NCBI RefSeq assembly: GCF_900091725.1
Contig: NZ_FMBW01000071.1
Span: 434,001-498,000, forward strand
DNA from: Streptomyces sp. DvalAA-43
Lineage (GTDB): Bacteria > Actinomycetota > Actinomycetes > Streptomycetales > Streptomycetaceae
Direction of reading: 5' to 3'
DNA: 64,000 bases
Part shown: positions 1 to 64,000 of the stretch, one piece after another
Layout of the letters: each line of letters starts with the position of its first letter
How positions within the stretch are numbered: the stretch's first letter is position 1
The notes under the pieces: generated by a model
Seen by the model: the letters and a program-made list of their open reading frames with translations, nothing else
Databases searched by the model: none
Told to the model about the DNA's origin: nothing
Program-made: the position numbers and the translations under genes

Positions 1-424
1 GCACGCCGGAGACGATGATCAGCGCCTGCTCGGGCGGCGGGGGCTCGGCGCTGATCAGCAGATCACGGATGGTGCGGCCCTCGACCAGCTCCATCACGAT
101 GTAGGGGACGGTCGCCCCGCCCACGACGTCCTCGCCGGAGTCGTACACGGCGACGATCGCGTGGTGGTTGAGTCCGGCGACCGACTGTGCCTCGCGCGTG
201 AACCGGGCCTTGGAGACCGGGTCCTCGGCGAGATCGGAGCGCAGGAGCTTCACGGCGACCGTGCGTCCGAGCCTGACGTCCTCGGCCGCGAACACCTCGG
301 CCATGCCGCCTCTGCCGAGGCGGTGGGTCATCCGGTAACGTCCGTCACCGACGACACCGCCGATGCCCCAGGAGTCGGTGCCATCCGAAACTCCGCCGCC
401 GTTTGCTTCGGAATCGGGTGCCAT
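1..424 (-). CDS. Ser/Thr protein kinase, N-terminal part (cut by window edge)
   Basis: The reverse strand from the ATG at 424 reads without a stop to base 1 and encodes about 141 residues of a Hanks-type kinase. A short Gly/Ser-rich lead precedes a glycine loop (LGRGGMAEVF), the ATP-binding lysine in TVAVKLL, the alphaC region (REAQSVAGLNHHAIV) and the hinge (PYIVMELVEGRTI). The catalytic HRD loop and any membrane or PASTA region lie beyond the window. It is transcribed away from a second kinase starting at 719, so the two share a 294-bp divergent promoter region. The kinase fold is certain; the target is unknown. Confidence 0.9.
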   Translation of the reverse strand, partial: MAPDSEANGGGVSDGTDSWGIGGVVGDGRYRMTHRLGRGGMAEVFAAEDVRLGRTVAVKLLRSDLAEDPVSKARFTREAQSVAGLNHHAIVAVYDSGEDVVGGATVPYIVMELVEGRTIRDLLISAEPPPPEQALIIVSGV

Positions 425-718
425 CAGTCCTCGCCGTCGTATCTGTCCGCGCGTCCGCGGGTCCTCACGGTGTCTAGCTGCATTGCCACGCCACGCTACA
501 GCCTCTGTCGGACACCCCGTTTCCGAGAGGGACCGGTCATCCGACCGCCCGGCGCGCCGTCCAGGCAAATTTCATGCGGTTCCTGTAACGCTTCCGAGAC
601 GCTTCTTGTGCGTACGGTCACGGAACGGGCACCTGGCTTGACGTGTCGTACCCCTCGGGCAGACTTGGCGCGTCACAGGGATCATCGCGTGAGTCGCGCG
701 CCGAGGGGGAAGCTAGTC
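425..718. promoter_or_regulatory. Divergent kinase intergenic region
   Basis: This 294-bp stretch separates two oppositely transcribed Ser/Thr kinases and must hold both promoters. I see no convincing open frame or strong inverted repeat in it. A purine run (gagggggaag) ends about 7 bases before the ATG at 719 and can serve as its ribosome binding site. Confidence 0.5.
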
Positions 719-2353
719 ATGAGCCAGGACGGCGCACACGGCGCACAGGGTCGCTACGCGGGCGGTTCGGTCGCCGGCGGGCGCTACCAGCTTCGCGACC
801 TGCTCGGCGAGGGCGGGATGGCATCCGTATACCTGGCGTACGACACCGCTCTTGATCGTCAAGTCGCAATCAAGACACTCCACACCGAGCTGGGCCGCGA
901 GCAGTCCTTCCGCGAGCGCTTCCGCCGCGAGGCGCAGGCCGTGGCCAAATTGCAGCACACCAACATCGTCTCGGTCTTCGACACCGGCGAGGACGAGCTC
1001 GGCGGCGCGCTGATGCCGTACATCGTCATGGAGTACGTGGAGGGGCAGCCGCTCGGCTCCGTGCTCCAGGCGGACATCCAGAGCTACGGCGCGATGCCGG
1101 CCGACCGGGCGCTGAAGGTGACGTCCGACGTGCTGGCCGCGCTGGACACCAGCCACGAGATGGGCCTGGTCCACCGCGACATCAAGCCCGGCAACGTGAT
1201 GATGACCAAGCGCGGTGTCGTGAAGGTCATGGACTTCGGCATCGCCCGCGCCATGCAGTCGGGCGTCACGTCGATGACGCAGACCGGCATGGTCGTCGGC
1301 ACCCCGCAGTACCTCTCCCCCGAGCAGGCCCTGGGCCGCGGCGTGGACGCCCGCTCCGACCTGTACTCGGTCGGCATCATGCTGTTCCAGCTGCTGACCG
1401 GGCGGATCCCCTTCGACGCGGACTCCCCGCTGGCCATCGCGTACGCGCACGTCCAGGAGGAGCCGGTCGCGCCCTCCACCATCAACCGGTCGGTCACCCC
1501 GGCGATGGACGCGCTGGTCGCCCGCGCACTGAAGAAGAACCCGAACGAACGCTTCCCGAGCGCGGCGGCGATGCAGGACGAGATCGCCCGCGTGCTGGCC
1601 GCGAGCGGGTCCACCGGCGCACCGGTGATCATCGCGGGCGGCGGCGCCCCGACGAACAGCGGCTCGGGCGTCGGCTCGGCGGTCTTCCCGCCGGTCGACC
1701 AGTCCGGCGGGATGCCCCAGAGCGTCCAGACGCCGTACCAGCCGGGCCCGTACCAGTCGGGCCCGTACGGCCCGGCGACCCCGGCCCCCGCGCCTTCGTA
1801 CGGCTACCCGCAGTCGGCCCCGGCGTACCAGAGCCAGGCCCCGGTGCCGCACCAGACCCCGCCGCCCTACGCGCTCTCGCCGCAGACCCAGACGCAGTCG
1901 CACTCCGGCTCGGGTGGGGGCGGCGGCTCGAAGCGGAACATGCCGGTGATCGTGGGCTCGATCGTGGTCGCGCTGATAGCGATCGGCGGGCTGATCACGG
2001 TGCTCTCGCTGAAGGACGACGACAAGGGCGGCACGACCGCGAACGAGTCCCCGGCCGCGAGCGAGCACAAGGATCCGGAGCGGAACCGGACGATGAAGAC
2101 CGAGGACTGCACGGACGCCATGGAGGACAGCGACGACCCGGAGAAGGTCGACGCGCCGAAGTTCCTGTACAAGGACTACCTCTCCGCGAAGGCGTGCGCG
2201 GACGCGGCCGGCTGGACCGTCAAGAAGATCAAGGTCCCGGGGAACGCGTACGCGGAGGACCAGGTCATCGACCAGTTCCCGTCGTCCGGCACCGCCGTGG
2301 ACAAGACCGGCGCCCACTTCGAACTGCGCGTCGCGACGGGCGACCCGGCCTGA
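719..2353 (+). CDS. Transmembrane Ser/Thr protein kinase with one PASTA-like repeat
   Basis: The protein has 544 residues. A Hanks kinase domain covers about residues 23-290: glycine loop LGEGGMASVY, Lys52, HRD motif at 152-154, DFG at 172-174 and a threonine-rich activation loop (SMTQTGMVVGTPQYLSPEQ). A Pro/Gln/Tyr/Ser-rich juxtamembrane linker follows, then one membrane helix near 408-430 (PVIVGSIVVALIAIGGLITV). The external tail ends in a single PASTA-like module (AKACADAAGWTVKKIKV, then VIDQFPSSGTAVDKTG). The ATG at 719 is chosen because it follows a good purine-rich site; the open frame extends upstream only by chance. PASTA modules bind muropeptides or peptidoglycan in related kinases, so it may sense the wall; its ligand is unknown. 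Confidence 0.92.
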   Translation: MSQDGAHGAQGRYAGGSVAGGRYQLRDLLGEGGMASVYLAYDTALDRQVAIKTLHTELGREQSFRERFRREAQAVAKLQHTNIVSVFDTGEDELGGALMPYIVMEYVEGQPLGSVLQADIQSYGAMPADRALKVTSDVLAALDTSHEMGLVHRDIKPGNVMMTKRGVVKVMDFGIARAMQSGVTSMTQTGMVVGTPQYLSPEQALGRGVDARSDLYSVGIMLFQLLTGRIPFDADSPLAIAYAHVQEEPVAPSTINRSVTPAMDALVARALKKNPNERFPSAAAMQDEIARVLAASGSTGAPVIIAGGGAPTNSGSGVGSAVFPPVDQSGGMPQSVQTPYQPGPYQSGPYGPATPAPAPSYGYPQSAPAYQSQAPVPHQTPPPYALSPQTQTQSHSGSGGGGGSKRNMPVIVGSIVVALIAIGGLITVLSLKDDDKGGTTANESPAASEHKDPERNRTMKTEDCTDAMEDSDDPEKVDAPKFLYKDYLSAKACADAAGWTVKKIKVPGNAYAEDQVIDQFPSSGTAVDKTGAHFELRVATGDPA

Positions 2354-2494
2354 GCCGGGGCTCGTCCCGTTCCGCCGTCCATGGGTGAGCCGTGGGCGTG
2401 GGCATGAGCATGGAAGACGGCACGGTGAGGGCCGTGCCCCGGATCGGCGTACATCCGAGATGCCGGACATATCGTCACATGTGACGCTGAGCCC

Positions 2495-3361
2495 ATGGCT
2501 TCAGGACTTCTCCCCTCACGGCCCACGAGGTGCGTGGCCTGCCTGGTACTGACGGCGAGTGCGGCGCTGGCGGCTGCGGCGGGCGAGGCGCAGGCCGGTC
2601 AGCGCCCGACCGGCCGCCCGGTGGGGCTGTTCAGCGCTCCGGTGGCGTCGTCCGGGCACACCCCGGACGGGGCCTCCGCTCGTCCTTCCGGTGTTGGTGC
2701 CGGCTCCGGTGCTCCTGGTGCTTCCGATGCCTCTGGTGCCTCCAGTCCCTCTGGTGCCGCGAACACCTCTCGTACCTCCAGGACCTCTCGTGCCTCCGGT
2801 GTCGATCCGTCGGTCGAGGGACCGATCGAGGGGCCGGTCACCCCTTCGGCCACTCCCTCGGCCGTGCCGACAGCCGATCCCCCGGTCGGCGGACCGGCCG
2901 CACCCGCGCCTCCGGGCCCGCCGCGCACCTCCGGCTCCCCCGCGATCTCCGATCCGGCCTCGCCGCCCGACCCCGCGTCCAGCTCCGCTTCGGGCACCGC
3001 TTCCGGTCCCGTCTCCGGATCGGACGGGGTGCCGCCGCAGCCCGAGGCGCAGCCCACGCTGGCCGGGCGGGAGGCCGGGGAGGGGCGACTGCGGCCCGGA
3101 CGACAGCTCTCGCCGCAGGAGCTCGCGCAGGCGGACAGTACGCTCCAGCAGCCGGCCCCGCCCTCCGCCGCGACCGATCCGGAGCCGTTGCCCGCCGCGA
3201 CCCCCGTGGCGAGCGCGCCCCCCGGAGGCGGCCCGCTCTCGCCGCAGGCCCTGAGCGCACCGGCCGTGCAGCAGGTGAAACAGCTGTCGCTGGGCGCGGG
3301 CATCACGCTGATCGGACTGGGGCTGGGCTTCCTGGCACTCCGTATGCGCCGGTCGGACTGA
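2495..3361 (+). CDS. Secreted, Pro/Ala/Ser-rich single-pass surface protein, function unknown
   Basis: The 288-residue product starts with a signal-like segment (residues about 10-30, CVACLVLTASAALAAAAGEAQA) and continues with a long low-complexity Ser/Gly/Ala/Pro stretch containing near-repeats of S-G-A-S and T-S-R. It ends in a hydrophobic helix (LGAGITLIGLGLGFLALRM) followed by a basic RRSD tail. This is the layout of a type I membrane protein whose exported part is disordered. No LPXTG or LAXTG motif precedes the C-terminal helix, so it does not look like a sortase substrate. I do not recognise a family. The coding call rests on codon bias and the signal/anchor layout. Confidence 0.7.
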   Translation: MASGLLPSRPTRCVACLVLTASAALAAAAGEAQAGQRPTGRPVGLFSAPVASSGHTPDGASARPSGVGAGSGAPGASDASGASSPSGAANTSRTSRTSRASGVDPSVEGPIEGPVTPSATPSAVPTADPPVGGPAAPAPPGPPRTSGSPAISDPASPPDPASSSASGTASGPVSGSDGVPPQPEAQPTLAGREAGEGRLRPGRQLSPQELAQADSTLQQPAPPSAATDPEPLPAATPVASAPPGGGPLSPQALSAPAVQQVKQLSLGAGITLIGLGLGFLALRMRRSD

Positions 3362-3407
3362 GCCGCAGCCAGGCCCCTCACCAGCGCCCACGCACCCCGG
3401 AGGAGAC

Positions 3408-3446
3408 TTGCGTCGAACAACATACTCGGTATACATACTGAGTATG
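3408..3446 (+). promoter_or_regulatory. Promoter and imperfect palindromic operator of the padR gene
   Basis: ATACTC (3422-3427) and GAGTAT (3440-3445) are arms of a 24-bp imperfect palindrome (20 of 24 positions symmetric) that runs into the start codon at 3444. A TTGCGT at 3408-3413 and TATACA at 3430-3435 with a 16-bp spacer resemble a vegetative promoter, which would put the transcript start about at 3442. PadR repressors commonly bind such AT-rich palindromes in their own promoter. Confidence 0.6.
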
Positions 3447-4058
3447 TCGATCCGCCATGGGCTCCTGGCCCTTCTGGAACGGGGGCCCAGATACGGCTCC
3501 CAGCTCCGTACCGAATTCGAATCACGCACCGGCTCCACCTGGCCGCTCAACGTCGGCCAGGTGTACACGACGCTCAGCCGGCTGGAGCGCGACGGACTGG
3601 TCGTCCAGGACGCCGAGGACGACCAGGGGCACGCCCTCTACGCGATCACCGACGCCGGGCACACCGAGCTGCGGAGCTGGTTCGAGACGCCCGTCGACCG
3701 CAGCAACCCGCCCCGCGACGAGCTGGCCATCAAGCTCGCCATGGCGGTCGGCGCCCCCGGGGTCGACATCCGTGCCGTCATCCAGTCCCAGCGCCACCAC
3801 ACCGTGAAGGCGATGCAGGACTACACCCGGCTCAAGGCCCAGTCGCTCAGCGACGTCCCGGCCAACCGCGACGAGGTCGCCTGGCTGCTCGTACTGGAGC
3901 AGCTGATATTCCAGGCGGAGGCCGAGGCACGCTGGCTGGACCACTGCGAGACCCGGCTGGTCCGCCTCGCCGAGGCCGCCGCCACGGATCCGGAGCCCGA
4001 GACCCCTACGGTCGGCCGCGCCGCGTCCCGCATCGCCCGCGCGCACAGCCGACGCTGA
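3444..4058 (+). CDS. PadR family transcriptional regulator
   Basis: This 204-residue protein begins MSIRHGLLALLERGPRYG, the usual opening of Streptomyces PadR proteins. A winged helix covers about residues 1-85 (LNVGQVYTTLSRLERDGLV, then the wing DDQGHALYAITDAGH), followed by a helical dimerisation domain (Vir_C type, about 95-180). It most likely represses the ABC transporter genes 122 bp downstream, as LmrR does for a multidrug exporter in Lactococcus; that is inferred from position. The ATG at 3444 is chosen on family N-termini. An in-frame TTG at 3408 has GGAGG only 4 bases upstream and would add 12 residues. Confidence 0.92.
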   Translation: MSIRHGLLALLERGPRYGSQLRTEFESRTGSTWPLNVGQVYTTLSRLERDGLVVQDAEDDQGHALYAITDAGHTELRSWFETPVDRSNPPRDELAIKLAMAVGAPGVDIRAVIQSQRHHTVKAMQDYTRLKAQSLSDVPANRDEVAWLLVLEQLIFQAEAEARWLDHCETRLVRLAEAAATDPEPETPTVGRAASRIARAHSRR

Positions 4059-4180
4059 CGCACCCCGCAGGCCACGAGCCTCCGCAGACCACGGGCCGCA
4101 CCCGCGGCACCCCACAGACCACACCACAGGCCGCGGGCCCGCCACTCCACACCCGTTCCACCAAGGGGGAACCACCCATC

Positions 4181-4966
4181 ATGTCCTCGCACGTCCCGTC
4201 CCGATCCGCGGCGCCGGCCGACCCTCCGATACCGGCCGGCGGACCGGTGCTCGAACTCCGGGCACTCACCCGTACCCACGGCTCCGGCATCGCCGAGGTG
4301 CACGCCCTGCGCGGCGTCAACCTCTCCGTGCACGCCGGTGAACTCGTCGCCGTGATGGGTCCGTCCGGCTCCGGCAAGTCCACCCTGCTGACGATCGCGG
4401 GCGGCCTCGACACCGCGACCGGCGGCCAGGTCATCATCGAGGGCCAGGACATCGCCGGACTCGGCCAGAAGGGCATCGCCGCCCTGCGCCGCCGCAGCGT
4501 CGGCTACGTCTTCCAGGACTACAACCTGATCCCCGCCCTCACCGCAGCCGAGAACATCGCCCTGCCGCGCGAGCTCGACGGCGTCTCCGTCCGCAAGGCC
4601 CGCAAGGAGGCGCGGGCGGCACTGGAGGAGATGGGGCTCCTGGAGATCGCCGACCGGTTCCCGGACGAGATGTCCGGCGGCCAGCAGCAGCGTGTCGCGA
4701 TCGCCCGTGCGCTGGTGGGGGACCGGCGCCTGGTGCTCGCCGACGAACCGACCGGGGCACTCGACTCCGAGACCGGCGAGAAGGTGCTCGCGCTGCTGCG
4801 CAGCCGCTGCGACCAGGGCGCGGCCGGAGTGATGGTGACGCACGAGCCGCGCTACGCGGCCTGGGCGGACCGGGTCGTGTTCCTGCGGGACGGTTCGATC
4901 GTCGACCAGACGCTCACCGACCACTCCGACGCCGACTCGCTCCTCACCTCCGAGGCCGCCAAGTGA
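4181..4966 (+). CDS. ABC transporter ATP-binding protein (MacB/LolD type)
   Basis: The 261-residue ATPase has Walker A GPSGSGKST (about 60-68), a Q-loop (VGYVFQDYNLIPALTAAENI), the signature MSGGQQQRVAIARAL, Walker B LVLADEPTGALDSETG and a switch histidine (VTHEPRYA). The signature and the ADEPTGALDS string are typical of the MacB/LolD/FtsE class that pairs with FtsX-like permeases. Its stop overlaps the start of the permease by 4 bases (4963-4966), so the two are translationally coupled. The substrate is unknown; drugs, antimicrobial peptides or lipids are usual for this class. Confidence 0.95.
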   Translation: MSSHVPSRSAAPADPPIPAGGPVLELRALTRTHGSGIAEVHALRGVNLSVHAGELVAVMGPSGSGKSTLLTIAGGLDTATGGQVIIEGQDIAGLGQKGIAALRRRSVGYVFQDYNLIPALTAAENIALPRELDGVSVRKARKEARAALEEMGLLEIADRFPDEMSGGQQQRVAIARALVGDRRLVLADEPTGALDSETGEKVLALLRSRCDQGAAGVMVTHEPRYAAWADRVVFLRDGSIVDQTLTDHSDADSLLTSEAAK

Positions 4967-7821
4967 GCGTTCTCACCGGCTGGCGCGCCGCCCTCCGGAT
5001 GGCCCGGCGCGACGCGATGCGGTCCAAGGGCCGCAGCGCACTCGTCGTCGCGATGATCGCCGTACCCGTGCTCGGGGTCACCGCCCTCGACGTGACCTAC
5101 CGCAGCGTGACACCGACCGCGACCGAGAAGCTGACGGCCTCCATGGGGTCCTCCGACGCCCTCTTCAGCGATCGGCGCAGCGGCCCCATCGAGCAGCTGC
5201 CCAACGCGCAGATGTACAGCCAGGTCGACGAGAACGCGCCGCTGGACGAGGACGCCCCGGAGATCGACATCAGCACCACGTTCCCCAAGGGGTCGCGGGC
5301 GATCAGTCTCCAGTCGGCCCCGGCGAGCGTCACCACCAAGTACGGCATCACCGGCACCGACATCCGCGAGATCCGCACGTCGGATCCGCTGGCCCGCGGC
5401 ATGGTCGAGCTCGTGCGCGGCGCCTACCCGCACGGCATGAACGAGATGGCCGCCACCGAGCCGTTCCTGAAGTCGACCGGGCTGGACATCGGATCGACCA
5501 CCACCGTGCGCAACTCCGGCGAGAAGTACCGGATCACCGGTGTGGTCGAGCAGCCGGACGCGCTGAAGACCGAGGCGCTGTTCGCCGATCCCGGAGCGGT
5601 CATCGCCCCGTGGAAGGCCAAGTCGGAGCACGACAAGAAGGTGACGCCCCCGAACACCCAGCCTGCGGAATGGCTGGTCAAGGGCCCCGAAGGGGCAGGG
5701 GTGACCTGGCCGGACGTCATGCGGGCCAACAAGTCGGGCATCATCGTCACGTCCCGTCAGGTCGTGCTCGACCCGCCGCCGGACTCCGAGGTCCCGCTGC
5801 TGGCCAGGAAGGGCTACAGCCCGATCCCCAGCAGCCCCACGGAGCTGAGCACGGCGCTCGTCACCGTGACCGCCCTGGCGGTACTGGAGATCGTGCTGCT
5901 CGCCGGTCCGGCCTTCGCGGTCGGTGCGCGCCGCTCCCGCCGTCAGCTCGGCCTCCTCGGCACCTGCGGCGGGGACCGGCGCCATGTCCGGGCCGTGGTG
6001 CTCGGCGGCGGTCTCGTGCTCGGCGGGATCGGGGCGGTGACCGGTGTGGTGGTCGGACTCGGGCTCACCACCGTGTTCCGCACGACGATCGAGGAGTGGG
6101 CCGGACACCGCTTCGTCTCCCTCGCCCTGAGGCCGACGGAGCTGCTGGCCATCGCGGTGGTCGGCCTGATCACCGGTCTCCTGGCGGCGTTCGCCCCGGC
6201 GCTCGTGGCCAGCCGGCAGTCCGTACTCGAATCGCTCACCGGCCGTCGCGGCGTCCGCCGCTCCTCCCGGGTGCTGCCGATCGTGGGCGCCTGCGTACTG
6301 GTCATCGGTACCGGCGTCGCCGTGTACGGCGGCACCTCCGGCAATTCGACGCTGGTCTCCGGCGGCTCGGTGGTCGCCGAGCTCGGGCTCCTCGCCTGCA
6401 TCCCGGTGATCGTCGGCTTCCTCGGCCGGCTCGGGCGCAGGCTCCCGCTCTCGCCCCGGATGGCGCTGCGCGACGCGGCCCGCAACCGCGGTCGTACGGC
6501 TCCGGCGGTCGCGGCCGTGATGGCGGCCGTCGCGGGCTCGGTGGCCATCGCCACGTACATGTCCAGCACCGGGGCCGAGGCCGAATTCGACTACACCCCC
6601 TCGATGACGGAGGGCACCGTCGTCCTCTCCTCCGCGTCCTCCGCCGAAGCCGAGGCCGCCGGGCGGCTCCCGCAGGCACGGGCCGCCGTCGAGCGGAACA
6701 TGTCCGTCACCAGTCCGCCCGCCGACTACCGGCGGGTCTGGGCGGGCAGCGACTGCAACCGCTACGGCGACGCGGAGAACGACTGCGGCTCGATCGAACT
6801 GGTCAAGCCCACCGGCAAGGCCCACACCTGCCCGCTCACCGGCAAGGGAGCCAAGGAACTCGCCGCACGGCTCTCCGCCGACGAGCACAAGAAACTGCTC
6901 CAGTCCCCCGCCTGTCTCACCGGCACCATGTCGACCGGGCTCTTCGGCACCAATGCGACCAACATCGTCGTGGCGGACGCGGCCATGCTCAGCACCTACG
7001 TGAAGCTCGACGACCCCGCCGCCGCCAAGGCACTGGCGGCGGGCACACCGGTGCTGCTCAACGAGGCGTTCGCGGAGAACGGCGAGATCACCCTCAAGGC
7101 GACCCACGCGTACAGCAAGAAGGACAAGAAGAACTGGGCACGCCACCAGGGCAAGGCACGGACCACCACGGACAAGCTGAAGGTGTACGTGGCCCCCGCG
7201 AAGTACGCGGCCACCCCCGGGATCAACATGATCATGCCGCAGAGGACCGCGGAACGGCTCGGCCTGCACACCGAGGCCGCCGGAAGCGTGTACACCGTCG
7301 CCCACCCGCCGACGGATGCCGAGAACCAGGCGGCGTACGCCGCGATGGCGCAGGTCGGCAGCAACGTCTGGGTGGAGTCCGAGAACGGTCCCGCCGAGAC
7401 CGACAACAGCATGCTGATGATCCTCACGCTGTTCGCCGGGATGGTGACGCTGGGCGCCGCCGCGATCACGACGGGCCTGGCCAAGGCGGACGCGGAGGCC
7501 GACCTCAACACGCTCAGCGCGGTGGGCGCGCCCCCGGGCGTACGACGGAAGCTGTCCGGCTTCCAGTGCGTGGTGGTGGCGTTGACCGGCGTGGTGCTCG
7601 GGACGCTGTCGGGGCTGGTGCCGGCGGTGGCGCTGCGGCTGGTCGATCTGCGCAAGGCGCTGCAGACGATGCGGATGGACCCCACGGAGTCGGCGTACAC
7701 ACCGATCGTGCTGCCGTGGGTCACCATCGGCCTGCTCGTCGTGGGCGTCCCGCTGCTGGCCGGTCTGCTGGCGACGGCGCTCACCCGCTCCCGCCTCGCG
7801 CTGGCGCGGAGGGCCGGGTGA
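4963..7821 (+). CDS. ABC transporter permease, double FtsX domain
   Basis: The protein has 952 residues and starts at the GTG overlapping the ATPase stop. An N-terminal membrane helix (ALVVAMIAVPVLGVTAL) is followed by a large extracytoplasmic domain. Three-helix FtsX modules lie near residues 295-425 and 800-945, and a middle group of helices near 430-545 is followed by a second exported domain (about 545-795). This duplicated layout is common for Streptomyces MacB-like permeases. With the ATPase it forms a complete exporter or extracytoplasmic effector complex under likely PadR control. The soluble part gives no clue to the substrate. Confidence 0.92.
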   Translation: MSVLTGWRAALRMARRDAMRSKGRSALVVAMIAVPVLGVTALDVTYRSVTPTATEKLTASMGSSDALFSDRRSGPIEQLPNAQMYSQVDENAPLDEDAPEIDISTTFPKGSRAISLQSAPASVTTKYGITGTDIREIRTSDPLARGMVELVRGAYPHGMNEMAATEPFLKSTGLDIGSTTTVRNSGEKYRITGVVEQPDALKTEALFADPGAVIAPWKAKSEHDKKVTPPNTQPAEWLVKGPEGAGVTWPDVMRANKSGIIVTSRQVVLDPPPDSEVPLLARKGYSPIPSSPTELSTALVTVTALAVLEIVLLAGPAFAVGARRSRRQLGLLGTCGGDRRHVRAVVLGGGLVLGGIGAVTGVVVGLGLTTVFRTTIEEWAGHRFVSLALRPTELLAIAVVGLITGLLAAFAPALVASRQSVLESLTGRRGVRRSSRVLPIVGACVLVIGTGVAVYGGTSGNSTLVSGGSVVAELGLLACIPVIVGFLGRLGRRLPLSPRMALRDAARNRGRTAPAVAAVMAAVAGSVAIATYMSSTGAEAEFDYTPSMTEGTVVLSSASSAEAEAAGRLPQARAAVERNMSVTSPPADYRRVWAGSDCNRYGDAENDCGSIELVKPTGKAHTCPLTGKGAKELAARLSADEHKKLLQSPACLTGTMSTGLFGTNATNIVVADAAMLSTYVKLDDPAAAKALAAGTPVLLNEAFAENGEITLKATHAYSKKDKKNWARHQGKARTTTDKLKVYVAPAKYAATPGINMIMPQRTAERLGLHTEAAGSVYTVAHPPTDAENQAAYAAMAQVGSNVWVESENGPAETDNSMLMILTLFAGMVTLGAAAITTGLAKADAEADLNTLSAVGAPPGVRRKLSGFQCVVVALTGVVLGTLSGLVPAVALRLVDLRKALQTMRMDPTESAYTPIVLPWVTIGLLVVGVPLLAGLLATALTRSRLALARRAG

Positions 7822-7982
7822 CGGCGATGCCGGAGATACGGCCGGTGATGCCGGTGATACGGCCAGTACGGCCGGCGCGGCCGGTGGGCTGACCGGCCGA
7901 CTCGGTGCCCCCGTGAACGGTGGATCAACCGTTTGCGGGGGCACCACAGTGTCGTACGGCAGGTGTGCGAGACAATGGCGCC

Positions 7983-8531
7983 ATGGAGATGCCGAGGAAT
8001 GAACGGTCGCAGGAGCACCCCCAAGTCCTCGTGGTGGGGCAGGACGGCATGGCGATCGGCGGCGGTGGCACTGACGACGAATCGCGTGAGGTCCCGGTGA
8101 CGGAGATGGTCGAGCAGCCCGCGAAGGTCATGCGCATCGGCAGCATGATCAAGCAGCTCCTGGAGGAGGTCAGGGCGGCTCCTCTCGACGAGGCGAGCCG
8201 GGTCAGGCTCAAGGAGATCCACGCCAGCTCCGTGAAGGAGCTGGAGGACGGGCTCGCGCCGGAGCTGGTGGAGGAGCTGGAGCGGCTCTCCCTGCCGTTC
8301 ACCGAGGAGTCGGTGCCCTCCGAGGCCGAACTCAGGATTGCCCAGGCCCAGCTGGTGGGCTGGCTGGAGGGCCTGTTCCACGGCATCCAGACGGCGCTGT
8401 TCGCCCAGCAGATGGCCGCTCGGGCCCAGCTGGAGCAGATGCGCCGCGCCCTTCCGCCGGGCAGCGTGCACGAGGACGAGGACGGCAGCGGGGACCCGCA
8501 CGGGGCCATCCGGTCGGGCCCGTACCTCTAA
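7983..8531 (+). CDS. bpa: Bacterial proteasome activator Bpa (PafE)
   Basis: The 182-residue protein matches the Bpa/PafE family (formerly DUF2587). An acidic flexible N-terminus is followed by a long helical bundle (about 40-165) and a C-terminal tail ending GPYL. In Mycobacterium the ring-forming activator ends in GQYL, which docks into the 20S proteasome alpha ring and opens the gate without ATP. Here Pro replaces Gln but the Tyr-Leu end is kept. The ATG at 7983 is used; the frame is open slightly upstream but without family similarity. It stands alone, with a hairpin terminator after it. Confidence 0.93.
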   Translation: MEMPRNERSQEHPQVLVVGQDGMAIGGGGTDDESREVPVTEMVEQPAKVMRIGSMIKQLLEEVRAAPLDEASRVRLKEIHASSVKELEDGLAPELVEELERLSLPFTEESVPSEAELRIAQAQLVGWLEGLFHGIQTALFAQQMAARAQLEQMRRALPPGSVHEDEDGSGDPHGAIRSGPYL

Positions 8532-8576
8532 AAAGAACGGAAGGGCCGGAAGGGGCTCTGACGGCAAGCGACACCG

Positions 8577-8616
8577 AGGCCCGGCGCACATGGTCCACGA
8601 CCTGCGCGCCGGGCCT
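8577..8616. terminator. Bidirectional hairpin between bpa and the oxidoreductase
   Basis: AGGCCCGGCGC (8577-8587) and GCGCCGGGCCT (8606-8616) form an 11-bp stem with an 18-base loop between two convergent genes. There is no long U tract, as is usual in Streptomyces. Confidence 0.7.
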
Positions 8617-8713
8617 TCGCGTGGGGCGGGGCGGGGTGGGGCGAGGGCGGAGGCCGGTCCGCCGTCGCGGTGGGCGAGGGCAGAAGCCCGGTCCGCCGTC
8701 CTGATGGGTGGCG

Positions 8714-9700
8714 TCAGCCCGCCGGGGCCTGGAGCAGCACCTTGCCGATGTGCGCGCTGGACTCCAGCACCCGGTGGGCCTCGGCGGCGTCCGGCATCGG
8801 CACGGTGCGGTCCACCACCGGCCGTACGACGCCGTCGGCGATCAGCGGCCAGACGTGCTCGCGCACCGCGGCGACGATGGCGGCCTTCTCGGCGAGCGGG
8901 CGGCCACGCAGCGAGGTCGCGGTGACGGCGGCCCGCTTGTTCAGCAGGGCGGCCAGATTCAGCTCGCCCTTGACGCCGCCCTGGAGCCCGATGACGGCCA
9001 GCCTGCCGTTGACGGCGAGCGCCTGCACATTACGGTCCAGGTACTTCGCGCCGACGATGTCGAGGATGACGTCCGCACCGGCCCCGTCGGTCGCCTTGCG
9101 CAGTTCCTCGACGAAGTCCTGCTCCCGGTAGTCGATCAGGATGTCGGCGCCGAGCTCCGCGCAGCGCGCCAGCTTCTCCGGTCCCCCCGCGGTGACCGCG
9201 ACCCGCGCGCCCACGGCCTTGGCGAGCTGGATCGCCATCGTGCCGATACCGCTGGACCCGCCATGCACCAGCAGCGTCTCACCGGGGCGCAGATGGGCCA
9301 CCATGAAGACGTTGGACCAGACCGTGGCCGTCACCTCGGGCAGCGCCGCGGCCAGAACCGGCTCGACACCGTCCGGCACGGGCAGCAGCTGCCCGGCGGG
9401 CACCGCGACCTTCTCCGCGTAGCCGCCGCCCGCGAGCAGCGCGCACACCTCGTCGCCGACCGACCAGCCGGTGACGCCGGGCCCGACCGCCGAGATACGG
9501 CCCGAACACTCAAGGCCGGGGTACGGGGACGCGCCGGGCGGCGGGTTGTAGAACCCCTGCCGTTGCAGCACGTCCGCGCGGTTGACCGCGCTGGACACGA
9601 CATCGACGAGGACCTCGCCCTCGCCTGCCACCGGATCGGGCACCTCGGCCCAGACGAGTGCCTCGGGACCGCCGGGTTCAGGGATCGTGATCGCATACAT
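8714..9700 (-). CDS. NAD(P)H:quinone oxidoreductase, zeta-crystallin/PIG3 type
   Basis: This 328-residue medium-chain reductase lacks the zinc ligands of true alcohol dehydrogenases. It has the GroES-like N-terminal half (SSAVNRADVLQRQGFYNPPP, PGLECSGRI) and a Rossmann domain with the nucleotide loop LVHGGSSGIGTMAIQLAK. The NRADVLQRQG string is characteristic of the PIG3-type quinone oxidoreductases, which reduce quinones with NADPH. It ends opposite bpa and lies 54 bp downstream of the potassium-channel stop, so it could be the last gene of the mobA-moeA-channel transcript or have its own promoter. Confidence 0.92.
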   Translation of the reverse strand: MYAITIPEPGGPEALVWAEVPDPVAGEGEVLVDVVSSAVNRADVLQRQGFYNPPPGASPYPGLECSGRISAVGPGVTGWSVGDEVCALLAGGGYAEKVAVPAGQLLPVPDGVEPVLAAALPEVTATVWSNVFMVAHLRPGETLLVHGGSSGIGTMAIQLAKAVGARVAVTAGGPEKLARCAELGADILIDYREQDFVEELRKATDGAGADVILDIVGAKYLDRNVQALAVNGRLAVIGLQGGVKGELNLAALLNKRAAVTATSLRGRPLAEKAAIVAAVREHVWPLIADGVVRPVVDRTVPMPDAAEAHRVLESSAHIGKVLLQAPAG

Positions 9701-9754
9701 GGCGGCGAGGCTACTCCGTGGCAGGTGCAGGACCGCGAAGGTCGTCGCGCGGAA

Positions 9755-10864
9755 TCAGTCGCGCGGGCGTGGTGTGCCCATGGACGGGGTCGGCCCGTCC
9801 TGCGGTGATGTGTTCGAGGCACGCACGATGGTGATCAGACGGTCCGTCAACTGAAGCGGGCTGGCCGCCGGATCGTCGTAACCCAGCAGCCGGTGCCCCC
9901 GCAATACGCTGACCACGAGATCGTCGGTCTCCCGGACGCTCTTGCCGACCTCGGCCTTTATCACCGGCCGTTCGACGAGATCGAGTCCGCTGCCCTGCTG
10001 GATCAGGTCCTCCATCACCGTGCCCGCGCTGGGGCTGAGGACGGAGAGACCCAGCAGTCGGCCCGCGGCACTGGCACTGGTGATCACCGCGTCGGCGCCG
10101 GACTGCCGGAGCAACGGGGCGTTCTCCTCCTCGCGCACCGCCGCGACGATCTTCGCGCCGCGGTTGAGCTGCCGGGCCGTCAGCGCCACCAGCACCGCCG
10201 TGTCGTCGCGCTGGGTGGCGATGATGATCTGACGCGCCTTCTGGAGTTCGGCCCGCAACAGCACCTCGCTGCGCGTCGCATCGCCGACCACGCCGACGAA
10301 CCCTTCGGCGTTGGCGATCTCGATCACCTTGGTCGCCGGGTCGACGATGACGATCTGTTCCTTCTTCAGGCCGGTCGCACACAGGGTCTGGATGGCCGAG
10401 CGGCCCTTCGTCCCGAAGCCGACGACAACGGTGTGATCACGCAAGCTGGTTCTCCAACGCTTCAGCCGAAAGTCCTCCCGGGTCCGTTCCGTGAGGACCT
10501 CGAGAGTGGTGCCGACCAGGATGATCAGGAAGAGCACCCGCAGTGGTGTCACCAGCACCACATTGGTGAGCCGGGCGCCGTCCGAGTACGGGGTGATGTC
10601 GCCGTAGCCGGTGGTGGAGAGGGTGACCGTCGCGTAGTACACCGCGTCCAGCAGGTCGACCTTGCCGTCGGCGGCATCGTGGTACCCGCCGCGGTCCGTC
10701 CAGACGATCAACACCGTCGCGGCAAGCACCAGGAGCGCCATCAGCAGCCGCTTGGCGACCTGACGCGCCGGTCCGGCGACCGCCCTGCGCGGGAGCAGTA
10801 CCCGGGTGGGCACGACATGTTCGTCCGCACGCCTGGCCATCAGATCGTGGCCGGGAAGTTTCAC
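9755..10864 (-). CDS. Potassium channel with RCK/TrkA-N domain
   Basis: The predicted 369-residue protein has two membrane helices (about 38-57 and 100-125) flanking a pore with the K+ selectivity filter TTGYGD (84-89). A cytoplasmic RCK domain follows (HTVVVGFGTKGRSAI, a Rossmann fold) and a TrkA-C-like end. It should form a tetrameric K+ channel gated by a nucleotide or ion. The GTG at 10864 is chosen: GGAAGG lies 9 bases upstream and the codon overlaps the moeA stop as GTGA. An in-frame ATG at 10840 is a shorter alternative. The start codon lies inside a parS site, which makes this junction unusual. Confidence 0.9.
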   Translation of the reverse strand: MKLPGHDLMARRADEHVVPTRVLLPRRAVAGPARQVAKRLLMALLVLAATVLIVWTDRGGYHDAADGKVDLLDAVYYATVTLSTTGYGDITPYSDGARLTNVVLVTPLRVLFLIILVGTTLEVLTERTREDFRLKRWRTSLRDHTVVVGFGTKGRSAIQTLCATGLKKEQIVIVDPATKVIEIANAEGFVGVVGDATRSEVLLRAELQKARQIIIATQRDDTAVLVALTARQLNRGAKIVAAVREEENAPLLRQSGADAVITSASAAGRLLGLSVLSPSAGTVMEDLIQQGSGLDLVERPVIKAEVGKSVRETDDLVVSVLRGHRLLGYDDPAASPLQLTDRLITIVRASNTSPQDGPTPSMGTPRPRD

Positions 10865-10871
10865 GTGAAAC
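10858..10871. other. parS site (ParB binding) at the moeA/channel junction
   Basis: GTTTCACGTGAAAC is a perfect 14-bp palindrome identical to the Streptomyces parS consensus. ParB binds such sites clustered around oriC to build the segregation complex. It covers the last codons and TGA stop of moeA and the GTG start of the channel gene. Confidence 0.93.
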
Positions 10872-12759
10872 ACCCTTCCGACCACGGCATCGCCGAGGCC
10901 GACGGTAGATCGAGGATCTCCACTTCGGTGCCGGACCGTACCCCGCCCGGCGGTACGACGGCCAGTCCATCGGCGGCGGCAATCCCCCGGAGCATGGCCG
11001 GGCCGCTGTAACGCAGGGGTACGACGTGCTCGGCACCGCTGCCGGTTCCCGCGCCACCGTCGTTGTACCCGTTGCTCTCCGGCCTGTCGGCGGTGCCGCC
11101 GCCCGCGCGATGGACGACGGGCACCAGGCGGGTGTCCTGCGGGTGCCCGTGTACCTCGTCGCGCACCGCGGCCCGGTACGGCACCTGCGGCCCCCGTCCC
11201 GCCAGCCCGCGGAGCAGGGGCTCGGCGAGGGTGAGGAGTCCGGAGACGGCGGCCAGAGGATTGCCCGGCAGCCCCACGAGATACGGTCCTTCGCCGCGTG
11301 CCCCGCTCCGGCGCTCCGATGGACCCGCCGCCGCGTTCTCCTTCACGAGCCGGGCCAGCAGCATCGGGTGGCCGGGGCGGACAGCGACTCCGTCGACCAG
11401 CAGCTCGGCGCCGATCTCGGCGAGGACCGGGTGGACGTGGTCGACGGGGCCCGCAGCCGTGCCACCCGTGGTGACGACCAGATCGGCGTCGGACGTGGTG
11501 AGGGCGTGCCACAGGGCCGCCGCGTCGTCGCCGAGGCGCTGCGGGGCCGAGACCTCGGCGCCCAGCGCGCGCAGCCAGGGGCCGATCATCGGGCCGAGTG
11601 CGTCACGGATCAGCCCGTCGTGCGGCAGGCCGCCGGTCAGCAGCTCGTCGCCGAGGACGAGGACGTCCACGCGCGGGCGGGGCACCACGACGAGTGCGTC
11701 GTACCCGGCCGCGGCGGCCAGCCCCAGAGCGGCCGGCGTCACCAGCGCCCCGGCGGGCATCAGCTGATCACCGGCACGGCATTCCTGGCCACGGGGCCTG
11801 ATGTCCTGACCGGGCAGGACCCGCTGCTGTGCGTGGAGCAGCCCCCTGGTCTCGTCCACGTGGGCGTGTTCGCTGCGGATCACGGCGTTGGCATCGGCCG
11901 GAATGCGGGCACCGGTGGCGATCCGTACGGCATCTCCGTCGGCGAGCGCGGCGGGGGCGCTCTGCCCGGCGAGGATGCCCATGCCCCGGCCTGAGCCGGC
12001 TTCGGCTTCGGCGTCGGCTTCGGCTTCGGTGCTCTTCTCGCTTCCGGCTCCGGCCTTGTTTCCGGCTCCGGCGGGCTCGCGGATCTTCCACGGCCCCGGT
12101 CCGGAGACGACCCAGCCGTCCATGGCGGAGGTGTCGAAGGACGGCAGATCGGTGAGCGCGACGAGCGGCTCGGCGAGTGCGTGTCCGAGCGCCCCGTCGA
12201 GGGGGATCCGACCGCCCCGGACCGCGGCGGCACGCCCGCACCGAACAGCGAGCGCACGCGCCTCCTCCCAGGAGACCGAGTGCCGGTGCCCACGCGTGGG
12301 CGGGGACGGGGGAAGGGGCGGAGACGTGGGCAAGTGCGGAGGCGGGGGCAAGTGCTCGTTCTCGTGCCGGTGCTCGTGCTCATGCCGGTGCTCGTGCTCA
12401 TGCCGGTCATGTCTTCCCGGGGCCGTGTCGGCGCTGTTGTCCGGGGACGGTGAAGGGGGTGCTTCCCCGGAGTCGCCCGCGGGGCAAGGCCGGTCCATGG
12501 AGTGCGGTGGCTCCATGGCATGGGGGCGGCCCGTGGGCCGGGGCTCGCCGGAGGGCCGTCGTCCGACCAGCGCGAGGGCCTGTTCGACGGCCCGGTCCTC
12601 CTCGGCCGCCCACGCCGATGACGAACCGACGCCCCACCCATGCCCGACGGCCGCGGACGAGTCGGCCGGCGGGTGGGCATCCGCTGCCGAGGGCCCGCCG
12701 CCCACCGGCGCGGTGTCCGCGGCGGGCGGCCGATCGGTCCCGCCGCTACGGGCGGTCAC
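10861..12759 (-). CDS. moeA: Molybdopterin molybdenumtransferase MoeA with long His-rich N-terminal extension
   Basis: The 632-residue protein carries an N-terminal extension of about 160 residues ahead of the usual MoeA body of roughly 400. The MoeA core is clear: LPSFDTSAMDGW, IATGARIPADANAVI, GQDIRPRGQEC, the MoCF-binding segment VVTTGGTAAGPVDHVHPVL and VGLPGNPLAAVSGL. MoeA inserts molybdate into adenylylated molybdopterin. The extension holds a tract of alternating His with Glu and Arg (residues 117-136) encoded by an 18-bp tandem repeat. A second insertion (AEADAEAEAGSG) interrupts the core near residue 240. Its ATG overlaps the upstream mobA-like stop by 4 bases, and its stop overlaps the channel start. 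Confidence 0.9.
   Translation of the reverse strand: MTARSGGTDRPPAADTAPVGGGPSAADAHPPADSSAAVGHGWGVGSSSAWAAEEDRAVEQALALVGRRPSGEPRPTGRPHAMEPPHSMDRPCPAGDSGEAPPSPSPDNSADTAPGRHDRHEHEHRHEHEHRHENEHLPPPPHLPTSPPLPPSPPTRGHRHSVSWEEARALAVRCGRAAAVRGGRIPLDGALGHALAEPLVALTDLPSFDTSAMDGWVVSGPGPWKIREPAGAGNKAGAGSEKSTEAEADAEAEAGSGRGMGILAGQSAPAALADGDAVRIATGARIPADANAVIRSEHAHVDETRGLLHAQQRVLPGQDIRPRGQECRAGDQLMPAGALVTPAALGLAAAAGYDALVVVPRPRVDVLVLGDELLTGGLPHDGLIRDALGPMIGPWLRALGAEVSAPQRLGDDAAALWHALTTSDADLVVTTGGTAAGPVDHVHPVLAEIGAELLVDGVAVRPGHPMLLARLVKENAAAGPSERRSGARGEGPYLVGLPGNPLAAVSGLLTLAEPLLRGLAGRGPQVPYRAAVRDEVHGHPQDTRLVPVVHRAGGGTADRPESNGYNDGGAGTGSGAEHVVPLRYSGPAMLRGIAAADGLAVVPPGGVRSGTEVEILDLPSASAMPWSEGCFT
12352..12405. 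repeat. 18-bp tandem repeat encoding the MoeA His/Glu tract
   Basis: Three head-to-tail copies of GTGCTCGTGCTCATGCCG, the first with two base changes, lie at 12352-12369, 12370-12387 and 12388-12405. On the minus strand they encode repeats rich in His, Glu and Arg. The whole-codon period keeps the frame. Confidence 0.85.
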
Positions 12760-13610
12760 TGCGTCTCGTTCTCGTCCGCCCAGCGGAGGGCGAGCGCGGC
12801 GGCCTTCCGGGCGGCCTCGGCCACCGCCGTGGCTCCGTCACCGCCCTCTTCGCTGCTCGCCTTGGCCGCCGCGTAGCCGACCAGGAAGGTCGTCAGCGGC
12901 GCGGCGGGCCGGGCGACGCCGTGGGCGGCGTCACGGGCGAGATCGAGCAGGACGCCGGTGTCGACGTCCAGTTCGATGCCGAGTTCGTTCTTGACTGCGG
13001 TGATCCATTCATCGAGCACGGACCCATGCTCTCTGATACGGGCCCGAGCCGACGCAATGTCCTCCCAGGTGTCGCAGTCGAAGGAGGCGAGCGGATCGGC
13101 CTCCACCCGGGCGAGGTCGAGCTCATGCGTCAGCAGACGCAGGGGGAGCCCGGACAGGCCGCCGTGCTCGGCGGCGAGGAGCGCGAGCTCACGGCGCAGC
13201 GGTTCGGCACGGTAGACGGCGACGAGGGGCTGGTCGCGCCCCTGCTGATCGGCGCAGAGAGCCCCCTCCCGCTGCCCTTCCCCGGCGGCGGCCAGGAGCG
13301 TTCCGACCGTGTCCGGGCCGAGGAACGGCAGGTCGGCGGAGAGCACCAGGACCCGTTCCGCCGTGGTCTGCCGGACCCCCGCGTCGAGCGCCGCCAACGG
13401 GCCGCCGCCCCGGGGCTCCTCGCACGCCCAGATCACCGGTCGCGCGGTGGGCCGGCGCCCGCCCACCACCACCGTCGTCGAGGCATCGGCGCAGGCCACG
13501 AGCACCCGGTCGAGCAGCGCACGGCCACCGACCCGGATTCCGGGCTTGTCGGCGCCGCCGAGCCGCTTGGCGGCCCCTCCGGCAAGGACGATGGCGTCAT
13601 ACGCGGTCAT
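12756..13610 (-). CDS. MobA-like nucleotidyltransferase fused to DUF6457-like domain
   Basis: The 284-residue protein starts MTAYDAIVLAGGAAKRLGGADKPG, the signature loop of MobA/IspD-type nucleotidyltransferases (residues 6-24). DLPFLGPDTV is the metal-binding region. About residues 1-195 form this domain and should attach GMP or CMP to molybdopterin. Residues about 200-284 (LDEWITAVKNELGI, then LTTFLVGYAAA) resemble the small DUF6457 domain found with MobA in actinobacteria. The ATG at 13610 is set by the family start. Its stop overlaps the moeA ATG, so the two cofactor genes are coupled. Confidence 0.88.
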   Translation of the reverse strand: MTAYDAIVLAGGAAKRLGGADKPGIRVGGRALLDRVLVACADASTTVVVGGRRPTARPVIWACEEPRGGGPLAALDAGVRQTTAERVLVLSADLPFLGPDTVGTLLAAAGEGQREGALCADQQGRDQPLVAVYRAEPLRRELALLAAEHGGLSGLPLRLLTHELDLARVEADPLASFDCDTWEDIASARARIREHGSVLDEWITAVKNELGIELDVDTGVLLDLARDAAHGVARPAAPLTTFLVGYAAAKASSEEGGDGATAVAEAARKAAALALRWADENETQ

Positions 13611-13717
13611 GCCCCGAGTATGCGGGCCACGGGCTCCCGTCGATCCTCCCGGTCGGCGATCGGGCCGATTCCCGGATCGGGCGAGGAGGAAGGACGGAGC
13701 CCACGACCTGTCCTCGC

Positions 13718-15166
13718 CTACAACGTGCGCAGCAGCACCGCCGGTTGCTCCACGCAGTCGGCTACGTAGCGCAGGAAGCCGCCCGCCGTACCGCCGTCGC
13801 AGACCCGGTGGTCGAAGGTCAGCGACAGCTGGACCACCTGGCGTACGGCCAGCTCGCCCTGGTGCACCCAGGGCTTGGGCACGATCCGGCCGACGCCCAG
13901 CATCGCCGCCTCGGGGTGGTTGATGATCGGGGTCGATCCGTCGACTCCGAACACCCCGTAGTTGTTCAGCGTGAACGTGCCCCCGGTCAGCTCCGCCGGG
14001 GTCAGCCGCCCGGCCCGCGCCGCCTCGGTCAGCCGGGCGATCTCGGCCCCGATCGACTCGGCGTTCCTGGCCTGCGCGTCCCGCACGACGGGGACGACCA
14101 GGCCACGCTCGGTCTGTGCCGCGAACCCGAGATGCACCTCCGGCAACCGCACGATCTCCCGTGCCTCCAGGTCCACCGTGGAATTGAGCTCGGGGAACCT
14201 GGCCAGCGCCGCGGTGCAGATACGGGCCAGCAGGGCCAGAACCGACACCTTGGACCCGGCCGCCGGACCACCGGTGCTGTTCATCGCGGCCCTGGCCGCC
14301 ATCAGCTCGGTGGCATCGGCATCGACCCAGCACGTGGCGTCGGGGATCTCCCGCCGGCTGCGCGCCAGCTTGTCGGCGACCGCACCCCGTACACCGCGCA
14401 GGGGAATCCGGTGCGCGCTCTGCCGCGCCACCGCCCCGGAAGCCGACTCCGTCACGGCCTCCGGCGTCGGGACCGCAGTCGGCGAGGAAACCGCCGCCCC
14501 TTCCTCCAGTGCTTTGATCGCGGATTCGATGTCGGCCCGCAGGATCAGCCCGTCCGGCCCGGAGCCCACCAGCTGCCGCAGGTCGACCTCATGCTGCCGC
14601 GCCAGCTTCCGTACCAGCGGAGACACGACCGCCACCGGCCCCAGGACCGCATCCGGAACGGGACCGGGAACCGACACCGGAGCAGAAGCAGGCGCAGCAG
14701 CCGACACCGGAGCCGCAGCAGGACCGGACGCCGGATCCGCAGCCGCAGCCACGGGCACCCTCGCGGGAGCAGCTGCCGTCAGGGCCGTGGGACGGACCCG
14801 CCGGCGACGGGCCACCGGTGCACCCGTCCCGTACCCGACCAGCACGTTGCCGGACGACTCCACCTCACCAGCCCCGGACTCACCGGAACCAAACCCCGCT
14901 CCTTCGTCAGCCCCACTGCCCGACCCCACCGCGACCGTCAGCAGCGGTGCTCCGACCGGGAGTTCCGAGCCCTCCTCGCCGAACCGGGCGGTCACCACGC
15001 CCCCGTACGGGCACGGCACCTCCACCATCGCCTTGGCCGTCTCGACCTCGACGACCGGCTGGTCGATGGCGACGACATCGCCGACCTCCACCAGCCAGCG
15101 CACGATCTCCGCCTCGGTGAGCCCCTCGCCGAGGTCCGGCAACTTGAATTCGAGTACCTGGGGCAT
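13718..15166 (-). CDS. bkdC: Branched-chain 2-oxoacid dehydrogenase E2 (dihydrolipoamide acyltransferase)
   Basis: The 482-residue E2 has one lipoyl domain (about 1-76, modified lysine in VETAKAMVEV near residue 45) and an Ala/Pro-rich linker. A peripheral subunit-binding domain (VVSPLVRKLARQHEVDLRQLVGSG) precedes a catalytic domain ending with HRVCDGGTAGGF, the HxxxDG active site. It transfers the branched acyl group from the lipoyl arm to CoA, giving isobutyryl-, isovaleryl- or 2-methylbutyryl-CoA, the starters for branched fatty acids. The ATG overlaps the E1beta stop by one base (TGATG). The frame is open upstream but the MPQVLEFKLPDLGEG start is the family N-terminus. Confidence 0.95.
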   Translation of the reverse strand: MPQVLEFKLPDLGEGLTEAEIVRWLVEVGDVVAIDQPVVEVETAKAMVEVPCPYGGVVTARFGEEGSELPVGAPLLTVAVGSGSGADEGAGFGSGESGAGEVESSGNVLVGYGTGAPVARRRRVRPTALTAAAPARVPVAAAADPASGPAAAPVSAAAPASAPVSVPGPVPDAVLGPVAVVSPLVRKLARQHEVDLRQLVGSGPDGLILRADIESAIKALEEGAAVSSPTAVPTPEAVTESASGAVARQSAHRIPLRGVRGAVADKLARSRREIPDATCWVDADATELMAARAAMNSTGGPAAGSKVSVLALLARICTAALARFPELNSTVDLEAREIVRLPEVHLGFAAQTERGLVVPVVRDAQARNAESIGAEIARLTEAARAGRLTPAELTGGTFTLNNYGVFGVDGSTPIINHPEAAMLGVGRIVPKPWVHQGELAVRQVVQLSLTFDHRVCDGGTAGGFLRYVADCVEQPAVLLRTL

Positions 15167-16197
15167 CAGCTCTCCGCCTCCCACTGCAAGCGGGCGACCG
15201 CGTCCAGCACCCGGTCCACGCCCGGGAGATGGTGCTTCTCCTGCATCGGCGGCGGATACGGGATGTCGAACCCGGCGACCCGCAGCACCGGCGCCTCCAG
15301 ATGGTGGAAACAGCGCTCGGTGACCCGGGCCGCTATCTCGCCGCCCGGCCCGCCGAAACCGGAGGACTCATGGACGACGACCGCTCTCCCCGTGCGCCGG
15401 ACGGAAGCGGCGACGGTCTCGTCGTCGAACGGCACCAGGGAGCGCAGGTCCACGACCTCCAGGTCCCAGCCCTCCTCGACGGCAGCCTCCGCCGCCTCCA
15501 TGCAGACGGGCAGCGAGGGCCCGTACGTGATCAGCGTCGCGCTGCGGCCCGGCCTGCGTACGACGGCCCGGCCGATCGGCTCCACCGCGACCGGGGCGTC
15601 GGGCGACCAGTCCGCCTTCGCCCAGTAGAGCCGCTTCGGCTCCAGGAACACCACCGGATCGTCGGAGGCGATCGAGGCCCTGAGCAGCCCGTACGCGTCC
15701 TCGACCGTGGCGGGCGTGACGACATGGAGGCCTGGCGTCGCCATGTAGTACGCCTCCGAGGAGTCGCTGTGGTGCTCGACCCCGCCGATCCCGCCGCCGT
15801 ACGGCACCCGGACCGTGATCGGCAGCGGCATGGCACCGGCCGTCCGGTTCCGCATCTTCGCGACATGGCTGATGAGCTGCTCGAACGCCGGATAGGCGAA
15901 GGCGTCGAACTGCATCTCCACCACGGGCCGCAGCCCGTACATCGCCATGCCCACGGCCGCCCCGAGGATGCCCGCCTCGGCCAGCGGGGTGTCCGTGCAA
16001 CGGTCCTCGCCGAACTCCTTCGCCAGACCGTCGGTGATCCGGAAGACCCCACCGAGCGTGCCGACGTCCTCGCCGAGGACATGCACCGTCGGGTCCTGGG
16101 CCATCGAGTCGCGCAGCGCCCGCCCGAGTGCCTGCGCCATCGTGGCGGGTTTGGCCTTCGCCCTCCGCTCCCCGGCCGTCGCCGCTGCGGTGGTCAT
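15166..16197 (-). CDS. bkdB: Branched-chain 2-oxoacid dehydrogenase E1 beta subunit
   Basis: The 343-residue protein has the transketolase-like pyrimidine-binding domain (ALGRALRDSMAQDPTVHVLGEDVG) and the transketolase C-terminal domain (RSATLITYGPSLPVCMEAAE, then VDLRSLVPFDDETV). E1beta contributes the glutamate that activates thiamine diphosphate and much of the dimer interface. Gene order E1alpha-E1beta-E2 and coupled overlaps on both sides show a single operon. No E3 gene is present, so the complex probably borrows lipoamide dehydrogenase from elsewhere. Confidence 0.95.
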   Translation of the reverse strand: MTTAAATAGERRAKAKPATMAQALGRALRDSMAQDPTVHVLGEDVGTLGGVFRITDGLAKEFGEDRCTDTPLAEAGILGAAVGMAMYGLRPVVEMQFDAFAYPAFEQLISHVAKMRNRTAGAMPLPITVRVPYGGGIGGVEHHSDSSEAYYMATPGLHVVTPATVEDAYGLLRASIASDDPVVFLEPKRLYWAKADWSPDAPVAVEPIGRAVVRRPGRSATLITYGPSLPVCMEAAEAAVEEGWDLEVVDLRSLVPFDDETVAASVRRTGRAVVVHESSGFGGPGGEIAARVTERCFHHLEAPVLRVAGFDIPYPPPMQEKHHLPGVDRVLDAVARLQWEAES

Positions 16198-17357
16198 CGC
16201 CCTTCCTCCACGTCGTCATGGCCGTGCTGGTCCTGCTCGGCGTCCAGTTCGACCCGCAACCGGGCCGCCTGCTCCCTCAGTTGATCGGTCTGTTCCGCAT
16301 AGACATGGGCGAACAGGGCCATCGGGTCCAGCACCGGATCGGCGTTCATCCGCTCGCGCAGTGCGGCCGCCATCCGCTCCGCGGCCGCACGCGCCTTCTC
16401 GATGCCGTCGTCGCCCAACAGCCCCCGCCCGGTCAGCTCCCGCTCCAGAAGCCGGATCGGGTCGTGCGCACGCCAGGCCTCCACCTCGCTGTCGACGCGG
16501 TAACGAGTGGCGTCGTCGGCGTTGGTATGGGCGTCCATGCGGTACGTCACCGCCTCGACGAGCGTCGGCCCGCCGCCGCTGCGGGCCCGCGCCACGGCCT
16601 CGCCGAGGACCTGGTGCACCGCGGCCGCGTCGTTTCCGTCCACCAGCCGGCCCGGCATCCCGTACCCCACGGCCTTGTGCGCCAGGGACGGCGCGGCGGT
16701 CTGCTTCGCCAGCGGTACGGAGATCGCGAAGCCGTTGTTCTGCACGAGAAAGACGACCGGGGCACGCCAGACGGCCGCGAAATTCAGCGCCTCGTGGAAA
16801 TCGCCCTCGCTGGTCCCGCCGTCACCGACCATGGCGAGCGCCACCACGTCGTCGCCCTTGAGCCGCGCCGCGTGCGCCAGCCCCACGGCATGCGGCAACT
16901 GGGTGGCGAGGGGGGTGCAGAGCGGTGCGATGCGGTGCTCGCGCGGGTCGTAACCGGTGTGCCGGTCGCCGCGCAGCAGTGTCAGCGCCTCGACCGGGTC
17001 CAGGCCGCGCGCCACGGCCGCGAGAGTGTCCCGGTAACTGGGAAAGAGCCAGTCCCGCTCCTCCAGCACCAGCGCGGCCGCTATCTCGCAAGCCTCCTGC
17101 CCCGTGCTCGACGGGTAGACGGCAAGCCGCCCCTGCTTCGTGAGAGCGGTGGCCTGTGCGTTGTACCTCCGGCCCCGGACTAGCTCCGCGTAGAGCCGGA
17201 GCAGCAGCTCGGGGTCGGCGTCGGCCGCGGCATCCGTGCCGAGCACGCGGTACGGCTCGGGGTCCGGGAGCAGCGGCGCGGGATCGGTGAGCGGCTTCCA
17301 GGCCGGGGGCGGCGTGGGCCGGTAAGCCGCCGCGCCGGGCAGCTCTTGGACCGTCAT
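16194..17357 (-). CDS. bkdA: Branched-chain 2-oxoacid dehydrogenase E1 alpha subunit
   Basis: The 387-residue E1alpha carries the thiamine diphosphate motif from GDGGTSEGDFHEAL to NNGFA and the substrate-region segment YPSSTGQEACEIAAALVL. It decarboxylates the 2-oxoacids of Val, Leu and Ile. The ATG at 17357 has GGAGG 8 bases upstream (17366-17370 on the minus strand). A GTG at 17366 overlaps that ribosome site and is rejected. It is first in the operon and diverges from the Lrp/AsnC gene across 248 bp that also hold a TetR-type palindrome. Confidence 0.95.
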   Translation of the reverse strand: MTVQELPGAAAYRPTPPPAWKPLTDPAPLLPDPEPYRVLGTDAAADADPELLLRLYAELVRGRRYNAQATALTKQGRLAVYPSSTGQEACEIAAALVLEERDWLFPSYRDTLAAVARGLDPVEALTLLRGDRHTGYDPREHRIAPLCTPLATQLPHAVGLAHAARLKGDDVVALAMVGDGGTSEGDFHEALNFAAVWRAPVVFLVQNNGFAISVPLAKQTAAPSLAHKAVGYGMPGRLVDGNDAAAVHQVLGEAVARARSGGGPTLVEAVTYRMDAHTNADDATRYRVDSEVEAWRAHDPIRLLERELTGRGLLGDDGIEKARAAAERMAAALRERMNADPVLDPMALFAHVYAEQTDQLREQAARLRVELDAEQDQHGHDDVEEGR

Positions 17358-17605
17358 GACAAGCACCTCCTGGCATCGAGGGGTTTCGAGCGGCGTCTGG
17401 CGGCATCGGGGGTCGTCCGATGCCGAGGGGTGTCGAAATACATCGAAATGTCGAGCGCTGTCCGAGGCGCCGTTGTGGCGCGCCTCACCTACCGATTGTT
17501 CGGTCGTGAGCGCATTTTGGCTACAGGCACCTTCAGCCTGTGGACAAACGGTTCTCCACAGCCTGGGATAGAGGCAGGTCGTCCAGGACAGGGAGGCGGG
17601 GGCAC
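17358..17605. promoter_or_regulatory. bkdA/AsnC divergent regulatory region
   Basis: These 248 bp must hold the bkd and AsnC promoters. They contain ACCGA-N4-TCGGT (17491-17504), matching the palindrome in front of the paa genes, a consensus DnaA box on the minus strand (TGTGGACAA, 17539-17547) and a one-mismatch box (TTCTCCACA, 17552-17560). The stretch is AT-richer than its surroundings. Confidence 0.6.
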
Positions 17606-18127
17606 ATGTCAGCTGAACAAATGGCCGACGGGGGCGAGGAGCCGGGCCAGGCGCCGCCCGCGCGCCCGCTCGACGCCATCGATCGCGGCATCCTGCGACT
17701 GCTCCAGACGGACGGCCGCGCCTCGATAAGGTCGGTGGCCGATCGCGTCCATGTGTCCCGGGCCAACGCCTACGCCCGGATCAGCCGGCTCATCGACGAC
17801 GGCGTGATCCGCGGCTTCAGCGCGCGCGTGGACCATGAGCGGGCGGGTCAGGGAGCCTCCGCGTACATCACGCTCAAGATCGTCCAGAACTCCTGGCGCA
17901 CGGTCCGCGAGCAGCTCCAGGCGCTGCCGGGGGCCACTCATATCGCGCTGGTCAGCGGCGACTTCGACGTCCTGCTGCTGGTGCACACCCCGGACAACAG
18001 ATCGCTGCGCGAACTGGTCCTGACGAGGATCCAGTCCATCCCGGAGGTGCTCTCCACCCGTACGCTCCTGGTGTTCGAGGAGACGGACCTGGCCCCGGGC
18101 CCGGACGGACCCACCGAGCTCACCTGA
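17606..18127 (+). CDS. Lrp/AsnC family regulator, likely controlling bkd
   Basis: The 173-residue protein has an AsnC helix-turn-helix (LDAIDRGILRLLQTDGRASIRSVADRV, then SRANAYARISRLIDDGVI; about 23-75) and a RAM effector domain (about 85-160, ending STRTLLVFEETDL). Such regulators form octamers and respond to amino acids. Position next to the branched-chain dehydrogenase suggests Val/Leu/Ile as ligand, by analogy with BkdR of pseudomonads. The ATG at 17606 follows gggaggcggg. The frame is open upstream to 17540, but that part crosses a DnaA box and lacks family similarity. Confidence 0.92.
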   Translation: MSAEQMADGGEEPGQAPPARPLDAIDRGILRLLQTDGRASIRSVADRVHVSRANAYARISRLIDDGVIRGFSARVDHERAGQGASAYITLKIVQNSWRTVREQLQALPGATHIALVSGDFDVLLLVHTPDNRSLRELVLTRIQSIPEVLSTRTLLVFEETDLAPGPDGPTELT

Positions 18128-18211
18128 GGACCACGCGGCCGCCGATGGCTCAGCACCTCAGCAGCCCAACACCCCAACGGCCTGGCGGCTCGGTAGCTCG
18201 ACGGCTACGGC

Positions 18212-18805
18212 TCAGCGGCTGGACCGCATCCCCTCGAAGGCCACGCGAACGAGCGTGTCCGCCAGCCGCTCCCCGTCGACCCCGCCGTCGGGCAGCGGCC
18301 GGTACCACTCCACCAGGGAGTTGACCATCCCGAAGAGCAGCCGCGTCACCAGCCGTATGTCCACGTCGGAGCGGAGGTCGCCGTCCGCGACCGCCGCCTT
18401 CAGCAGATCGGTCACCCGCTGGTCGAACTCGCGCCGCCGCTCCATGGCCCAGCGCTCGGTCTTCGTATTGCCCCGTACGCGCAGCAGCAGCGTGACGTAG
18501 GGCAATTCGGCTATCAGCACATCGACGGTGCGACGGGTGACGTATTCGACCCGCTCGATCGCACGCCCCTGCGTCGACCCCGGCTCGTCGAGAATTCCGA
18601 AGAGCCCGTCCAGCGCGCGGCTGACCGCGCGGCGCAGGAGTTCTTCCTTGCCCGCGACGTGGTGGTAGATCGACGACTTGGAGATGCCCGCCGCCTTGGA
18701 GAGGTGCTCCATGGACGTGCCGTCGTAGCCGCGCTCGTTGAAGACACGGACGGCAACGGTGAGCAGAGTCTCCGGGGTGTACGTGTCCCGCTTGGCCGTG
18801 GTCAT
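18212..18805 (-). CDS. TetR family regulator of the phenylacetate genes (PaaR-like)
   Basis: This 197-residue TetR protein has the N-terminal helix-turn-helix (RVFNERGYDGTSMEHLSKAAGISKSSIYHHVAGKEELL split over residues about 18-55) and a helical ligand-binding domain. It diverges from paaN, with a palindrome ACCGATCGTTCGGT in the 123-bp gap. The same palindrome type precedes paaA and also sits in the bkd/AsnC gap, so this gene is the obvious candidate to bind all three. Actinobacterial PaaR proteins respond to phenylacetyl-CoA; that ligand is assumed here. Confidence 0.88.
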   Translation of the reverse strand: MTTAKRDTYTPETLLTVAVRVFNERGYDGTSMEHLSKAAGISKSSIYHHVAGKEELLRRAVSRALDGLFGILDEPGSTQGRAIERVEYVTRRTVDVLIAELPYVTLLLRVRGNTKTERWAMERRREFDQRVTDLLKAAVADGDLRSDVDIRLVTRLLFGMVNSLVEWYRPLPDGGVDGERLADTLVRVAFEGMRSSR

Positions 18806-18827
18806 GTCCGCGATCCTCCCCTACGAG

Positions 18828-18836
18828 TTGTCCACA
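18828..18836 (+). promoter_or_regulatory. DnaA box between tetR and paaN
   Basis: TTGTCCACA matches the Streptomyces DnaA box consensus exactly. It lies 25 bp before the TetR palindrome. Confidence 0.7.
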
Positions 18837-18860
18837 GGTTTGGCGGGCCCCCTTGTCCCG

Positions 18861-18874
18861 ACCGATCGTTCGGT
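18861..18874. promoter_or_regulatory. TetR-type operator upstream of paaN
   Basis: ACCGATCGTTCGGT has ACCGA and TCGGT arms around a 4-base centre. It lies 54 bp before the paaN start and 55 bp before the tetR start, so it could govern both. Confidence 0.75.
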
Positions 18875-18928
18875 TACTCTAACTCTGTCCGCCCGTCCCC
18901 GCCCAGCTCGACGAGGAGTTGGTCCGTC

Positions 18929-20629
18929 ATGGCCGCCGAGCTCTCCCCGCACCTGCTCTCCGAGAAGCACCGCCCCACGCTCGACCAGGCCCTCGACGCG
19001 ATCCGTACGCGCGCCTACTGGTCCCCGCACCCCGAGCATCCGAAGGCATACGGCGAGGGCGGCGCCCCCGGCAGCCTGAGCGCGGCCGAGGGCAAGGCAG
19101 CCTTCGACGCCGTGCTGAACACCCGGCTCGATCTCGGCCAGCCCGGCACCGACGGCTGGACGGGCGGGGAGATCTCTCCCTACGGTCCGGTGCTCGGCGT
19201 CGAATATCCGCACGCCGACCTGGACGTCCTGCTTCCGGCCATGCGCGCGGGCATGCCCGCCTGGCGTGCGGCGGGCCCCGAGACCAGGGCCCTGGTCTGC
19301 CTGGAGATCCTCGCCCGGATCAGCGCCAGGACCCACGAATTCGGTCACGCCGTGATGCACACCAGCGGCCAGGCCTTCATGATGGCGTTCCAGGCGGGCG
19401 GCCCTCACGCCCAGGACCGCGGCCTGGAGGCGGTGGCGTACGCCTACGAGGAGCAGATCCGCACCCCGCAGAACGCCGACTGGTCCAAACCGCAGGGCAA
19501 GCGTGACCCGCTCCAGCTGCGGAAGTCGTTCACTCCGGCTCCGCGCGGCATCTCGCTCCTGATCGGCTGCAACACCTTCCCCACCTGGAACGGCTACCCC
19601 GGCCTCTTCGCCTCCCTGGCCACCGGCAACCCCGTCCTGGTCAAGCCGCACCCGCGCGCCGTGCTTCCGCTCGCGCTCACGGTGCAGCTGGCCCGCGAGG
19701 TGCTCGCCGAGGCGGGCTTCGATCCCAACCTGGTCGCCCTGGCCGCCGAACGGCCGGGCGAGGGCATCGCGAAGACCCTCGCACTCCGCCCCGAGATCAA
19801 GATCATCGACTACACGGGCTCCACCGCCTTCGGCGACTGGCTGGAGGACAACGCCCGCCAGGCCCAGGTCTACACGGAGAAGGCCGGGGTCAACACGATC
19901 GTCCTCGACTCCACGGACGACTACCGCGGCATGGTGTCCAACCTGGCGTTCTCGCTCTCCCTGTACAGCGGCCAGATGTGCACGACCCCGCAGAACCTGC
20001 TGATCCCCCGGGACGGCATCACCACCGACGCCGGCGACAAGACGTACGACGAAGTGGTCGCCGACATCGCCGCCGCGGTCTCCGGCCTGCTGGGCGACGA
20101 CACCCGGGCGAACGCGCTGCTCGGCGCCCTGGTCAACCCCGATGTGAAGGCCCGCCTGGAGGCAGCCGCGGATCTGGGCGAAGTCGCCCTGCCCTCCCGT
20201 GAGGTGGCCAACCCGGAGTTCCCCGACGCCGTGGTCCGCACCCCCGTCGTCGTCAAGCTGGACGCCACCAAGCCGGACGACGAGGAGCACTACCTGTCGG
20301 AGTGCTTCGGCCCGGTCGCCTTCGCGGTAGCGGTCGACTCGACGGCCGACGCCGTCGAGCTGCTCCGTCGTACGGTGCGCGACCAGGGAGCGATGACGGT
20401 CGGCGCGTACACCACCTCACCCAAGGTGGAGCGCGCGGTGGAGGACGTCTGCCTGGACGAATCGGCCCAGCTGTCGCTGAACCTGACCGGCGGGGTGTAC
20501 GTCAACCAGACCGCGGCCTTCTCCGACTTCCACGGCTCGGGCGGCAACCCGGCCGCGAACGCCGCGCTGTGCGACGGAGCCTTCGTGTCCAACCGCTTCC
20601 GCATGGTGGAGGTCCGCCGCCAGGCATGA
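18929..20629 (+). CDS. paaN: Phenylacetic acid degradation protein PaaN (aldehyde dehydrogenase-type)
   Basis: The 566-residue protein is a diverged aldehyde dehydrogenase of the PaaN family. The catalytic cysteine is in YSGQMCTTPQN (about residue 350). An NAD-binding segment (IIDYTGSTAFGDWLEDNA) and YTEKAGVN stand where classic enzymes have ELGGKN. In phenylacetate catabolism the semialdehyde formed after ring opening must be oxidised to the 3-oxo-dehydrosuberyl-CoA route, the proposed job of PaaN. It lacks the MaoC hydratase half of E. coli PaaZ. The ATG at 18929 follows gaggagttgg. It is separated from paaA by three minus-strand genes but shares the operator type. Confidence 0.93.
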   Translation: MAAELSPHLLSEKHRPTLDQALDAIRTRAYWSPHPEHPKAYGEGGAPGSLSAAEGKAAFDAVLNTRLDLGQPGTDGWTGGEISPYGPVLGVEYPHADLDVLLPAMRAGMPAWRAAGPETRALVCLEILARISARTHEFGHAVMHTSGQAFMMAFQAGGPHAQDRGLEAVAYAYEEQIRTPQNADWSKPQGKRDPLQLRKSFTPAPRGISLLIGCNTFPTWNGYPGLFASLATGNPVLVKPHPRAVLPLALTVQLAREVLAEAGFDPNLVALAAERPGEGIAKTLALRPEIKIIDYTGSTAFGDWLEDNARQAQVYTEKAGVNTIVLDSTDDYRGMVSNLAFSLSLYSGQMCTTPQNLLIPRDGITTDAGDKTYDEVVADIAAAVSGLLGDDTRANALLGALVNPDVKARLEAAADLGEVALPSREVANPEFPDAVVRTPVVVKLDATKPDDEEHYLSECFGPVAFAVAVDSTADAVELLRRTVRDQGAMTVGAYTTSPKVERAVEDVCLDESAQLSLNLTGGVYVNQTAAFSDFHGSGGNPAANAALCDGAFVSNRFRMVEVRRQA

Positions 20630-20749
20630 CCCGGGGCCCCGGGGGCGGGGCCGGCGGCCGAGGGCCGATGGGCGGGGGCCGAGAGGCGAGAGCCCGGACC
20701 GACGAGCCCCGCCCCGGTCCCGCCCGGCCCCGTCCCCCTCCCAGACCGT

Positions 20750-21568
20750 CTAGCTCCCCGCCTCCGGGATCTCCGCGTACCGCTGCACCCAGGCGTGCAT
20801 GGCGATAGCGGCCGCGGCTCCCGCGTTGATCGACCGCGTCGACCCGAACTGCGCGATGGAGCACACCATCGCCGCGTGCTTGCGGGCCTCCTCGGTGAGC
20901 CCGGGGCCTTCCTGTCCGAAGAGCAGTACGCAGCGGCGCGGCAGCTCGGTCCGCTCCAGGGGCACCGCCCCCGGCAGATTGTCGATCCCGATGATCGGCA
21001 GGCCCTCGGCCGCCGCCCAAGCGGTCAGCGACTCCGTGTCGGGGTGGTGTCGCACATGCTGGTACCGGTCGGTGACCATCGCGCCGCGCCGGTTCCAGCG
21101 CCGCCGCCCCACGATGTGGATCTCCTTGGCGAGAAAGGCGTTCGCCGTGCGCACCACGGAGCCGATGTTGAAGTCGTGGCCCCAGTTCTCGACCGCGACA
21201 TGGAAGTCGTGCCGCCGCAGATCCAGATCGGCGACGATCGCCTCCCGGGTCCAGTACCGGTAGCCGTCGCCCACATTGCGCCGGTCGCCGTGGGCGAGCA
21301 GCTCGGGGTCGTACCGCTCGTCGACGGGCCACGGCAGCGGGTGGGGCCCGACGCCGATCTCCGTCCCGAACCCGTCGTCGTACTGCGTCGGCTCCGCCGC
21401 CGCACCGGGCTCCCCGCCCGCTGCGGACCCAAGGGACGCCTCGGACCCAGGGGACGCCTCGGGCGCGAGGGGCGTCTCGGGCGCGACGGCCTCCTCGATC
21501 AACGATTCCCCGCCGCCACTGCCTGCGCCGCCCCTGCTGCCCGTACTGCCGTTCTCGCTCCTGCTCAC
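20750..21568 (-). CDS. TrmH/SpoU family RNA 2'-O-methyltransferase
   Basis: The 272-residue protein has a poorly conserved acidic N-terminus (about 1-75) and a SpoU methyltransferase domain. It shows NWGHDFNIGSVVRTANAF (N and R of motif 1), LLFGQEGPGLTEEA (motif 2) and STRSINAGAAAAIAMHAW (motif 3, SAM and dimer knot). It should methylate a ribose in tRNA or rRNA; which position cannot be told. Its start overlaps the HTTM stop by 4 bases, so it is the third gene of the DUF5819-HTTM-TrmH transcript, an odd partner for membrane proteins. Confidence 0.92.
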   Translation of the reverse strand: MSRSENGSTGSRGGAGSGGGESLIEEAVAPETPLAPEASPGSEASLGSAAGGEPGAAAEPTQYDDGFGTEIGVGPHPLPWPVDERYDPELLAHGDRRNVGDGYRYWTREAIVADLDLRRHDFHVAVENWGHDFNIGSVVRTANAFLAKEIHIVGRRRWNRRGAMVTDRYQHVRHHPDTESLTAWAAAEGLPIIGIDNLPGAVPLERTELPRRCVLLFGQEGPGLTEEARKHAAMVCSIAQFGSTRSINAGAAAAIAMHAWVQRYAEIPEAGS

Positions 21569-22830
21569 CCCACGAGCGTATGGCCCCCGTCGCCGCTGTG
21601 CTGCGGGGCCTCCTCGTCACCGTCACCACGCCGCTGCCCGGGTACCTCGGCCCTGCCCGGGAACAACAGCTTCCGGGTGAGGGTCACCCGGGAGCCCAAC
21701 CACACCAGGAAGACGGTCGGCAGGAAGACGGAGTCGGCGGCGATCATCGCCATGGAGAAGAAGGGCAGCCCGAGCAGCAGGGCGATACCGGCGTGCTCGC
21801 ACATCATGGCGACGAGGAGGACGTTCTTGACCCGCCGGTTGAACAGGGTGAAGGGAAACGCGACCTGGACGATGACCGTGCCGTACGTCAGCAGCATCAC
21901 CATCACGCTGTTGGAGGCGAGGATGTCCGACAGTCCGGGCCAGGGCGTGAAGTAGTCGAGCTTGAGCGGGTAGTACAGCGCCGTGCCGTCCTGCCACCGC
22001 GAACCCTGGATCTTGTACCACCCCGCGGTGGCGTAGATCAGACAGACCTCGGCCATGATCACGACGAGGGTCGCGTTGTGGGCGAGGTTGGCGACGACAT
22101 CGAGCAGGGTGCGCGATTCGCTGTGCGGCGCGTAACGGTTCACGGCCCACCAGGCGCCCTCGCCGATCCAGAGGATCCAGAGGAGGGCCGGCAGCCACCA
22201 GGTGCCGCCGAGCCCGTCGGTCACGCTGGCCGCGATCAGCACCAGGCCGAGCACCACCCAGAGGACCGCACCGGCCACATTCGTCCGCGCCCGGCTCCGA
22301 GGGTCGTCCGCTGCCTCACGCGCCTGTCGCGCCGCACGCCGGGCGTCCAGCGACCAGACCCGCCCGCAGCGGGTGAGCATCAGATAGATCGCCATGAGGT
22401 GGATGACGTTGTCGCCGCCGTCACCCATGAAGATGCTGCGGTTCTGAAGGGAGAGCACCCCGGCCATGAAGAGGACCGACATGGCTCGGGTGTGCCAGCC
22501 GACCATCAGCAGCGCCGCGGAGATCAGCGCGATCGCGTACACGATCTCGAACCAGACCGTGCTGTCCGACCACATGAGCGCGGTGAACGACTGGTTCCCG
22601 GCTATCAGCTGCTGCGCCATGTCCCAGCCCCATGGGGCGTCGGGGCCGTACATCTCGTGGCGGTGCGGCAGTTCGCGCAGCAGGAAGAACAGATAGGTGG
22701 CCGAGAAACCGATCCGGATGACGGCACTCTGGTACCGGCCGAAGGCCGTGGAGGTGATGCGCTGGATGGCGCGGGCGACCTTGTGGTCGACCCTGCGGCC
22801 GGTCTTGCGGTCGAGGGCAGGTGCACTCAC
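21565..22830 (-). CDS. HTTM-domain polytopic membrane protein
   Basis: The 421-residue protein has several hydrophobic helices and the horizontally transferred transmembrane (HTTM) layout also seen in vitamin-K-dependent gamma-carboxylases and in SdpB. It shows FFLLRELPHRHEMYGPDAPWGW near the N-terminus, a helix group at about 75-230, and GWYKIQGSRWQDGTALYYPL about residue 275. The K-I-x-G-x-x-W-x-x-G-x-A-x-Y-Y string is a hallmark of this family. It overlaps DUF5819 upstream and TrmH downstream by 4 bases each. SdpA/SdpB mature a secreted toxin in Bacillus, but no toxin gene is visible here, so the role is open. Confidence 0.85.
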   Translation of the reverse strand: MSAPALDRKTGRRVDHKVARAIQRITSTAFGRYQSAVIRIGFSATYLFFLLRELPHRHEMYGPDAPWGWDMAQQLIAGNQSFTALMWSDSTVWFEIVYAIALISAALLMVGWHTRAMSVLFMAGVLSLQNRSIFMGDGGDNVIHLMAIYLMLTRCGRVWSLDARRAARQAREAADDPRSRARTNVAGAVLWVVLGLVLIAASVTDGLGGTWWLPALLWILWIGEGAWWAVNRYAPHSESRTLLDVVANLAHNATLVVIMAEVCLIYATAGWYKIQGSRWQDGTALYYPLKLDYFTPWPGLSDILASNSVMVMLLTYGTVIVQVAFPFTLFNRRVKNVLLVAMMCEHAGIALLLGLPFFSMAMIAADSVFLPTVFLVWLGSRVTLTRKLLFPGRAEVPGQRRGDGDEEAPQHSGDGGHTLVG

Positions 22831-23588
22831 TTGTCCGCCCCCTTGGCGCTCGCGGGAAGGTCAGCGGCGGTCACCGTCCACCACGGCAGTACCCGGTAGG
22901 ACGGCCGCGTGCTGATCTTCTCCTCGCTCCACGGGGGCGCCCCGACGGACCGCACCTCGGAACGGACCTGGATGCGCTCGACGGTGCCGCCGTAGTCGTG
23001 CTCGCCGAGACGCAGCATCACGATGCGGCGGATGTAGCGCTCGGAGAGCTGTCCGCGAAGGCCGTTGGCCCGGTTCTCGTTGTCGTGGGAGCCGAGGTAG
23101 AAGTCCCAGGCGCGACGGAGTTCGTTCTGGTGGACGTGGCTCGGGAGGAGGTTGCCGCGTATCGCCTTGCCGTCCTCGCCGGAGAGACTCATCCAGGAAG
23201 TGGTGCGGCGTCCGTCGGCGCCGGATATCTCGGCCCGTACGTGCACGGCGACGTTCTGCTGAAGCGGGTTCGGGGCGAAGAGCTTCCAGTTCTGCTCGAA
23301 CTCGGGGTAGATCCACTCGTCGACCGCTTCGCCGTGCTGCTTGGTCAGGGTGTTGGAGGGTGCGACGTGCAGAAACACCATGGCCAGTTGTCCACAGGCG
23401 ACCAGCCCGATGACGGACAGCGCGACCGCGGCGACGATCTGGTACGGAAGCGACAGGGCGGCGATTCCGCCGCGCGGACCTGATTCAGGCGTCTGACCAG
23501 TACCGGAAGGAATTTCTTCACACAGATCCGGCCCCGGATCGGCGGCCTCGCTCCCGCTTTCGGCGCCCCTGTCGTCGTACGAATCCAT
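22827..23588 (-). CDS. DUF5819-like membrane-anchored protein
   Basis: The 253-residue protein has an acidic cytoplasmic N-terminus, one membrane helix (VAAVALSVIGLVACGQLAMVF, about 52-75) and an extracytoplasmic domain (FEQNWKLFAPNPLQQNVAVHVRAEI). The W-x-L-F-A-P-x-P motif is typical of this family and also of SdpA-like proteins that partner HTTM proteins. It heads the coupled HTTM/TrmH operon and diverges from paaA. The TetR palindrome in the gap could therefore act on both directions. The biochemical function is unknown. Confidence 0.82.
   Translation of the reverse strand: MDSYDDRGAESGSEAADPGPDLCEEIPSGTGQTPESGPRGGIAALSLPYQIVAAVALSVIGLVACGQLAMVFLHVAPSNTLTKQHGEAVDEWIYPEFEQNWKLFAPNPLQQNVAVHVRAEISGADGRRTTSWMSLSGEDGKAIRGNLLPSHVHQNELRRAWDFYLGSHDNENRANGLRGQLSERYIRRIVMLRLGEHDYGGTVERIQVRSEVRSVGAPPWSEEKISTRPSYRVLPWWTVTAADLPASAKGADK
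23388..23396 (+). promoter_or_regulatory. DnaA box inside the DUF5819 gene
   Basis: TTGTCCACA, an exact Streptomyces DnaA box, lies in the DUF5819 coding region, where it encodes part of the membrane helix on the other strand. Confidence 0.55.
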
Positions 23589-23673
23589 CCCGCCCCGATC
23601 CCCGTCGATCCCCGGTCAGTCATCCACAGGGTTGACACCCTACGGGCCACCGACTCACCATTGAAGACATTGA

Positions 23674-23687
23674 ACCGAACGATCGGT
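23674..23687. promoter_or_regulatory. TetR-type operator upstream of paaA
   Basis: ACCGAACGATCGGT is a near-perfect 14-bp palindrome ending 16 bp before the paaA ATG. A TTGACA at 23632-23637 could be the -35 element, which would place the operator just after the transcript start. The site also lies upstream of the divergent DUF5819 gene. Confidence 0.78.
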
Positions 23688-23703
23688 CGGTAGGGAGCCC
23701 GGG

Positions 23704-24753
23704 ATGGCGGCAGTGACTGCGGACCAGACAGCGCAGGCGGGAGCGGACAGGCCCGAAGGGGCGGACGAGGCCCTGGAGGCGGTGTTCGACGCCGCGGTGG
23801 CGGCGGACGAGCGCATCGAGCCACGTGACTGGATGCCCGATGCGTACCGTGCGTCGCTGGTCAGGCAAATGGCCCAGCACGCCCACTCCGAAATCATCGG
23901 CATGCAGCCGGAGGCCAACTGGATCACGCGTGCGCCCTCGCTGCGCCGCAAGGCGATCCTGATGGCCAAGGTGCAGGACGAAGCGGGCCACGGGCTCTAT
24001 CTGTACAGCGCGGCGGAGACCCTCGGCACCGGACGCGAGGAGCTGCTCGACAAGCTTCACGCGGGCCGCCAGAGGTATTCGTCGATCTTCAACTACCCGA
24101 CGCTGACCTGGGCGGACGTCGGCGCGATCGGCTGGCTCGTGGACGGCGCCGCGATCACCAACCAGGTGCCGCTCTGCCGCTGCTCCTACGGCCCGTACGC
24201 CCGCGCGATGGTCCGCATCTGCAAGGAGGAGTCCTTCCACCAGCGCCAGGGGTACGAGCTGCTGCTCGCCCTCAGCCGCGGTACCCCGGCGCAGCACGAC
24301 ATGGCGCAGGACGCGGTGAACCGCTGGTGGTGGCCGTCCCTGATGATGTTCGGCCCGCCGGACGACGCATCGGCCCACTCGGCGCAGTCGATGACCTGGA
24401 AGATCAAGCGCCACTCCAACGACGAGCTGCGGCAGCGCTTCGTGGACATCTGCGTCCCGCAGGCCGAGACGCTGGGGCTCACCCTCCCGGACCCGGACCT
24501 CCGGTGGAACGAGGAGCGCGGCCAGCACGACTTCGGGGCGATCGACTGGAAGGAGTTCCAGGAGGTCCTGAAGGGCAACGGCCCGTGCAACGAGCAGCGC
24601 CTCGCCCAGCGCCGCCGGGCGCACGAGGAAGGTGCCTGGGTCCGGGACGCGGCGGTTGCCTACGCCGAGAAGCACACAGCGGCACCAGCACAGGCAGCAC
24701 CAGCACACGCGGCATCACGCGCAACAGCGGGGAACGGGGAGGCGACAGCATGA
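23704..24753 (+). CDS. paaA: Phenylacetyl-CoA 1,2-epoxidase subunit PaaA
   Basis: The 349-residue protein is the catalytic ferritin-like subunit of the PaaABCE monooxygenase. Diiron ligand motifs are visible in [17 protein letters not shown] and [13 protein letters not shown]. The complex epoxidises the CoA-activated ring. The C-terminus adds an Ala/His-rich tail ([17 protein letters not shown]). It heads a tight five-gene operon, with the ATGA overlap to paaB, behind the TetR operator. The ligase paaK and the isomerase and beta-oxidation genes are not in the window. Confidence 0.97.
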
Positions 24754-25040
24754 GCAGTTCGACCGAATGGCCACTGTGGGAGGTGTTCGTGCGCTCGCGC
24801 CGCGGCCTTTCCCACACCCACGCGGGCAGCCTGCACGCCCCGGACGCGGAGATGGCCCTGCGCAACGCGCGCGATCTGTACACGCGCCGATCCGAGGGCG
24901 TCTCCATCTGGGTGGTCCCGTCCGCACAGGTCACGGCCTCCTCGCCGGACGAGAAGGACTCCTTCTTCGAGCCGGCCGGCGACAAGCCGTACCGGCATCC
25001 GACGTTCTACGAGATCCCGGAAGGGGTGAAGCACCTGTGA
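24750..25040 (+). CDS. paaB: Phenylacetyl-CoA epoxidase subunit PaaB
   Basis: The 96-residue protein matches PaaB throughout: [31 protein letters not shown], with [17 protein letters not shown] later. PaaB bridges two PaaAC heterodimers in the epoxidase and has no metal site. The ATG overlaps the paaA stop and the end overlaps the paaC start (GTGA). Length equals the family norm. Confidence 0.97.
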
Positions 25041-25738
25041 CCGCGGCCCTCGCCCTGGGCGACGACGCGCTGGTGCTCTCGCACCGGCTGGGGGAGTGGG
25101 CGGGCCATGCGCCCGTGCTGGAAGAAGAAGTGGCCCTGGCCAATATCGCCCTGGACCTCCTGGGGCAGGCCCGGGTACTCCTCTCCCTGGTCGGGGACGA
25201 GGACGAGCTGGCCTACCTGCGCGAGGAACGCGCCTTCCGCAACGTCCAGCTGGTCGAGCAGCCGAACGGCGACTTCGCCCACACCATCGCCCGCCAGCTC
25301 TACTTCTCCACCTACCAGCGGCTGCTGTACGAGCAGCTGGCGGCTGGCGAGAGCGCGTTCGCCGGCCTGGCGGCGAAGGCCGTGAAGGAGGTCGCGTACC
25401 ACCAGGACCACGCCGAGCACTGGACGCTACGGCTCGGCGACGGCACGGACGAGAGCCATGACCGGATGCAGCTCGCCGTAGACGCCCTGTGGCGGTTCAC
25501 CGGCGAGCTGTTCGAGCCCGTGGAAGGCGTGGAGGTCGACTGGCAGTCGCTGCGCAGCGGCTGGCTGGAGTCCGTCTCCGCGGTGCTGGAGCGGGCCACG
25601 CTGACGCTGCCGACCGGTCCGCAGGCCGGGGCGTGGACGGCGGGCGCGGGACGCCAGGGAATCCACACCGAGCCCTTCGGCCGCATGATCGCCGAGATGC
25701 AGCATCTGCATCGCAGCCACCCGGGGGCGTCATGGTGA
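25037..25738 (+). CDS. paaC: Phenylacetyl-CoA epoxidase subunit PaaC
   Basis: The 233-residue protein is the structural ferritin-like partner of PaaA. Helices are recognisable in LGEWAGHAPVLEEEVALANIALDLLGQAR, and later come DFAHTIARQLYFSTYQRLLY and KEVAYHQDHAEHWTLRLGDGT. PaaC has kept the fold but not a competent diiron centre in characterised systems. The GTG at 25037 overlaps the paaB stop; its own stop overlaps paaD by 7 bases. Confidence 0.96.
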   Translation: MTAALALGDDALVLSHRLGEWAGHAPVLEEEVALANIALDLLGQARVLLSLVGDEDELAYLREERAFRNVQLVEQPNGDFAHTIARQLYFSTYQRLLYEQLAAGESAFAGLAAKAVKEVAYHQDHAEHWTLRLGDGTDESHDRMQLAVDALWRFTGELFEPVEGVEVDWQSLRSGWLESVSAVLERATLTLPTGPQAGAWTAGAGRQGIHTEPFGRMIAEMQHLHRSHPGASW

Positions 25739-26238
25739 CCGAGACACTCCTGGAGGAGGAGCTGCACCGCCTCGCAGGCTCCGTACCCGACCCCGAACTG
25801 CCCGTACTGACCCTGGACGAGCTAGGCGTTCTCCGGGGCGTGGATGTCCTCGCCCCCGGCAAGGTCACCGTGCGTCTCACCCCGACGTACACGGGCTGTC
25901 CCGCGATCGAGGCCATGTCCGCCGACATCAAGAGGGTCCTGCACGACCACGGCATACCGGAGGTCTCCGTGGTCACCGTGCTCTCACCGGCCTGGTCCAC
26001 GGACGACATCAGCGCCGAAGGGCGGCGCAAGCTGGCCGAGTTCGGCATAGCACCCCCGCGCCCGCACGATGCCGCGGCCGGCGCGGGCGGGCCGGTGCCG
26101 CTCACCCTCTCGGTCCGCTGCCCGCACTGCGGCTCGACCGATACGGAGCTGCTGAGCCGGTTCTCCTCCACCGCCTGCAAGGCGCTGCGCCGCTGTGTGA
26201 CGTGCCGCGAACCGTTCGACCACTTCAAGGAGTTGTAG
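25732..26238 (+). CDS. paaD: Phenylacetate degradation protein PaaD (Fe-S/MIP18 family)
   Basis: The 168-residue protein has an N-terminal DUF59/MIP18 domain (VPDPELPVLTLDELGVLRGV, then TPTYTGCPAIEAM) and a C-terminal CPHC...C..C metal motif (CPHCGSTDTELLSRFSSTAC, then RRCVTCREPF). PaaD is thought to assist Fe-S or diiron maturation of the epoxidase. The ATG at 25732 overlaps the end of paaC; a GTG at 25735 is a one-codon alternative. Its TAG stop is directly followed by the paaE ATG. Confidence 0.95.
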   Translation: MVTETLLEEELHRLAGSVPDPELPVLTLDELGVLRGVDVLAPGKVTVRLTPTYTGCPAIEAMSADIKRVLHDHGIPEVSVVTVLSPAWSTDDISAEGRRKLAEFGIAPPRPHDAAAGAGGPVPLTLSVRCPHCGSTDTELLSRFSSTACKALRRCVTCREPFDHFKEL

Positions 26239-27297
26239 ATGTTCCATCCGCTCCGGGTCCGCACGATCGAACGGCTCACGGACGATTCGGTGGCCGTCAC
26301 CCTCGCCGTGCCCCCCGAGTTGCGCGAGACCTTCCGCCACCGGCCCGGCCAGCACCTCAATGTGCGGTACACGGTCGACGGCGAGGAGGTCCGCCGCTCG
26401 TACTCGATCTGCTCCCCGGCCACCGAGGCGCCGGACGACCCGGTACTGCGCGTGGGCATCCGGCTCGTCGACGGCGGCGCGTTCTCCACGTACGCCTTGA
26501 AGGAACTCGCCGTCGGTGACCTGGTCGAGGCGATGGCTCCGATGGGCCGCTTCGTGCTGACACCCCGCCCCGGACACTTCGCGGCGGTCGTCGGAGGCAG
26601 CGGGATCACGCCGGTCCTGTCCATCGCGGCCACGCTGCTGGCGCGGGAACCCGACGCCCGTTTCTGCCTGATCCGCAGCGACCGGACCGCGCTCTCGACG
26701 ATGTTCCTGGACGAGGTCGCCGACCTCAAGGACCGCTTTCCGGACCGGTTCCAGCTGATCACGGCGCTCTCCCGGGAGGAGCAGCAGGCGGGCCTCCCCT
26801 CCGGCCGGCTGGACCAGGAGCGCCTCACCGAGCTACTGCCCGCGCTGCTTCCGGTGACCGAGGTGGACGGCTGGTACCTCTGCGGTCCCTTCGGACTGGT
26901 GCAGGCCGCGGACCAGGCGCTGCGCGGCCTGGGCGTCGACCGGTCCCGCATCCACCAGGAGATCTTCCATGTGGACGACGGCCCGAGCACCTCCGCCCGC
27001 CCCCGGGCCGAATCACCCGCTCACAGCAGGCTCACCGCCACCCTGGACGGCCGCTCCGGCACCTGGCCGGTGGAGGAGGGCGAATCGCTGCTGGAGACCG
27101 TACTGCGCAGCCGCGCCGACGCCCCGTACGCCTGCAAGGGCGGGGTGTGCGGGACCTGCCGGGCGTTCCTGGTCTCGGGCGAGGTGCGGATGGACCGCAA
27201 TTTCGCGCTGGAGCCCGAAGAGACGGGCGCGGGCTACGTACTGGCGTGCCAGTCGCATCCGGTCACACCGGAGGTGGAACTCGATTTCGACCGCTGA
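26239..27297 (+). CDS. paaE: Phenylacetyl-CoA epoxidase reductase PaaE
   Basis: The 352-residue reductase has an FAD-binding domain (RRSYSICSPATE), an NAD(P)-binding domain (AAVVGGSGITPVLSIAATLL) and a C-terminal plant-type [2Fe-2S] ferredoxin domain with cysteines in CKGGVCGTC and LACQSHP. It passes electrons from NADPH to the PaaA diiron site. It is last in the paaABCDE operon. The following 134 bp hold a separate palindrome before the next gene. Confidence 0.97.
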   Translation: MFHPLRVRTIERLTDDSVAVTLAVPPELRETFRHRPGQHLNVRYTVDGEEVRRSYSICSPATEAPDDPVLRVGIRLVDGGAFSTYALKELAVGDLVEAMAPMGRFVLTPRPGHFAAVVGGSGITPVLSIAATLLAREPDARFCLIRSDRTALSTMFLDEVADLKDRFPDRFQLITALSREEQQAGLPSGRLDQERLTELLPALLPVTEVDGWYLCGPFGLVQAADQALRGLGVDRSRIHQEIFHVDDGPSTSARPRAESPAHSRLTATLDGRSGTWPVEEGESLLETVLRSRADAPYACKGGVCGTCRAFLVSGEVRMDRNFALEPEETGAGYVLACQSHPVTPEVELDFDR

Positions 27298-27359
27298 CGC
27301 CCCCGTCGGCTCTCCCCGCTACCCGCTCTTCTCGTGCTCGCGCCCACTGTTCCCTTCTC

Positions 27360-27375
27360 ATAGAACGTGTTCTAT
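27360..27375. promoter_or_regulatory. KstR-type palindrome upstream of acyl-CoA dehydrogenase gene
   Basis: ATAGAACGTGTTCTAT contains TAGAACGTGTTCTA (27361-27374), which fits the TNNAACNNGTTNNA motif described for the steroid-catabolism repressor KstR. It lies 57 bp before the GTG start of the next gene. A KstR-like protein is not encoded in the window. Confidence 0.65.
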
Positions 27376-27431
27376 CTTGACGACCCGTCACATTCGGGCA
27401 CAGGGGCGTCGGGCAGCGGGAGGCCAGGACA

Positions 27432-28604
27432 GTGGACTTCACCTTCACCGAGGAACAGCAGGCAGCCACGGAGGCGGCGAAAGCGGTCTTCTCGGGAGTC
27501 GCCCCGGACGGGGTTCCCAGCCCCGCTCTCGTACCGGGCGCGGTGGCAGAGGACATCGACCGCCCGCTGTGGGCCGGGCTCGCCTCCAGCGATCTGCTGA
27601 GCCTGACGCTGTCGCCGGAGCATGGCGGGGCCGGGCTCGATCTCGTCGCGCTCTGCCTGGTGCTGCGCGAGTCCGCAAAGGTGCTTGCGAGAGTGCCGTT
27701 GCTGGAGACGTGCGCGGTCGCGATGGCGCTCCAGCGATACGGGAACCCGCGCCTGGCCGCCGAGTTGCTGCCCCGGGTGGGCCGGGGCGAGCTGGTTCTC
27801 ACCGTCGGGGCCAACGGCCGTACCGGCCACGACCCGGCCGAACTCGCCGTCACCGCACGCCGGAAGGCAGCAGCGGGCATCAGTGCCGGTGCCCGTGCCG
27901 ACTCTGATGGCGGCTGGGTGCTCGACGGGACGCAGTCAGCGGTGCCGTGGGCGCAGACAGCGGACTGGATCGCGATTCCGGCCCACACCGACGAGGGCCG
28001 GGCCGTCGTCGCCCTGATCGAGCCCGCCCAGGACGGCATCACCCTGGCCGAGCAGGTCTCCACCAGCGGTGAACGGTTCGCCGAGGTCCGGCTGGAGTCG
28101 GTACGGGTCGACGGCCACGCGCTGATCGACGACGCCTGGGCCTGGGAGTGGCTGCGCGCCCTCCTCACCACGGGGACGTGCGCGCTCGCACTGGGCCTCG
28201 GTGAGGCCGTGCTCGCCATGACGAGCCAATACACCGGCAAACGCGAGCAGTTCGGCTTCCCGGTGGCGACCTTCCAGTCCGTCGCGGTACAGACCGCGGA
28301 CCGGTACATCGATCTGCGGGCCATGGAAGTGACGCTCTGGCAGGCGGCCTGGCGGATCTCCACCGGGGCCGCCGGGGCGCTGCCCGCCGAGGGCGACATC
28401 GCCGTGGCGAAGATCTGGGCGTCGGACGGAGTCCGCCGGGTCGTACAGACGGCCCAGCATCTTCACGGCGGGTTCGGCGCGGACACGGACTACCCGCTGC
28501 ACCGCTTCCACGCCTGGGCGAAGCAGATCGAGCTGTCCCTCGGTCCGGCAGCGGCACACGAGGAGGCACTGGGCGACCTGCTGGCCGCACACCTCCTCGG
28601 CTGA
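27432..28604 (+). CDS. Acyl-CoA dehydrogenase family protein
   Basis: The 390-residue flavoenzyme begins VDFTFTEEQQAATEAAKAVF and contains the C-terminal helical segments YTGKREQFGFPVATFQSVA and VVQTAQHLHGGFGADTDYPL. This variant resembles FadE34/ChsE-type dehydrogenases of steroid or branched side-chain oxidation more than short-chain enzymes. The usual catalytic Glu of the YEGT motif is not evident (the region reads KQIELSLG), so the active base is uncertain. The GTG at 27432 is the family start. It stands alone behind a KstR-type palindrome and ends opposite the rhodanese gene. Confidence 0.88.
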   Translation: MDFTFTEEQQAATEAAKAVFSGVAPDGVPSPALVPGAVAEDIDRPLWAGLASSDLLSLTLSPEHGGAGLDLVALCLVLRESAKVLARVPLLETCAVAMALQRYGNPRLAAELLPRVGRGELVLTVGANGRTGHDPAELAVTARRKAAAGISAGARADSDGGWVLDGTQSAVPWAQTADWIAIPAHTDEGRAVVALIEPAQDGITLAEQVSTSGERFAEVRLESVRVDGHALIDDAWAWEWLRALLTTGTCALALGLGEAVLAMTSQYTGKREQFGFPVATFQSVAVQTADRYIDLRAMEVTLWQAAWRISTGAAGALPAEGDIAVAKIWASDGVRRVVQTAQHLHGGFGADTDYPLHRFHAWAKQIELSLGPAAAHEEALGDLLAAHLLG

Positions 28605-28633
28605 CACCGGTCGGGCCGTCGGGCGGCCGGGCG

Positions 28634-28660
28634 GTCAGGCAGCCACGACGGCGGCCTGAC
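28634..28660. terminator. Hairpin between convergent dehydrogenase and rhodanese genes
   Basis: GTCAGGC-A-GCC and GGC-G-GCCTGAC pair around a short loop. It lies between two convergent genes and probably terminates both. Confidence 0.55.
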
Positions 28661-28682
28661 GGGTGCCCGACAGCGGCCCGGC

Positions 28683-29027
28683 TCAGAGCACGAAGGCCGG
28701 GTTGCCGTTGTCCGTGACCATCGGGCGCCCGGCGCCGTCCCAGGCGAGCATCCCGCCGTCGATGTTCACGGCGTCGACGCCCTGCTGCACCAGGTACTGA
28801 GTGACCTGGGCCGACCGGCCGCCGACCCGGCACATCACGTGCACGCGCCGACCGTCCTCGGCGGCCTCGGTCAGCTCACCGAAGCGGGCCACGAAATCAC
28901 TCATCGGGATGTGCAGGGCGCCCTCGACATGCCCGGCCGCCCATTCGTTGTCCTCCCGGACGTCCAGCACAAAGCCGTCCGACGGAACCGCCGCGACGTC
29001 CACCGAGGGCAGCGGGGCGAAATTCAT
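28683..29027 (-). CDS. Single-domain rhodanese-like sulfurtransferase
   Basis: The 114-residue protein is one rhodanese domain with LDVREDNEWAAGHVEGALHIP at the N-terminus and the active-site loop CRVGGRSAQ (catalytic Cys near residue 81). Single-domain rhodaneses move sulfane sulfur between thiol partners in cyanide detoxification or cofactor thiolation. The CRVGGR loop is six residues long, as in sulfurtransferases rather than phosphatases. The partner is unknown. Confidence 0.93.
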   Translation of the reverse strand: MNFAPLPSVDVAAVPSDGFVLDVREDNEWAAGHVEGALHIPMSDFVARFGELTEAAEDGRRVHVMCRVGGRSAQVTQYLVQQGVDAVNIDGGMLAWDGAGRPMVTDNGNPAFVL

Positions 29028-29073
29028 GGGTCATGCCTTCTCTCGTATGTACGCTCCTGAGTCAACCGGAACG

Positions 29074-30135
29074 CTACTGCACCATGGCCGCCAGCTCCGC
29101 CTCGCGCCGTGAGACCTCGCCCAGCAGCTGCTCGGCGATCTCGTCGAGCAGCCTGTCCGGATCGTCCGGCGCCATCCGCAGCATGGACCCGATCGCGCTC
29201 TCCTCCAGCTCCTGGGCGAGCACCGTCAGAAGCTCCTTGCGCTGGGTCAGCCAGTTCAGCCGGGCGTAGAGCTCCTCGCTCTCGCTGAGCTCCGTCTCCG
29301 GGGCCACCGGGCCCGCCGCCCACTCCTGGGCCAACTCGATCAGCAGCGCCTCGTCCCCCCGCCCGTACGCGGCGTTCACGCGGGCGATGAACTCGTCCCG
29401 GCGGGCCCGCTCCGTCTCGTCCTGCGCCAGGTCCGGGTGGGCCTTGCGGGCCAGGTCGCGGTAGAGCCGGCGCGCCTCCTCGGTCGGCCGGACCCGCTTG
29501 GGCGGCCGGACCGGCTGCTCGGTGAGCATCGCAGCGGCCTCGGGGGAGAGCCCTTCGGAATCGATCCAGTCGTGGAACAGCTCGTCGACGCCCGGCATCG
29601 GCATGACGATCGCCCGAGCCTCCTGCGCCTTGCGGATGTCCTCCGGGTCACCCGTCCTGGCGGCCCGAGCCTCCGCGATCTGCGCATCGAGCTCGTCGAG
29701 GCGGGTGTACATCGGCCCGAGCTTCTGGTGATGCAGCCGGGAGAAATTCTCGACCTCGACCCGGAAGGTCTCCACCGCGATCTCGAACTCGATCAGTGCC
29801 TGCTCCGCCACCCGCACCGCCCTGGCGAGCCGGGCCTCGGGCCGCTCCTCCTCGGCGCGCCCGCCCGTCCCCCCGTCGGCGCCCGTGTCCGTCGCCCCCT
29901 CGGGAGCGCCGTCTCCGGTGCCGCCCTCGTCGGCACCGGAGCCACCCTCGGCACCGGTCCGAGAACCGGCACCGGCCGACGCACCGGGCCGCTCGTCCCG
30001 CCCGCGCTGCTCACCCTGCTCGTGCTGCTCGTCCCGGGCATGCTGCTCGCGCTGGCGGTCATCGACCTGCCGGTCGTTGTCCTGCCGGTCATCGTCGTTC
30101 CGGGTGGTCGGCACCCCGGCGGCTTCGTGGGTCAC
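29074..30135 (-). CDS. J-domain (DnaJ-like) protein with long coiled-coil region
   Basis: The 353-residue protein has a low-complexity charged N-terminus (Asp/Arg/Gln/Gly, residues 1-95), a predicted coiled coil (about 100-172) and a J-domain-like segment with LYRDLARKAHPDLAQDE (HPD at 233-235). The C-terminal 60 residues are again helical and acidic. The HPD tripeptide is what stimulates DnaK, so it is likely a specialised co-chaperone. No zinc-finger or substrate domains of DnaJ are present. A frame this long on a GC-rich strand could be chance, but the HPD motif and codon bias support it. Confidence 0.8.
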   Translation of the reverse strand: MTHEAAGVPTTRNDDDRQDNDRQVDDRQREQHARDEQHEQGEQRGRDERPGASAGAGSRTGAEGGSGADEGGTGDGAPEGATDTGADGGTGGRAEEERPEARLARAVRVAEQALIEFEIAVETFRVEVENFSRLHHQKLGPMYTRLDELDAQIAEARAARTGDPEDIRKAQEARAIVMPMPGVDELFHDWIDSEGLSPEAAAMLTEQPVRPPKRVRPTEEARRLYRDLARKAHPDLAQDETERARRDEFIARVNAAYGRGDEALLIELAQEWAAGPVAPETELSESEELYARLNWLTQRKELLTVLAQELEESAIGSMLRMAPDDPDRLLDEIAEQLLGEVSRREAELAAMVQ

Positions 30136-30193
30136 CCGCCCAGCGTATGGCCACCGCGCGCGGCCCGAGGACGCACGGTCGGCCCGATGCCCC

Positions 30194-31645
30194 TCAGACG
30201 CCCAGCTCGGCGGCTATCCGCCCCGAGCCGATGGCCCGCACCAACTCCGCGTGGTCCGCCTCCGTACGGTCCGCGTAGGTCACCGCGAACGCCGCCACCG
30301 CCTCGTCCAGTTCGTCGTTCTTGCCGCAGTAGCCCGCGATCAGTCGCGGATCCGCGCTGTGCGCATGGGCCCGCGCCAGCAGCGCACCGGTCATCCGGCC
30401 GTAGTCGTCGACCTGATCGGCTGCCAGCGCCGCCGGGTCCACACTGCCCTTGCGGTTCCTGAACTGCCGTACCTGGAACGGACGTCCGTCCACCGTCGCC
30501 CAGCCCAGCAGGATGTCGCTGACGACCTGCATCCGCTTCTGTCCGAGCACCACCCGGCGCCCCTCGTGCGCCACCTCCGGCACGTCGAAGCCGACGGTCG
30601 GCAGATACGGCGCGAGCACGGAGGGCCGCGCCTCCTTCACCTGGAGCACCAGAGGCTCACCCCGGTGATCGAGCAGAAGCACCACATACGACCGGGTGCC
30701 GACGCTCCCGGTGCCGACCACCCGGAACGCCACGTCGTGTATCGCGTACCGGGCGAGAAGCGGAACCCGGTCCTCCGAGATCGTGCCCAGATAGTCGCCG
30801 AGCCCCGCCGCGACCGCCGCGGCCTCCTCGTCCGGCACCCGCCGCAGCACCGGCGGCGCGTCGATGAAGCGGCGTCCGCCGTCCCCGGAATCCTCCGTGG
30901 ACTTGGCCGCGAAGCGGGCGCTGGTGTTGTTGCGGGCCTTCTCCGAGACCCGCTCCAGCGTGCCGAGGAGGTCCCGGGCGTCCGTGTGCGAGACCAACTC
31001 CTCGTCAGCGATGGCGTTCCACGCGTCGAGCGCGGGCAACTTGGCCAGCAGCCGCATCGTCCGCCGATAGGCGCCCACCGTGTCGTACGCACCCTGTCGG
31101 CAGGTGTCCTCGTCCGCCCCGGCCTCGCGCCCCGCGAGCACCAGCGAGGTGGCCAGACGCTTGAGGTCCCACTCCCACGGGCCGAACACGGTCTCGTCGA
31201 AGTCGTTCAGATCGATGACCAGGCTGCCCCTCGCATCGCCGTACAGCCCGAAATTGGCCGCGTGCGCATCGCCGCAGAGCTGGGCGCCCACCCCGCTGAC
31301 CGGCGTGCCCACCAGGTCATGGGCCATCAGCCCGGCCGAGCCGCGCAGAAAGGCGAAGGGGGTGGCCGCCATCCGCCCCACCCGGATCGGCGCGAGGGAG
31401 GGCACTCTGCCCCGGCTCGACTCCTCCACCGCCCGCACCGCGTCGGGCCTCCCGGCCGGAAGATCCAGGGACGCGTGCGACACCCTGGGCACCCGCTCCC
31501 GCAGCTCCTTGCCCGCCCTCCTCGGCGACCGCGTCGCGCCCCCGCCCGCAGCAGCCGCCCGCCGCGCGAATCCGGGCACGACCGGAATGCGCGGATCGCC
31601 TGCCCCCGCCCGCTGGACCGGCACTGTCGCTTCGATGTCACCCAT
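30194..31645 (-). CDS. DUF2252 family protein
   Basis: The 483-residue protein matches DUF2252. Typical segments are FAFLRGSAGLMAHDL, GDAHAANFGLYGDARGSLVIDLNDFDET and DYGRMTGALLARAHAHSADPRL. The HAANFG and DLNDFDE motifs look like the catalytic and metal loops of aminoglycoside-phosphotransferase-like kinases, so a phosphotransfer role is plausible but not shown for the family. A Pro/Ala N-terminus precedes the domain. It is a single gene near the ABC-2-like membrane protein. Confidence 0.88.
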   Translation of the reverse strand: MGDIEATVPVQRAGAGDPRIPVVPGFARRAAAAGGGATRSPRRAGKELRERVPRVSHASLDLPAGRPDAVRAVEESSRGRVPSLAPIRVGRMAATPFAFLRGSAGLMAHDLVGTPVSGVGAQLCGDAHAANFGLYGDARGSLVIDLNDFDETVFGPWEWDLKRLATSLVLAGREAGADEDTCRQGAYDTVGAYRRTMRLLAKLPALDAWNAIADEELVSHTDARDLLGTLERVSEKARNNTSARFAAKSTEDSGDGGRRFIDAPPVLRRVPDEEAAAVAAGLGDYLGTISEDRVPLLARYAIHDVAFRVVGTGSVGTRSYVVLLLDHRGEPLVLQVKEARPSVLAPYLPTVGFDVPEVAHEGRRVVLGQKRMQVVSDILLGWATVDGRPFQVRQFRNRKGSVDPAALAADQVDDYGRMTGALLARAHAHSADPRLIAGYCGKNDELDEAVAAFAVTYADRTEADHAELVRAIGSGRIAAELGV

Positions 31646-31748
31646 GGCGCGCAGCCTCCCCCGCCCTCGCCCTGCGCTCCTGGCCCGACGCCCTGTCGCA
31701 GATCAATTGCGACGAAGGTACCGCCGTCGACCGAAAGCCGTCTGCCCC

Positions 31749-31780
31749 TGTGGAAAACCCACCTGGCGACCTGTGGACAA
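31749..31780 (-). promoter_or_regulatory. Pair of DnaA-box-like sites
   Basis: TGTGGACAA (31772-31780) is an exact DnaA box on the minus strand and TGTGGAAAA (31749-31757) differs by one base. Both lie in the 148-bp gap between the membrane-protein and DUF2252 genes. Confidence 0.6.
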
Positions 31781-31793
31781 CGGTCCGTCCTGG

Positions 31794-33032
31794 TCAGACG
31801 CCAACGGCTTCTTCCATCTCCTCTTCCATCTCCTCCTCGGCCCCCTCCACGGAACCCGCCCCGGCCCCCTCCACGGAACCTGCCCCGGCCCCCTCCACGG
31901 AACCTGCCCCGGAGCCCTCTCCGGAGCCCGCCCCGGTCCGCGTTCCGGCCCCGGTCCTGGCAGCGTGCCTCGGCCCGTGCGCTCCACCGGCCTCGGCGGA
32001 TCCGGCCACGGCACCGGTGCCGGCCGCCGCCGTCACCACCGCGGCCCGCCGCCGCTTCGACTCGGCCAGCCCCGCCAGACCCATCAGGGCCAGGCCCGCC
32101 ACGAACCAGAGCGCGAGCACCAGCACATGTCCGCCCAGCGCGTGCCCGCCGAAGTACACATGACTGCGTACGCCCTCGACGAAGCCCGCACCGTTCCAGA
32201 AGGAGTGCAGCGAAGCGAAGAATCCGGGCTGCAGTTCGGGCCGGAAGATACCGCCGGAGCTGGTGAAGTTGAGCATCACGAACAGCACCATCAGGCCGAG
32301 CGTCGTCCATCGCCTGAGGAAGGTGTGCAGTCCGACGCCGATCAGCAGGATGCCCGCGGAGTAGAGCCAGGCCATCGCCCACAGACCGCCGAGCCCATGG
32401 TCCACGAGCCCGAACAGCGGCCCCGCGAACACCACTCCGATCACGCTGACCACCAGCGACGCGGCAACAGCCAGTGCGCCCCTGATCCGCAGCGCCAGCA
32501 CCGCGCCCGCGCCACCGATGACCGCGACCGAGGCGTACGAACCGATGCTCACCGCGACGAGCAGGAAGAAAATGCCCTGACCGGTCGGGTCGCCGTCCGC
32601 GGTCGGTGCCGTGTCCGTCACCTTCAGCGGCTCGCCCTGCCCGGCGGCGACCTTGGTGAACACCTTCTCGACCACCGTGGCGCTGGTGTCGGAGGACGCG
32701 CCGGCCACGAACAGCTCGGGGTGCTTGCCCGGCAGATAGGCGCCGTAACTCGCCTGCGTCCTGAGGTGGTTCACCGCCTCGGCGCGGTCGGGAACGGTAC
32801 GCACGCTGAGCGCCCCGTCGCTCTTGTCCTGCAGCGTCTGCGCGAGCACCTGCGTGCTCGGCCCCGACCCGACCACGTCCACCCGGAGATCGTGCGGCTC
32901 CGGGGCGTGGAAGGCCCCGAGATAGGCGAGCCCCATGCCGATGCACATGAGCAGCGGCGTGACGAAATGGCCCAGCACATGGCGGAGAGCGGCGGCGGTG
33001 GAGCCGGTGGCGGCACTCGGGCCTGCGGACAT
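31794..33032 (-). CDS. ABC-2-type/YhgE-like polytopic membrane protein with repetitive acidic tail
   Basis: The 412-residue protein has an N-terminal helix (HVLGHFVTPLLMCIGMGLAYLGAF), a soluble domain (about 45-150) and at least five helices (about 155-345). This layout is typical of ABC-2 permease-like proteins such as YhgE/Pip. The tail after residue 345 is low complexity, with three copies of GAGSVEGA and an EEEMEEEMEE end. The ATG at 33032 has GGAG 8 bases upstream and is preferred to the GTG at 33041. It diverges from a MarR gene across palindromes, so it is probably that regulator's target. No ATPase gene is adjacent. Confidence 0.8.
   Translation of the reverse strand: MSAGPSAATGSTAAALRHVLGHFVTPLLMCIGMGLAYLGAFHAPEPHDLRVDVVGSGPSTQVLAQTLQDKSDGALSVRTVPDRAEAVNHLRTQASYGAYLPGKHPELFVAGASSDTSATVVEKVFTKVAAGQGEPLKVTDTAPTADGDPTGQGIFFLLVAVSIGSYASVAVIGGAGAVLALRIRGALAVAASLVVSVIGVVFAGPLFGLVDHGLGGLWAMAWLYSAGILLIGVGLHTFLRRWTTLGLMVLFVMLNFTSSGGIFRPELQPGFFASLHSFWNGAGFVEGVRSHVYFGGHALGGHVLVLALWFVAGLALMGLAGLAESKRRRAAVVTAAAGTGAVAGSAEAGGAHGPRHAARTGAGTRTGAGSGEGSGAGSVEGAGAGSVEGAGAGSVEGAEEEMEEEMEEAVGV
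31839..31934. repeat. 24-bp tandem repeat in the membrane-protein tail
   Basis: Three nearly identical units sharing the core CCCCCTCCACGGAACC begin at 31839, 31863 and 31887, and a degraded fourth at 31911. On the minus strand they encode the AGSVEG repeat. The unit is eight codons, so copy-number changes keep the frame. Confidence 0.85.
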
Positions 33033-33047
33033 GCGGAACACTCCAAT

Positions 33048-33087
33048 AGTTGGCTTTTACAACTCTTAACTCGTTGTACTATACAAC
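33048..33087. promoter_or_regulatory. Double inverted repeat, likely MarR operator
   Basis: Two related inverted repeats fill this gap: AGTTG-N7-CAACT (33048-33064) and GTTGTA-CTA-TACAAC (33073-33087). Both contain the TTG...CAA arms favoured by MarR proteins. They lie between the divergent membrane-protein and MarR starts. Confidence 0.68.
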
Positions 33088-33122
33088 TGAAAATCGAGAA
33101 CCGCGAGACGGAAGGCGGAACA

Positions 33123-33593
33123 GTGCCAGGCACCCCCGAGGAGCGCGAAGAGTCGCTGGACGTCATCCAGCGGGAACTCACCGCCTTCGCACGCCGCGCG
33201 CGGGCCGCGGCGGCCCGTCTCCACCCCGAGCTCCCCCTGGTCTCGTACACGCTGCTGGCGCACATCGAGGACCAGCACGGCTGCCGCGCGACAGATCTGG
33301 CCGCGCACTACATGCTGGACAAATCGACGGTCAGCCGACAGATCGGCACGCTGGAGAAACTCGGACTGGTCGAACGCCACCCGGACCCCGACGACCACCG
33401 GATCCAGGTGCTGCACCCCACCGCCGCCGGCACCCAGGCGCTCGCCTCCACACAGGCCAGCCGCCGCATGGCCTACCAGGAACGCCTCGCGGACTGGACG
33501 GAAGAGGATCTCGCCCGTTTCGCGGAGTACCTGCTGCGCTACAACTCGGCCGGCGACACAGCCACAGCCACCCCGCAGCCACCGAAGGCCTGA
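33123..33593 (+). CDS. MarR family transcriptional regulator
   Basis: The 156-residue protein is a winged-helix MarR regulator: VSYTLLAHIEDQHGCRATDL, KSTVSRQIGTLEKLGLVERH as recognition helix, and the wing PDPDDHRIQVLHPTAAG. It begins at the GTG at 33123 with GGAAGG 7 bases before it. The frame is open far upstream only by chance. Divergence from the membrane protein and the palindromes between them argue for local repression of both genes by a small-molecule-responsive dimer. Confidence 0.92.
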   Translation: MPGTPEEREESLDVIQRELTAFARRARAAAARLHPELPLVSYTLLAHIEDQHGCRATDLAAHYMLDKSTVSRQIGTLEKLGLVERHPDPDDHRIQVLHPTAAGTQALASTQASRRMAYQERLADWTEEDLARFAEYLLRYNSAGDTATATPQPPKA

Positions 33594-33694
33594 TCCCGGG
33601 CGGCCACACCTCAGCCTCCAGAAGCCCCATGCAACGTGTTACGACCCGTGCGCCCCGTAAGCCACAGAGGCCCGCAGGCCGCCTCGAACCAGGC

Positions 33695-33708
33695 GTTTCA
33701 CGTGAAAC
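33695..33708. other. parS site upstream of the tRNA-Leu terminator
   Basis: A second perfect GTTTCACGTGAAAC palindrome lies in the MarR/tRNA-Leu gap, 22.8 kb from the one at 10858. It is noncoding. It supports an origin-proximal position. Confidence 0.93.
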
Positions 33709-33768
33709 AGAATCCGGGAACGAAACGGAACCCGGGAATGGAACCCCGGAACGGAACCCGGGAACGAA

Positions 33769-33801
33769 GAAGCCCCACAGACCGTTGGCCTGTGGGGCTT
33801 C
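33769..33801. terminator. Strong hairpin terminator of tRNA-Leu
   Basis: GAAGCCCCACAG and CTGTGGGGCTTC form a perfect 12-bp stem with a 9-base loop. It lies 8 bp beyond the tRNA 3' end on the minus strand and also ends the MarR transcript from the other side. Confidence 0.85.
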
Positions 33802-33808
33802 TCTCTTG

Positions 33809-33891
33809 TGCGCGAGGGGGGATTTGAACCCCCACGTCCCTAAGGACACTGGCACCTGAAGCCAGCGCGTCTGCCGTTCCGCCACTCGCGC
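33809..33891 (-). tRNA. tRNA-Leu (anticodon CAG)
   Basis: The minus strand folds into a class II tRNA. GCGCGAG pairs with CTCGCGC in the acceptor, CTGGC-TTCAGGT-GCCAG is the anticodon arm with CAG at 34-36, a long variable arm follows (about GTGTCCTTAGGGACGT), and the T loop is GTTCAAAT. CCA is not encoded. Confidence 0.95.
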
Positions 33892-34002
33892 AAGAGTGGT
33901 GTTTCCAGACTCTCCCACCGTTTGGTGCGATTGCCTGGCGACATCCGGAAGATTAGCACGCTGGACAGGGTGGATTCACATCCGTTGTTTCGCCGACCGG
34001 CC

Positions 34003-34137
34003 GACGGGAACCGGGAACGTCTACCGACGGGAACCGGGAGCATCTGCCGAAGGGAACCGGGAGCGTCTACTGAACGAAGCCGGGGAACGTACTGAACAGA
34101 ACCAGGGAACGTACTGAAGAGAACCGGGAACGCCGAG
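34003..34137. repeat. Degenerate 22-23-bp tandem repeat upstream of tRNA-Leu
   Basis: Six units with the core GGGAACCGGGAACGTCTAC lie at about 34003, 34026, 34049, 34072, 34094 and 34116. The first three are 23 bp and the last three 22 bp. They carry no frame I trust. A related GGAACCCGGGAACG-type run lies on the other side of the tRNA (33714-33768). Confidence 0.75.
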
Positions 34138-34331
34138 CGGCCGCCCCCACTCCTCCTGTGTGCACCCCGGGTGCGGGACACTGTGAGGAGTCCACCTCTA
34201 CGATCCGTGTGAGAGGTGACACTCATCCACAGGGCAGACAAGGGGAACCAGCCGATTTCCCGACGCGTGGATACGATCAGTAAGACGACCAGTAAGCAGT
34301 ACAGGGACGACTACGACGGAGGAGGTGCCCC

Positions 34332-35201
34332 ATGGGAGTCATGAAGCGTTTCGAGCAGCGTCTCGAAGGTCTGGTCAACGGCACCTTCGCCAAGGTCTTC
34401 AAGTCCGAGGTCCAGCCTGTCGAGATCGCAGGAGCCCTCCAGCGCGAGTGCGACAACAACGCATCGATCTGGAACCGCGAGCGGACGGTCGTCCCCAACG
34501 ACTTCATCGTCGAGCTCAGCACCCCTGACTACGAGCGACTCAGCCCGTATTCCGGCCAGTTGGGCGACGAACTCTCCGGGCTGGTGCGCGACTACGCCAA
34601 GCAGCAGCGGTACACCTTCATGGGCCCCATCAAGGTCAACCTGGAGAAGGCCGACGACCTCGACACCGGGCTCTACCGGGTGCGCAGCCGCACCCTGGCA
34701 TCGAGTTCGTCACAGCAGGAGCCCCAGGGCCGCCAAGGACTGCAGGGCCAGCCTCCCCACCCGGGCACGGGCCGGTCGCCGCAACCCACCGGCGGCTACG
34801 GCTATCCGCCCAGCTCTCCCCCGCCCATGCCCGCGGCCCCGCCGCCGGGCGCAGGCAGGCCCGGAGCACCCAGCACCGACCGGCACCCGCCGGCCGGGCC
34901 CAGCCCCCTGCCGAACGCGCAGGTGCGACGCTGGATCGAGATCAACGGCACCCGCCATCAGATCTCCCGCCCGACGCTGGTGCTGGGACGCAGCACCGAC
35001 GCCGATGTGCGGATCGACGACCCCGGCGTATCGCGTCGGCACTGTGAGATCCGGACCGGAACGCCCTCGACGATCCAGGATCTCGGGTCTACCAACGGCA
35101 TCGTGGTAGACGGGCAGCACACCACCCGCGCTACGCTCCGCGACGGCTCGCGGATCGTCGTGGGCAGCACCACCATCGTTTACCGGCAAGCCGAAGGGTG
35201 A
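34332..35201 (+). CDS. fhaA: FhaA: DUF3662 plus FHA domain protein
   Basis: The 289-residue protein has the DUF3662 domain at about 1-115 (MKRFEQRLEGLVNGTFAKVF, then RTVVPNDFIVELS), a Gln/Pro/Gly-rich linker, and a C-terminal FHA domain (about 200-287) with LVLGRSTDADV, SRRHCEI and DLGSTNGIVV. FHA domains bind phosphothreonine; FhaA of Mycobacterium is a PknB substrate linked to peptidoglycan export and FtsW/RodA regulation. It is first of six genes ending with pknB and probably carries the operon promoter. GGAGGAGG lies just before the ATG. Confidence 0.95.
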   Translation: MGVMKRFEQRLEGLVNGTFAKVFKSEVQPVEIAGALQRECDNNASIWNRERTVVPNDFIVELSTPDYERLSPYSGQLGDELSGLVRDYAKQQRYTFMGPIKVNLEKADDLDTGLYRVRSRTLASSSSQQEPQGRQGLQGQPPHPGTGRSPQPTGGYGYPPSSPPPMPAAPPPGAGRPGAPSTDRHPPAGPSPLPNAQVRRWIEINGTRHQISRPTLVLGRSTDADVRIDDPGVSRRHCEIRTGTPSTIQDLGSTNGIVVDGQHTTRATLRDGSRIVVGSTTIVYRQAEG

Positions 35202-35211
35202 AGCGGGGGCA

Positions 35212-35727
35212 ATGTCAGAGCTGACCCTGACGGTCATGCGGCTAGGTTTCCTGGCTGTTCTGTGGCTGTTCGTGATCGTGGCCGTACAGGTCATCCGCAG
35301 CGATCTGTTCGGAACGCGCGTCACGCAGCGCGGCTCACGCCGCACTGCGACCGACGCACGGCCTCCACAGGCGCGCCAGAATGCCGCGGCACCGCCGCAG
35401 CAACGCCAGCAGCCAGGCCGCCAGCGCCGGGGGGCACCCACGAAGCTGGTCGTCTCCGAGGGCAGCCTCACCGGCACCACGGTGGCGCTCCAGGGGCAGA
35501 CCATCACGCTGGGCCGGGCGCACGATTCAACGATTGTGCTGGACGACGACTACGCGTCCAGCAGGCATGCCAGGATCTACCCCGACCGTGACGGCCAGTG
35601 GATCGTCGAGGATCTCGGGTCCACCAACGGCACGTATCTCGACCGGACCCGTCTCACCACCCCGACACCCGTTCCGCTGGGCGCGCCGATCCGGATCGGC
35701 AAGACCGTCATCGAGCTGCGGAAGTAG
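35212..35727 (+). CDS. fhaB: FhaB/FipA-like FHA domain protein
   Basis: The 171-residue protein has one membrane helix near the N-terminus (LGFLAVLWLFVIVAVQVI, about 9-26), a short basic linker and an FHA domain (about 75-168) with ITLGRAHDSTIVLDD, SSRHARI and DLGSTNGTYLDR. In mycobacteria this protein is phosphorylated by PknA/PknB and interacts with division proteins. It starts 10 bp after fhaA. A 129-bp GC-rich gap, with a short GAGCGAGCGGAGCGAGC run, separates it from pstP. Confidence 0.94.
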   Translation: MSELTLTVMRLGFLAVLWLFVIVAVQVIRSDLFGTRVTQRGSRRTATDARPPQARQNAAAPPQQRQQPGRQRRGAPTKLVVSEGSLTGTTVALQGQTITLGRAHDSTIVLDDDYASSRHARIYPDRDGQWIVEDLGSTNGTYLDRTRLTTPTPVPLGAPIRIGKTVIELRK

Positions 35728-35856
35728 TACGACAATGAGCGAGCGGAGCGAGCGGGCCGCAGCGGTCCGGGCAACGGACCCGGCCCGGCTCCCGACCGGA
35801 GGGTGGGCAGTGTGGCTCGAGACCGGCTATACCCCGAGCCGACGGGAGAGGTGCGC

Positions 35857-37365
35857 ATGAGTCTTTCCCTGCGCTTCGCCGCCGGTTCGCACAAGGGCAT
35901 GATCCGGGAGGGCAACGAGGACTCCGGCTACGCCGGACCGCGCCTTCTCGCCATCGCCGACGGCATGGGCGGCCAGGCGGCCGGTGAGGTCGCCAGCTCC
36001 GAGGTGATCTCCACGCTCGTCCAGCTCGACGACGACGTCCCGGGCTCGGACATCCTCACCTCGCTCGGTACGGCGGTCCAGCGGGCCAACGACCAACTGC
36101 GCGTGATGGTCGAGGAGGACCCCCAGCTGGAGGGCATGGGGACCACGCTCACCGCCCTGCTCTGGACCGGCCAGCGCCTCGGCCTCGTCCACGTCGGCGA
36201 CTCCCGCGCGTACCTGCTGCGCGACGGCGTGCTCACCCAGATCACCCAGGACCACACCTGGGTGCAGCGGCTGGTCGACGAGGGCCGGATCACCGAGGAA
36301 GAGGCCACCACCCACCCGCAGCGCGCCCTGCTGATGCGTGCGCTGGGCAGTGGCGACCACGTCGAGCCCGATCTCTCCATCCGTGAGGTCCGGGTCGGCG
36401 ACCGCTACCTGATCTGCTCCGACGGGCTGTCCGGCGTCGTCTCCCACCAGACGCTGGAAGAGACCCTCGCCAGCTACCAGGGGCCCCAGGAGACCATCCA
36501 GGAGCTGATCCAGCTCGCCCTGCGCGGCGGCGGCCCCGACAACATCACCTGCATCGTCGCCGACGTCCTCGACGTCGACAGCAACGACACCCTGGCCGCG
36601 CAGTTCAACGACACCCCGGTCATCGTCGGCGCGGTCGCCGAGAACCAGGCCGCGCAGATGTCCGCCGCCGAGAGCACGGCCGCCATGCAGACCCCCGCCG
36701 GACGGGCAGCCGGCCTCGGCCGCCCCGTACCGCCGCCCGCGGGGGGCTTCGGCCCGCCCGGAAGCGGCGACGGCATCGGCTACGACGGAATGCCCGACGG
36801 CTCCTTCGACGCGTACACCGACGACGACTTCGTGAAGCCCGGCGGCGGCCGCAAGTGGCTGAAGAGGTCGCTCTACACCGTCCTGGCGCTCGCCGTCGTC
36901 GGCGGCGGCCTCTACGGCGGCTACCGCTGGACCCAGAGCCAGTTCTACGTCGGCGCCAAGAACGAGAACGTCGCGCTGTTCCGCGGCATCAGCCAGGACC
37001 TGGCCTGGGTCTCGCTCTCGAAGGTCGAGAAGGACCACCCCGAGATCGAACTCAAGTACCTCCCGCCCTACCAGCGCAAGCAGGTCGAGGCGACCATCGC
37101 CGAGGGCAACCTCGCCGCCGCCAGCGAGAAGATCGATGAGCTCGCTCTCCAGGCGTCCGCCTGCAGGAAGGACGCCCAGCGACGCGCGGCCGAGAGCAAG
37201 GCCCGCCCGGACGAGAAGCAGGCCGACGGCACCGACAGCGACGCCACCAAGACGTCCGCCACATCCAGGGCCGCCAAGACCAAGCCGACCGCAGCGACTC
37301 CCACTCCTGGTCCCAGCCTCTCGGAGGAAGAGAAAAAGCTGGTCCCGCAGTGCGGTAAGCAGTAA
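35857..37365 (+). CDS. pstP: PP2C-type Ser/Thr phosphatase PstP
   Basis: The 502-residue protein has a PP2C domain (about 5-240) with metal motifs EGNEDSG, LAIADGMGGQAAGE, GDSRAYL and SDGLSGVV. A linker and a membrane helix (about 335-358, SLYTVLALAVVGGGLYGGYRW) follow, then an external Lys/Ala/Asp-rich tail. It dephosphorylates PknB and its targets, opposing the kinase encoded at the operon end. ATG 35857 has GGGAGAGG 5 bases upstream; a GTG at 35809 would add 16 residues and is less like family starts. Confidence 0.95.
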   Translation: MSLSLRFAAGSHKGMIREGNEDSGYAGPRLLAIADGMGGQAAGEVASSEVISTLVQLDDDVPGSDILTSLGTAVQRANDQLRVMVEEDPQLEGMGTTLTALLWTGQRLGLVHVGDSRAYLLRDGVLTQITQDHTWVQRLVDEGRITEEEATTHPQRALLMRALGSGDHVEPDLSIREVRVGDRYLICSDGLSGVVSHQTLEETLASYQGPQETIQELIQLALRGGGPDNITCIVADVLDVDSNDTLAAQFNDTPVIVGAVAENQAAQMSAAESTAAMQTPAGRAAGLGRPVPPPAGGFGPPGSGDGIGYDGMPDGSFDAYTDDDFVKPGGGRKWLKRSLYTVLALAVVGGGLYGGYRWTQSQFYVGAKNENVALFRGISQDLAWVSLSKVEKDHPEIELKYLPPYQRKQVEATIAEGNLAAASEKIDELALQASACRKDAQRRAAESKARPDEKQADGTDSDATKTSATSRAAKTKPTAATPTPGPSLSEEEKKLVPQCGKQ

Positions 37366-37388
37366 AGCCGTAGGGGGCCTTCAGCACC

Positions 37389-38789
37389 ATGAGCGTTGTC
37401 ACCAATACGACCACGATCGGCGCGATCGACGCACCGAGCCGTCGCAACACCGAGCTGATGTTGATGGTGTTCGCCGTCGCCATCTCGGTGTTCGCCTACG
37501 CCAACGTCGGGCTCGCCATCAACGGCGAACTGCCCTCCGGCATGCTCGGATACGGGCTCGGACTGGCCCTGCTCGGTGGCATCGGCCACCTCGCCGTCCG
37601 CAAGTTCGCCCCGTACGCGGACCCGCTGCTGCTGCCACTGGCGACGCTGCTGAACGGGCTGGGACTGGCCATCATCTGGCGTCTGGACCAGTCCGAACGG
37701 TTCCAGGCAACCCCGAACTTCGTAGCCGCCGCCTCCAAGCAGCTGATGTTCTCGGCTGCGGGCGTCGCGCTGCTGGTCATCGTTCTGCTGGCTCTCAAGG
37801 ACCATCGCATCCTGCAGCGCTACACCTACATCTCCATGCTGGTGGCGCTGTTCCTCCTGATCCTTCCGATGTTCTTCCCCGCGGTGAACGGCGCCAAGAT
37901 CTGGATCAAGATCCCCGGCGTCGGCACGATCCAGCCAGGGGAGTTCGCCAAGATCATCATCGCGGTGTTCTTCGCCGGATACCTCATGGTCAAGCGGGAC
38001 GCCCTGGCCCTGGCCAGCCGCCGCTTCATGGGCCTCTACCTGCCTCGGGGCCGTGACCTCGGCCCGATCCTCATGGTCTGGGCCTTCTCGATCCTGATCC
38101 TGGTCTTCGAGACCGACCTGGGCTCGTCCCTGCTGTTCTTCGGCATGTTCGTCGTCATGCTGTACGTGGCCACCGAACGCACCAGCTGGATCGTCTTCGG
38201 CCTGCTGATGTCCGCGGCCGGCGCCGTGGGCGTGGCCACCTTCGAGCCCCACGTCCAGCAGCGCGTGACCGCCTGGCTCGACCCGTTCGACGGGTGGGGC
38301 AAGCTGGCCGCCAGCGAGCAGATGGCCAAGTCCCTGATGGCCTTCGGCTCCGGCGGAACCCTCGGCACCGGGCTGGGCCAGGGCAACTCCGACCTGATCG
38401 GCTTCGCCGCCAACTCCGACTTCATCCTCGCCACGGTCGGCGAGGAACTGGGTCTCGCCGGAATGATGGCGGTCCTCCTCGTCTACGGTCTGATCGTCGA
38501 ACGCGGTGTCCGCACCGCCCTCGCCGCCCGCGACCCCTTCGGCAAGCTCCTCGCGATCGGGCTCTCCGGCTCCTTCGCCATTCAGGTCTTCGTCGTCGCC
38601 GGCGGCGTCATGGGACTCATTCCGCTGACCGGTATGACCATGCCGTTCGTCGCGGCGGGCGGTTCGTCGGTGATCGCCAACTGGGCCCTGATCGGCATCC
38701 TGCTCCGCATCAGCGACACCGCGCGCCGCCCCGCGCCGGCCCCCGCCCCCTCGCCCGACGCCGAGATGACCCAGGTGGTCCGACCGTGA
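37389..38789 (+). CDS. rodA: RodA/FtsW-type SEDS peptidoglycan polymerase
   Basis: The 466-residue polytopic protein shows SEDS features: ANVGLAINGELPSGML early, QPGEFAKIIIAVFFAGYL, DLGSSLLFFGMFVVMLYVAT and GLIPLTGMTMPFVAAGGSS near the end. SEDS proteins polymerise lipid II glycan chains with a class B PBP; the partner is the next gene, whose GTG overlaps this stop (GTGA). Ten hydrophobic helices are evident. It is kin to the mycobacterial RodA next to PbpA. Confidence 0.95.
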   Translation: MSVVTNTTTIGAIDAPSRRNTELMLMVFAVAISVFAYANVGLAINGELPSGMLGYGLGLALLGGIGHLAVRKFAPYADPLLLPLATLLNGLGLAIIWRLDQSERFQATPNFVAAASKQLMFSAAGVALLVIVLLALKDHRILQRYTYISMLVALFLLILPMFFPAVNGAKIWIKIPGVGTIQPGEFAKIIIAVFFAGYLMVKRDALALASRRFMGLYLPRGRDLGPILMVWAFSILILVFETDLGSSLLFFGMFVVMLYVATERTSWIVFGLLMSAAGAVGVATFEPHVQQRVTAWLDPFDGWGKLAASEQMAKSLMAFGSGGTLGTGLGQGNSDLIGFAANSDFILATVGEELGLAGMMAVLLVYGLIVERGVRTALAARDPFGKLLAIGLSGSFAIQVFVVAGGVMGLIPLTGMTMPFVAAGGSSVIANWALIGILLRISDTARRPAPAPAPSPDAEMTQVVRP

Positions 38790-40243
38790 ACAAGCCCCTT
38801 CGCAGGATTGCGGTCTTCTGCGGGCTGCTCGTCCTCGCCCTCCTGGTCCGTGTCAACTGGCTCCAGTACGTCCGCGCCGACGAACTGAACGCCAACGAGC
38901 ACAACCGCCGCGTCCAGATCGAGCGGTACGCCCACGAGCGCGGCAACATCATCGTCGACGGCAACCCCGTCACCGGGTCCGTCGAGACCAAGGGCAGCGA
39001 CTTCAAGTACAAGCGGGTCTGGAAGGACGGCCCCATGTGGGCCCCCGTCACCGGCTACTCCTCGCAGGCCTTCGACGCCTCGCAGCTGGAGAGCCTCGAA
39101 GACGGAATCCTCACCGGCAACAGCGACCAGCTGTTCTTCGACCGCACGCTGTCCCTCTTCACCGGCGACAAGAAGACCGGCGGCAACATCGTCACCACCC
39201 TCAACGGCGCCGCGCAGAAGGCCGCCTTCAAGGGGCTCGGCAGCAAGAAGGGCGCCGTCGCCGCGCTCGACCCGCAGACCGGCGCCATCCTGGCCCTGGT
39301 CAGCACCCCTTCGTACGACCCCTCGGTCTTCGCGGGCAACTCCCTCAAGGACGCCGATGCCCGGCAGAAGCTCCTGAAGGACAAGGACAAGCCGATGCTC
39401 AACCGGGCATTGCGCGAGACCTACCCGCCCGGCTCGACCTTCAAGGTCGTCACCGCCGCCGCGGCCCTGGAGAACGGGCTGTACAAGGGGATCGACGACA
39501 AGACGAACTCCCCGCTGCCCTGGCGGCTCCCGCTGACCACCGGCGACCTCGAGAACGAGGGCGCCATTCCGTGCGAGAACGCCACGCTCCGGGAAGCGCT
39601 GCGGTGGTCGTGCAACACCGTCTTCGGCAAGATCAGCGACGATCTCGGCAACCAGAAGATGATCGACGAGGCCAACAAGTTCGGCTTCAACGAGGAGATC
39701 TTCACTCCGGTACGCGCCGACGCCAGCATCTACCCCAAGGACAACCGTCCGCAGAACGCCATGGCCGGCATCGGCCAGGCCTCCAACCGCGCCACCCCGC
39801 TCCAGATGGCGATGGTCGCCGCGGCCGTGGCCAACGACGGCAAGCTGATGCAGCCGTACATGGTCGCCGAGCGCCAGGCGCCGAGCCTCGACGCGATCTA
39901 CACCCACGAGAAGGAGCAGTTCAGCCAGCCCCTCTCGGGCGAGAACGCGCAGAAGCTCCAGCAGATGATGGAGACCGTCGTCGAGAGCGGCACGGGCAAG
40001 AACGCCAAGATCCCCGGCGTCACCGTCGGCGGCAAGACGGGTACGGCCCAGCACGGCCTGAACAACAGCGAGAACCCGTACGCCTGGTTCATCTCCTACG
40101 CCAAGACCGACAGCGGCTCCCCGGTCGCCGTCGCCGTGGTCGTCGAGGACAGCCAGGCCAACCGCGACGACATCTCCGGTGGCGGTCTGGCCGCCCCGAT
40201 CGCACAGGCGGTAATGAAGGCGGTCATCGACAGCAAGAAGTGA
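38786..40243 (+). CDS. pbpA: Class B penicillin-binding protein PbpA
   Basis: The 485-residue transpeptidase has an N-terminal membrane anchor (IAVFCGLLVLALLVRVNWL), a short pedestal domain and the penicillin-binding domain. Motifs are ETYPPGSTFK (SxxK, Ser near residue 217), LRWSCNTVF (SxN near 273) and VGGKTGTAQ (KTG near 415). It cross-links strands made by the preceding SEDS polymerase and is a likely PknB substrate. Start GTG overlaps rodA. A 167-bp gap before pknB contains repeated TCAGGTA-like elements that may hold a pknB promoter. Confidence 0.96.
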   Translation: MNKPLRRIAVFCGLLVLALLVRVNWLQYVRADELNANEHNRRVQIERYAHERGNIIVDGNPVTGSVETKGSDFKYKRVWKDGPMWAPVTGYSSQAFDASQLESLEDGILTGNSDQLFFDRTLSLFTGDKKTGGNIVTTLNGAAQKAAFKGLGSKKGAVAALDPQTGAILALVSTPSYDPSVFAGNSLKDADARQKLLKDKDKPMLNRALRETYPPGSTFKVVTAAAALENGLYKGIDDKTNSPLPWRLPLTTGDLENEGAIPCENATLREALRWSCNTVFGKISDDLGNQKMIDEANKFGFNEEIFTPVRADASIYPKDNRPQNAMAGIGQASNRATPLQMAMVAAAVANDGKLMQPYMVAERQAPSLDAIYTHEKEQFSQPLSGENAQKLQQMMETVVESGTGKNAKIPGVTVGGKTGTAQHGLNNSENPYAWFISYAKTDSGSPVAVAVVVEDSQANRDDISGGGLAAPIAQAVMKAVIDSKK

Positions 40244-40410
40244 TGCCCATCACATCGGGTGCCATACCTGCACATCGGGATACCGGTCAGGTATCAGGTC
40301 CGCACTCCGGGCCGATCAGGTAGTGCGCGGCCGGTAGCGTATGCGCGAGCAGCACACCGCCGGACCACACACCGGTGCGGTCGGGACTGACGGAGAGGGC
40401 TGGAACAGTT

Positions 40411-42393
40411 ATGGAAGAGCCGCGTCGCCTCGGCGGCCGGTACGAGCTGGGCTCGGTGCTCGGCCGTGGTGGCATGGCCGAGGTCTACCTCGCACACGAC
40501 ACCCGGCTCGGCCGCACCGTAGCAGTGAAGACGCTCCGGGCCGATCTGGCCCGCGATCCGTCCTTCCAGGCCCGGTTCCGCCGTGAGGCCCAGTCCGCCG
40601 CCTCGCTCAACCACCCGGCGATCGTCGCCGTCTACGACACCGGCGAGGACTACGTCGACGGGGTCTCCATCCCGTACATCGTGATGGAGTACGTCGACGG
40701 GTCGACGCTCAGGGAACTCCTGCACTCCGGGCGCAAGTTGCTGCCCGAGCGCACCCTTGAGATGACCGTCGGCATCCTTCAGGCGCTGGAGTACTCGCAC
40801 CGCGCCGGCATCGTCCACCGCGACATCAAACCGGCGAACGTCATGCTGACGCGCACCGGTCAGGTCAAGGTCATGGACTTCGGCATCGCCCGCGCCATGG
40901 GCGACTCCGGAATGACGATGACCCAGACCGCCGCCGTCATCGGCACCGCCCAGTACCTCTCGCCCGAGCAGGCCAAGGGCGAGCAGGTCGACGCGCGCTC
41001 CGACCTCTACTCGACCGGCTGCCTGCTCTACGAGCTGCTGACGGTCCGGCCGCCCTTCATCGGGGACTCACCGGTCGCGGTGGCCTACCAGCACGTACGG
41101 GAAGAGCCTCAGCCGCCCAGCAACTTCGACCCCGAGATCACGCCCGAGATGGACGCGATCGTGCTGAAGGCCCTCACCAAGGACCCCGACTACCGCTACC
41201 AGTCGGCCGACGAGATGCGGGCCGACATCGAGGCCTGCCTCGACGGCCAGCCGGTCGCCGCCACCGCGGCGATGGGCGCGGCCGGTTACGGCGGCTACGA
41301 CGGATACGGCAACGACCAGCCGACCACCGCACTGCGCGCCGCGGACCAGAACGGCGCGCCCACGTCCATGCTGCCCCCGGTCAACCCGGACGACGGCGGC
41401 TACGGCTATGACGACCGCCCGGACCGCCGCCGCCAGAAGAAGAGCAACACCTCGACGATCCTGCTGGTCGTGGCGGGCATCCTGGTGCTGATCGGCGCGG
41501 TCCTGATCGGCCGGTCGCTCTTCAGCAGCAGCGACAGCGACAACAAGACCGACGTGCCGAACCTGGTCGGTGCGACCGTGAAGCAAGCACAGAAGCTCGC
41601 GGACAACGCCGAAGTCGTCCTGAAGATCGGCTCGCGCGAACCGTGCGAGGACCAGCCCAAGGGCAACATCTGCAGCCAGACCCCGGACGCCGACGGCACG
41701 ATGGCCAAGAAGGACACCGTCACGGTCGTCGTCTCGACCGGGGCGCCCAAGGTCGATGTGCCGGACGTCGTGGAGAAGACCGAGGCGACCGCCCGCAAGG
41801 ACCTTGAGGACAAGGGCTTCACGGTGAACGTCACCACGGTCGAGTCCGAAAGCACCCCAGGCACGGTCACCAAGCAGGACCCCGAGGGCGGCACGAAGGC
41901 CGAGAAGAACTCCGAGGTCACGATCACGGTCGCCAAGCAGGCCACCCAGAAGGTGCCGAACGTGGCCGACCGGAGCTACGACGCCGCGGTGGCCCAGCTC
42001 AAGGGCGTGGGCTTCACCAACATCTCCAGGACCGACGTCGATTCGGAACAGCCCGCGGACCAGGTGATCAGCCAGACGCCACCCGGCGACTCGATGCAGC
42101 CGCTGACCGCCCAGATCGTGCTGACGGTCTCCAAGGGCCCGCAGCAGCCGGAACAGACCACGGTCCCCGACCTGCGGGGCAAGACCCTCGCGGAGGCGAA
42201 GGCCCTGCTCGCCGGGGCGGGTCTGCAGCTCGGCCAGGTGCAGGGACCGAACGACGACAACGCGAGGGTCGTCGCCTTCCAGCCCGAAGCCGGCCAGCAG
42301 GCCGACAAGAACAGCGCGGTCAACGTCCAGACCATGCCGGGCGGCGGAGACGGCAACATCTTCGGCGGCCCGTCCGGCTCACGTCGGCACTGA
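40411..42393 (+). CDS. pknB: PknB: PASTA-type Ser/Thr protein kinase
   Basis: The 660-residue kinase has the full catalytic set: glycine loop 18-23, Lys40, HRD at 136-138, DFG at 156-158 and activation-loop threonines at 169, 171 and 173. Thr171 and Thr173 match the autophosphorylation sites known in M. tuberculosis PknB. A membrane helix (about 353-372, ILLVVAGILVLIGAVLIG) leads to four PASTA repeats that bind muropeptides or lipid II. It likely senses the wall state and phosphorylates the FHA, SEDS and PBP proteins of this operon. ATG at 40411 begins MEEPRRLGGRYELGSVLGRG. Confidence 0.96.
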   Translation: MEEPRRLGGRYELGSVLGRGGMAEVYLAHDTRLGRTVAVKTLRADLARDPSFQARFRREAQSAASLNHPAIVAVYDTGEDYVDGVSIPYIVMEYVDGSTLRELLHSGRKLLPERTLEMTVGILQALEYSHRAGIVHRDIKPANVMLTRTGQVKVMDFGIARAMGDSGMTMTQTAAVIGTAQYLSPEQAKGEQVDARSDLYSTGCLLYELLTVRPPFIGDSPVAVAYQHVREEPQPPSNFDPEITPEMDAIVLKALTKDPDYRYQSADEMRADIEACLDGQPVAATAAMGAAGYGGYDGYGNDQPTTALRAADQNGAPTSMLPPVNPDDGGYGYDDRPDRRRQKKSNTSTILLVVAGILVLIGAVLIGRSLFSSSDSDNKTDVPNLVGATVKQAQKLADNAEVVLKIGSREPCEDQPKGNICSQTPDADGTMAKKDTVTVVVSTGAPKVDVPDVVEKTEATARKDLEDKGFTVNVTTVESESTPGTVTKQDPEGGTKAEKNSEVTITVAKQATQKVPNVADRSYDAAVAQLKGVGFTNISRTDVDSEQPADQVISQTPPGDSMQPLTAQIVLTVSKGPQQPEQTTVPDLRGKTLAEAKALLAGAGLQLGQVQGPNDDNARVVAFQPEAGQQADKNSAVNVQTMPGGGDGNIFGGPSGSRRH

Positions 42394-42410
42394 CCCGGAC
42401 ACACCGCTCC

Positions 42411-42448
42411 GAAGGGCCCCGGACGCCGCATGGCGACCGGGGCCCTTC
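42411..42448 (+). terminator. Hairpin after pknB
   Basis: GAAGGGCCCCGG and CCGGGGCCCTTC make a perfect 12-bp stem with a 14-base loop, 18 bp after the pknB stop. It ends the fhaA-pknB operon. Confidence 0.85.
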
Positions 42449-42528
42449 GCCGTGCCGCCGGGTTCCGGTCGGGCACGCGCGCGGCTCCTCCGGGCAGCCG
42501 GTGCTCACCAGGGCGCCGGACGGAGCAA

Positions 42529-42567
42529 GGGCCCGAAGTCGCGCAGAACAGCGGCGACTTCGGGCCC
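42529..42567. terminator. Bidirectional hairpin before the sortase stop
   Basis: GGGCCCGAAGTCGC and GCGACTTCGGGCCC form a 14-bp stem with an 11-base loop. It ends the minus-strand sortase transcript and backs up the pknB terminator from the other side. Confidence 0.85.
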
Positions 42568-42606
42568 GGCTCCGATCCGGCCTCCGGCCTGATCCGAACG
42601 GAAGAA

Positions 42607-43335
42607 CTAGCGCAGCTCCGCCGGCTTCGTACGGTCCTTGTCCACCTTCTCCGTACGCACCAGCTCGCCCCACACGATGTAGCGGTACTTCGACGTGTAG
42701 ACCGGTGTGCAGGTCGTCAGCGTGATGTAGCGGCCGGGCTTCTTCGTGCCCGACCCCTTCGGCACCGGCTGCAGGACGTCGACGTTGTACTTCGACGTCT
42801 CGGGAAGCTCCTTGAAGACCTTGTAGACGTACCAGGTGTCCCTGGTCTCGAAGACGACCGCGTCCCCGGTCTTCACCTTGTCGATGTTGTGGAACTTGGC
42901 GCCGTGCCCGTCGCGGTGGGCGGCGAGGGTGAAGTTGCCCTTCGCGTCCCACGGGAGGGCCGACTTCACCGGGTCGGTGTAGTAGCCCGCGATGCCGTCG
43001 TTGAGGTTCTCGGTGTCGGTGCCCTTCTTGACCAGCACCTCGCCGTTCTTCATCGACGGGACGTGCAGGAAGCCGATGCCGTCCTTCGTGTCCAGCGCGC
43101 CCGGCCCGCCCGCCCAGCGGTCGCGGACGGTGTGGCCCTGTTTGGTGGCCTCACGGTCGGCGAGCACATTCGTCCACCAGAGGGAGTAGACGACGAAGAG
43201 TCCCAGCACCAGGCCCGCGGTGATCAGCAGTTCACCGAAGACACTGATCACGGTCGCGACGGGATGGCGGGCCCCGCGCGGGGGCGGGGGCACGGACTCG
43301 CCGATTCGCTCGTCGTGCTCGGTCCTAGCTGTCAC
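42607..43335 (-). CDS. Class E sortase
   Basis: The 242-residue protein has an N-terminal membrane helix (LLITAGLVLGLFVVYSLWW, about 35-55) and a sortase domain with catalytic His in TLAAHRDGHG, Cys in TLTTCTP and Arg in KYRYIVW. Class E sortases of actinobacteria cleave LAXTG-type signals, for example for chaplins in Streptomyces. It is last in the operon, 27 bp after the next sortase. It is not the same as its neighbours: the sequences differ throughout, so this is not a recent duplicate. Confidence 0.94.
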   Translation of the reverse strand: MTARTEHDERIGESVPPPPRGARHPVATVISVFGELLITAGLVLGLFVVYSLWWTNVLADREATKQGHTVRDRWAGGPGALDTKDGIGFLHVPSMKNGEVLVKKGTDTENLNDGIAGYYTDPVKSALPWDAKGNFTLAAHRDGHGAKFHNIDKVKTGDAVVFETRDTWYVYKVFKELPETSKYNVDVLQPVPKGSGTKKPGRYITLTTCTPVYTSKYRYIVWGELVRTEKVDKDRTKPAELR

Positions 43336-43362
43336 CGCACCCGTCCCTGTCGTGATGATGAT

Positions 43363-44742
43363 TCAGCCCACGAGCGCGTCGGGCTTCCCCTTGCTGCGCG
43401 GTCGTTCGTCGACCATCTTGCCCCAGACGATCAAACGGTACGTACTCGTGAATTCCGGCGTACAGGTCGTCAGCGTGATGTACCGGCCCGGACCGGTGAA
43501 CCCGGACCCCTGCGGAACGGGACCGATCACCGAGACATTGGACGGCGACGTCTGCGGCAGGGTCTTCGTCGTCTTGTACGTGTAGTACGCGTCCTGGGTC
43601 TCGACCACGATCAGGTCGCCGGGGTTCAGCCGGTTGATGTAGCGGAACGGCTCGCCGTGCGTGTTCCGGTGGCCGGCCAGGGCGAAATTGCCCTGCTTGG
43701 CCGACGGCATCGCGGTGCGGAGCGTGCCCTCGCTGTAGTGGCCGACCATGCCCCGGTCGAGGACCTTCTCCTTGCTGGTGCCCTCGGCGATCGGAGCGAC
43801 CACATCCAGCTTGGGGATGTGGATGATGGCGAACCCCTGTCCCGCTTCGAACTCACCGGGGTTGCGGTCGCCCTTCGCCCAGTCGTCCTGGATCTTGTGC
43901 GTCTCCTTGCCGGCGTACTGGTCGGCGCGCACATTCGTCCACCACAGCTGGTAGGTGACGAACAGCAGCATCAGCACGCCGAGCGTGATGAACAGCTCCC
44001 CGGTGACCCGGCTGGCCACCACCGCCGGGCTGTCCTTGGCGGCGCGCGCCGCCCGCCGTGCCTCGACGCGCGACATCGGCTTGTCGGCCGGTGCGGCGGC
44101 CGTCGTCGCCGTCTCCGGCCGCGGTTCGGCGCGGCGGCGGCCCCGGCCCTTGGCGGCGCGACGGCGTTCGGCGCGGCCCCCGGTGCGCGGTTCCGGATCG
44201 GTGCCTTCGGGCTTCTGTGCGGACTCCACGAGATCTTCCGCGTCACCCGCCGGGGCCCGGTCCCGGTCCGGCCCGGGCCCCGGCGGGGCGTCCGGCCGGA
44301 GCCGGGGCAGGCCGACCGTCCGGTCGTCGAGCGGGCGGGGAGGGGGGGCGGGATGCGCCCGGGGCTCCGGAACGGGTGCCGTCGCGGGCGTCTGCCGCCC
44401 GTACCAGTCCCGTTCAAAGCCCTCGGGGTCGTACCACTCGCGGGGAGTCGCCTCGGGGCTCTGTGCCCCGTAGGGCGCCTGCGCCCTGGGCCCGGCCTGT
44501 GGCCGCGTGTCGGGGGCGCGGTGCTGCCCCTGCCCCGCCCCTGGTGCCTCGGCAGCCCCCGCCGCCTCGTCCGGGATGTCGTCCGTCCTGAACCACGGGG
44601 AGGCGTGCCGCCCCGGCAGCGGATCGTTCAGCGGATCCGCCAGCCGGTCGACCGCCGCCTCGAACGCGCCCGCGGACTCGTACGTTCCCTGCTCGTACGG
44701 GCCGTCCTGTCCGGCGTCGTGTTCGGGGCGGAGTGCGGTCAC
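43363..44742 (-). CDS. Class E sortase with long disordered N-terminal region
   Basis: The 459-residue protein carries about 220 residues of Pro/Arg/Glu-rich low complexity before a basic KGRGRRRAEPR stretch and a membrane helix (ELFITLGVLMLLFVTYQLWW, about 238-258). The sortase domain has His in NFALAGHRNTHGE, Cys in TLTTCTP and Arg in TYRLIVW. It is likely the housekeeping class E enzyme, as family members with extended N-termini occur in Streptomyces. The GTG at 44742 overlaps the pabA stop (GTGA), which fixes the start and shows coupling to pabA. Confidence 0.93.
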   Translation of the reverse strand: MTALRPEHDAGQDGPYEQGTYESAGAFEAAVDRLADPLNDPLPGRHASPWFRTDDIPDEAAGAAEAPGAGQGQHRAPDTRPQAGPRAQAPYGAQSPEATPREWYDPEGFERDWYGRQTPATAPVPEPRAHPAPPPRPLDDRTVGLPRLRPDAPPGPGPDRDRAPAGDAEDLVESAQKPEGTDPEPRTGGRAERRRAAKGRGRRRAEPRPETATTAAAPADKPMSRVEARRAARAAKDSPAVVASRVTGELFITLGVLMLLFVTYQLWWTNVRADQYAGKETHKIQDDWAKGDRNPGEFEAGQGFAIIHIPKLDVVAPIAEGTSKEKVLDRGMVGHYSEGTLRTAMPSAKQGNFALAGHRNTHGEPFRYINRLNPGDLIVVETQDAYYTYKTTKTLPQTSPSNVSVIGPVPQGSGFTGPGRYITLTTCTPEFTSTYRLIVWGKMVDERPRSKGKPDALVG

Positions 44743-45377
44743 GCGACGGCCTTGCCCACCACCGGCGCGAGCCCCGCGGACCGCGCGACGGCTCCTGTGT
44801 CGCCGCACTGCGCCAGCCAGTTGGCCAGCATCAGGTGCCCGTACTCGGTCAGCACCGACTCCGGGTGGAACTGCACACCCTCCACCGGTAGTTCGCGGTG
44901 GCGCAGCCCCATGATGATGCCGTCGGCGGTCCGCGCCGTCACCTCCAGCTCCGCCGGGACGGTGTCCGGCTCGGCGGCGAGCGAGTGGTAGCGGGTCGCG
45001 GTGAAGGGGGACGGCAGGCCCGCGAAGACCCCCGCCCCCTCATGGGTCACCGGCGAGGTCTTGCCGTGCAGCAGCTCCGGGGCGCGGTCCACCACACCGC
45101 CGTACGCCACCGCCATCGACTGCATGCCCAGGCAGACCCCGAAGACCGGGACGCCCGTCGCCGCGCAGTGGCGCACCATCTCGACGCAGACACCCGCCTG
45201 CTCCGGGGTGCCGGGACCGGGCGACAGCAGGACGCCGTCGAAACCGTCCTGGGCGTGTGCCGTGGTCACCTCGTCGTTGCGCAGCACCTCGCACTCGGCG
45301 CCGAGCTGGTAGAGGTACTGGACGAGGTTGAAGACAAAGCTGTCGTAGTTGTCCACGACAAGAATGCGGGCACTCAC
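44739..45377 (-). CDS. pabA: Aminodeoxychorismate/anthranilate synthase glutaminase component PabA
   Basis: The 212-residue class I glutamine amidotransferase has LVVDNYDSFVFNLVQYL, the oxyanion strand LLSPGPGTPEQAG, catalytic Cys in VFGVCLGMQSM and the His/Glu pair in VEGVQFHPESVLTEYG. It supplies ammonia to PabB for p-aminobenzoate and folate, or to TrpE. Finding it between sortases is a conserved Streptomyces arrangement with no obvious functional tie. GTG 45377 overlaps the stop of the small membrane protein. The frame is open further upstream but without similarity. Confidence 0.95.
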   Translation of the reverse strand: MSARILVVDNYDSFVFNLVQYLYQLGAECEVLRNDEVTTAHAQDGFDGVLLSPGPGTPEQAGVCVEMVRHCAATGVPVFGVCLGMQSMAVAYGGVVDRAPELLHGKTSPVTHEGAGVFAGLPSPFTATRYHSLAAEPDTVPAELEVTARTADGIIMGLRHRELPVEGVQFHPESVLTEYGHLMLANWLAQCGDTGAVARSAGLAPVVGKAVA

Positions 45378-45556
45378 TGGCCGCCCCCCGTCCCGGTCGA
45401 GCCGTCGACCGTCACATCGCCGAACGGAAGCAGCGGCTCCGCCCAGGGGAAGACGTACTGGAAGAGCGCGTAGACGACGGCCAGCACCAACACGAGCGAG
45501 ATGAGCGCACGCACCCATGCGTTGCCCGGCAGATGCCGCCAGATCCAGCCGTACAT
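45374..45556 (-). CDS. Small single-pass membrane protein, 60 residues
   Basis: The 60-residue protein has one hydrophobic helix (ALISLVLVLAVVYALFQYVF, about 17-36) after a Trp-rich start (MYGWIWRHLPGNAW) and an acidic Gly/Ser tail. It is coupled to pabA by a 4-base overlap and lies 56 bp after the third sortase. Such small proteins are annotated as hypothetical in Streptomyces. Its presence within the sortase operon suggests a membrane partner, but there is no direct evidence. Confidence 0.8.
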   Translation of the reverse strand: MYGWIWRHLPGNAWVRALISLVLVLAVVYALFQYVFPWAEPLLPFGDVTVDGSTGTGGGQ

Positions 45557-45612
45557 GCTGTCCCCTCCATTCGGTACGAGACCAGACTAAAGGGCGGGGG
45601 CAGGAGCGTGGG

Positions 45613-46329
45613 TCAGCTGTGGAAAGCTGCCGGTTTGCCTTCGGTCACAGGCTGGGTGGCATCGAGGTGCGCCCAGGCGATCAGCCGGTGGCTGCTGCCC
45701 CATTCGGGGTCGCAGGTGGTCAGCGTCAGATAGCGGCCCGGCCCGTCGAAGCCCGACTTACGGGGGACGGGATCGATGACCCCGATGTCGCTCGGCACCG
45801 TCCGGTAGGGCTTCCTGCCGATGCGGTACGTGAACCACGTCGTCCCGTCCGTCAGCACCACCGCGTCGCCGGGACGCAGCTCCGGGAAGTCCTTGAACGG
45901 ATCCCCGTAGGTGCGGCGGTGTCCGGCCACCGCGAAATTGCCCGTCGCCCCGAGACGGGCGGTCCCCGTGTAATGCCCCAGCCCCTTCTGCAAGGTCCTG
46001 ACCTCGGTGTTCTCCAGGACGGGCCACTCCCAGCCCTTGCCGAAGCGGGGGATGTACATCATCGCGAACGGCTTGCCGTCCCGGTACGCGGCCGGGGCGG
46101 GAGGCTCCTTCGACGCATTCGGCGCGTTCGGTGTCGCGGAGGAGCGCGGAGGGGGCGCGGACACCGGCCCATGCGCCCACCGGCTCCGCAGGGAGTCGAT
46201 CTGGCCCTCGGTCGCGTCGGCCGCCTGCACCCCGGTCCAGAACAGCACGTACACCACAAAGAGAACGATCAGGGCACCGATGGTGATGCAGAGTTCGCTG
46301 AACGTCCTGACGATCAGTCGCACCGACAC
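45613..46329 (-). CDS. Class E sortase (third copy in operon)
   Basis: The 238-residue protein has an N-terminal helix (ITIGALIVLFVVYVLFWTGV) and a sortase domain with His in NFAVAGHRRTYGD, Cys in TLTTCDP and Arg in SSHRLIAW. The Cys is followed by Asp rather than Thr, unlike the two other sortases here, which may shift substrate choice. GTG at 46329 has GGAGG 8 bases upstream. It follows the DUF881 gene by 26 bp. Confidence 0.92.
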   Translation of the reverse strand: MSVRLIVRTFSELCITIGALIVLFVVYVLFWTGVQAADATEGQIDSLRSRWAHGPVSAPPPRSSATPNAPNASKEPPAPAAYRDGKPFAMMYIPRFGKGWEWPVLENTEVRTLQKGLGHYTGTARLGATGNFAVAGHRRTYGDPFKDFPELRPGDAVVLTDGTTWFTYRIGRKPYRTVPSDIGVIDPVPRKSGFDGPGRYLTLTTCDPEWGSSHRLIAWAHLDATQPVTEGKPAAFHS

Positions 46330-46355
46330 CTGGCCGGCCTCCCCACAGCCGTTCG

Positions 46356-47123
46356 CTACTTCACGGGCTCCGCGTAGTGGAGGTCCACTGTGCCCGAGTA
46401 GCCGGGAAGAGTCACCGCCTCGTGCTCCTCGACTTTCCAGCCGAGCCCGTACGCCTTCACATACAGCAGGTAGTTGCTGATCGCCGGGGAGCCGTTCAGC
46501 GCCTGCTTGAGCTTGCCCGGGTCGCCGACCGCGGTGATCTTGTACGGCGGGGAGTAGACCCGGCCCTGGAGGATCAGGGTGTTGCCGACGCAGCGCACCG
46601 CGCTGGTGGAGATCAGCCGCTGGTCCATGACCTGGATGCCCCGGGCGCCGCCCTGCCAGAGGGCGTTGACGACCGCCTGGAGGTCCTGCTGGTGAATGAC
46701 CAGGTCGTTGGGTTGCGGGTCGGGGTAGCCGGGGTTGGCGGTGGCGTTGGGCGGGGCGTCGTCGAGGGTGACGGAGACCGAGCGGCCGGTGAGTTTCGTG
46801 GTGCCGCCGGCCCGCTCCAGCTCCTTGAGCCGGGCCTCCTCCGCCTTGGTGCTGCTGTCGTCCCGCCGGACGAGGGCGTCGATATCCTGGCGCACGGCCG
46901 CGGTGGTCTCGTCCAGCTGGGCGTTCTTGTTGCTGCGCTGCTGGATGAGGTCGGAGAGCTTCAGCAGCGAGGAGTCGGTGCGGATGTTGGTGCCCTTGGC
47001 CGTATTGGCGCTGGTGACGAAGATCAGTCCGGCGAGGGCGAAGACGGCAGCCGTGAGCACACGGACCGGGTGCCGGAAGGTGCGCCGGACCGGCCCTTGG
47101 GAGGAGTCGGCAGAATTGCTCAA
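46356..47123 (-). CDS. DUF881 family membrane-anchored protein
   Basis: The 255-residue protein has a membrane helix ([19 protein letters not shown], about 22-41), a coiled region (about 55-110) and a DUF881 domain with [33 protein letters not shown] and [23 protein letters not shown] split by short gaps. DUF881 proteins sit next to division genes in many Gram-positive bacteria, with unknown function. The TTG at 47123 matches the usual N-terminus (SNSADS). It heads the minus-strand sortase operon and diverges from crgA across 140 bp. Confidence 0.9.
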
Positions 47124-47263
47124 CGTACCCTTATCTCCTTCGGCGCCAGGGAAGCACTACGCTAACGGACGCCCGGGGGAGGCAGTATTCCCCCTCGGCC
47201 CCGCCCCGGCGCCAGCCACAGTTACCTGCGCGGTCACGCAGCGCATCGACAGGAGAGTTCCTC

Positions 47264-47518
47264 GTGCCGAAGTCACGTATCCGCAAGAAGGCCGACTTCA
47301 CGCCCCCTCCGGCGAAGCAGGCAACCAACATAAAGCTGACCAGCCGCAGCTGGGTGGCGCCGGTGATGCTGGCGCTCTTCCTGATCGGTCTGGCCTGGAT
47401 CGTCGTCTTCTATGTGACCGACGGCGATCTGCCGATCAAGGACCTGGGGAACTGGAACATCGTCGTCGGCTTCGGCTTCATCGCCGGTGGCTTCGGTGTC
47501 TCCACGCAGTGGAAGTAG
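47264..47518 (+). CDS. crgA: Cell division regulator CrgA
   Basis: The 84-residue protein is a standard CrgA: a basic start ([15 protein letters not shown]), two membrane helices (about 30-50 and 63-80) and the short loop with [11 protein letters not shown]. CrgA inhibits FtsZ ring assembly in Streptomyces aerial hyphae and coordinates divisome and wall synthesis in mycobacteria. It starts at a GTG. Its stop codon lies inside the first unit of a 17-bp repeat. Confidence 0.96.
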
Positions 47519-47574
47519 CACCGCAGCGGAAGTAGCACCACAGCCGAAGTGATGCCGCAATGGCGGTAGCGCCG
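47507..47574 (+). repeat. Four-copy 17-bp repeat across the crgA stop
   Basis: Units begin at 47507, 47524, 47541 and 47558. The first two are CAGTGGAAGTAGCACCG and CAGCGGAAGTAGCACCA; the last two are more diverged. The first contains the crgA stop. The period is not a multiple of three. Confidence 0.78.
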
Positions 47575-47625
47575 TGGCACTCTCCCCTGCACGACGGGGC
47601 CCGGTCCCGCAACCCTTGCCCCGAG

Positions 47626-47826
47626 TTACCCACAGCGTTATCCACAGGCGGGGGAAAAGGTCAGACGATCTGTGGATAACTCCCTGACGGTTGACGCCGA
47701 TGTGACTGCAGTCTCCCCCATCGGGGGATGGCACGCCCCTTGTCCCTACTGGAAATACCCAGCTCAGCGACAAGGGGCACAGTTGTTCCCACAGAATGCA
47801 CAAGATCCGGCACCCGCTGTGGACAA
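47626..47826. other. DnaA-box cluster between crgA and the rhomboid gene
   Basis: The intergenic region 47519-47873 contains two perfect TTATCCACA boxes in opposite orientation (47638-47646 forward, 47671-47679 reverse), a perfect TTGTCCACA box in reverse (47818-47826) and a one-mismatch TTACCCACA (47626-47634). No other function is visible there. DnaA binds such boxes. A group of three exact boxes in 190 bp outside oriC is likely to bind DnaA in the cell. Confidence 0.82.
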
Positions 47827-47873
47827 CTACGGCCGCTGACGACCGCCGACGACCGCCCCGAGGGCGATGCCGC

Positions 47874-48800
47874 TCAGGTCAGCGCGGCCGTTCTGAAGAC
47901 GACCACGAGAATCACGGCCACCAGGACCAGGGCGCAGGTGCCGTACTGCACCAGGGCACGCCGCTCGCGGGGTGCGTGCACCATGCCGATCGCGATCAGC
48001 GTGCCCGCGACCAGGCCGCCGACATGCGCCTGCCAGGCGATCCCGCCCCAGGGGTTGAACGTGATGACCAGGTTCACCGCGAGGAGTACGAGCACCGGGC
48101 GCATGTCGTAGTTGAGCCGACGCATGAGCACGGCGGTGGCACCCAGCAGCCCGAAGATCGCCCCGGAGGCTCCGAGTGAGCCCTGCACGGACGCGGCGAG
48201 CCAGTAGCTGAGGGCGCTGCCGGCCAGGCCGGAGATCATGTACAGCGTGAGATAGCGGGCCCGGCCGAGCGCCGATTCCAGCGGTCCGCCGAGCCACCAC
48301 AGCCCCAGCATGTTGAACGCGATGTGCCACAGCTCCTGGTGCAGGAACATCGACGTCACCAGCCGGTACCACTGGCCTTCCGCGACACCTTCGAGCGGCC
48401 CGCCGTAATGGAATCTGGCCCGGCCGATCAGCATCAGCTCGTCGACCAGCCCGGTACCCCTCGCCAGCACCGCGATGTACACGGCCAGATTGATGCCGAG
48501 GAGGATCTTGGTGACGAGGCGGGGGTCGGCCATCACAGCGCCGCCGGTGCCGGCGCCGCCCGCGACGGTGCGCGGCCGACTGTCGGCCGGCCCGTGCCCC
48601 GTACCCGATCCCTGGCGGACGCAGTCCGGGCACTGGAAGCCGACCGAGGCGTCGACCATGCACTCGGGGCAGATCGGGCGCTCACAGCGGGTGCAGCGGA
48701 TGTTCGCCTCGCGACCGGGGTGGCGGTAGCAGCTGAGCGAGCCGTCCGCGGCAGCGGACTGGTCCGTGTCTCCCGGCGGCTGCCGGTCCATCGGTCCCAT
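47874..48800 (-). CDS. Rhomboid family intramembrane serine protease with N-terminal zinc-binding motif
   Basis: The 308-residue protein has a B-box-like cysteine/histidine motif at about 26-75 (CYRHPGREANIRCTRC, then CPECM and CPDC) followed by a rhomboid domain with six helices. The catalytic Ser lies in GASGAIFGLLGA and the His in GGIAWQAHVGGLVAG. Rhomboids cleave membrane helices of other proteins. The start is uncertain among GTG 48803, ATG 48800 and ATG 48788; ATG 48800 is used. Confidence 0.92.
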   Translation of the reverse strand: MGPMDRQPPGDTDQSAAADGSLSCYRHPGREANIRCTRCERPICPECMVDASVGFQCPDCVRQGSGTGHGPADSRPRTVAGGAGTGGAVMADPRLVTKILLGINLAVYIAVLARGTGLVDELMLIGRARFHYGGPLEGVAEGQWYRLVTSMFLHQELWHIAFNMLGLWWLGGPLESALGRARYLTLYMISGLAGSALSYWLAASVQGSLGASGAIFGLLGATAVLMRRLNYDMRPVLVLLAVNLVITFNPWGGIAWQAHVGGLVAGTLIAIGMVHAPRERRALVQYGTCALVLVAVILVVVFRTAALT

Positions 48801-48947
48801 CACTTCCCGGTCCCTTCGGTCCTCGTCATGGCGAGCACGGCACGCGCGACTCCGCCCCGCCCGTCCGCTATGTAACAGTACGGACGGGCGGGGCGGTTGG
48901 TTCCCGAAAAGGGAATCAGTGTGTGATCACTCGATGACCACAGGTGA

Positions 48948-49475
48948 TCAACGGGTCTCGATGACGACCGACTCGATCACGACGTCCTGCACCGGGCGGT
49001 CGGTGCGGGCGTTGGTCGGAGTGGCGGCGATGTCGTCCACGACCTTCTTGCTGGCGTCGTCGGCGACCTCGCCGAAGATGGTGTGCTTGCCGGTCAGCCA
49101 GGCGGTCGGCGACACGGTCACGAAGAACTGCGAGCCGTTGGTACCCGGGCCCGCGTTGGCCATGGCCAGCAGGTACGGCTTGTTGAAGGCGAGGTCGGGG
49201 TGGAACTCGTCCGCGAACTCGTACCCCGGGCCACCGGTGCCGTTGCCGAGCGGGTCGCCGCCCTGGATCATGAAGCCGCTGATGACACGGTGGAAGACGG
49301 TGCCGTCGTACAGCTTGTCCGTCGTCCGCTCGCCGGTCGCCGGGTGCGTCCACTCCCGCTCGCCCTTGGCGAGCTCGACGAAGTTCTTGACCGTCTTGGG
49401 CGCGTGGTTCGGCAGAAGCCTGATCTCGATGTCGCCCTGGTTGGTCTTCAAGGTGGCGTAAAGCTGCTCAGCCAC
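48948..49475 (-). CDS. ppiA: Peptidyl-prolyl cis-trans isomerase, cyclophilin type
   Basis: The 175-residue protein is a cyclophilin: YDGTVFHRVISGFMIQGGDP, NAGPGTNGSQFFVT and GKHTIFGEV are catalytic-groove segments. It is cytoplasmic, with no signal peptide, and speeds prolyl isomerisation during folding. GTG at 49475 has GGAAGG 6 bases upstream; the longer open frame to 49715 lacks similarity. It lies in a head-to-head arrangement with the DUF5324 gene across 365 bp. Confidence 0.95.
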   Translation of the reverse strand: MAEQLYATLKTNQGDIEIRLLPNHAPKTVKNFVELAKGEREWTHPATGERTTDKLYDGTVFHRVISGFMIQGGDPLGNGTGGPGYEFADEFHPDLAFNKPYLLAMANAGPGTNGSQFFVTVSPTAWLTGKHTIFGEVADDASKKVVDDIAATPTNARTDRPVQDVVIESVVIETR

Positions 49476-49840
49476 GATCTGCCTTCCGTAAGTCTTCGGT
49501 GACGTTGAGTCCTCGGTGACGTTCACCAATGTCTTCCTCAGTGACGTCCATCGATCCTCGCACGGACCGTGCGCTCCGGCGCCCGGCCGCCACCGGCCCT
49601 CGCCCCCCGCAGGAACAAATGCGGCCAAGTGCGTGACGGAGCGGCGCGGGCCGGAGCGAACCATGGCATTGTCGTCGGCAAGCTCCCCTTGCACCGCATT
49701 GCCCAGAAGTTTCATTCATGAGCCGAATGAAACGAATGACCCGGATGCCCGCCCCACATGCCATACAGGACTCCGGCAGGCATGATCTCGAAATGGGTGG
49801 AAAGGCGGAGTGTCTACCCGCCACCAAGGAGGAGGATCCC
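49476..49840. promoter_or_regulatory. ppiA/DUF5324 divergent region with inverted repeat
   Basis: The 365-bp gap holds three copies of a GTGACGT-type element near the ppiA start (around 49499-49546). It also holds a 9-bp inverted repeat, GTTTCATTC-N7-GAATGAAAC (49709-49733), 107 bp before the plus-strand GTG. No convincing gene is seen in it. Confidence 0.6.
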
Positions 49841-50569
49841 GTGACCCGCATCGACAGCGTGCGCGCCGCAACCGACTCGGCGAAGGACAGCGTGCAGCAC
49901 GCCGCGGAAGTGGTGGCGCCCTACGCCGACACGGCCAAGGAACAGGCCGCACAGCTCGCGTACGAGGCCCGCACGCGGCTCGCGCCGAAGGTGTCCAAGG
50001 CGGCCCAGCAGGCCCGCGTCCAGTACGACGCGCATCTCGCACCCCGTATCGAACTGGCCCTCACCCATGTGCCGCCCAAGGTCGACGAGGCCGGCCGCCG
50101 CGCGGCGCTGCACACCCGCCGGGCGGCCCGCACCGCTGCGGACTACACGGTGCCGCGGGTCGAGCACGCGATGGCCCTGGCCCAGCCCGTGGCCGAGGAG
50201 GCATCGGCCCGCAGCGCCGCCGCGCTGGCCGCGCTGCGCGGGCAGGTCACGCCGGACGAGATCCGGCAGCTGATCAGGAAGCACGAGCGGCGGGCGAAGG
50301 CCGGACGGCTGTTCAAGGGGCTCGTCGTGGCCGGCCTCGTGGCGGGCAGCGCCTATGCCGTCTGGCGGTGGTGGGACAAGCAGGCCAACCCCGACTGGCT
50401 GGTAGAGCCGCCCGCTGCCACGGAGGTCTCCGACCGTGCGCCGCTGACCTCGGTCGACGGCAGCGGCCCGACCTCGCTCGACCCCGAGGTCCGGGCCAAG
50501 CAGGCCGGGGCGGAGGGGACGGACGGCCCGGAGGACGTGGACGGCACCGGCCCGGACGACCGCCGCTGA
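49841..50569 (+). CDS. DUF5324-like Ala/Arg-rich membrane protein
   Basis: The 242-residue protein is mainly amphipathic helix rich in Ala, Arg and Glu (about 1-155, DSAKDSVQHAAEVVAPYADTA and APRIELALTHVPPKV). One membrane helix follows (LFKGLVVAGLVAGSAYAVWRWW, about 165-185), then an acidic disordered tail. It resembles the DUF5324 family of Streptomyces. The helical half recalls apolipoprotein-like or LEA-like repeats, but function is unknown. GGAGGAGG lies 6 bases before the GTG. Confidence 0.82.
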   Translation: MTRIDSVRAATDSAKDSVQHAAEVVAPYADTAKEQAAQLAYEARTRLAPKVSKAAQQARVQYDAHLAPRIELALTHVPPKVDEAGRRAALHTRRAARTAADYTVPRVEHAMALAQPVAEEASARSAAALAALRGQVTPDEIRQLIRKHERRAKAGRLFKGLVVAGLVAGSAYAVWRWWDKQANPDWLVEPPAATEVSDRAPLTSVDGSGPTSLDPEVRAKQAGAEGTDGPEDVDGTGPDDRR

Positions 50570-50630
50570 GCCCGCCCCGAACGACGGACCCGCGCCGCCC
50601 GGCCGACCGGCGGACAGCGGGAGCACGCAG

Positions 50631-50669
50631 AACCCCCTCCGACCGCGTTCGTGCCGGTCGGAGGGGGTT
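50631..50669. terminator. Hairpin between DUF5324 gene and tRNA-Ala
   Basis: AACCCCCTCCGACC and GGTCGGAGGGGGTT make a 14-bp stem with an 11-base loop. It lies 61 bp after the plus-strand stop and 8 bp beyond the 3' end of the minus-strand tRNA. Confidence 0.88.
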
Positions 50670-50677
50670 CGTGTGTG

Positions 50678-50750
50678 TGGAGCCTAGGAGATTCGAACTC
50701 CTGACATCTGCCTTGCAAAGGCAGCGCTCTACCAACTGAGCTAAGGCCCC
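50678..50750 (-). tRNA. tRNA-Ala (anticodon TGC)
   Basis: The minus strand folds into a 73-base cloverleaf: acceptor GGGGCCT with AGGCTCC (one G-T pair), anticodon arm CTGCC-TTTGCAA-GGCAG with TGC, and T loop GTTCGAATC. CCA is not encoded. Confidence 0.96.
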
Positions 50751-50921
50751 TGAATACGGACAGCCCCGGACGCTTCAGCGTCTCGGCCACCGCCGCAGAC
50801 CAGAGTACCGGGTACTCCCCGGAATCCTGCAAAAAAGATGGGGACTCCCGGTGGGCGACCACTCTCCGTAAGATGCTCGGCGAGGTTCGCAGCAGCGAAG
50901 CCGCAGCGAAGGGGAGACGCC

Positions 50922-51470
50922 ATGGACGCAGCGCAGCAAGAGGCAACGGCAAGAGCCAGGGAGCTTCAGCGCAGTTGGTACGGAGAGCCCCTCGGTGCGC
51001 TCTTCCGCCGGCTGATCGATGATCTCGGCCTGAACCAGGCCCGGCTCGCCGCCGTCCTCGGGCTGTCCGCCCCCATGCTCTCCCAGCTGATGAGCGGCCA
51101 GCGGGCGAAGATCGGCAACCCCGCGGTCGTCCAGCGTGTGCAGGCGCTCCAGGAGTTGGCCGGACAGGTCGCGGACGGCAGCGTCAGCGCGGGCGAGGCC
51201 ACCGACCGCATGGAAGAGATCAAGAAGTCCCAGGGCGGCTCCGTCCTCACCGGCACCGGCCAGACCTCGACCACCGGCGGCGCCCCCACCGTCCGGCGCG
51301 TGGTCCGCGAGATCCAGTCGCTGCTGCGGTCCGTCTCGGCCGCCGGTGACATCATCGATGCCGCCGCCGCCCTCGCCCCGACCCACCCGGAACTGGCAGA
51401 GTTCCTCAAGGTGTACGGCGCGGGACGCACCGCGGACGCGGTGGCGCACTACGAGGGACACCAGAGCTAG
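50922..51470 (+). CDS. Helix-turn-helix (XRE-like) DNA-binding protein
   Basis: The 182-residue protein has a helix-turn-helix near residues 22-65 (LFRRLIDDLGLNQARLAAVLGLSAPMLSQLMSGQRAKIGNP, in two parts) and a helical C-terminal half (about 105-180) of unknown fold. It lies 80 bp upstream of a Ser/Thr kinase gene and may be co-transcribed with it. The ATG at 50922 follows ggggag. Such pairs suggest a kinase-regulated transcription factor, which is inference. The target genes are unknown. Confidence 0.85.
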   Translation: MDAAQQEATARARELQRSWYGEPLGALFRRLIDDLGLNQARLAAVLGLSAPMLSQLMSGQRAKIGNPAVVQRVQALQELAGQVADGSVSAGEATDRMEEIKKSQGGSVLTGTGQTSTTGGAPTVRRVVREIQSLLRSVSAAGDIIDAAAALAPTHPELAEFLKVYGAGRTADAVAHYEGHQS

Positions 51471-51550
51471 CTTTCGTCCGGACCGGACCGGGCACTGCCC
51501 CCGAGAACCGGCCGTGGGCCCAACAAGGAACTGGGAGCGGGCACAGCGCA

Positions 51551-52990
51551 ATGGGTGAGGTCTTCGCCGGTCGGTACGAACTGATCGATCCGATCGGACG
51601 TGGTGGGGTCGGCGCCGTCTGGCGGGCCTGGGACCACCGGCGCCGCCGCTATGTGGCGGCCAAGGTCCTCCAGCAGAGCGACGCGCACACCCTGCTGCGC
51701 TTCGTCCGCGAGCAGGCGCTGAGGATCGAGCATCCGCATGTGCTCGCGCCCGCCAGTTGGGCCGCGGACGACGACAAGGTCCTGTTCACCATGGATCTGG
51801 TGAGCGGGGGTTCACTGGCGCATGTCATCGGCGACTACGGGCCGTTGCCGCCCCGTTTCGTCTGCACGCTCCTCGACCAGCTGCTGTCCGGGCTGTCCAC
51901 GGTGCACGCGGAGGGTGTGGTGCACCGGGACATCAAACCGGCCAACATCCTTATGGAGGCGACCGGTACGGGGCGTCCGCACCTGCGGCTGTCCGACTTC
52001 GGCATCTCCATGCGCAAGGGAGAGCCGCGACTCACCGAGACCAACTACGTGGTGGGCACGCCCGGTTACTTCGCACCCGAGCAAATGATGGGCGCGGAGC
52101 CCGACTTCCCCGCGGACCTGTTCGCGGTCGGTCTCGTCGCGCTCTATCTCCTCCAGGGCAAGAAGCCCGACGCGCAGGCGATCGTCGAGCACTTCGCCTC
52201 GTACGGCACGCCCGCCGCCCCGGAGGGGATCCCCGAGCCGTTGTGGCAGGTCCTCGCGGGGCTGCTGCAGCCGGATCCGCAGGCCAGGTTCCGTACGGCC
52301 ACGGGTGCGCGCAAGGCGCTGACGGCCGCGGTCGAGATGCTTCCGGAGGCCGCGCCCGAGGACGAGCCGGTCGAGGTCTTCGACCAGATCGGGCCGCTGC
52401 CCCCCGGCTTCGGCCCCACCGGACCGCTCCCGGCCCCCGCGCCGACCCCACAGAACCCCCAGAACCCTCGAACCCCGCAGAACACCCACGACGCGCAGAA
52501 CCCGCAGAACCCGCAGAACCCGCAGACTCCACAGACCCCGCAGAACGCCCAGGACTCCCAGGGCCCCCAGCCACCGAGCCAGGCCGCGGCCCAGCAGGCC
52601 GCGCAGCAGCCGTACGCGCAGTCGCCGGTCCCGATGTCGGAGACGGGCAGCTTCCATCTCCCACCGCCTCCGCAGCAGACCGCGCCGTCGCCCCAGCCGG
52701 CCTCCCCGCTCCCGGCCCAGGCGGCGTCCCCGTACGCCGCTCCCGTGCCGGACCTCTCGCAGGCACCGACCTCCGCCGTGCAGCACGAGCCGGCTCTCAC
52801 CCGCGCGTACACCGTCGGGCAGCCGCAGACTCCCGCGCCCGGCGCGGGAGTTGCCCCGCATCTCGCGGCGCCCGCTCCCGCGTACGCCCCGCAGAAGCGT
52901 CCGGGACCGTCCCCGAAGGTGGCGGTCCCGGTGCTACTGGTGGCGCTGGTGTGTTTCGCGGTGGGGATCTGGGCGCTGACCCAGAGCTGA
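51551..52990 (+). CDS. Ser/Thr protein kinase with Pro/Gln-rich linker and C-terminal anchor
   Basis: The 479-residue kinase has the glycine loop IGRGGVGAVW, Lys38, VHRDIKPANILM (HRD Asp near 127), LRLSDFGIS and VVGTPGYFAPEQM. A 160-residue linker rich in Pro, Gln and Asn carries PQNPQN repeats (52450-52555). The protein ends in a membrane helix (VAVPVLLVALVCFAVGIWAL) with almost no external part, so it lacks PASTA or other sensor modules and may be activated from inside or by a partner. It follows the HTH gene. Confidence 0.93.
   Translation: MGEVFAGRYELIDPIGRGGVGAVWRAWDHRRRRYVAAKVLQQSDAHTLLRFVREQALRIEHPHVLAPASWAADDDKVLFTMDLVSGGSLAHVIGDYGPLPPRFVCTLLDQLLSGLSTVHAEGVVHRDIKPANILMEATGTGRPHLRLSDFGISMRKGEPRLTETNYVVGTPGYFAPEQMMGAEPDFPADLFAVGLVALYLLQGKKPDAQAIVEHFASYGTPAAPEGIPEPLWQVLAGLLQPDPQARFRTATGARKALTAAVEMLPEAAPEDEPVEVFDQIGPLPPGFGPTGPLPAPAPTPQNPQNPRTPQNTHDAQNPQNPQNPQTPQTPQNAQDSQGPQPPSQAAAQQAAQQPYAQSPVPMSETGSFHLPPPPQQTAPSPQPASPLPAQAASPYAAPVPDLSQAPTSAVQHEPALTRAYTVGQPQTPAPGAGVAPHLAAPAPAYAPQKRPGPSPKVAVPVLLVALVCFAVGIWALTQS
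52450..52555 (+). repeat. Degenerate 9-bp PQN-encoding repeat in kinase linker
   Basis: Variants of CCGCAGAAC recur about ten times, encoding Pro-Gln-Asn/Thr triplets. Four are adjacent (around 52490-52527). This is protein-level low complexity. Confidence 0.8.
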
Positions 52991-53112
52991 CCCCGGTCAC
53001 CCAGACCCCAGGCCCCGGTCGCTCAGACCCCAGGCCGCGGTCGCCCGGACCCCTGCCGGGCCGGGCCCCGAGCCCCGAAGCCCTGCCGTCCGGGCCCCGG
53101 GCCCGGCCCGGC

Positions 53113-54453
53113 TCACCAGGCCTGCGGCGGGCCTCCGTACGGCTGGTCGCCACCGGCCGGGCCCGCCGGGGCGGCGCTCGTGCGGCGACGGGCCAGCAGC
53201 GTCCACACCCCGAGCCCGAGCACCAACACCGAGCCCGTGCCGATCCCGGCCGCGCCGATCATCTTCATCCGGTCGCTCCTGGCCGCCTGCGGGCCGCTCT
53301 GTCCGCTCCGCGCCATGTCCTTGTCCTGCGACGTGACCGAGAAGACCCCGGCGTCCCCCGTGTACGGCGAACTCCCGGCCTTCCCCTCGACCTTGACCTT
53401 GAGGGTCAGCGGGATCGGCTTGTCGCCGTACGACTTCGCGATCTTCGGGCTGAGCGTCACCGACAGGTAGTACCAGCCGGCGAACCGCATCGCGCTGACG
53501 CTGCTGGTGGAGTCGTAGCGGTTCTCGTACGCCACCGGGGGCAGCGGATCCAGCGACACGGACGCGGGCTTGCCGGAGTACGACAGCGGTGTCGCGGAGT
53601 CGACGTGGCCGTGCGCCGGATTGTCGAGGGAGAGCGCGAGCGCGTTGCCGATGAATTCGTCCGAGGCGTTGTTGTTGCTCAGGTCGGCGGTGGCGAAGAT
53701 CTGCTGGCCCCAGTCCACCGGCACCCGGTAGAAGAGGGTCTGCCCCGGCCTGATGCCGCCCTTCTCCTGCCACTCACCGGTCTCCAGACCGGTCGCGTCG
53801 TAGTAGCTGGTGCCGCCCGACCGCTTCTGCGGGGCGGTGGTGGGCGGCGTGGGCGAGGCCGACGGCCAGTTCTCCGGTGCGTCGGTCGGCATCGAACCGG
53901 CCGACTTCAGCTGCGGCTCCGACTCGTAGCGCAGCTCCAGGTCCCACGCGCCGGGCGCCGAGGTCTCCTTGCTCTCCCGCTCGATCAGGACGTTGTACGT
54001 ACCGGCGTCCTGGCAGGTGCTGCTGTCCTTCTCCATGAGCCGGTAGGCGTACGTGGCGATCGGACGCGGGAACTCCGCCGATTGGAACCGCGCGTCCTGC
54101 GAACTGCACTGCAGGTCCGTGCTGTCGCGGATGCTGACCGTGATGCCGTCCCCGTAGGCGACCTGGCCGCCGCCCCTGGGCACGGCCACCGCCGAGACGT
54201 ACGCATTGGTCTTCGCGTCGAGGTTGAGGCGGTAGTAGAGCTTCTCGCCGGGCCTGATCGAGCTCTTGTACACCGATCCGGGCGTGAGCGCCGCCGCCTC
54301 GGTGCTGACCTCCGTGCCGACGACCTTCTCCGCCCCGGGGTCGAAGGTGTACGCGGCGGGCTCCCCGGCCGCGAACGCCTGCCCCGGCAGCGCCGCCGCG
54401 CACATCGCCGTGACCGCGGCCAGCGCCACCCGACCCCTGTTGCGCTGCCTCAT
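53113..54453 (-). CDS. Secreted, C-terminally anchored protein of unknown function
   Basis: The 446-residue protein starts with a signal peptide (MRQRNRGRVALAAVTAMCAA, then ALPGQAFAAG) and has a large external region with two related halves. Segments such as VYKSSIRPGEKLYYRLNLD and GGIRPGQTLFYRVPVDWGQQ each look like a beta-sandwich. A membrane helix (IGAAGIGTGSVLVLGLGVWTLL) and a short cytoplasmic tail end it. The repeated R-P-G-x-x-L-x-Y-R element suggests an internal duplication. The ATG at 54453 has a GGGGGAAG site upstream. It converges on the kinase gene. Confidence 0.82.
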   Translation of the reverse strand: MRQRNRGRVALAAVTAMCAAALPGQAFAAGEPAAYTFDPGAEKVVGTEVSTEAAALTPGSVYKSSIRPGEKLYYRLNLDAKTNAYVSAVAVPRGGGQVAYGDGITVSIRDSTDLQCSSQDARFQSAEFPRPIATYAYRLMEKDSSTCQDAGTYNVLIERESKETSAPGAWDLELRYESEPQLKSAGSMPTDAPENWPSASPTPPTTAPQKRSGGTSYYDATGLETGEWQEKGGIRPGQTLFYRVPVDWGQQIFATADLSNNNASDEFIGNALALSLDNPAHGHVDSATPLSYSGKPASVSLDPLPPVAYENRYDSTSSVSAMRFAGWYYLSVTLSPKIAKSYGDKPIPLTLKVKVEGKAGSSPYTGDAGVFSVTSQDKDMARSGQSGPQAARSDRMKMIGAAGIGTGSVLVLGLGVWTLLARRRTSAAPAGPAGGDQPYGGPPQAW

Positions 54454-54865
54454 CACGCGCTTCCCCCTCGTCGTCCGTGCGGCCCGCCCGCGACGCCCGC
54501 GTACGGACACGGGCCCCGCGGCCACCACCACGGCGTCCGCCCCGGCAGCGGCCGCCATGCCGGTCCATCCTGCCCCGCCCGTACCGCCGCTGTCTTCGAC
54601 GCTGATCGAATTGCCCTTCTTGCCCGCCTTCTCGGCTGCGGCGGAAGCACGGCTCCCCGAACAGGCCGGCTCCTCGCCGGGGAACAGAAGCCGCGGTACG
54701 GCAAGCGGCGGTGGTCCGCACCTTCACCCGGCCCGCCCGGCCGTTTCACTCAAGCAACGTATTTATTTGCTCATGGTGAACTCAAGAGCACAGGAGTCAC
54801 GGTCCCGCAACAGCACGAAGCCCCGGCCGCTCAGCGACCGGGGCCCGCAATCAGGCTGTTCTGTC
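54454..54865. terminator. Gene-free stretch holding the DLW-39 terminator
   Basis: No gene is supported in these 412 bp. GCCCCGG (54820-54826) and CCGGGGC (54838-54844) enclose an inner CGCT/AGCG stem and probably terminate the DLW-39 transcript. The left part should hold the promoter of the secreted protein. Confidence 0.6.
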
Positions 54866-55000
54866 TCACACACCCGAACCTGCGGGCACGGAGTCAGTCG
54901 CCTCCGTCCACAGATCCTGCTCGGCGCGATCCGCCTGGATCTGGCGGTACACGAGGAGCCCGCCGATGGCGGCCAGTGCGACCAGGAGAAGCTTCTTCAC
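54866..55000 (-). CDS. DLW-39 family small protein
   Basis: The 44-residue protein is a one-helix membrane peptide (KKLLLVALAAIGGLLVYRQI) followed by the conserved RAEQDLWTEATDSV, whose Asp-Leu-Trp motif names the actinobacterial DLW-39 family. Function is unknown. The GTG at 55000 gives the family length of about 40. Its position near tRNA-Ile and gyrA is conserved in Streptomyces. Confidence 0.85.
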   Translation of the reverse strand: MKKLLLVALAAIGGLLVYRQIQADRAEQDLWTEATDSVPAGSGV

Positions 55001-55310
55001 CGCGCGACCTCGTCTTTCCTTGACGTAGGGGACTTCTGCCGCCCGACTATACACACCGGCCGATATCAACCGGTGACCTGCCCGCGACCCAACTGGCGCC
55101 CGGGAAAGAGCGATCGTCCGAGAACCGGTTTCCGCCCGGAGAACCAGGCCCCGGCCCGCGGCCCGGAACAAGCCCGTCGAGGCCGGTTGAACCATACGAG
55201 TGGTGTTCATCCGAAGATCGGCGGATCGGTGGCGTCGGTCCACGAAATCGCGGGCCACATCCACATCATCAGAAAGGTAAGCAAACCGGACCACCCGAAA
55301 GCGAGGGGCC
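55001..55310. promoter_or_regulatory. DLW-39/small secreted protein divergent region
   Basis: This 310-bp gap separates two divergent small genes. I see no gene, tRNA or strong palindrome in it; it should hold both promoters. Confidence 0.4.
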
Positions 55311-55682
55311 ATGAGCACCTTCAAGCCCAAGAGCATCTGGACCGCCTTCATCACCGCCCTCTTCGCCCTGCTCGCCGCAGTGGGGCTCATGAGCACCCCG
55401 GCGACGGCCACGGAGCAGAGCGCCACGGAGCCGGCCACCACGACCCACGAACACATGGCCGCGACCACGGCAACCGTGGCCACCCCGTCGGTGCGATGGA
55501 CCCTCCCGCGCGACAGGGCGCTGCCACCCACGATGAAGCAGCGCATCCGCGCCGAGGCACACGGCTCCTCACCCGCGACCCGCCATCTGTCCGTCGACGC
55601 CACGGACACCACGGACACCAGGAACGCCGCCCGCACCCCCCACGGCGCCCCGGCGGGGGACGCGTCCCTCCTGCCGCCCTGA
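55311..55682 (+). CDS. Small secreted Thr/Ala-rich protein
   Basis: The 123-residue protein has a signal peptide (IWTAFITALFALLAAVGLMS, then TPATATE) and a Thr/Ala/His-rich mature part with SVRWTLPRDRALPPTMKQRI. The mature part has no known fold; it may belong to the DUF6344 group of Streptomyces secreted proteins. The hydrophobic start and a strong hairpin right after the stop support a real gene. It is the only plus-strand gene right of the last kinase. Confidence 0.65.
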   Translation: MSTFKPKSIWTAFITALFALLAAVGLMSTPATATEQSATEPATTTHEHMAATTATVATPSVRWTLPRDRALPPTMKQRIRAEAHGSSPATRHLSVDATDTTDTRNAARTPHGAPAGDASLLPP

Positions 55683-55705
55683 GAGCCGCTCAACTGACGT
55701 ACAGA

Positions 55706-55738
55706 GCCCCCGGACCGGTTCGCACCGGACGGGGGCTT
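55706..55738. terminator. Hairpin after the small secreted gene
   Basis: AGCCCCC and GGGGGCT form the outer stem and CCGGT-TCGC-ACCGG the inner one. It lies 23 bp after the stop and between two convergent genes. Confidence 0.78.
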
Positions 55739-55765
55739 CTCCGTGCGCTCCAGCGGCCCTCCCGC

Positions 55766-56119
55766 CTACGGGAGCCAGCGCCGCGCCGCCTCGACGCTGT
55801 CCCCCGCGTTGGTGTTGAACGCGATGGCGGCACCGGGCGCATGGCGGCGGATCAGATTCACGGTCCGCTCGAAGAGCGGGAGCAGCACCTCGGTCTTGCG
55901 GATCCCGCCCCCGATGACGACCACGTCCCACGGACGCTCGGCCAGCGACGCGGCGATCGCGGGCTCGGCCGACTCGTCGAAGACGACCAGCGTCATGGCC
56001 GCTTCGATACCGAGCTCGCCGAACCGCCTCACCTCCTCGGCGAGGGTCGTGCGCACCGCCTCCGCGTCGATGCCGGGCAGTGCCTGCGGGTCATAACCGA
56101 TCACGAGTACGGAAGACAT
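55766..56119 (-). CDS. Conserved small alpha/beta protein, function unknown
   Basis: The 117-residue protein reads like a flavodoxin- or Rossmann-type fold. It begins with strand SSVLVIGYDP, has VVVIGGGIRKTEV in the middle and AAIAFNTNAG near the end. No catalytic motif is evident. It lies 85 bp from the tRNA-Ile 3' end and is transcribed in the same direction. Not recognised beyond a generic fold. Confidence 0.7.
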   Translation of the reverse strand: MSSVLVIGYDPQALPGIDAEAVRTTLAEEVRRFGELGIEAAMTLVVFDESAEPAIAASLAERPWDVVVIGGGIRKTEVLLPLFERTVNLIRRHAPGAAIAFNTNAGDSVEAARRWLP

Positions 56120-56166
56120 GCGGCCAACCTACTGACGCCCGGCCGTGGACGTCGGCCGTAAATGCC

Positions 56167-56200
56167 GAAGGCCCCCCACCGTTTCCGGTGAGGGGCCTTC
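56167..56200 (-). terminator. Terminator of tRNA-Ile
   Basis: GAAGGCCCC and GGGGCCTTC pair around an inner ACC/GGT stem, directly after the encoded CCA end of tRNA-Ile. Confidence 0.8.
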
Positions 56201-56204
56201 GTAC

Positions 56205-56281
56205 TGGTGGGGCTAACAGGATTTGAACCTGTGGCCTCATCCTTATCAGGGATGCGCTCTAACCAACTGAGCTATAGCCCC
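56205..56281 (-). tRNA. tRNA-Ile (anticodon GAT), CCA encoded
   Basis: The minus strand forms a cloverleaf of 74 bases plus CCA: acceptor GGGGCTA with TAGCCCC, anticodon arm CATCC-CTGATAA-GGATG with GAT, and T loop GTTCAAATC. Unlike the tRNA-Leu and tRNA-Ala genes here, CCA is encoded. Confidence 0.96.
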
Positions 56282-56351
56282 GCCGCGCTCTGCGCTGACT
56301 TCTGAAGATTAGCGCACGTCGGGGCCAGTCCCAAAATCGATACCCGGCGAC

Positions 56352-57053
56352 CTACTCGTCCTCGGCCAGCGTGAGCTCGATACCGCCGACAAAACCCGCC
56401 GACAGGTTGTAGATGAAGGAGCCCAGCGTCGCCAGCGCGGTCGCCAGGACCACATCGATCACCGCGATGACCGAGGTGAAGATGAGAACCCTGGGCAGCG
56501 ACAGGAACGACTGGAGATCGAAGCCGTTGCTGTCGTTCGAACCGGTGGCCTCGCTGATCGTGCCGCCGACGGTCTCGAAGACGCCCATGGCGTCCATGAC
56601 CATCCACAGCACCGCGGACGCCACCACCGTGCAGATGCCGAGCGCGATGGAGAGCAGGAAGCTGACCTTCATCACCGACCACGGATCGGCCTTGGCCACC
56701 CGCAGCCGCGCCTTGCGGGTACGCGGAGTCGTCCGCGCCCCGGTCCGCGGCCGACGGGCCGCCTGCGCGGCTCCGACGCCCTGCACACCGCCCTGCGTGC
56801 CGCCGCCGGACGGCCGGCCGCCCTGGGTCCCGCCGGCAGGCGAGGGATACGCCTGTGGCGGGTGGTACGGCCCGCTCTGCCCCGGTGCGGGCTCGCGCTC
56901 ACCGGGCAACGGCCCGGTCGTGTAGCCCTCGTACTGGGGCTGAGGCCCCCGGGTGTCCGTCACAGTGCCCCCTTGGGAGTCCGTGGCAGGGCCACGGGCA
57001 CCGTTCGCCCCTGTTCCGGAAGCGGCCGAACCGGCGCCCGTGGCTCCACTCAC
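56352..57053 (-). CDS. DUF3566 family membrane protein
   Basis: The 233-residue protein has a disordered Gly/Pro/Gln-rich N-terminus (about 1-105) and a conserved DUF3566 domain with RLRVAKADPWSVMKVSFLLS. Two membrane helices (about 128-150 and 190-215) flank the segment FETVGGTISEATG. It directly follows gyrA by 3 bp and is co-transcribed with the gyrase genes in many actinobacteria, yet its function is unknown. The start is GTG at 57053. Confidence 0.92.
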   Translation of the reverse strand: MSGATGAGSAASGTGANGARGPATDSQGGTVTDTRGPQPQYEGYTTGPLPGEREPAPGQSGPYHPPQAYPSPAGGTQGGRPSGGGTQGGVQGVGAAQAARRPRTGARTTPRTRKARLRVAKADPWSVMKVSFLLSIALGICTVVASAVLWMVMDAMGVFETVGGTISEATGSNDSNGFDLQSFLSLPRVLIFTSVIAVIDVVLATALATLGSFIYNLSAGFVGGIELTLAEDE

Positions 57054-57056
57054 GCT

Positions 57057-59678
57057 CTACTCCTCGTGCTCCCCGGCCGAAGGCGACGTGCCTTCGACAT
57101 TGCCCTCGACCGTGCTCTCGGCACCCTCCGCCGTCGCGGCCTCGGCGTCCTCGGACCCCTCGACTTCTTCGGCCTCACGACCGGCTTCGGCGTTACGGGC
57201 AATACCGACGACGGCATCGCGCTTGCCCAGATTGATCAGTTGGACGCCCATGGTGTCACGGCCCGTCTCCCTGACTTCATTGACTCGCGTACGAATCACA
57301 CCACCGCCGAGCGTGATGGCCAGGATCTCGTCCGTCTCCTCGACCACCAGCGCGCCGACCAGCGAGCCCCGGTCCTCCACGATCTTGGCGGCCTTGATGC
57401 CCAGACCGCCACGGCCCTGGACCCGGTACTCGTCGACAGGGGTCCGCTTCGCGTACCCGCCGTCGGTGGCAGTGAACACGAACGTACCCGGCCGGACAAC
57501 ATTCATCGAGAGCAGTTCGTCTCCCTCGCGGAAACTCATGCCCTTGACGCCCGATGTGGCACGGCCCATCGGGCGCAGCGCATCGTCCGTCGCGGTGAAT
57601 CTGATCGACTGGGCCTTCTTGCTGATGAGCAGCAGGTCGTCCTCGGCCGACACCAGCTCCGCGCCGATCAGCTCGTCGTCCGAGCCGTCCCCCGTCTCCC
57701 GGAGGTTGATCGCGATGACACCACCCGAGCGCGGGGAGTCGTAGTCCTTCAGCGCGGTCTTCTTCACCAGACCGCCCTTCGTGGCCAGGATCAGATAGGG
57801 CGCGGCCTCGTAGTCGCGGATCGCCAGGATCTGGGCGATCTGCTCGTCCGGCTGGAAGGCCAGCAGGTTGGCGACGTGCTGACCGCGGGCGTCACGGCCG
57901 GCGTCCGGCAGCTCGTAGGCCTTCGCCCGGTACACCCGGCCCTTGTTCGTGAAGAACAGCAGCCAGTGGTGCGTCGTCGACACGAAGAAGTGGTCGACGA
58001 TGTCGTCTTCCTTGAGCTTCGTACCGCGCACGCCCTTGCCGCCGCGCTTCTGCGAGCGGTAGTCGTCCGTCTTCGTGCGCTTCACATAGCCGCCGCGCGA
58101 GATCGTGACGACGATGTCCTCCTCGGCGATCAGGTCCTCGATGGACATGTCACCGTCGAAGGGCACCAGCTTGGAGCGCCGGTCGTCGCCGAACTTCTCG
58201 ACGATCGCCGCCAGCTCCTCGCTGACGATCTTCCGCTGCCGCTCCGGCGAGACCAGGATCGCGTTGTACTCGTTGATCTTCGCCTGGAGTTCGTCGTGCT
58301 CGGCCGTGATCTTCTGGTGCTCCAGCGCGGCCAGCCGGCGCAGCTGCATCTCCAGGATCGCGTTGGCCTGGATCTCGTCGATCTCCAGCAGGCCCATCAG
58401 GCCCTCACGCGCGATCTCCACGGTGTTGCTGCGCCGGATGAGGGCGATGACCTCGTCGATGGCGTCCAGGGCCTTGAGGAGGCCACGCAGGATGTGCGCC
58501 CGCTCCTCCGCCTTGCGCAGCCGGAACTTCGTACGCCGGACGATGACCTCGATCTGGTGCGTCACCCAGTGCCGGATGAACGCGTCGATCGAGAGGGTGC
58601 GCGGCACACCGTCGACCAGCGCCAGCATGTTGGCGCCGAAGTTGGTCTGCAGGTCGGTGTGCTTGTACAGGTTGTTCAGTACGACCTTGGCGACCGCGTC
58701 CCGCTTCAGTACGACGACCAGACGCTGACCGGTCCGCGACGAGGTCTCGTCCCGGACGTCCGCGATGCCGCCGACCTTGCCGTCCTTCACCAGGTCGGCG
58801 ATCTTCTGCGCGAGGTTGTCGGGGTTGGTCTGGTACGGCAGCTCCGTGACGACCAGGCACTGCCGGTTCTGGATCTCCTCGACCGCGACGACCGCGCGCA
58901 TCGTGATCGAGCCGCGGCCGGTGCGGTACGCCTCCTCGATGCCCTTGCGGCCCACGACGAGCGCGCCCGTCGGGAAGTCCGGGCCCTTGATCCGCTCGAT
59001 CAGCGCGTCCAGGAGCTCCTCCTGAGAGGCCTCCGGGTGCTCCAGGTACCACTGCGCACCGGCCGCGACCTCGCGCAGGTTGTGCGGCGGGATGTTGGTC
59101 GCCATACCGACCGCGATGCCCGCCGAACCGTTGACCAGCAGGTTCGGGAAGCGCGCCGGCAGGACCGTCGGCTCCTGGTTACGGCCGTCGTAGTTGTCCT
59201 GGAAGTCGACGGTCTCCTCGTCGATGTCCCGGACCATCTCCATGGACAGCGGCATCATCTTGCACTCGGTGTACCGCATGGCGGCGGCCGGGTCGTTGCC
59301 CGGGGAACCGAAGTTGCCGTTGGAGTCCACCAGCGGCATGCGCATCGACCAGTGCTGCGCCAGGCGGACCAGGGCGTCGTAGATCGAGGAGTCGCCGTGC
59401 GGGTGGTACGTACCCATGACGTCACCGACGACGCGGGCGCACTTGTAGAAGCCCTTCTCGGGCCGGTAGCCGCCGTCGTACATCGCGTACAGCACCCGGC
59501 GGTGCACGGGCTTGAGGCCGTCCCGCACGTCGGGCAGCGCACGCGAGACGATGACGGACATCGCGTAGTCGAGGTAGGAGCGCTGCATCTCCGTTTCGAG
59601 CCCGACGGGCTCGACACGCATGCCCACACCGGCGGCGGGATCCTCTTCAGGTGTCACAGGGGTGTTCTCGTCGGCCAT
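57057..59678 (-). CDS. gyrA: DNA gyrase subunit A
   Basis: The 873-residue protein carries the breakage-reunion domain with catalytic Tyr136 (AAAMRYTE). The quinolone-resistance region reads [17 protein letters not shown], where Ser97 and Asp101 correspond to E. coli Ser83 and Asp87 and look like the sensitive type. The C-terminal beta-pinwheel includes the GyrA box [10 protein letters not shown] (starting SQKRGG). The acidic C-terminal tail is long. With GyrB it introduces negative supercoils. It follows gyrB by 46 bp in one transcript. Confidence 0.98.
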
Positions 59679-59724
59679 TGCTGGTCAAAGTCCTTTCGAG
59701 CGGCGGCTTGCTGGTTCGGCCGAC

Positions 59725-62277
<2,553 letters not shown>

Positions 62278-62826
62278 TCAGCCGTAGGTGTCGCCAGGGC
62301 CGATGCTCCCCGGCGCGCGCAGCGGACCGAACCTGCGCTGCGGACCGCCGGGCCCCAGCACCTTGATCAACCGCACCGTGCCCTGCCCCAGATCCGCGTT
62401 CAGCCGGGCCACCAGCTGAGGCGCCAGCAACCGCAGCTGCGTCGCCCACGCCGTCGAGTCGCACTGCACCGTCAGCACCCGCTCGTCCGGATCCTCGTCG
62501 TACCGCAGCGGCACACAATGATTGGCCAGATTTTCACCGACGATCTGCGGCCAGCGCCCCATCACCCCGCCCACCGCGGCCGGGGTCTCCCAGCCCCGCT
62601 CGGTGATCAGCCGGTTGATCGCGGAGCCCAGCGGCAACGGATCACGCCCATCGGCCCGCGCACCCGACCGCAGCCCGCCGCCCCGCCTGGCCTGCTTCTT
62701 CTGCTGCGCGGCAGCACCACGCGCCCGCGCCTGCTCCTTGGCCGCGCGCAGGGCCACCCGCGCCAGATCGACCCCCGAAGGCTCCGGGGCCTTCCCCTCA
62801 CCGGACCCCTCGCCGTGGCCGCTCAC
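62278..62826 (-). CDS. DUF721/DciA-like protein
   Basis: The 182-residue protein has a disordered basic N-terminus (about 1-62) and a DUF721 domain: [20 protein letters not shown], then [20 protein letters not shown], then [18 protein letters not shown]721 overlaps DciA, the helicase operator that replaces DnaC/DnaI in many bacteria, so a replicative role is plausible. The GTG overlaps the recF stop by 4 bases. The recF-DUF721-gyrB order is conserved in actinobacteria. Confidence 0.93.
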
Positions 62827-63953
62827 AGCCGCTCCACCTCACCCGCGGACACCGCGTACCGCGCCCCCGCCAGCACCCCCGGGACGTCGTCGTCCACCGC
62901 GGCCGTCACCAGCACCTGCTCACCCGGGGCCACCAGCTCCGCCAGCCGCTCACGGCGCCGCGCGTCCAGCTCCGCGAAGACGTCGTCCAGCACCAGCACC
63001 GGCTCATTGCCCTCGCCGCGCAGCAGATCGTACGAGGCCAGCCGCAGCGCCAACGCGTACGACCAGGACTCGCCGTGGCTCGCGTACCCCTTGGCCGGCA
63101 TGCCCCGCAACCCGAGCAGCAGATCGTCACGGTGCGGACCGACCAGCGTCACGCCCCGCTCGATCTCCTGCTTGCGGACCTCCGCCAGGGCCGCGATCAA
63201 CTGCTCGTACAGCTCCTCGCGGGTACGGGCGGACTCCACGTCCGCCCCGACCGAGCTGCGGTACTCCAAGGCCAGCGGGCCGCCGCCCGGCGCGACGTCC
63301 CCGTACGCCTTGTCCGCCAGCGGCTGCAGGGTCGCGATCAGATCCAGCCGCTGAGCCAGCAGCTCCGCGCCCACCCGGCCCAGATGCTGGTCCCATACGT
63401 CGAGCGTGGACAGGTCCATCGACCTGCCGCCGTGCCGACGCGCCATCGCCGCCGACTTCAGCAGGGTGTTGCGCTGCTTCAGCACCCGCTCGTAGTCCGA
63501 GCGCACCCCCGCCATCCGCGGCGAACGAGCCGTGATCAGCTCGTCGAGAAAGCGCCGGCGCTCCCCGGGATCGCCCTTGACCAGCGCCAGGTCCTCCGGC
63601 GCGAACAGCACCGTGCGTACTATCCCCAGCACGTCACGCGGCCTGACCTGCGACGATCGATTGATACGCGCCCGATTGGCCTTGCCGGGATTGAGCTCCA
63701 GCTCGATCAGCTGCGAACGCTCGCCCTGCGTCACGGCGGCGCGGACGACGGCCCGCTCCGCGCCCATCCGCACCAGCGGAGCGTCGGAGGAGACCCGGTG
63801 GCTGCCGAGCGTCGCGAGATAGCCGACCGCCTCCACCAGATTCGTCTTGCCCTGGCCGTTGGCCCCCACGAACGCGGTGACGCCCGGTTCGAGAGGTACC
63901 TCGACCCGGGCGTACGAGCGGAAGTCGGCCAGCGAGAGATGCGTGACATGCAT
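62823..63953 (-). CDS. recF: DNA replication and repair protein RecF
   Basis: The 376-residue ATPase has Walker A in [15 protein letters not shown] (Lys36), QRNTLLKS in the lobe II region, and the signature and Walker B near [19 protein letters not shown]. RecF loads RecA at gaps with RecO and RecR. The ATG at 63953 begins [14 protein letters not shown]. It is the last gene of the window; dnaN and dnaA should follow beyond the edge. Only 47 bp remain upstream, with nothing else visible. Confidence 0.97.
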
Positions 63954-64000
63954 GGGTGTACGCCGACCTTCCCGGCTTCCTGCTCCGTGCTTCGTGGGGC

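What the first reader, a model, noticed from the sequence alone, without database searches (positions are those of the whole stretch)
47626..47826. DnaA-box cluster outside oriC between crgA and rhomboid
Three exact DnaA boxes and one near-match lie in a 200-bp intergenic stretch, about 16 kb from recF. DnaA-box clusters outside oriC that modulate replication initiation have been reported in Streptomyces coelicolor; this may be one, comparable in role to datA or DARS. Position next to the division inhibitor crgA could also couple DnaA level to division.
Basis: partly seen in the sequence, partly recalled or inferred. Interest (0 to 1): 0.62.

Follow-up and report, generated by a model that had tools for sequence, protein, structure and literature searches.

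The report
Conserved DnaA-binding locus beside crgA
A short non-coding stretch beside a cell-division gene in this Streptomyces carries a cluster of binding sites for the replication initiator DnaA; the cluster recurs at the same place in many actinobacteria, apparently including the tuberculosis group, where the matching site is known to bind DnaA.

Summary
In detail: three exact DnaA boxes (47638+, 47671-, 47818-) and one near-match (47626+) lie in the 355-bp gap between convergent crgA and rhomboid genes, far above chance. It is one of four places in the 9.3-Mb assembly with three exact boxes within 350 bp; the others are the dnaN-dnaA gap (oriC), the dnaB upstream region and the serS-pheA gap. 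All 79 Streptomyces crgA-rhomboid gaps examined, the window included, hold 2-5 exact boxes. Boxes 3' of crgA recur in 19 of 20 divergent loci of the order and in 20 of 32 other families of the class. The apparent mycobacterial counterpart, Rv0010c-Rv0011c, is a shown DnaA site (PMC7738170); its authors saw "no obvious correspondence" in other species. Most likely this is an ancient accessory DnaA-control locus that binds and so limits DnaA after initiation; that role is inferred. Simple transcriptional coupling to crgA is less likely: a natural inversion left the cluster behind when crgA moved 5 kb. Streptomyces clusters of this kind are known (Smulczyk-Krawczyszyn 2006; not held, recalled).

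The parts
47519..47873 (.). crgA-rhomboid convergent intergenic region that holds the DnaA-box cluster
   Evidence: ORFs and Pfam; alignment of 79 gaps with conserved runs at the boxes and at 47691-47699
47626..47634 (+). DnaA box, one mismatch (TTACCCACA)
   Evidence: the same near-match recurs in a subset of relatives, others have different near-matches around it
47638..47646 (+). DnaA box 1, exact TTATCCACA
   Evidence: a facing TTATCCACA pair (boxes 1 and 2) is present in 79 of 79 gaps
47671..47679 (-). DnaA box 2, exact TTATCCACA, facing box 1; conserved run GATCTGTGGATAAC 47667-47680
47735..47778 (.). conserved hairpin GCCCCTTGTC ... GACAAGGGGC (arms 47735-47744 and 47769-47778) between boxes 2 and 3; possibly a bidirectional terminator
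   Evidence: sequence; six consensus pairs kept in 92-99% of 77 sequences, compensatory changes frequent in two of them (no shuffle control was run); no Rfam match; no T-run terminator in the gap
47818..47826 (-). DnaA box 3, exact TTGTCCACA (the S. coelicolor high-affinity box of PMC4285127 Table 1)
   Evidence: box 2-box 3 spacing 147-150 bp in 66 of 77 sequences; 147 bp here
47264..47518 (+). crgA, cell division protein CrgA (84 aa)
   Evidence: Pfam PF06781, E 6e-30
47874..48803 (-). rhomboid-family membrane protease gene
   Evidence: Pfam PF01694, E 2e-36

Best explanation
An ancestral actinobacterial accessory DnaA-binding locus, placed 3' of crgA and copied early (12-176 kb from dnaA in 40 genomes where I could compare the two). 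SHOWN by sequence: 3 exact plus 1 near DnaA boxes here, kept through Streptomyces and recurring 3' of crgA in much of the class. SHOWN by others for the apparent mycobacterial counterpart: DnaA binds it in vitro and, in M. smegmatis, in vivo, and mutations in it lengthen cells and mimic dnaA mutants. INFERRED: Streptomyces DnaA binds it too, and the locus acts as a high-affinity sink: its copy number doubles soon after initiation, so free DnaA drops and early re-initiation is restrained. It would work together with the other early-copied clusters (dnaB upstream, serS-pheA).
For: Box count against chance. Genome: 98 exact boxes, 24 of them in 132 kb around oriC, 1.4% of the assembly; the only four groups of three within 350 bp are the dnaN-dnaA gap, this one, dnaB upstream and serS-pheA (genes by Pfam). 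79 gaps: 273 exact boxes in 22.5 kb against 6 in 468.7 kb of flanks. Order: 19 of 20 divergent loci. Class: 20 of 32 families, 29 boxes in 8.3 kb against 9 in 125.6 kb; 200 permuted motifs reach at most 2 families. Counterpart Rv0010c-Rv0011c bound by DnaA (PMC7738170); the order crgA-boxes-bPH_6 gene is found in unnamed f6 loci. Two papers say that S. coelicolor DnaA-box clusters can repress untimely initiation (PMC4585315 and PMC10950094, passages). Box crowding near oriC is argued to favour titration in E. coli (PMC12371093, passages).
Against: No binding or initiation data for this organism. The deletion phenotype I recall in S. coelicolor is for cluster D78, not for the crgA one. A pure sink need not sit at one gene, yet this one keeps to crgA in many families. 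12 of 32 families lack an exact box there (8 of the 12 have a one-mismatch box, 4 have none), and G002 (L100) in the same order has none. Families without a rhomboid downstream have boxes less often (5 of 11) than those with one (15 of 21; counted), so the element may decay once the old gene order breaks. Three to five boxes are few beside about 100 in the genome. In G205 (f6) exact boxes are not globally enriched over the reversed control (64 against 50).
Confidence: 0.55

Rival explanations
1. DnaA bound here couples replication to division through crgA: it sets the 3' end, antisense or level of crgA mRNA, or loops to the crgA promoter, so that CrgA follows active DnaA.
For: In the 9 loci with an exact box and a rhomboid more than 600 bp from crgA (f11, f13, f17, f19, f30, f33, f6b, f6c, f6d) all boxes are on the crgA side. 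Boxes also persist where no rhomboid was found within about 2 kb (L120 and L156 of f6, f12, f17b, f29). In three f3 loci boxes also lie 5' of crgA (L104-L106). M. tuberculosis site mutants have longer cells.
Against: Natural inversion in S. triticagri separates crgA from an intact cluster. Neither Rv0010c nor Rv0011c expression is altered in M. tuberculosis dnaA mutants (PMC7738170). Here the boxes are 3' of both genes, and no promoter-like site was found in 47000-48400. Six families without a downstream rhomboid have no exact box by crgA (f5, f15, f21, f22, f27, f32).
Confidence: 0.17
2. A DARS-like site: DnaA assembled here is recharged from ADP to ATP form, so the locus promotes initiation instead of restraining it.
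For: datA and DARS are both non-coding regions that act on DnaA (PMC4585315, start of abstract); near-fixed spacing of boxes 2 and 3 (66 of 77 at 147-150 bp) hints at an ordered complex.
Against: Other authors describe the S. coelicolor and B. subtilis clusters as repressing untimely initiation. Spacing is 123-135 bp in three basal members (L098, L099, L101).
Confidence: 0.1
3. Only a transcription terminator/roadblock between convergent genes: the hairpin and bound DnaA stop RNA polymerase from both sides.
For: Convergent genes with a covarying hairpin between boxes 2 and 3. DnaA-box complexes can stop transcription in one orientation (Schaefer and Messer 1989, seen only as a reference title).
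Against: Boxes persist in f6, where crgA and the next gene run the same way (L120, L150), and after the S. triticagri inversion; no T-run terminator; a terminator would not need DnaA boxes across families.
Confidence: 0.08
4. A passive by-product: boxes accumulate near oriC for general reasons and this gap carries some by descent, without function.
For: Boxes are crowded in 132 kb around oriC.
Against: Conservation far beyond the flanks; the crgA boxes are the only exact boxes in the 160, 80 and 80 kb fetched from G062, G240 and G263, where dnaA is 71, 100 and 176 kb off; the counterpart site has mutant phenotypes.
Confidence: 0.1

Closest known systems
Rv0010c-Rv0011c DnaA site of Mycobacterium tuberculosis and its M. 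smegmatis homologue (Hicks 2020, PMC7738170; abstract, passages and section 9 read)
   Same: Position just 3' of the crgA homologue (that Rv0011c is crgA is recalled; the paper has 0 hits for crgA); two box-like sequences forming a palindrome; part of a set with oriC, dnaB upstream and the rpmH-dnaA region; this genome has boxes at oriC, dnaB upstream and near the 5' end of dnaA.
   Different: The f6 loci tested have a bPH_6 gene right after the boxes instead of a convergent rhomboid, and one exact box each; the Streptomyces hairpin was not looked for there.
DnaA-box clusters H69, H24, D78 of S. coelicolor (Smulczyk-Krawczyszyn 2006, not held; cluster names and results recalled)
   Same: Three clusters outside oriC on a short oriC-centred segment (recalled), as here: crgA gap, dnaB upstream, serS-pheA gap. 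From recalled cosmid contents the crgA one is probably H69.
   Different: Which cluster is which could not be checked: the paper is not in the library and the cosmid names gave no useful paper.
datA of E. coli
   Same: Non-coding DnaA-box cluster outside oriC that limits initiation (role inferred here).
   Different: datA works with IHF and drives ATP hydrolysis (general knowledge; PMC10950094 abstract start); neither was testable; no sequence relation was sought.
DARS1/DARS2 of E. coli
   Same: Non-coding DnaA-binding regions outside oriC.
   Different: DARS reactivate DnaA (PMC4585315 abstract start); the core arrangement and partner proteins were not tested.
B. subtilis DnaA-box clusters (Okumura 2012, seen only as cited)
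   Same: Clusters that repress untimely initiation in a Gram-positive.
   Different: No positional relation to crgA is expected: crgA is described as an actinomycete gene (PMC4255298 passage) and the CrgA family was not found in the B. subtilis control genome (where only Corynebacterium glutamicum of 14 controls had it).

Membership tests
Extra-oriC DnaA-box cluster of Streptomyces | several DnaA boxes in non-coding DNA outside oriC, denser than chance | tested here: met
   3 exact and 1 near box in 201 bp; 9 against 0.43 in the window
Extra-oriC DnaA-box cluster of Streptomyces | kept in other Streptomyces | tested here: met
   79 of 79 gaps (78 of 80 relatives plus the window) with 2-5 exact boxes; of the 2 dropped relatives L023 has three boxes, L032's genome has three by its rhomboid
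Extra-oriC DnaA-box cluster of Streptomyces | bound by DnaA; removal changes initiation | not testable with these tools
   no binding or replication data for this strain
Extra-oriC DnaA-box cluster of Streptomyces | identity with published H69 | tested here: inconclusive
   2006 paper not held; cosmid names gave nothing useful; identity from recall only
Mycobacterial Rv0010c-Rv0011c DnaA site | position directly 3' of crgA | tested here: met
Mycobacterial Rv0010c-Rv0011c DnaA site | facing pair of DnaA-box-like sequences | tested here: met
   47638 (+) and 47671 (-); a facing pair in 79 of 79 gaps and, as a fixed pattern, in 110 of 147 order genomes
Mycobacterial Rv0010c-Rv0011c DnaA site | DnaA binding in vitro and in vivo | not testable with these tools
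   shown for the mycobacterial site only (PMC7738170)
datA | IHF-dependent DnaA-ATP hydrolysis | not testable with these tools
   biochemical property
DARS | three-box core with partner proteins, ADP release from DnaA | not tested

The most novel reading that the evidence does not exclude
The crgA-side DnaA site of Streptomyces and the Rv0010c-Rv0011c site of mycobacteria are one locus, older than the radiation of the class, and form with the dnaB-upstream site (and perhaps a site in the serS/pheA neighbourhood) a conserved actinobacterial DnaA-control set that does work like that of datA. The drug-tolerance and long-cell effects of mutations at the mycobacterial site would then come from disturbing an ancient brake on DnaA, not from a mycobacterial novelty.
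Probability: 0.5. Interest if true: 0.8.

Novelty: new member of a known kind. Interest (0 to 1): 0.6.

Why it matters
Hicks and co-workers found that a DnaA site between Rv0010c and Rv0011c influences cell length and isoniazid survival, wrote that it has no obvious correspondence in other bacterial species, and left its mechanism open. The window supplies a correspondence: the same spot carries DnaA boxes through Streptomyces and in much of the class. That turns a puzzling site of a slow pathogen into an ancestral element that can be dissected in harmless laboratory Streptomyces, and it gives a short list (crgA 3', dnaB 5', serS-pheA) of loci to remove singly and together.

Tried and rejected
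Tried and dropped: Rfam search of 47000-48500 gave 0 matches at E up to 1. The promoter/terminator scan gave nothing in the gap; its one terminator-like hit lies inside crgA. Paper searches with the recalled cosmid names gave no paper on these clusters; 'crgA' with 'DnaA box' gave 2 papers, with no link between the two terms in the passages; 'Rv0010c' with 'DnaA' gave 6 papers, of which I read parts of one, PMC7738170, and saw only the listing of the other five. Helical phasing of the box 2-box 3 spacing (147-150 in 66 of 77, 157-160 in 8) looked attractive, but L098, L099 and L101 have 123-135 bp, so I do not claim it. The idea that the boxes must touch crgA was weakened by the S. triticagri inversion. 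A positional match of the fifth mycobacterial site (Rv3843c-RVnc0040) with serS-pheA was not shown: in G205 a box pair lies 6.8 kb from pheA.

Rows dropped and choices before counts: L023 and L032 from the 79 gaps (no rhomboid in the stretch), reported apart; 2 of 79 gaps from the spacing count (no box pair 120-175 bp apart); G151 from the dnaB count (no DnaB match). The 80 loci are the best 80 of 560, hence close and not independent relatives; the 20 order loci were picked mostly as the most divergent of 147; the 32 class loci are one per family out of 148 genomes, and L122 (f8) is cut by a contig end about 0.5 kb after crgA; 8 further loci of families already sampled gave 8 of 8. One search lists only part of its places; I checked 99 listed places.

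Full report
1. Observation. The region 47626-47826 holds TTACCCACA (47626, +, one mismatch), TTATCCACA (47638, +), TTATCCACA (47671, -) and TTGTCCACA (47818, -). They lie between crgA (+) and a rhomboid gene (-), which converge, so the stretch is downstream of both. The window holds 9 exact TTNTCCACA where dinucleotide shuffles give 0.43; three or more in 192 bp at that rate has probability about 4e-10.

2. Place in the genome. The window is G000:C86:434001-498000 of a 9.32-Mb assembly in 101 contigs; that it is a Streptomyces follows from the near-identical CrgA of named Streptomyces. The assembly has 98 exact boxes against 47 for the reversed control pattern. 24 of the 98 lie between C86:451539 and 583944, 132 kb around oriC, while none lies in C86:260001-451538. 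Groups of three exact boxes within 350 bp occur four times: this gap; the gap between the DnaN and DnaA domains (oriC expected); between a MATE gene and dnaB; and between serS and pheA (Pfam).

3. Conservation in Streptomyces. Of 80 relatives fetched with CrgA (best 80 of 560), 78 plus the window gave a crgA-rhomboid gap: 273 exact boxes in 22,528 bp against 6 in 468,746 bp of flanks. Per gap: 42 with three, 35 with four, one with five, one with two. Of the two dropped, L023 has the three boxes, and L032 has none near crgA. A facing TTATCCACA pair is present in 79 of 79. Box 2 sits in a conserved GATCTGTGGATAAC, and TTGACGCCG at 47691-47699 is also conserved. The distance from box 2 to box 3 is 147-150 bp in 66 of 77. 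Between them is a hairpin; in two of its six consensus pairs compensatory changes are frequent (C-G to T-A in 19 of 77, T-A to C-G in 6 of 77). I ran no shuffle control on it; it may be a bidirectional terminator. In 147 genomes of the order the facing pair TTATCCACA-N15-45-TGTGGATAACT occurs in 110, and the reversed control pattern in none. Of the 99 listed places that I compared with the crgA coordinates, from 96 genomes, 94 lie within 500 bp of crgA, one in each of 94 genomes; five do not (two in G021:C25, and G071:4857701, G032:C15:343715, G100:3550053). The tool cut that list. The 37 genomes without the pattern are not all without boxes: G040, for one, has three exact boxes there at a wider spacing, and f3 genomes have other arrangements.

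4. Beyond the genus. In 20 loci, mostly the most divergent of 147 order genomes, 19 have at least two exact boxes within about 310 bp 3' of crgA; the miss, L100 (G002), has a thiolase gene between crgA and rhomboid and no box. In the class, CrgA occurs in 147 of 148 genomes. One locus from each of 32 further families: 20 of 32 have an exact box within 250 bp after the crgA stop, 29 boxes in 8,288 bp against 9 in 125,567 bp of flank; with 200 permuted motifs the mean is 0.075 families and the maximum 2. Of the 12 misses, 8 have a one-mismatch box within 300 bp and 4 (f5, f21, f22, f32) none. Eight further loci of families already sampled gave 8 of 8.

5. Crowding near oriC does not explain it. 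dnaA lies 12 to 176 kb from crgA in the 40 genomes where I compared the coordinates. In G062, G240 and G263, where it is 71, 100 and 176 kb off, the crgA boxes are the only exact boxes in the 160, 80 and 80 kb fetched.

6. Which neighbour matters? In the 9 loci with an exact box and a rhomboid more than 600 bp away, all boxes are on the crgA side. Yet families without a downstream rhomboid have boxes less often, 5 of 11 against 15 of 21 (counted). In the genome of L032 (Streptomyces triticagri by its record title) crgA, DUF881 and a sortase gene are inverted; three boxes with the usual spacing remain by the rhomboid gene, 5 kb from crgA. This is one case in a draft assembly, but one contig (61,893 bp) spans it. 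I take the cluster to be autonomous, with its place kept mostly by descent.

7. The mycobacterial counterpart. PMC7738170 (abstract, passages, section 9) maps M. [quoted passage not shown] ChIP-seq in M. smegmatis gave homologues of the same five. Gel shift confirmed the second. The recurrent clinical mutations fall, all except one convergent site, in a palindrome of two box-like sequences; reconstructed variants lengthen cells and act like dnaA mutants under isoniazid. Rv0010c and Rv0011c expression is unchanged in dnaA mutants. The authors state that this site and Rv3843c-RVnc0040 have no obvious correspondence in other bacterial species. That Rv0011c is crgA is recalled; the paper has no hit for that name, while PMC4255298 lists SCO3854 as crgA and says that CrgA was studied in M. 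tuberculosis (passages). My f6 loci, probably mycobacterial relatives but unnamed, show crgA, an exact box 55-112 bp on (5 of 5), then, tested in L120 and L150, a bPH_6 gene in the same direction. So the Streptomyces cluster and this site appear to be positional counterparts.

8. A companion site. Upstream of dnaB, 17 of 31 families have an exact box within 400 bp before the DnaB N-terminal domain: 26 in 12,400 bp against 5 in 65,131 bp; permuted motifs reach at most 3 families. This matches the mycobacterial dnaB site. Beside pheA, G040 has 5 exact boxes; in G205 a box pair lies 6.8 kb from pheA, suggestive only. Global enrichment differs: G040 has 114 exact boxes against 27 for the reversed control, G205 only 64 against 50.

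9. Mechanism. Best reading: a high-affinity DnaA sink copied early after initiation. Two papers describe DnaA-box clusters of S. coelicolor as able to repress untimely initiation (PMC4585315, PMC10950094; passages), and crowding of boxes near oriC is argued to suit titration in E. coli (PMC12371093; passages). The S. coelicolor study itself could not be read; from recall, removing its D78 cluster raised the origin-to-end ratio. Direct evidence for the crgA cluster in Streptomyces is missing, and a DARS-like or crgA-coupling role is not excluded.

10. Novelty. The kind is known, and this cluster is probably the published H69 by recalled cosmid names (unverified). Not found in my searches: its class-wide recurrence 3' of crgA and its equivalence with the mycobacterial site. 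The library holds only open-licence papers, and of most hits I saw the listing only, so absence there is weak evidence.

Noticed in passing
L091:6793-6881 (C86:536793-536881): Three exact DnaA boxes between a MATE-family gene and dnaB; DnaA boxes upstream of dnaB recur in 17 of 31 families of the class.
   Followed up: yes
L093:13638-13944 (C86:583638-583944): Three exact DnaA boxes in the serS-pheA gap, about 83 kb from oriC; five exact boxes beside pheA in G040. Probably the S. coelicolor cluster D78 (recalled).
   Followed up: partly
window 17539-17560: Divergent pair of DnaA boxes 13 bp apart between an Lrp/AsnC-type regulator gene and a dehydrogenase E1 gene; a pair with the same letters and spacing exists in G040 at 4469943/4469956.
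   Followed up: partly
L093:2482-2515 (C86:572482-572515): Facing pair of DnaA boxes 25 bp apart, next to an RNA 2'-phosphotransferase (KptA family) gene; same letters and spacing in G040 at 4675960/4675985.
   Followed up: no
window 47735-47778: Conserved, covarying hairpin inside the crgA-rhomboid gap, without Rfam match and without a T-run; function unknown, perhaps a bidirectional terminator.
   Followed up: partly
L234:373-5859: In Streptomyces triticagri the crgA-DUF881-sortase block is inverted away from the DnaA-box cluster, and two further sortase-like matches lie in between.
   Followed up: partly
window 10858 and 33695: Two perfect parS-like sites (recalled motif) in the window; 14 in the 351 kb read around oriC.
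   Followed up: no
L104, L105, L106 (family f3): Exact DnaA boxes also 5' of crgA, 457-538 bp before the crgA stop and, in L104 and L105, about 1330-1390 bp before it, in addition to the 3' cluster.
   Followed up: no
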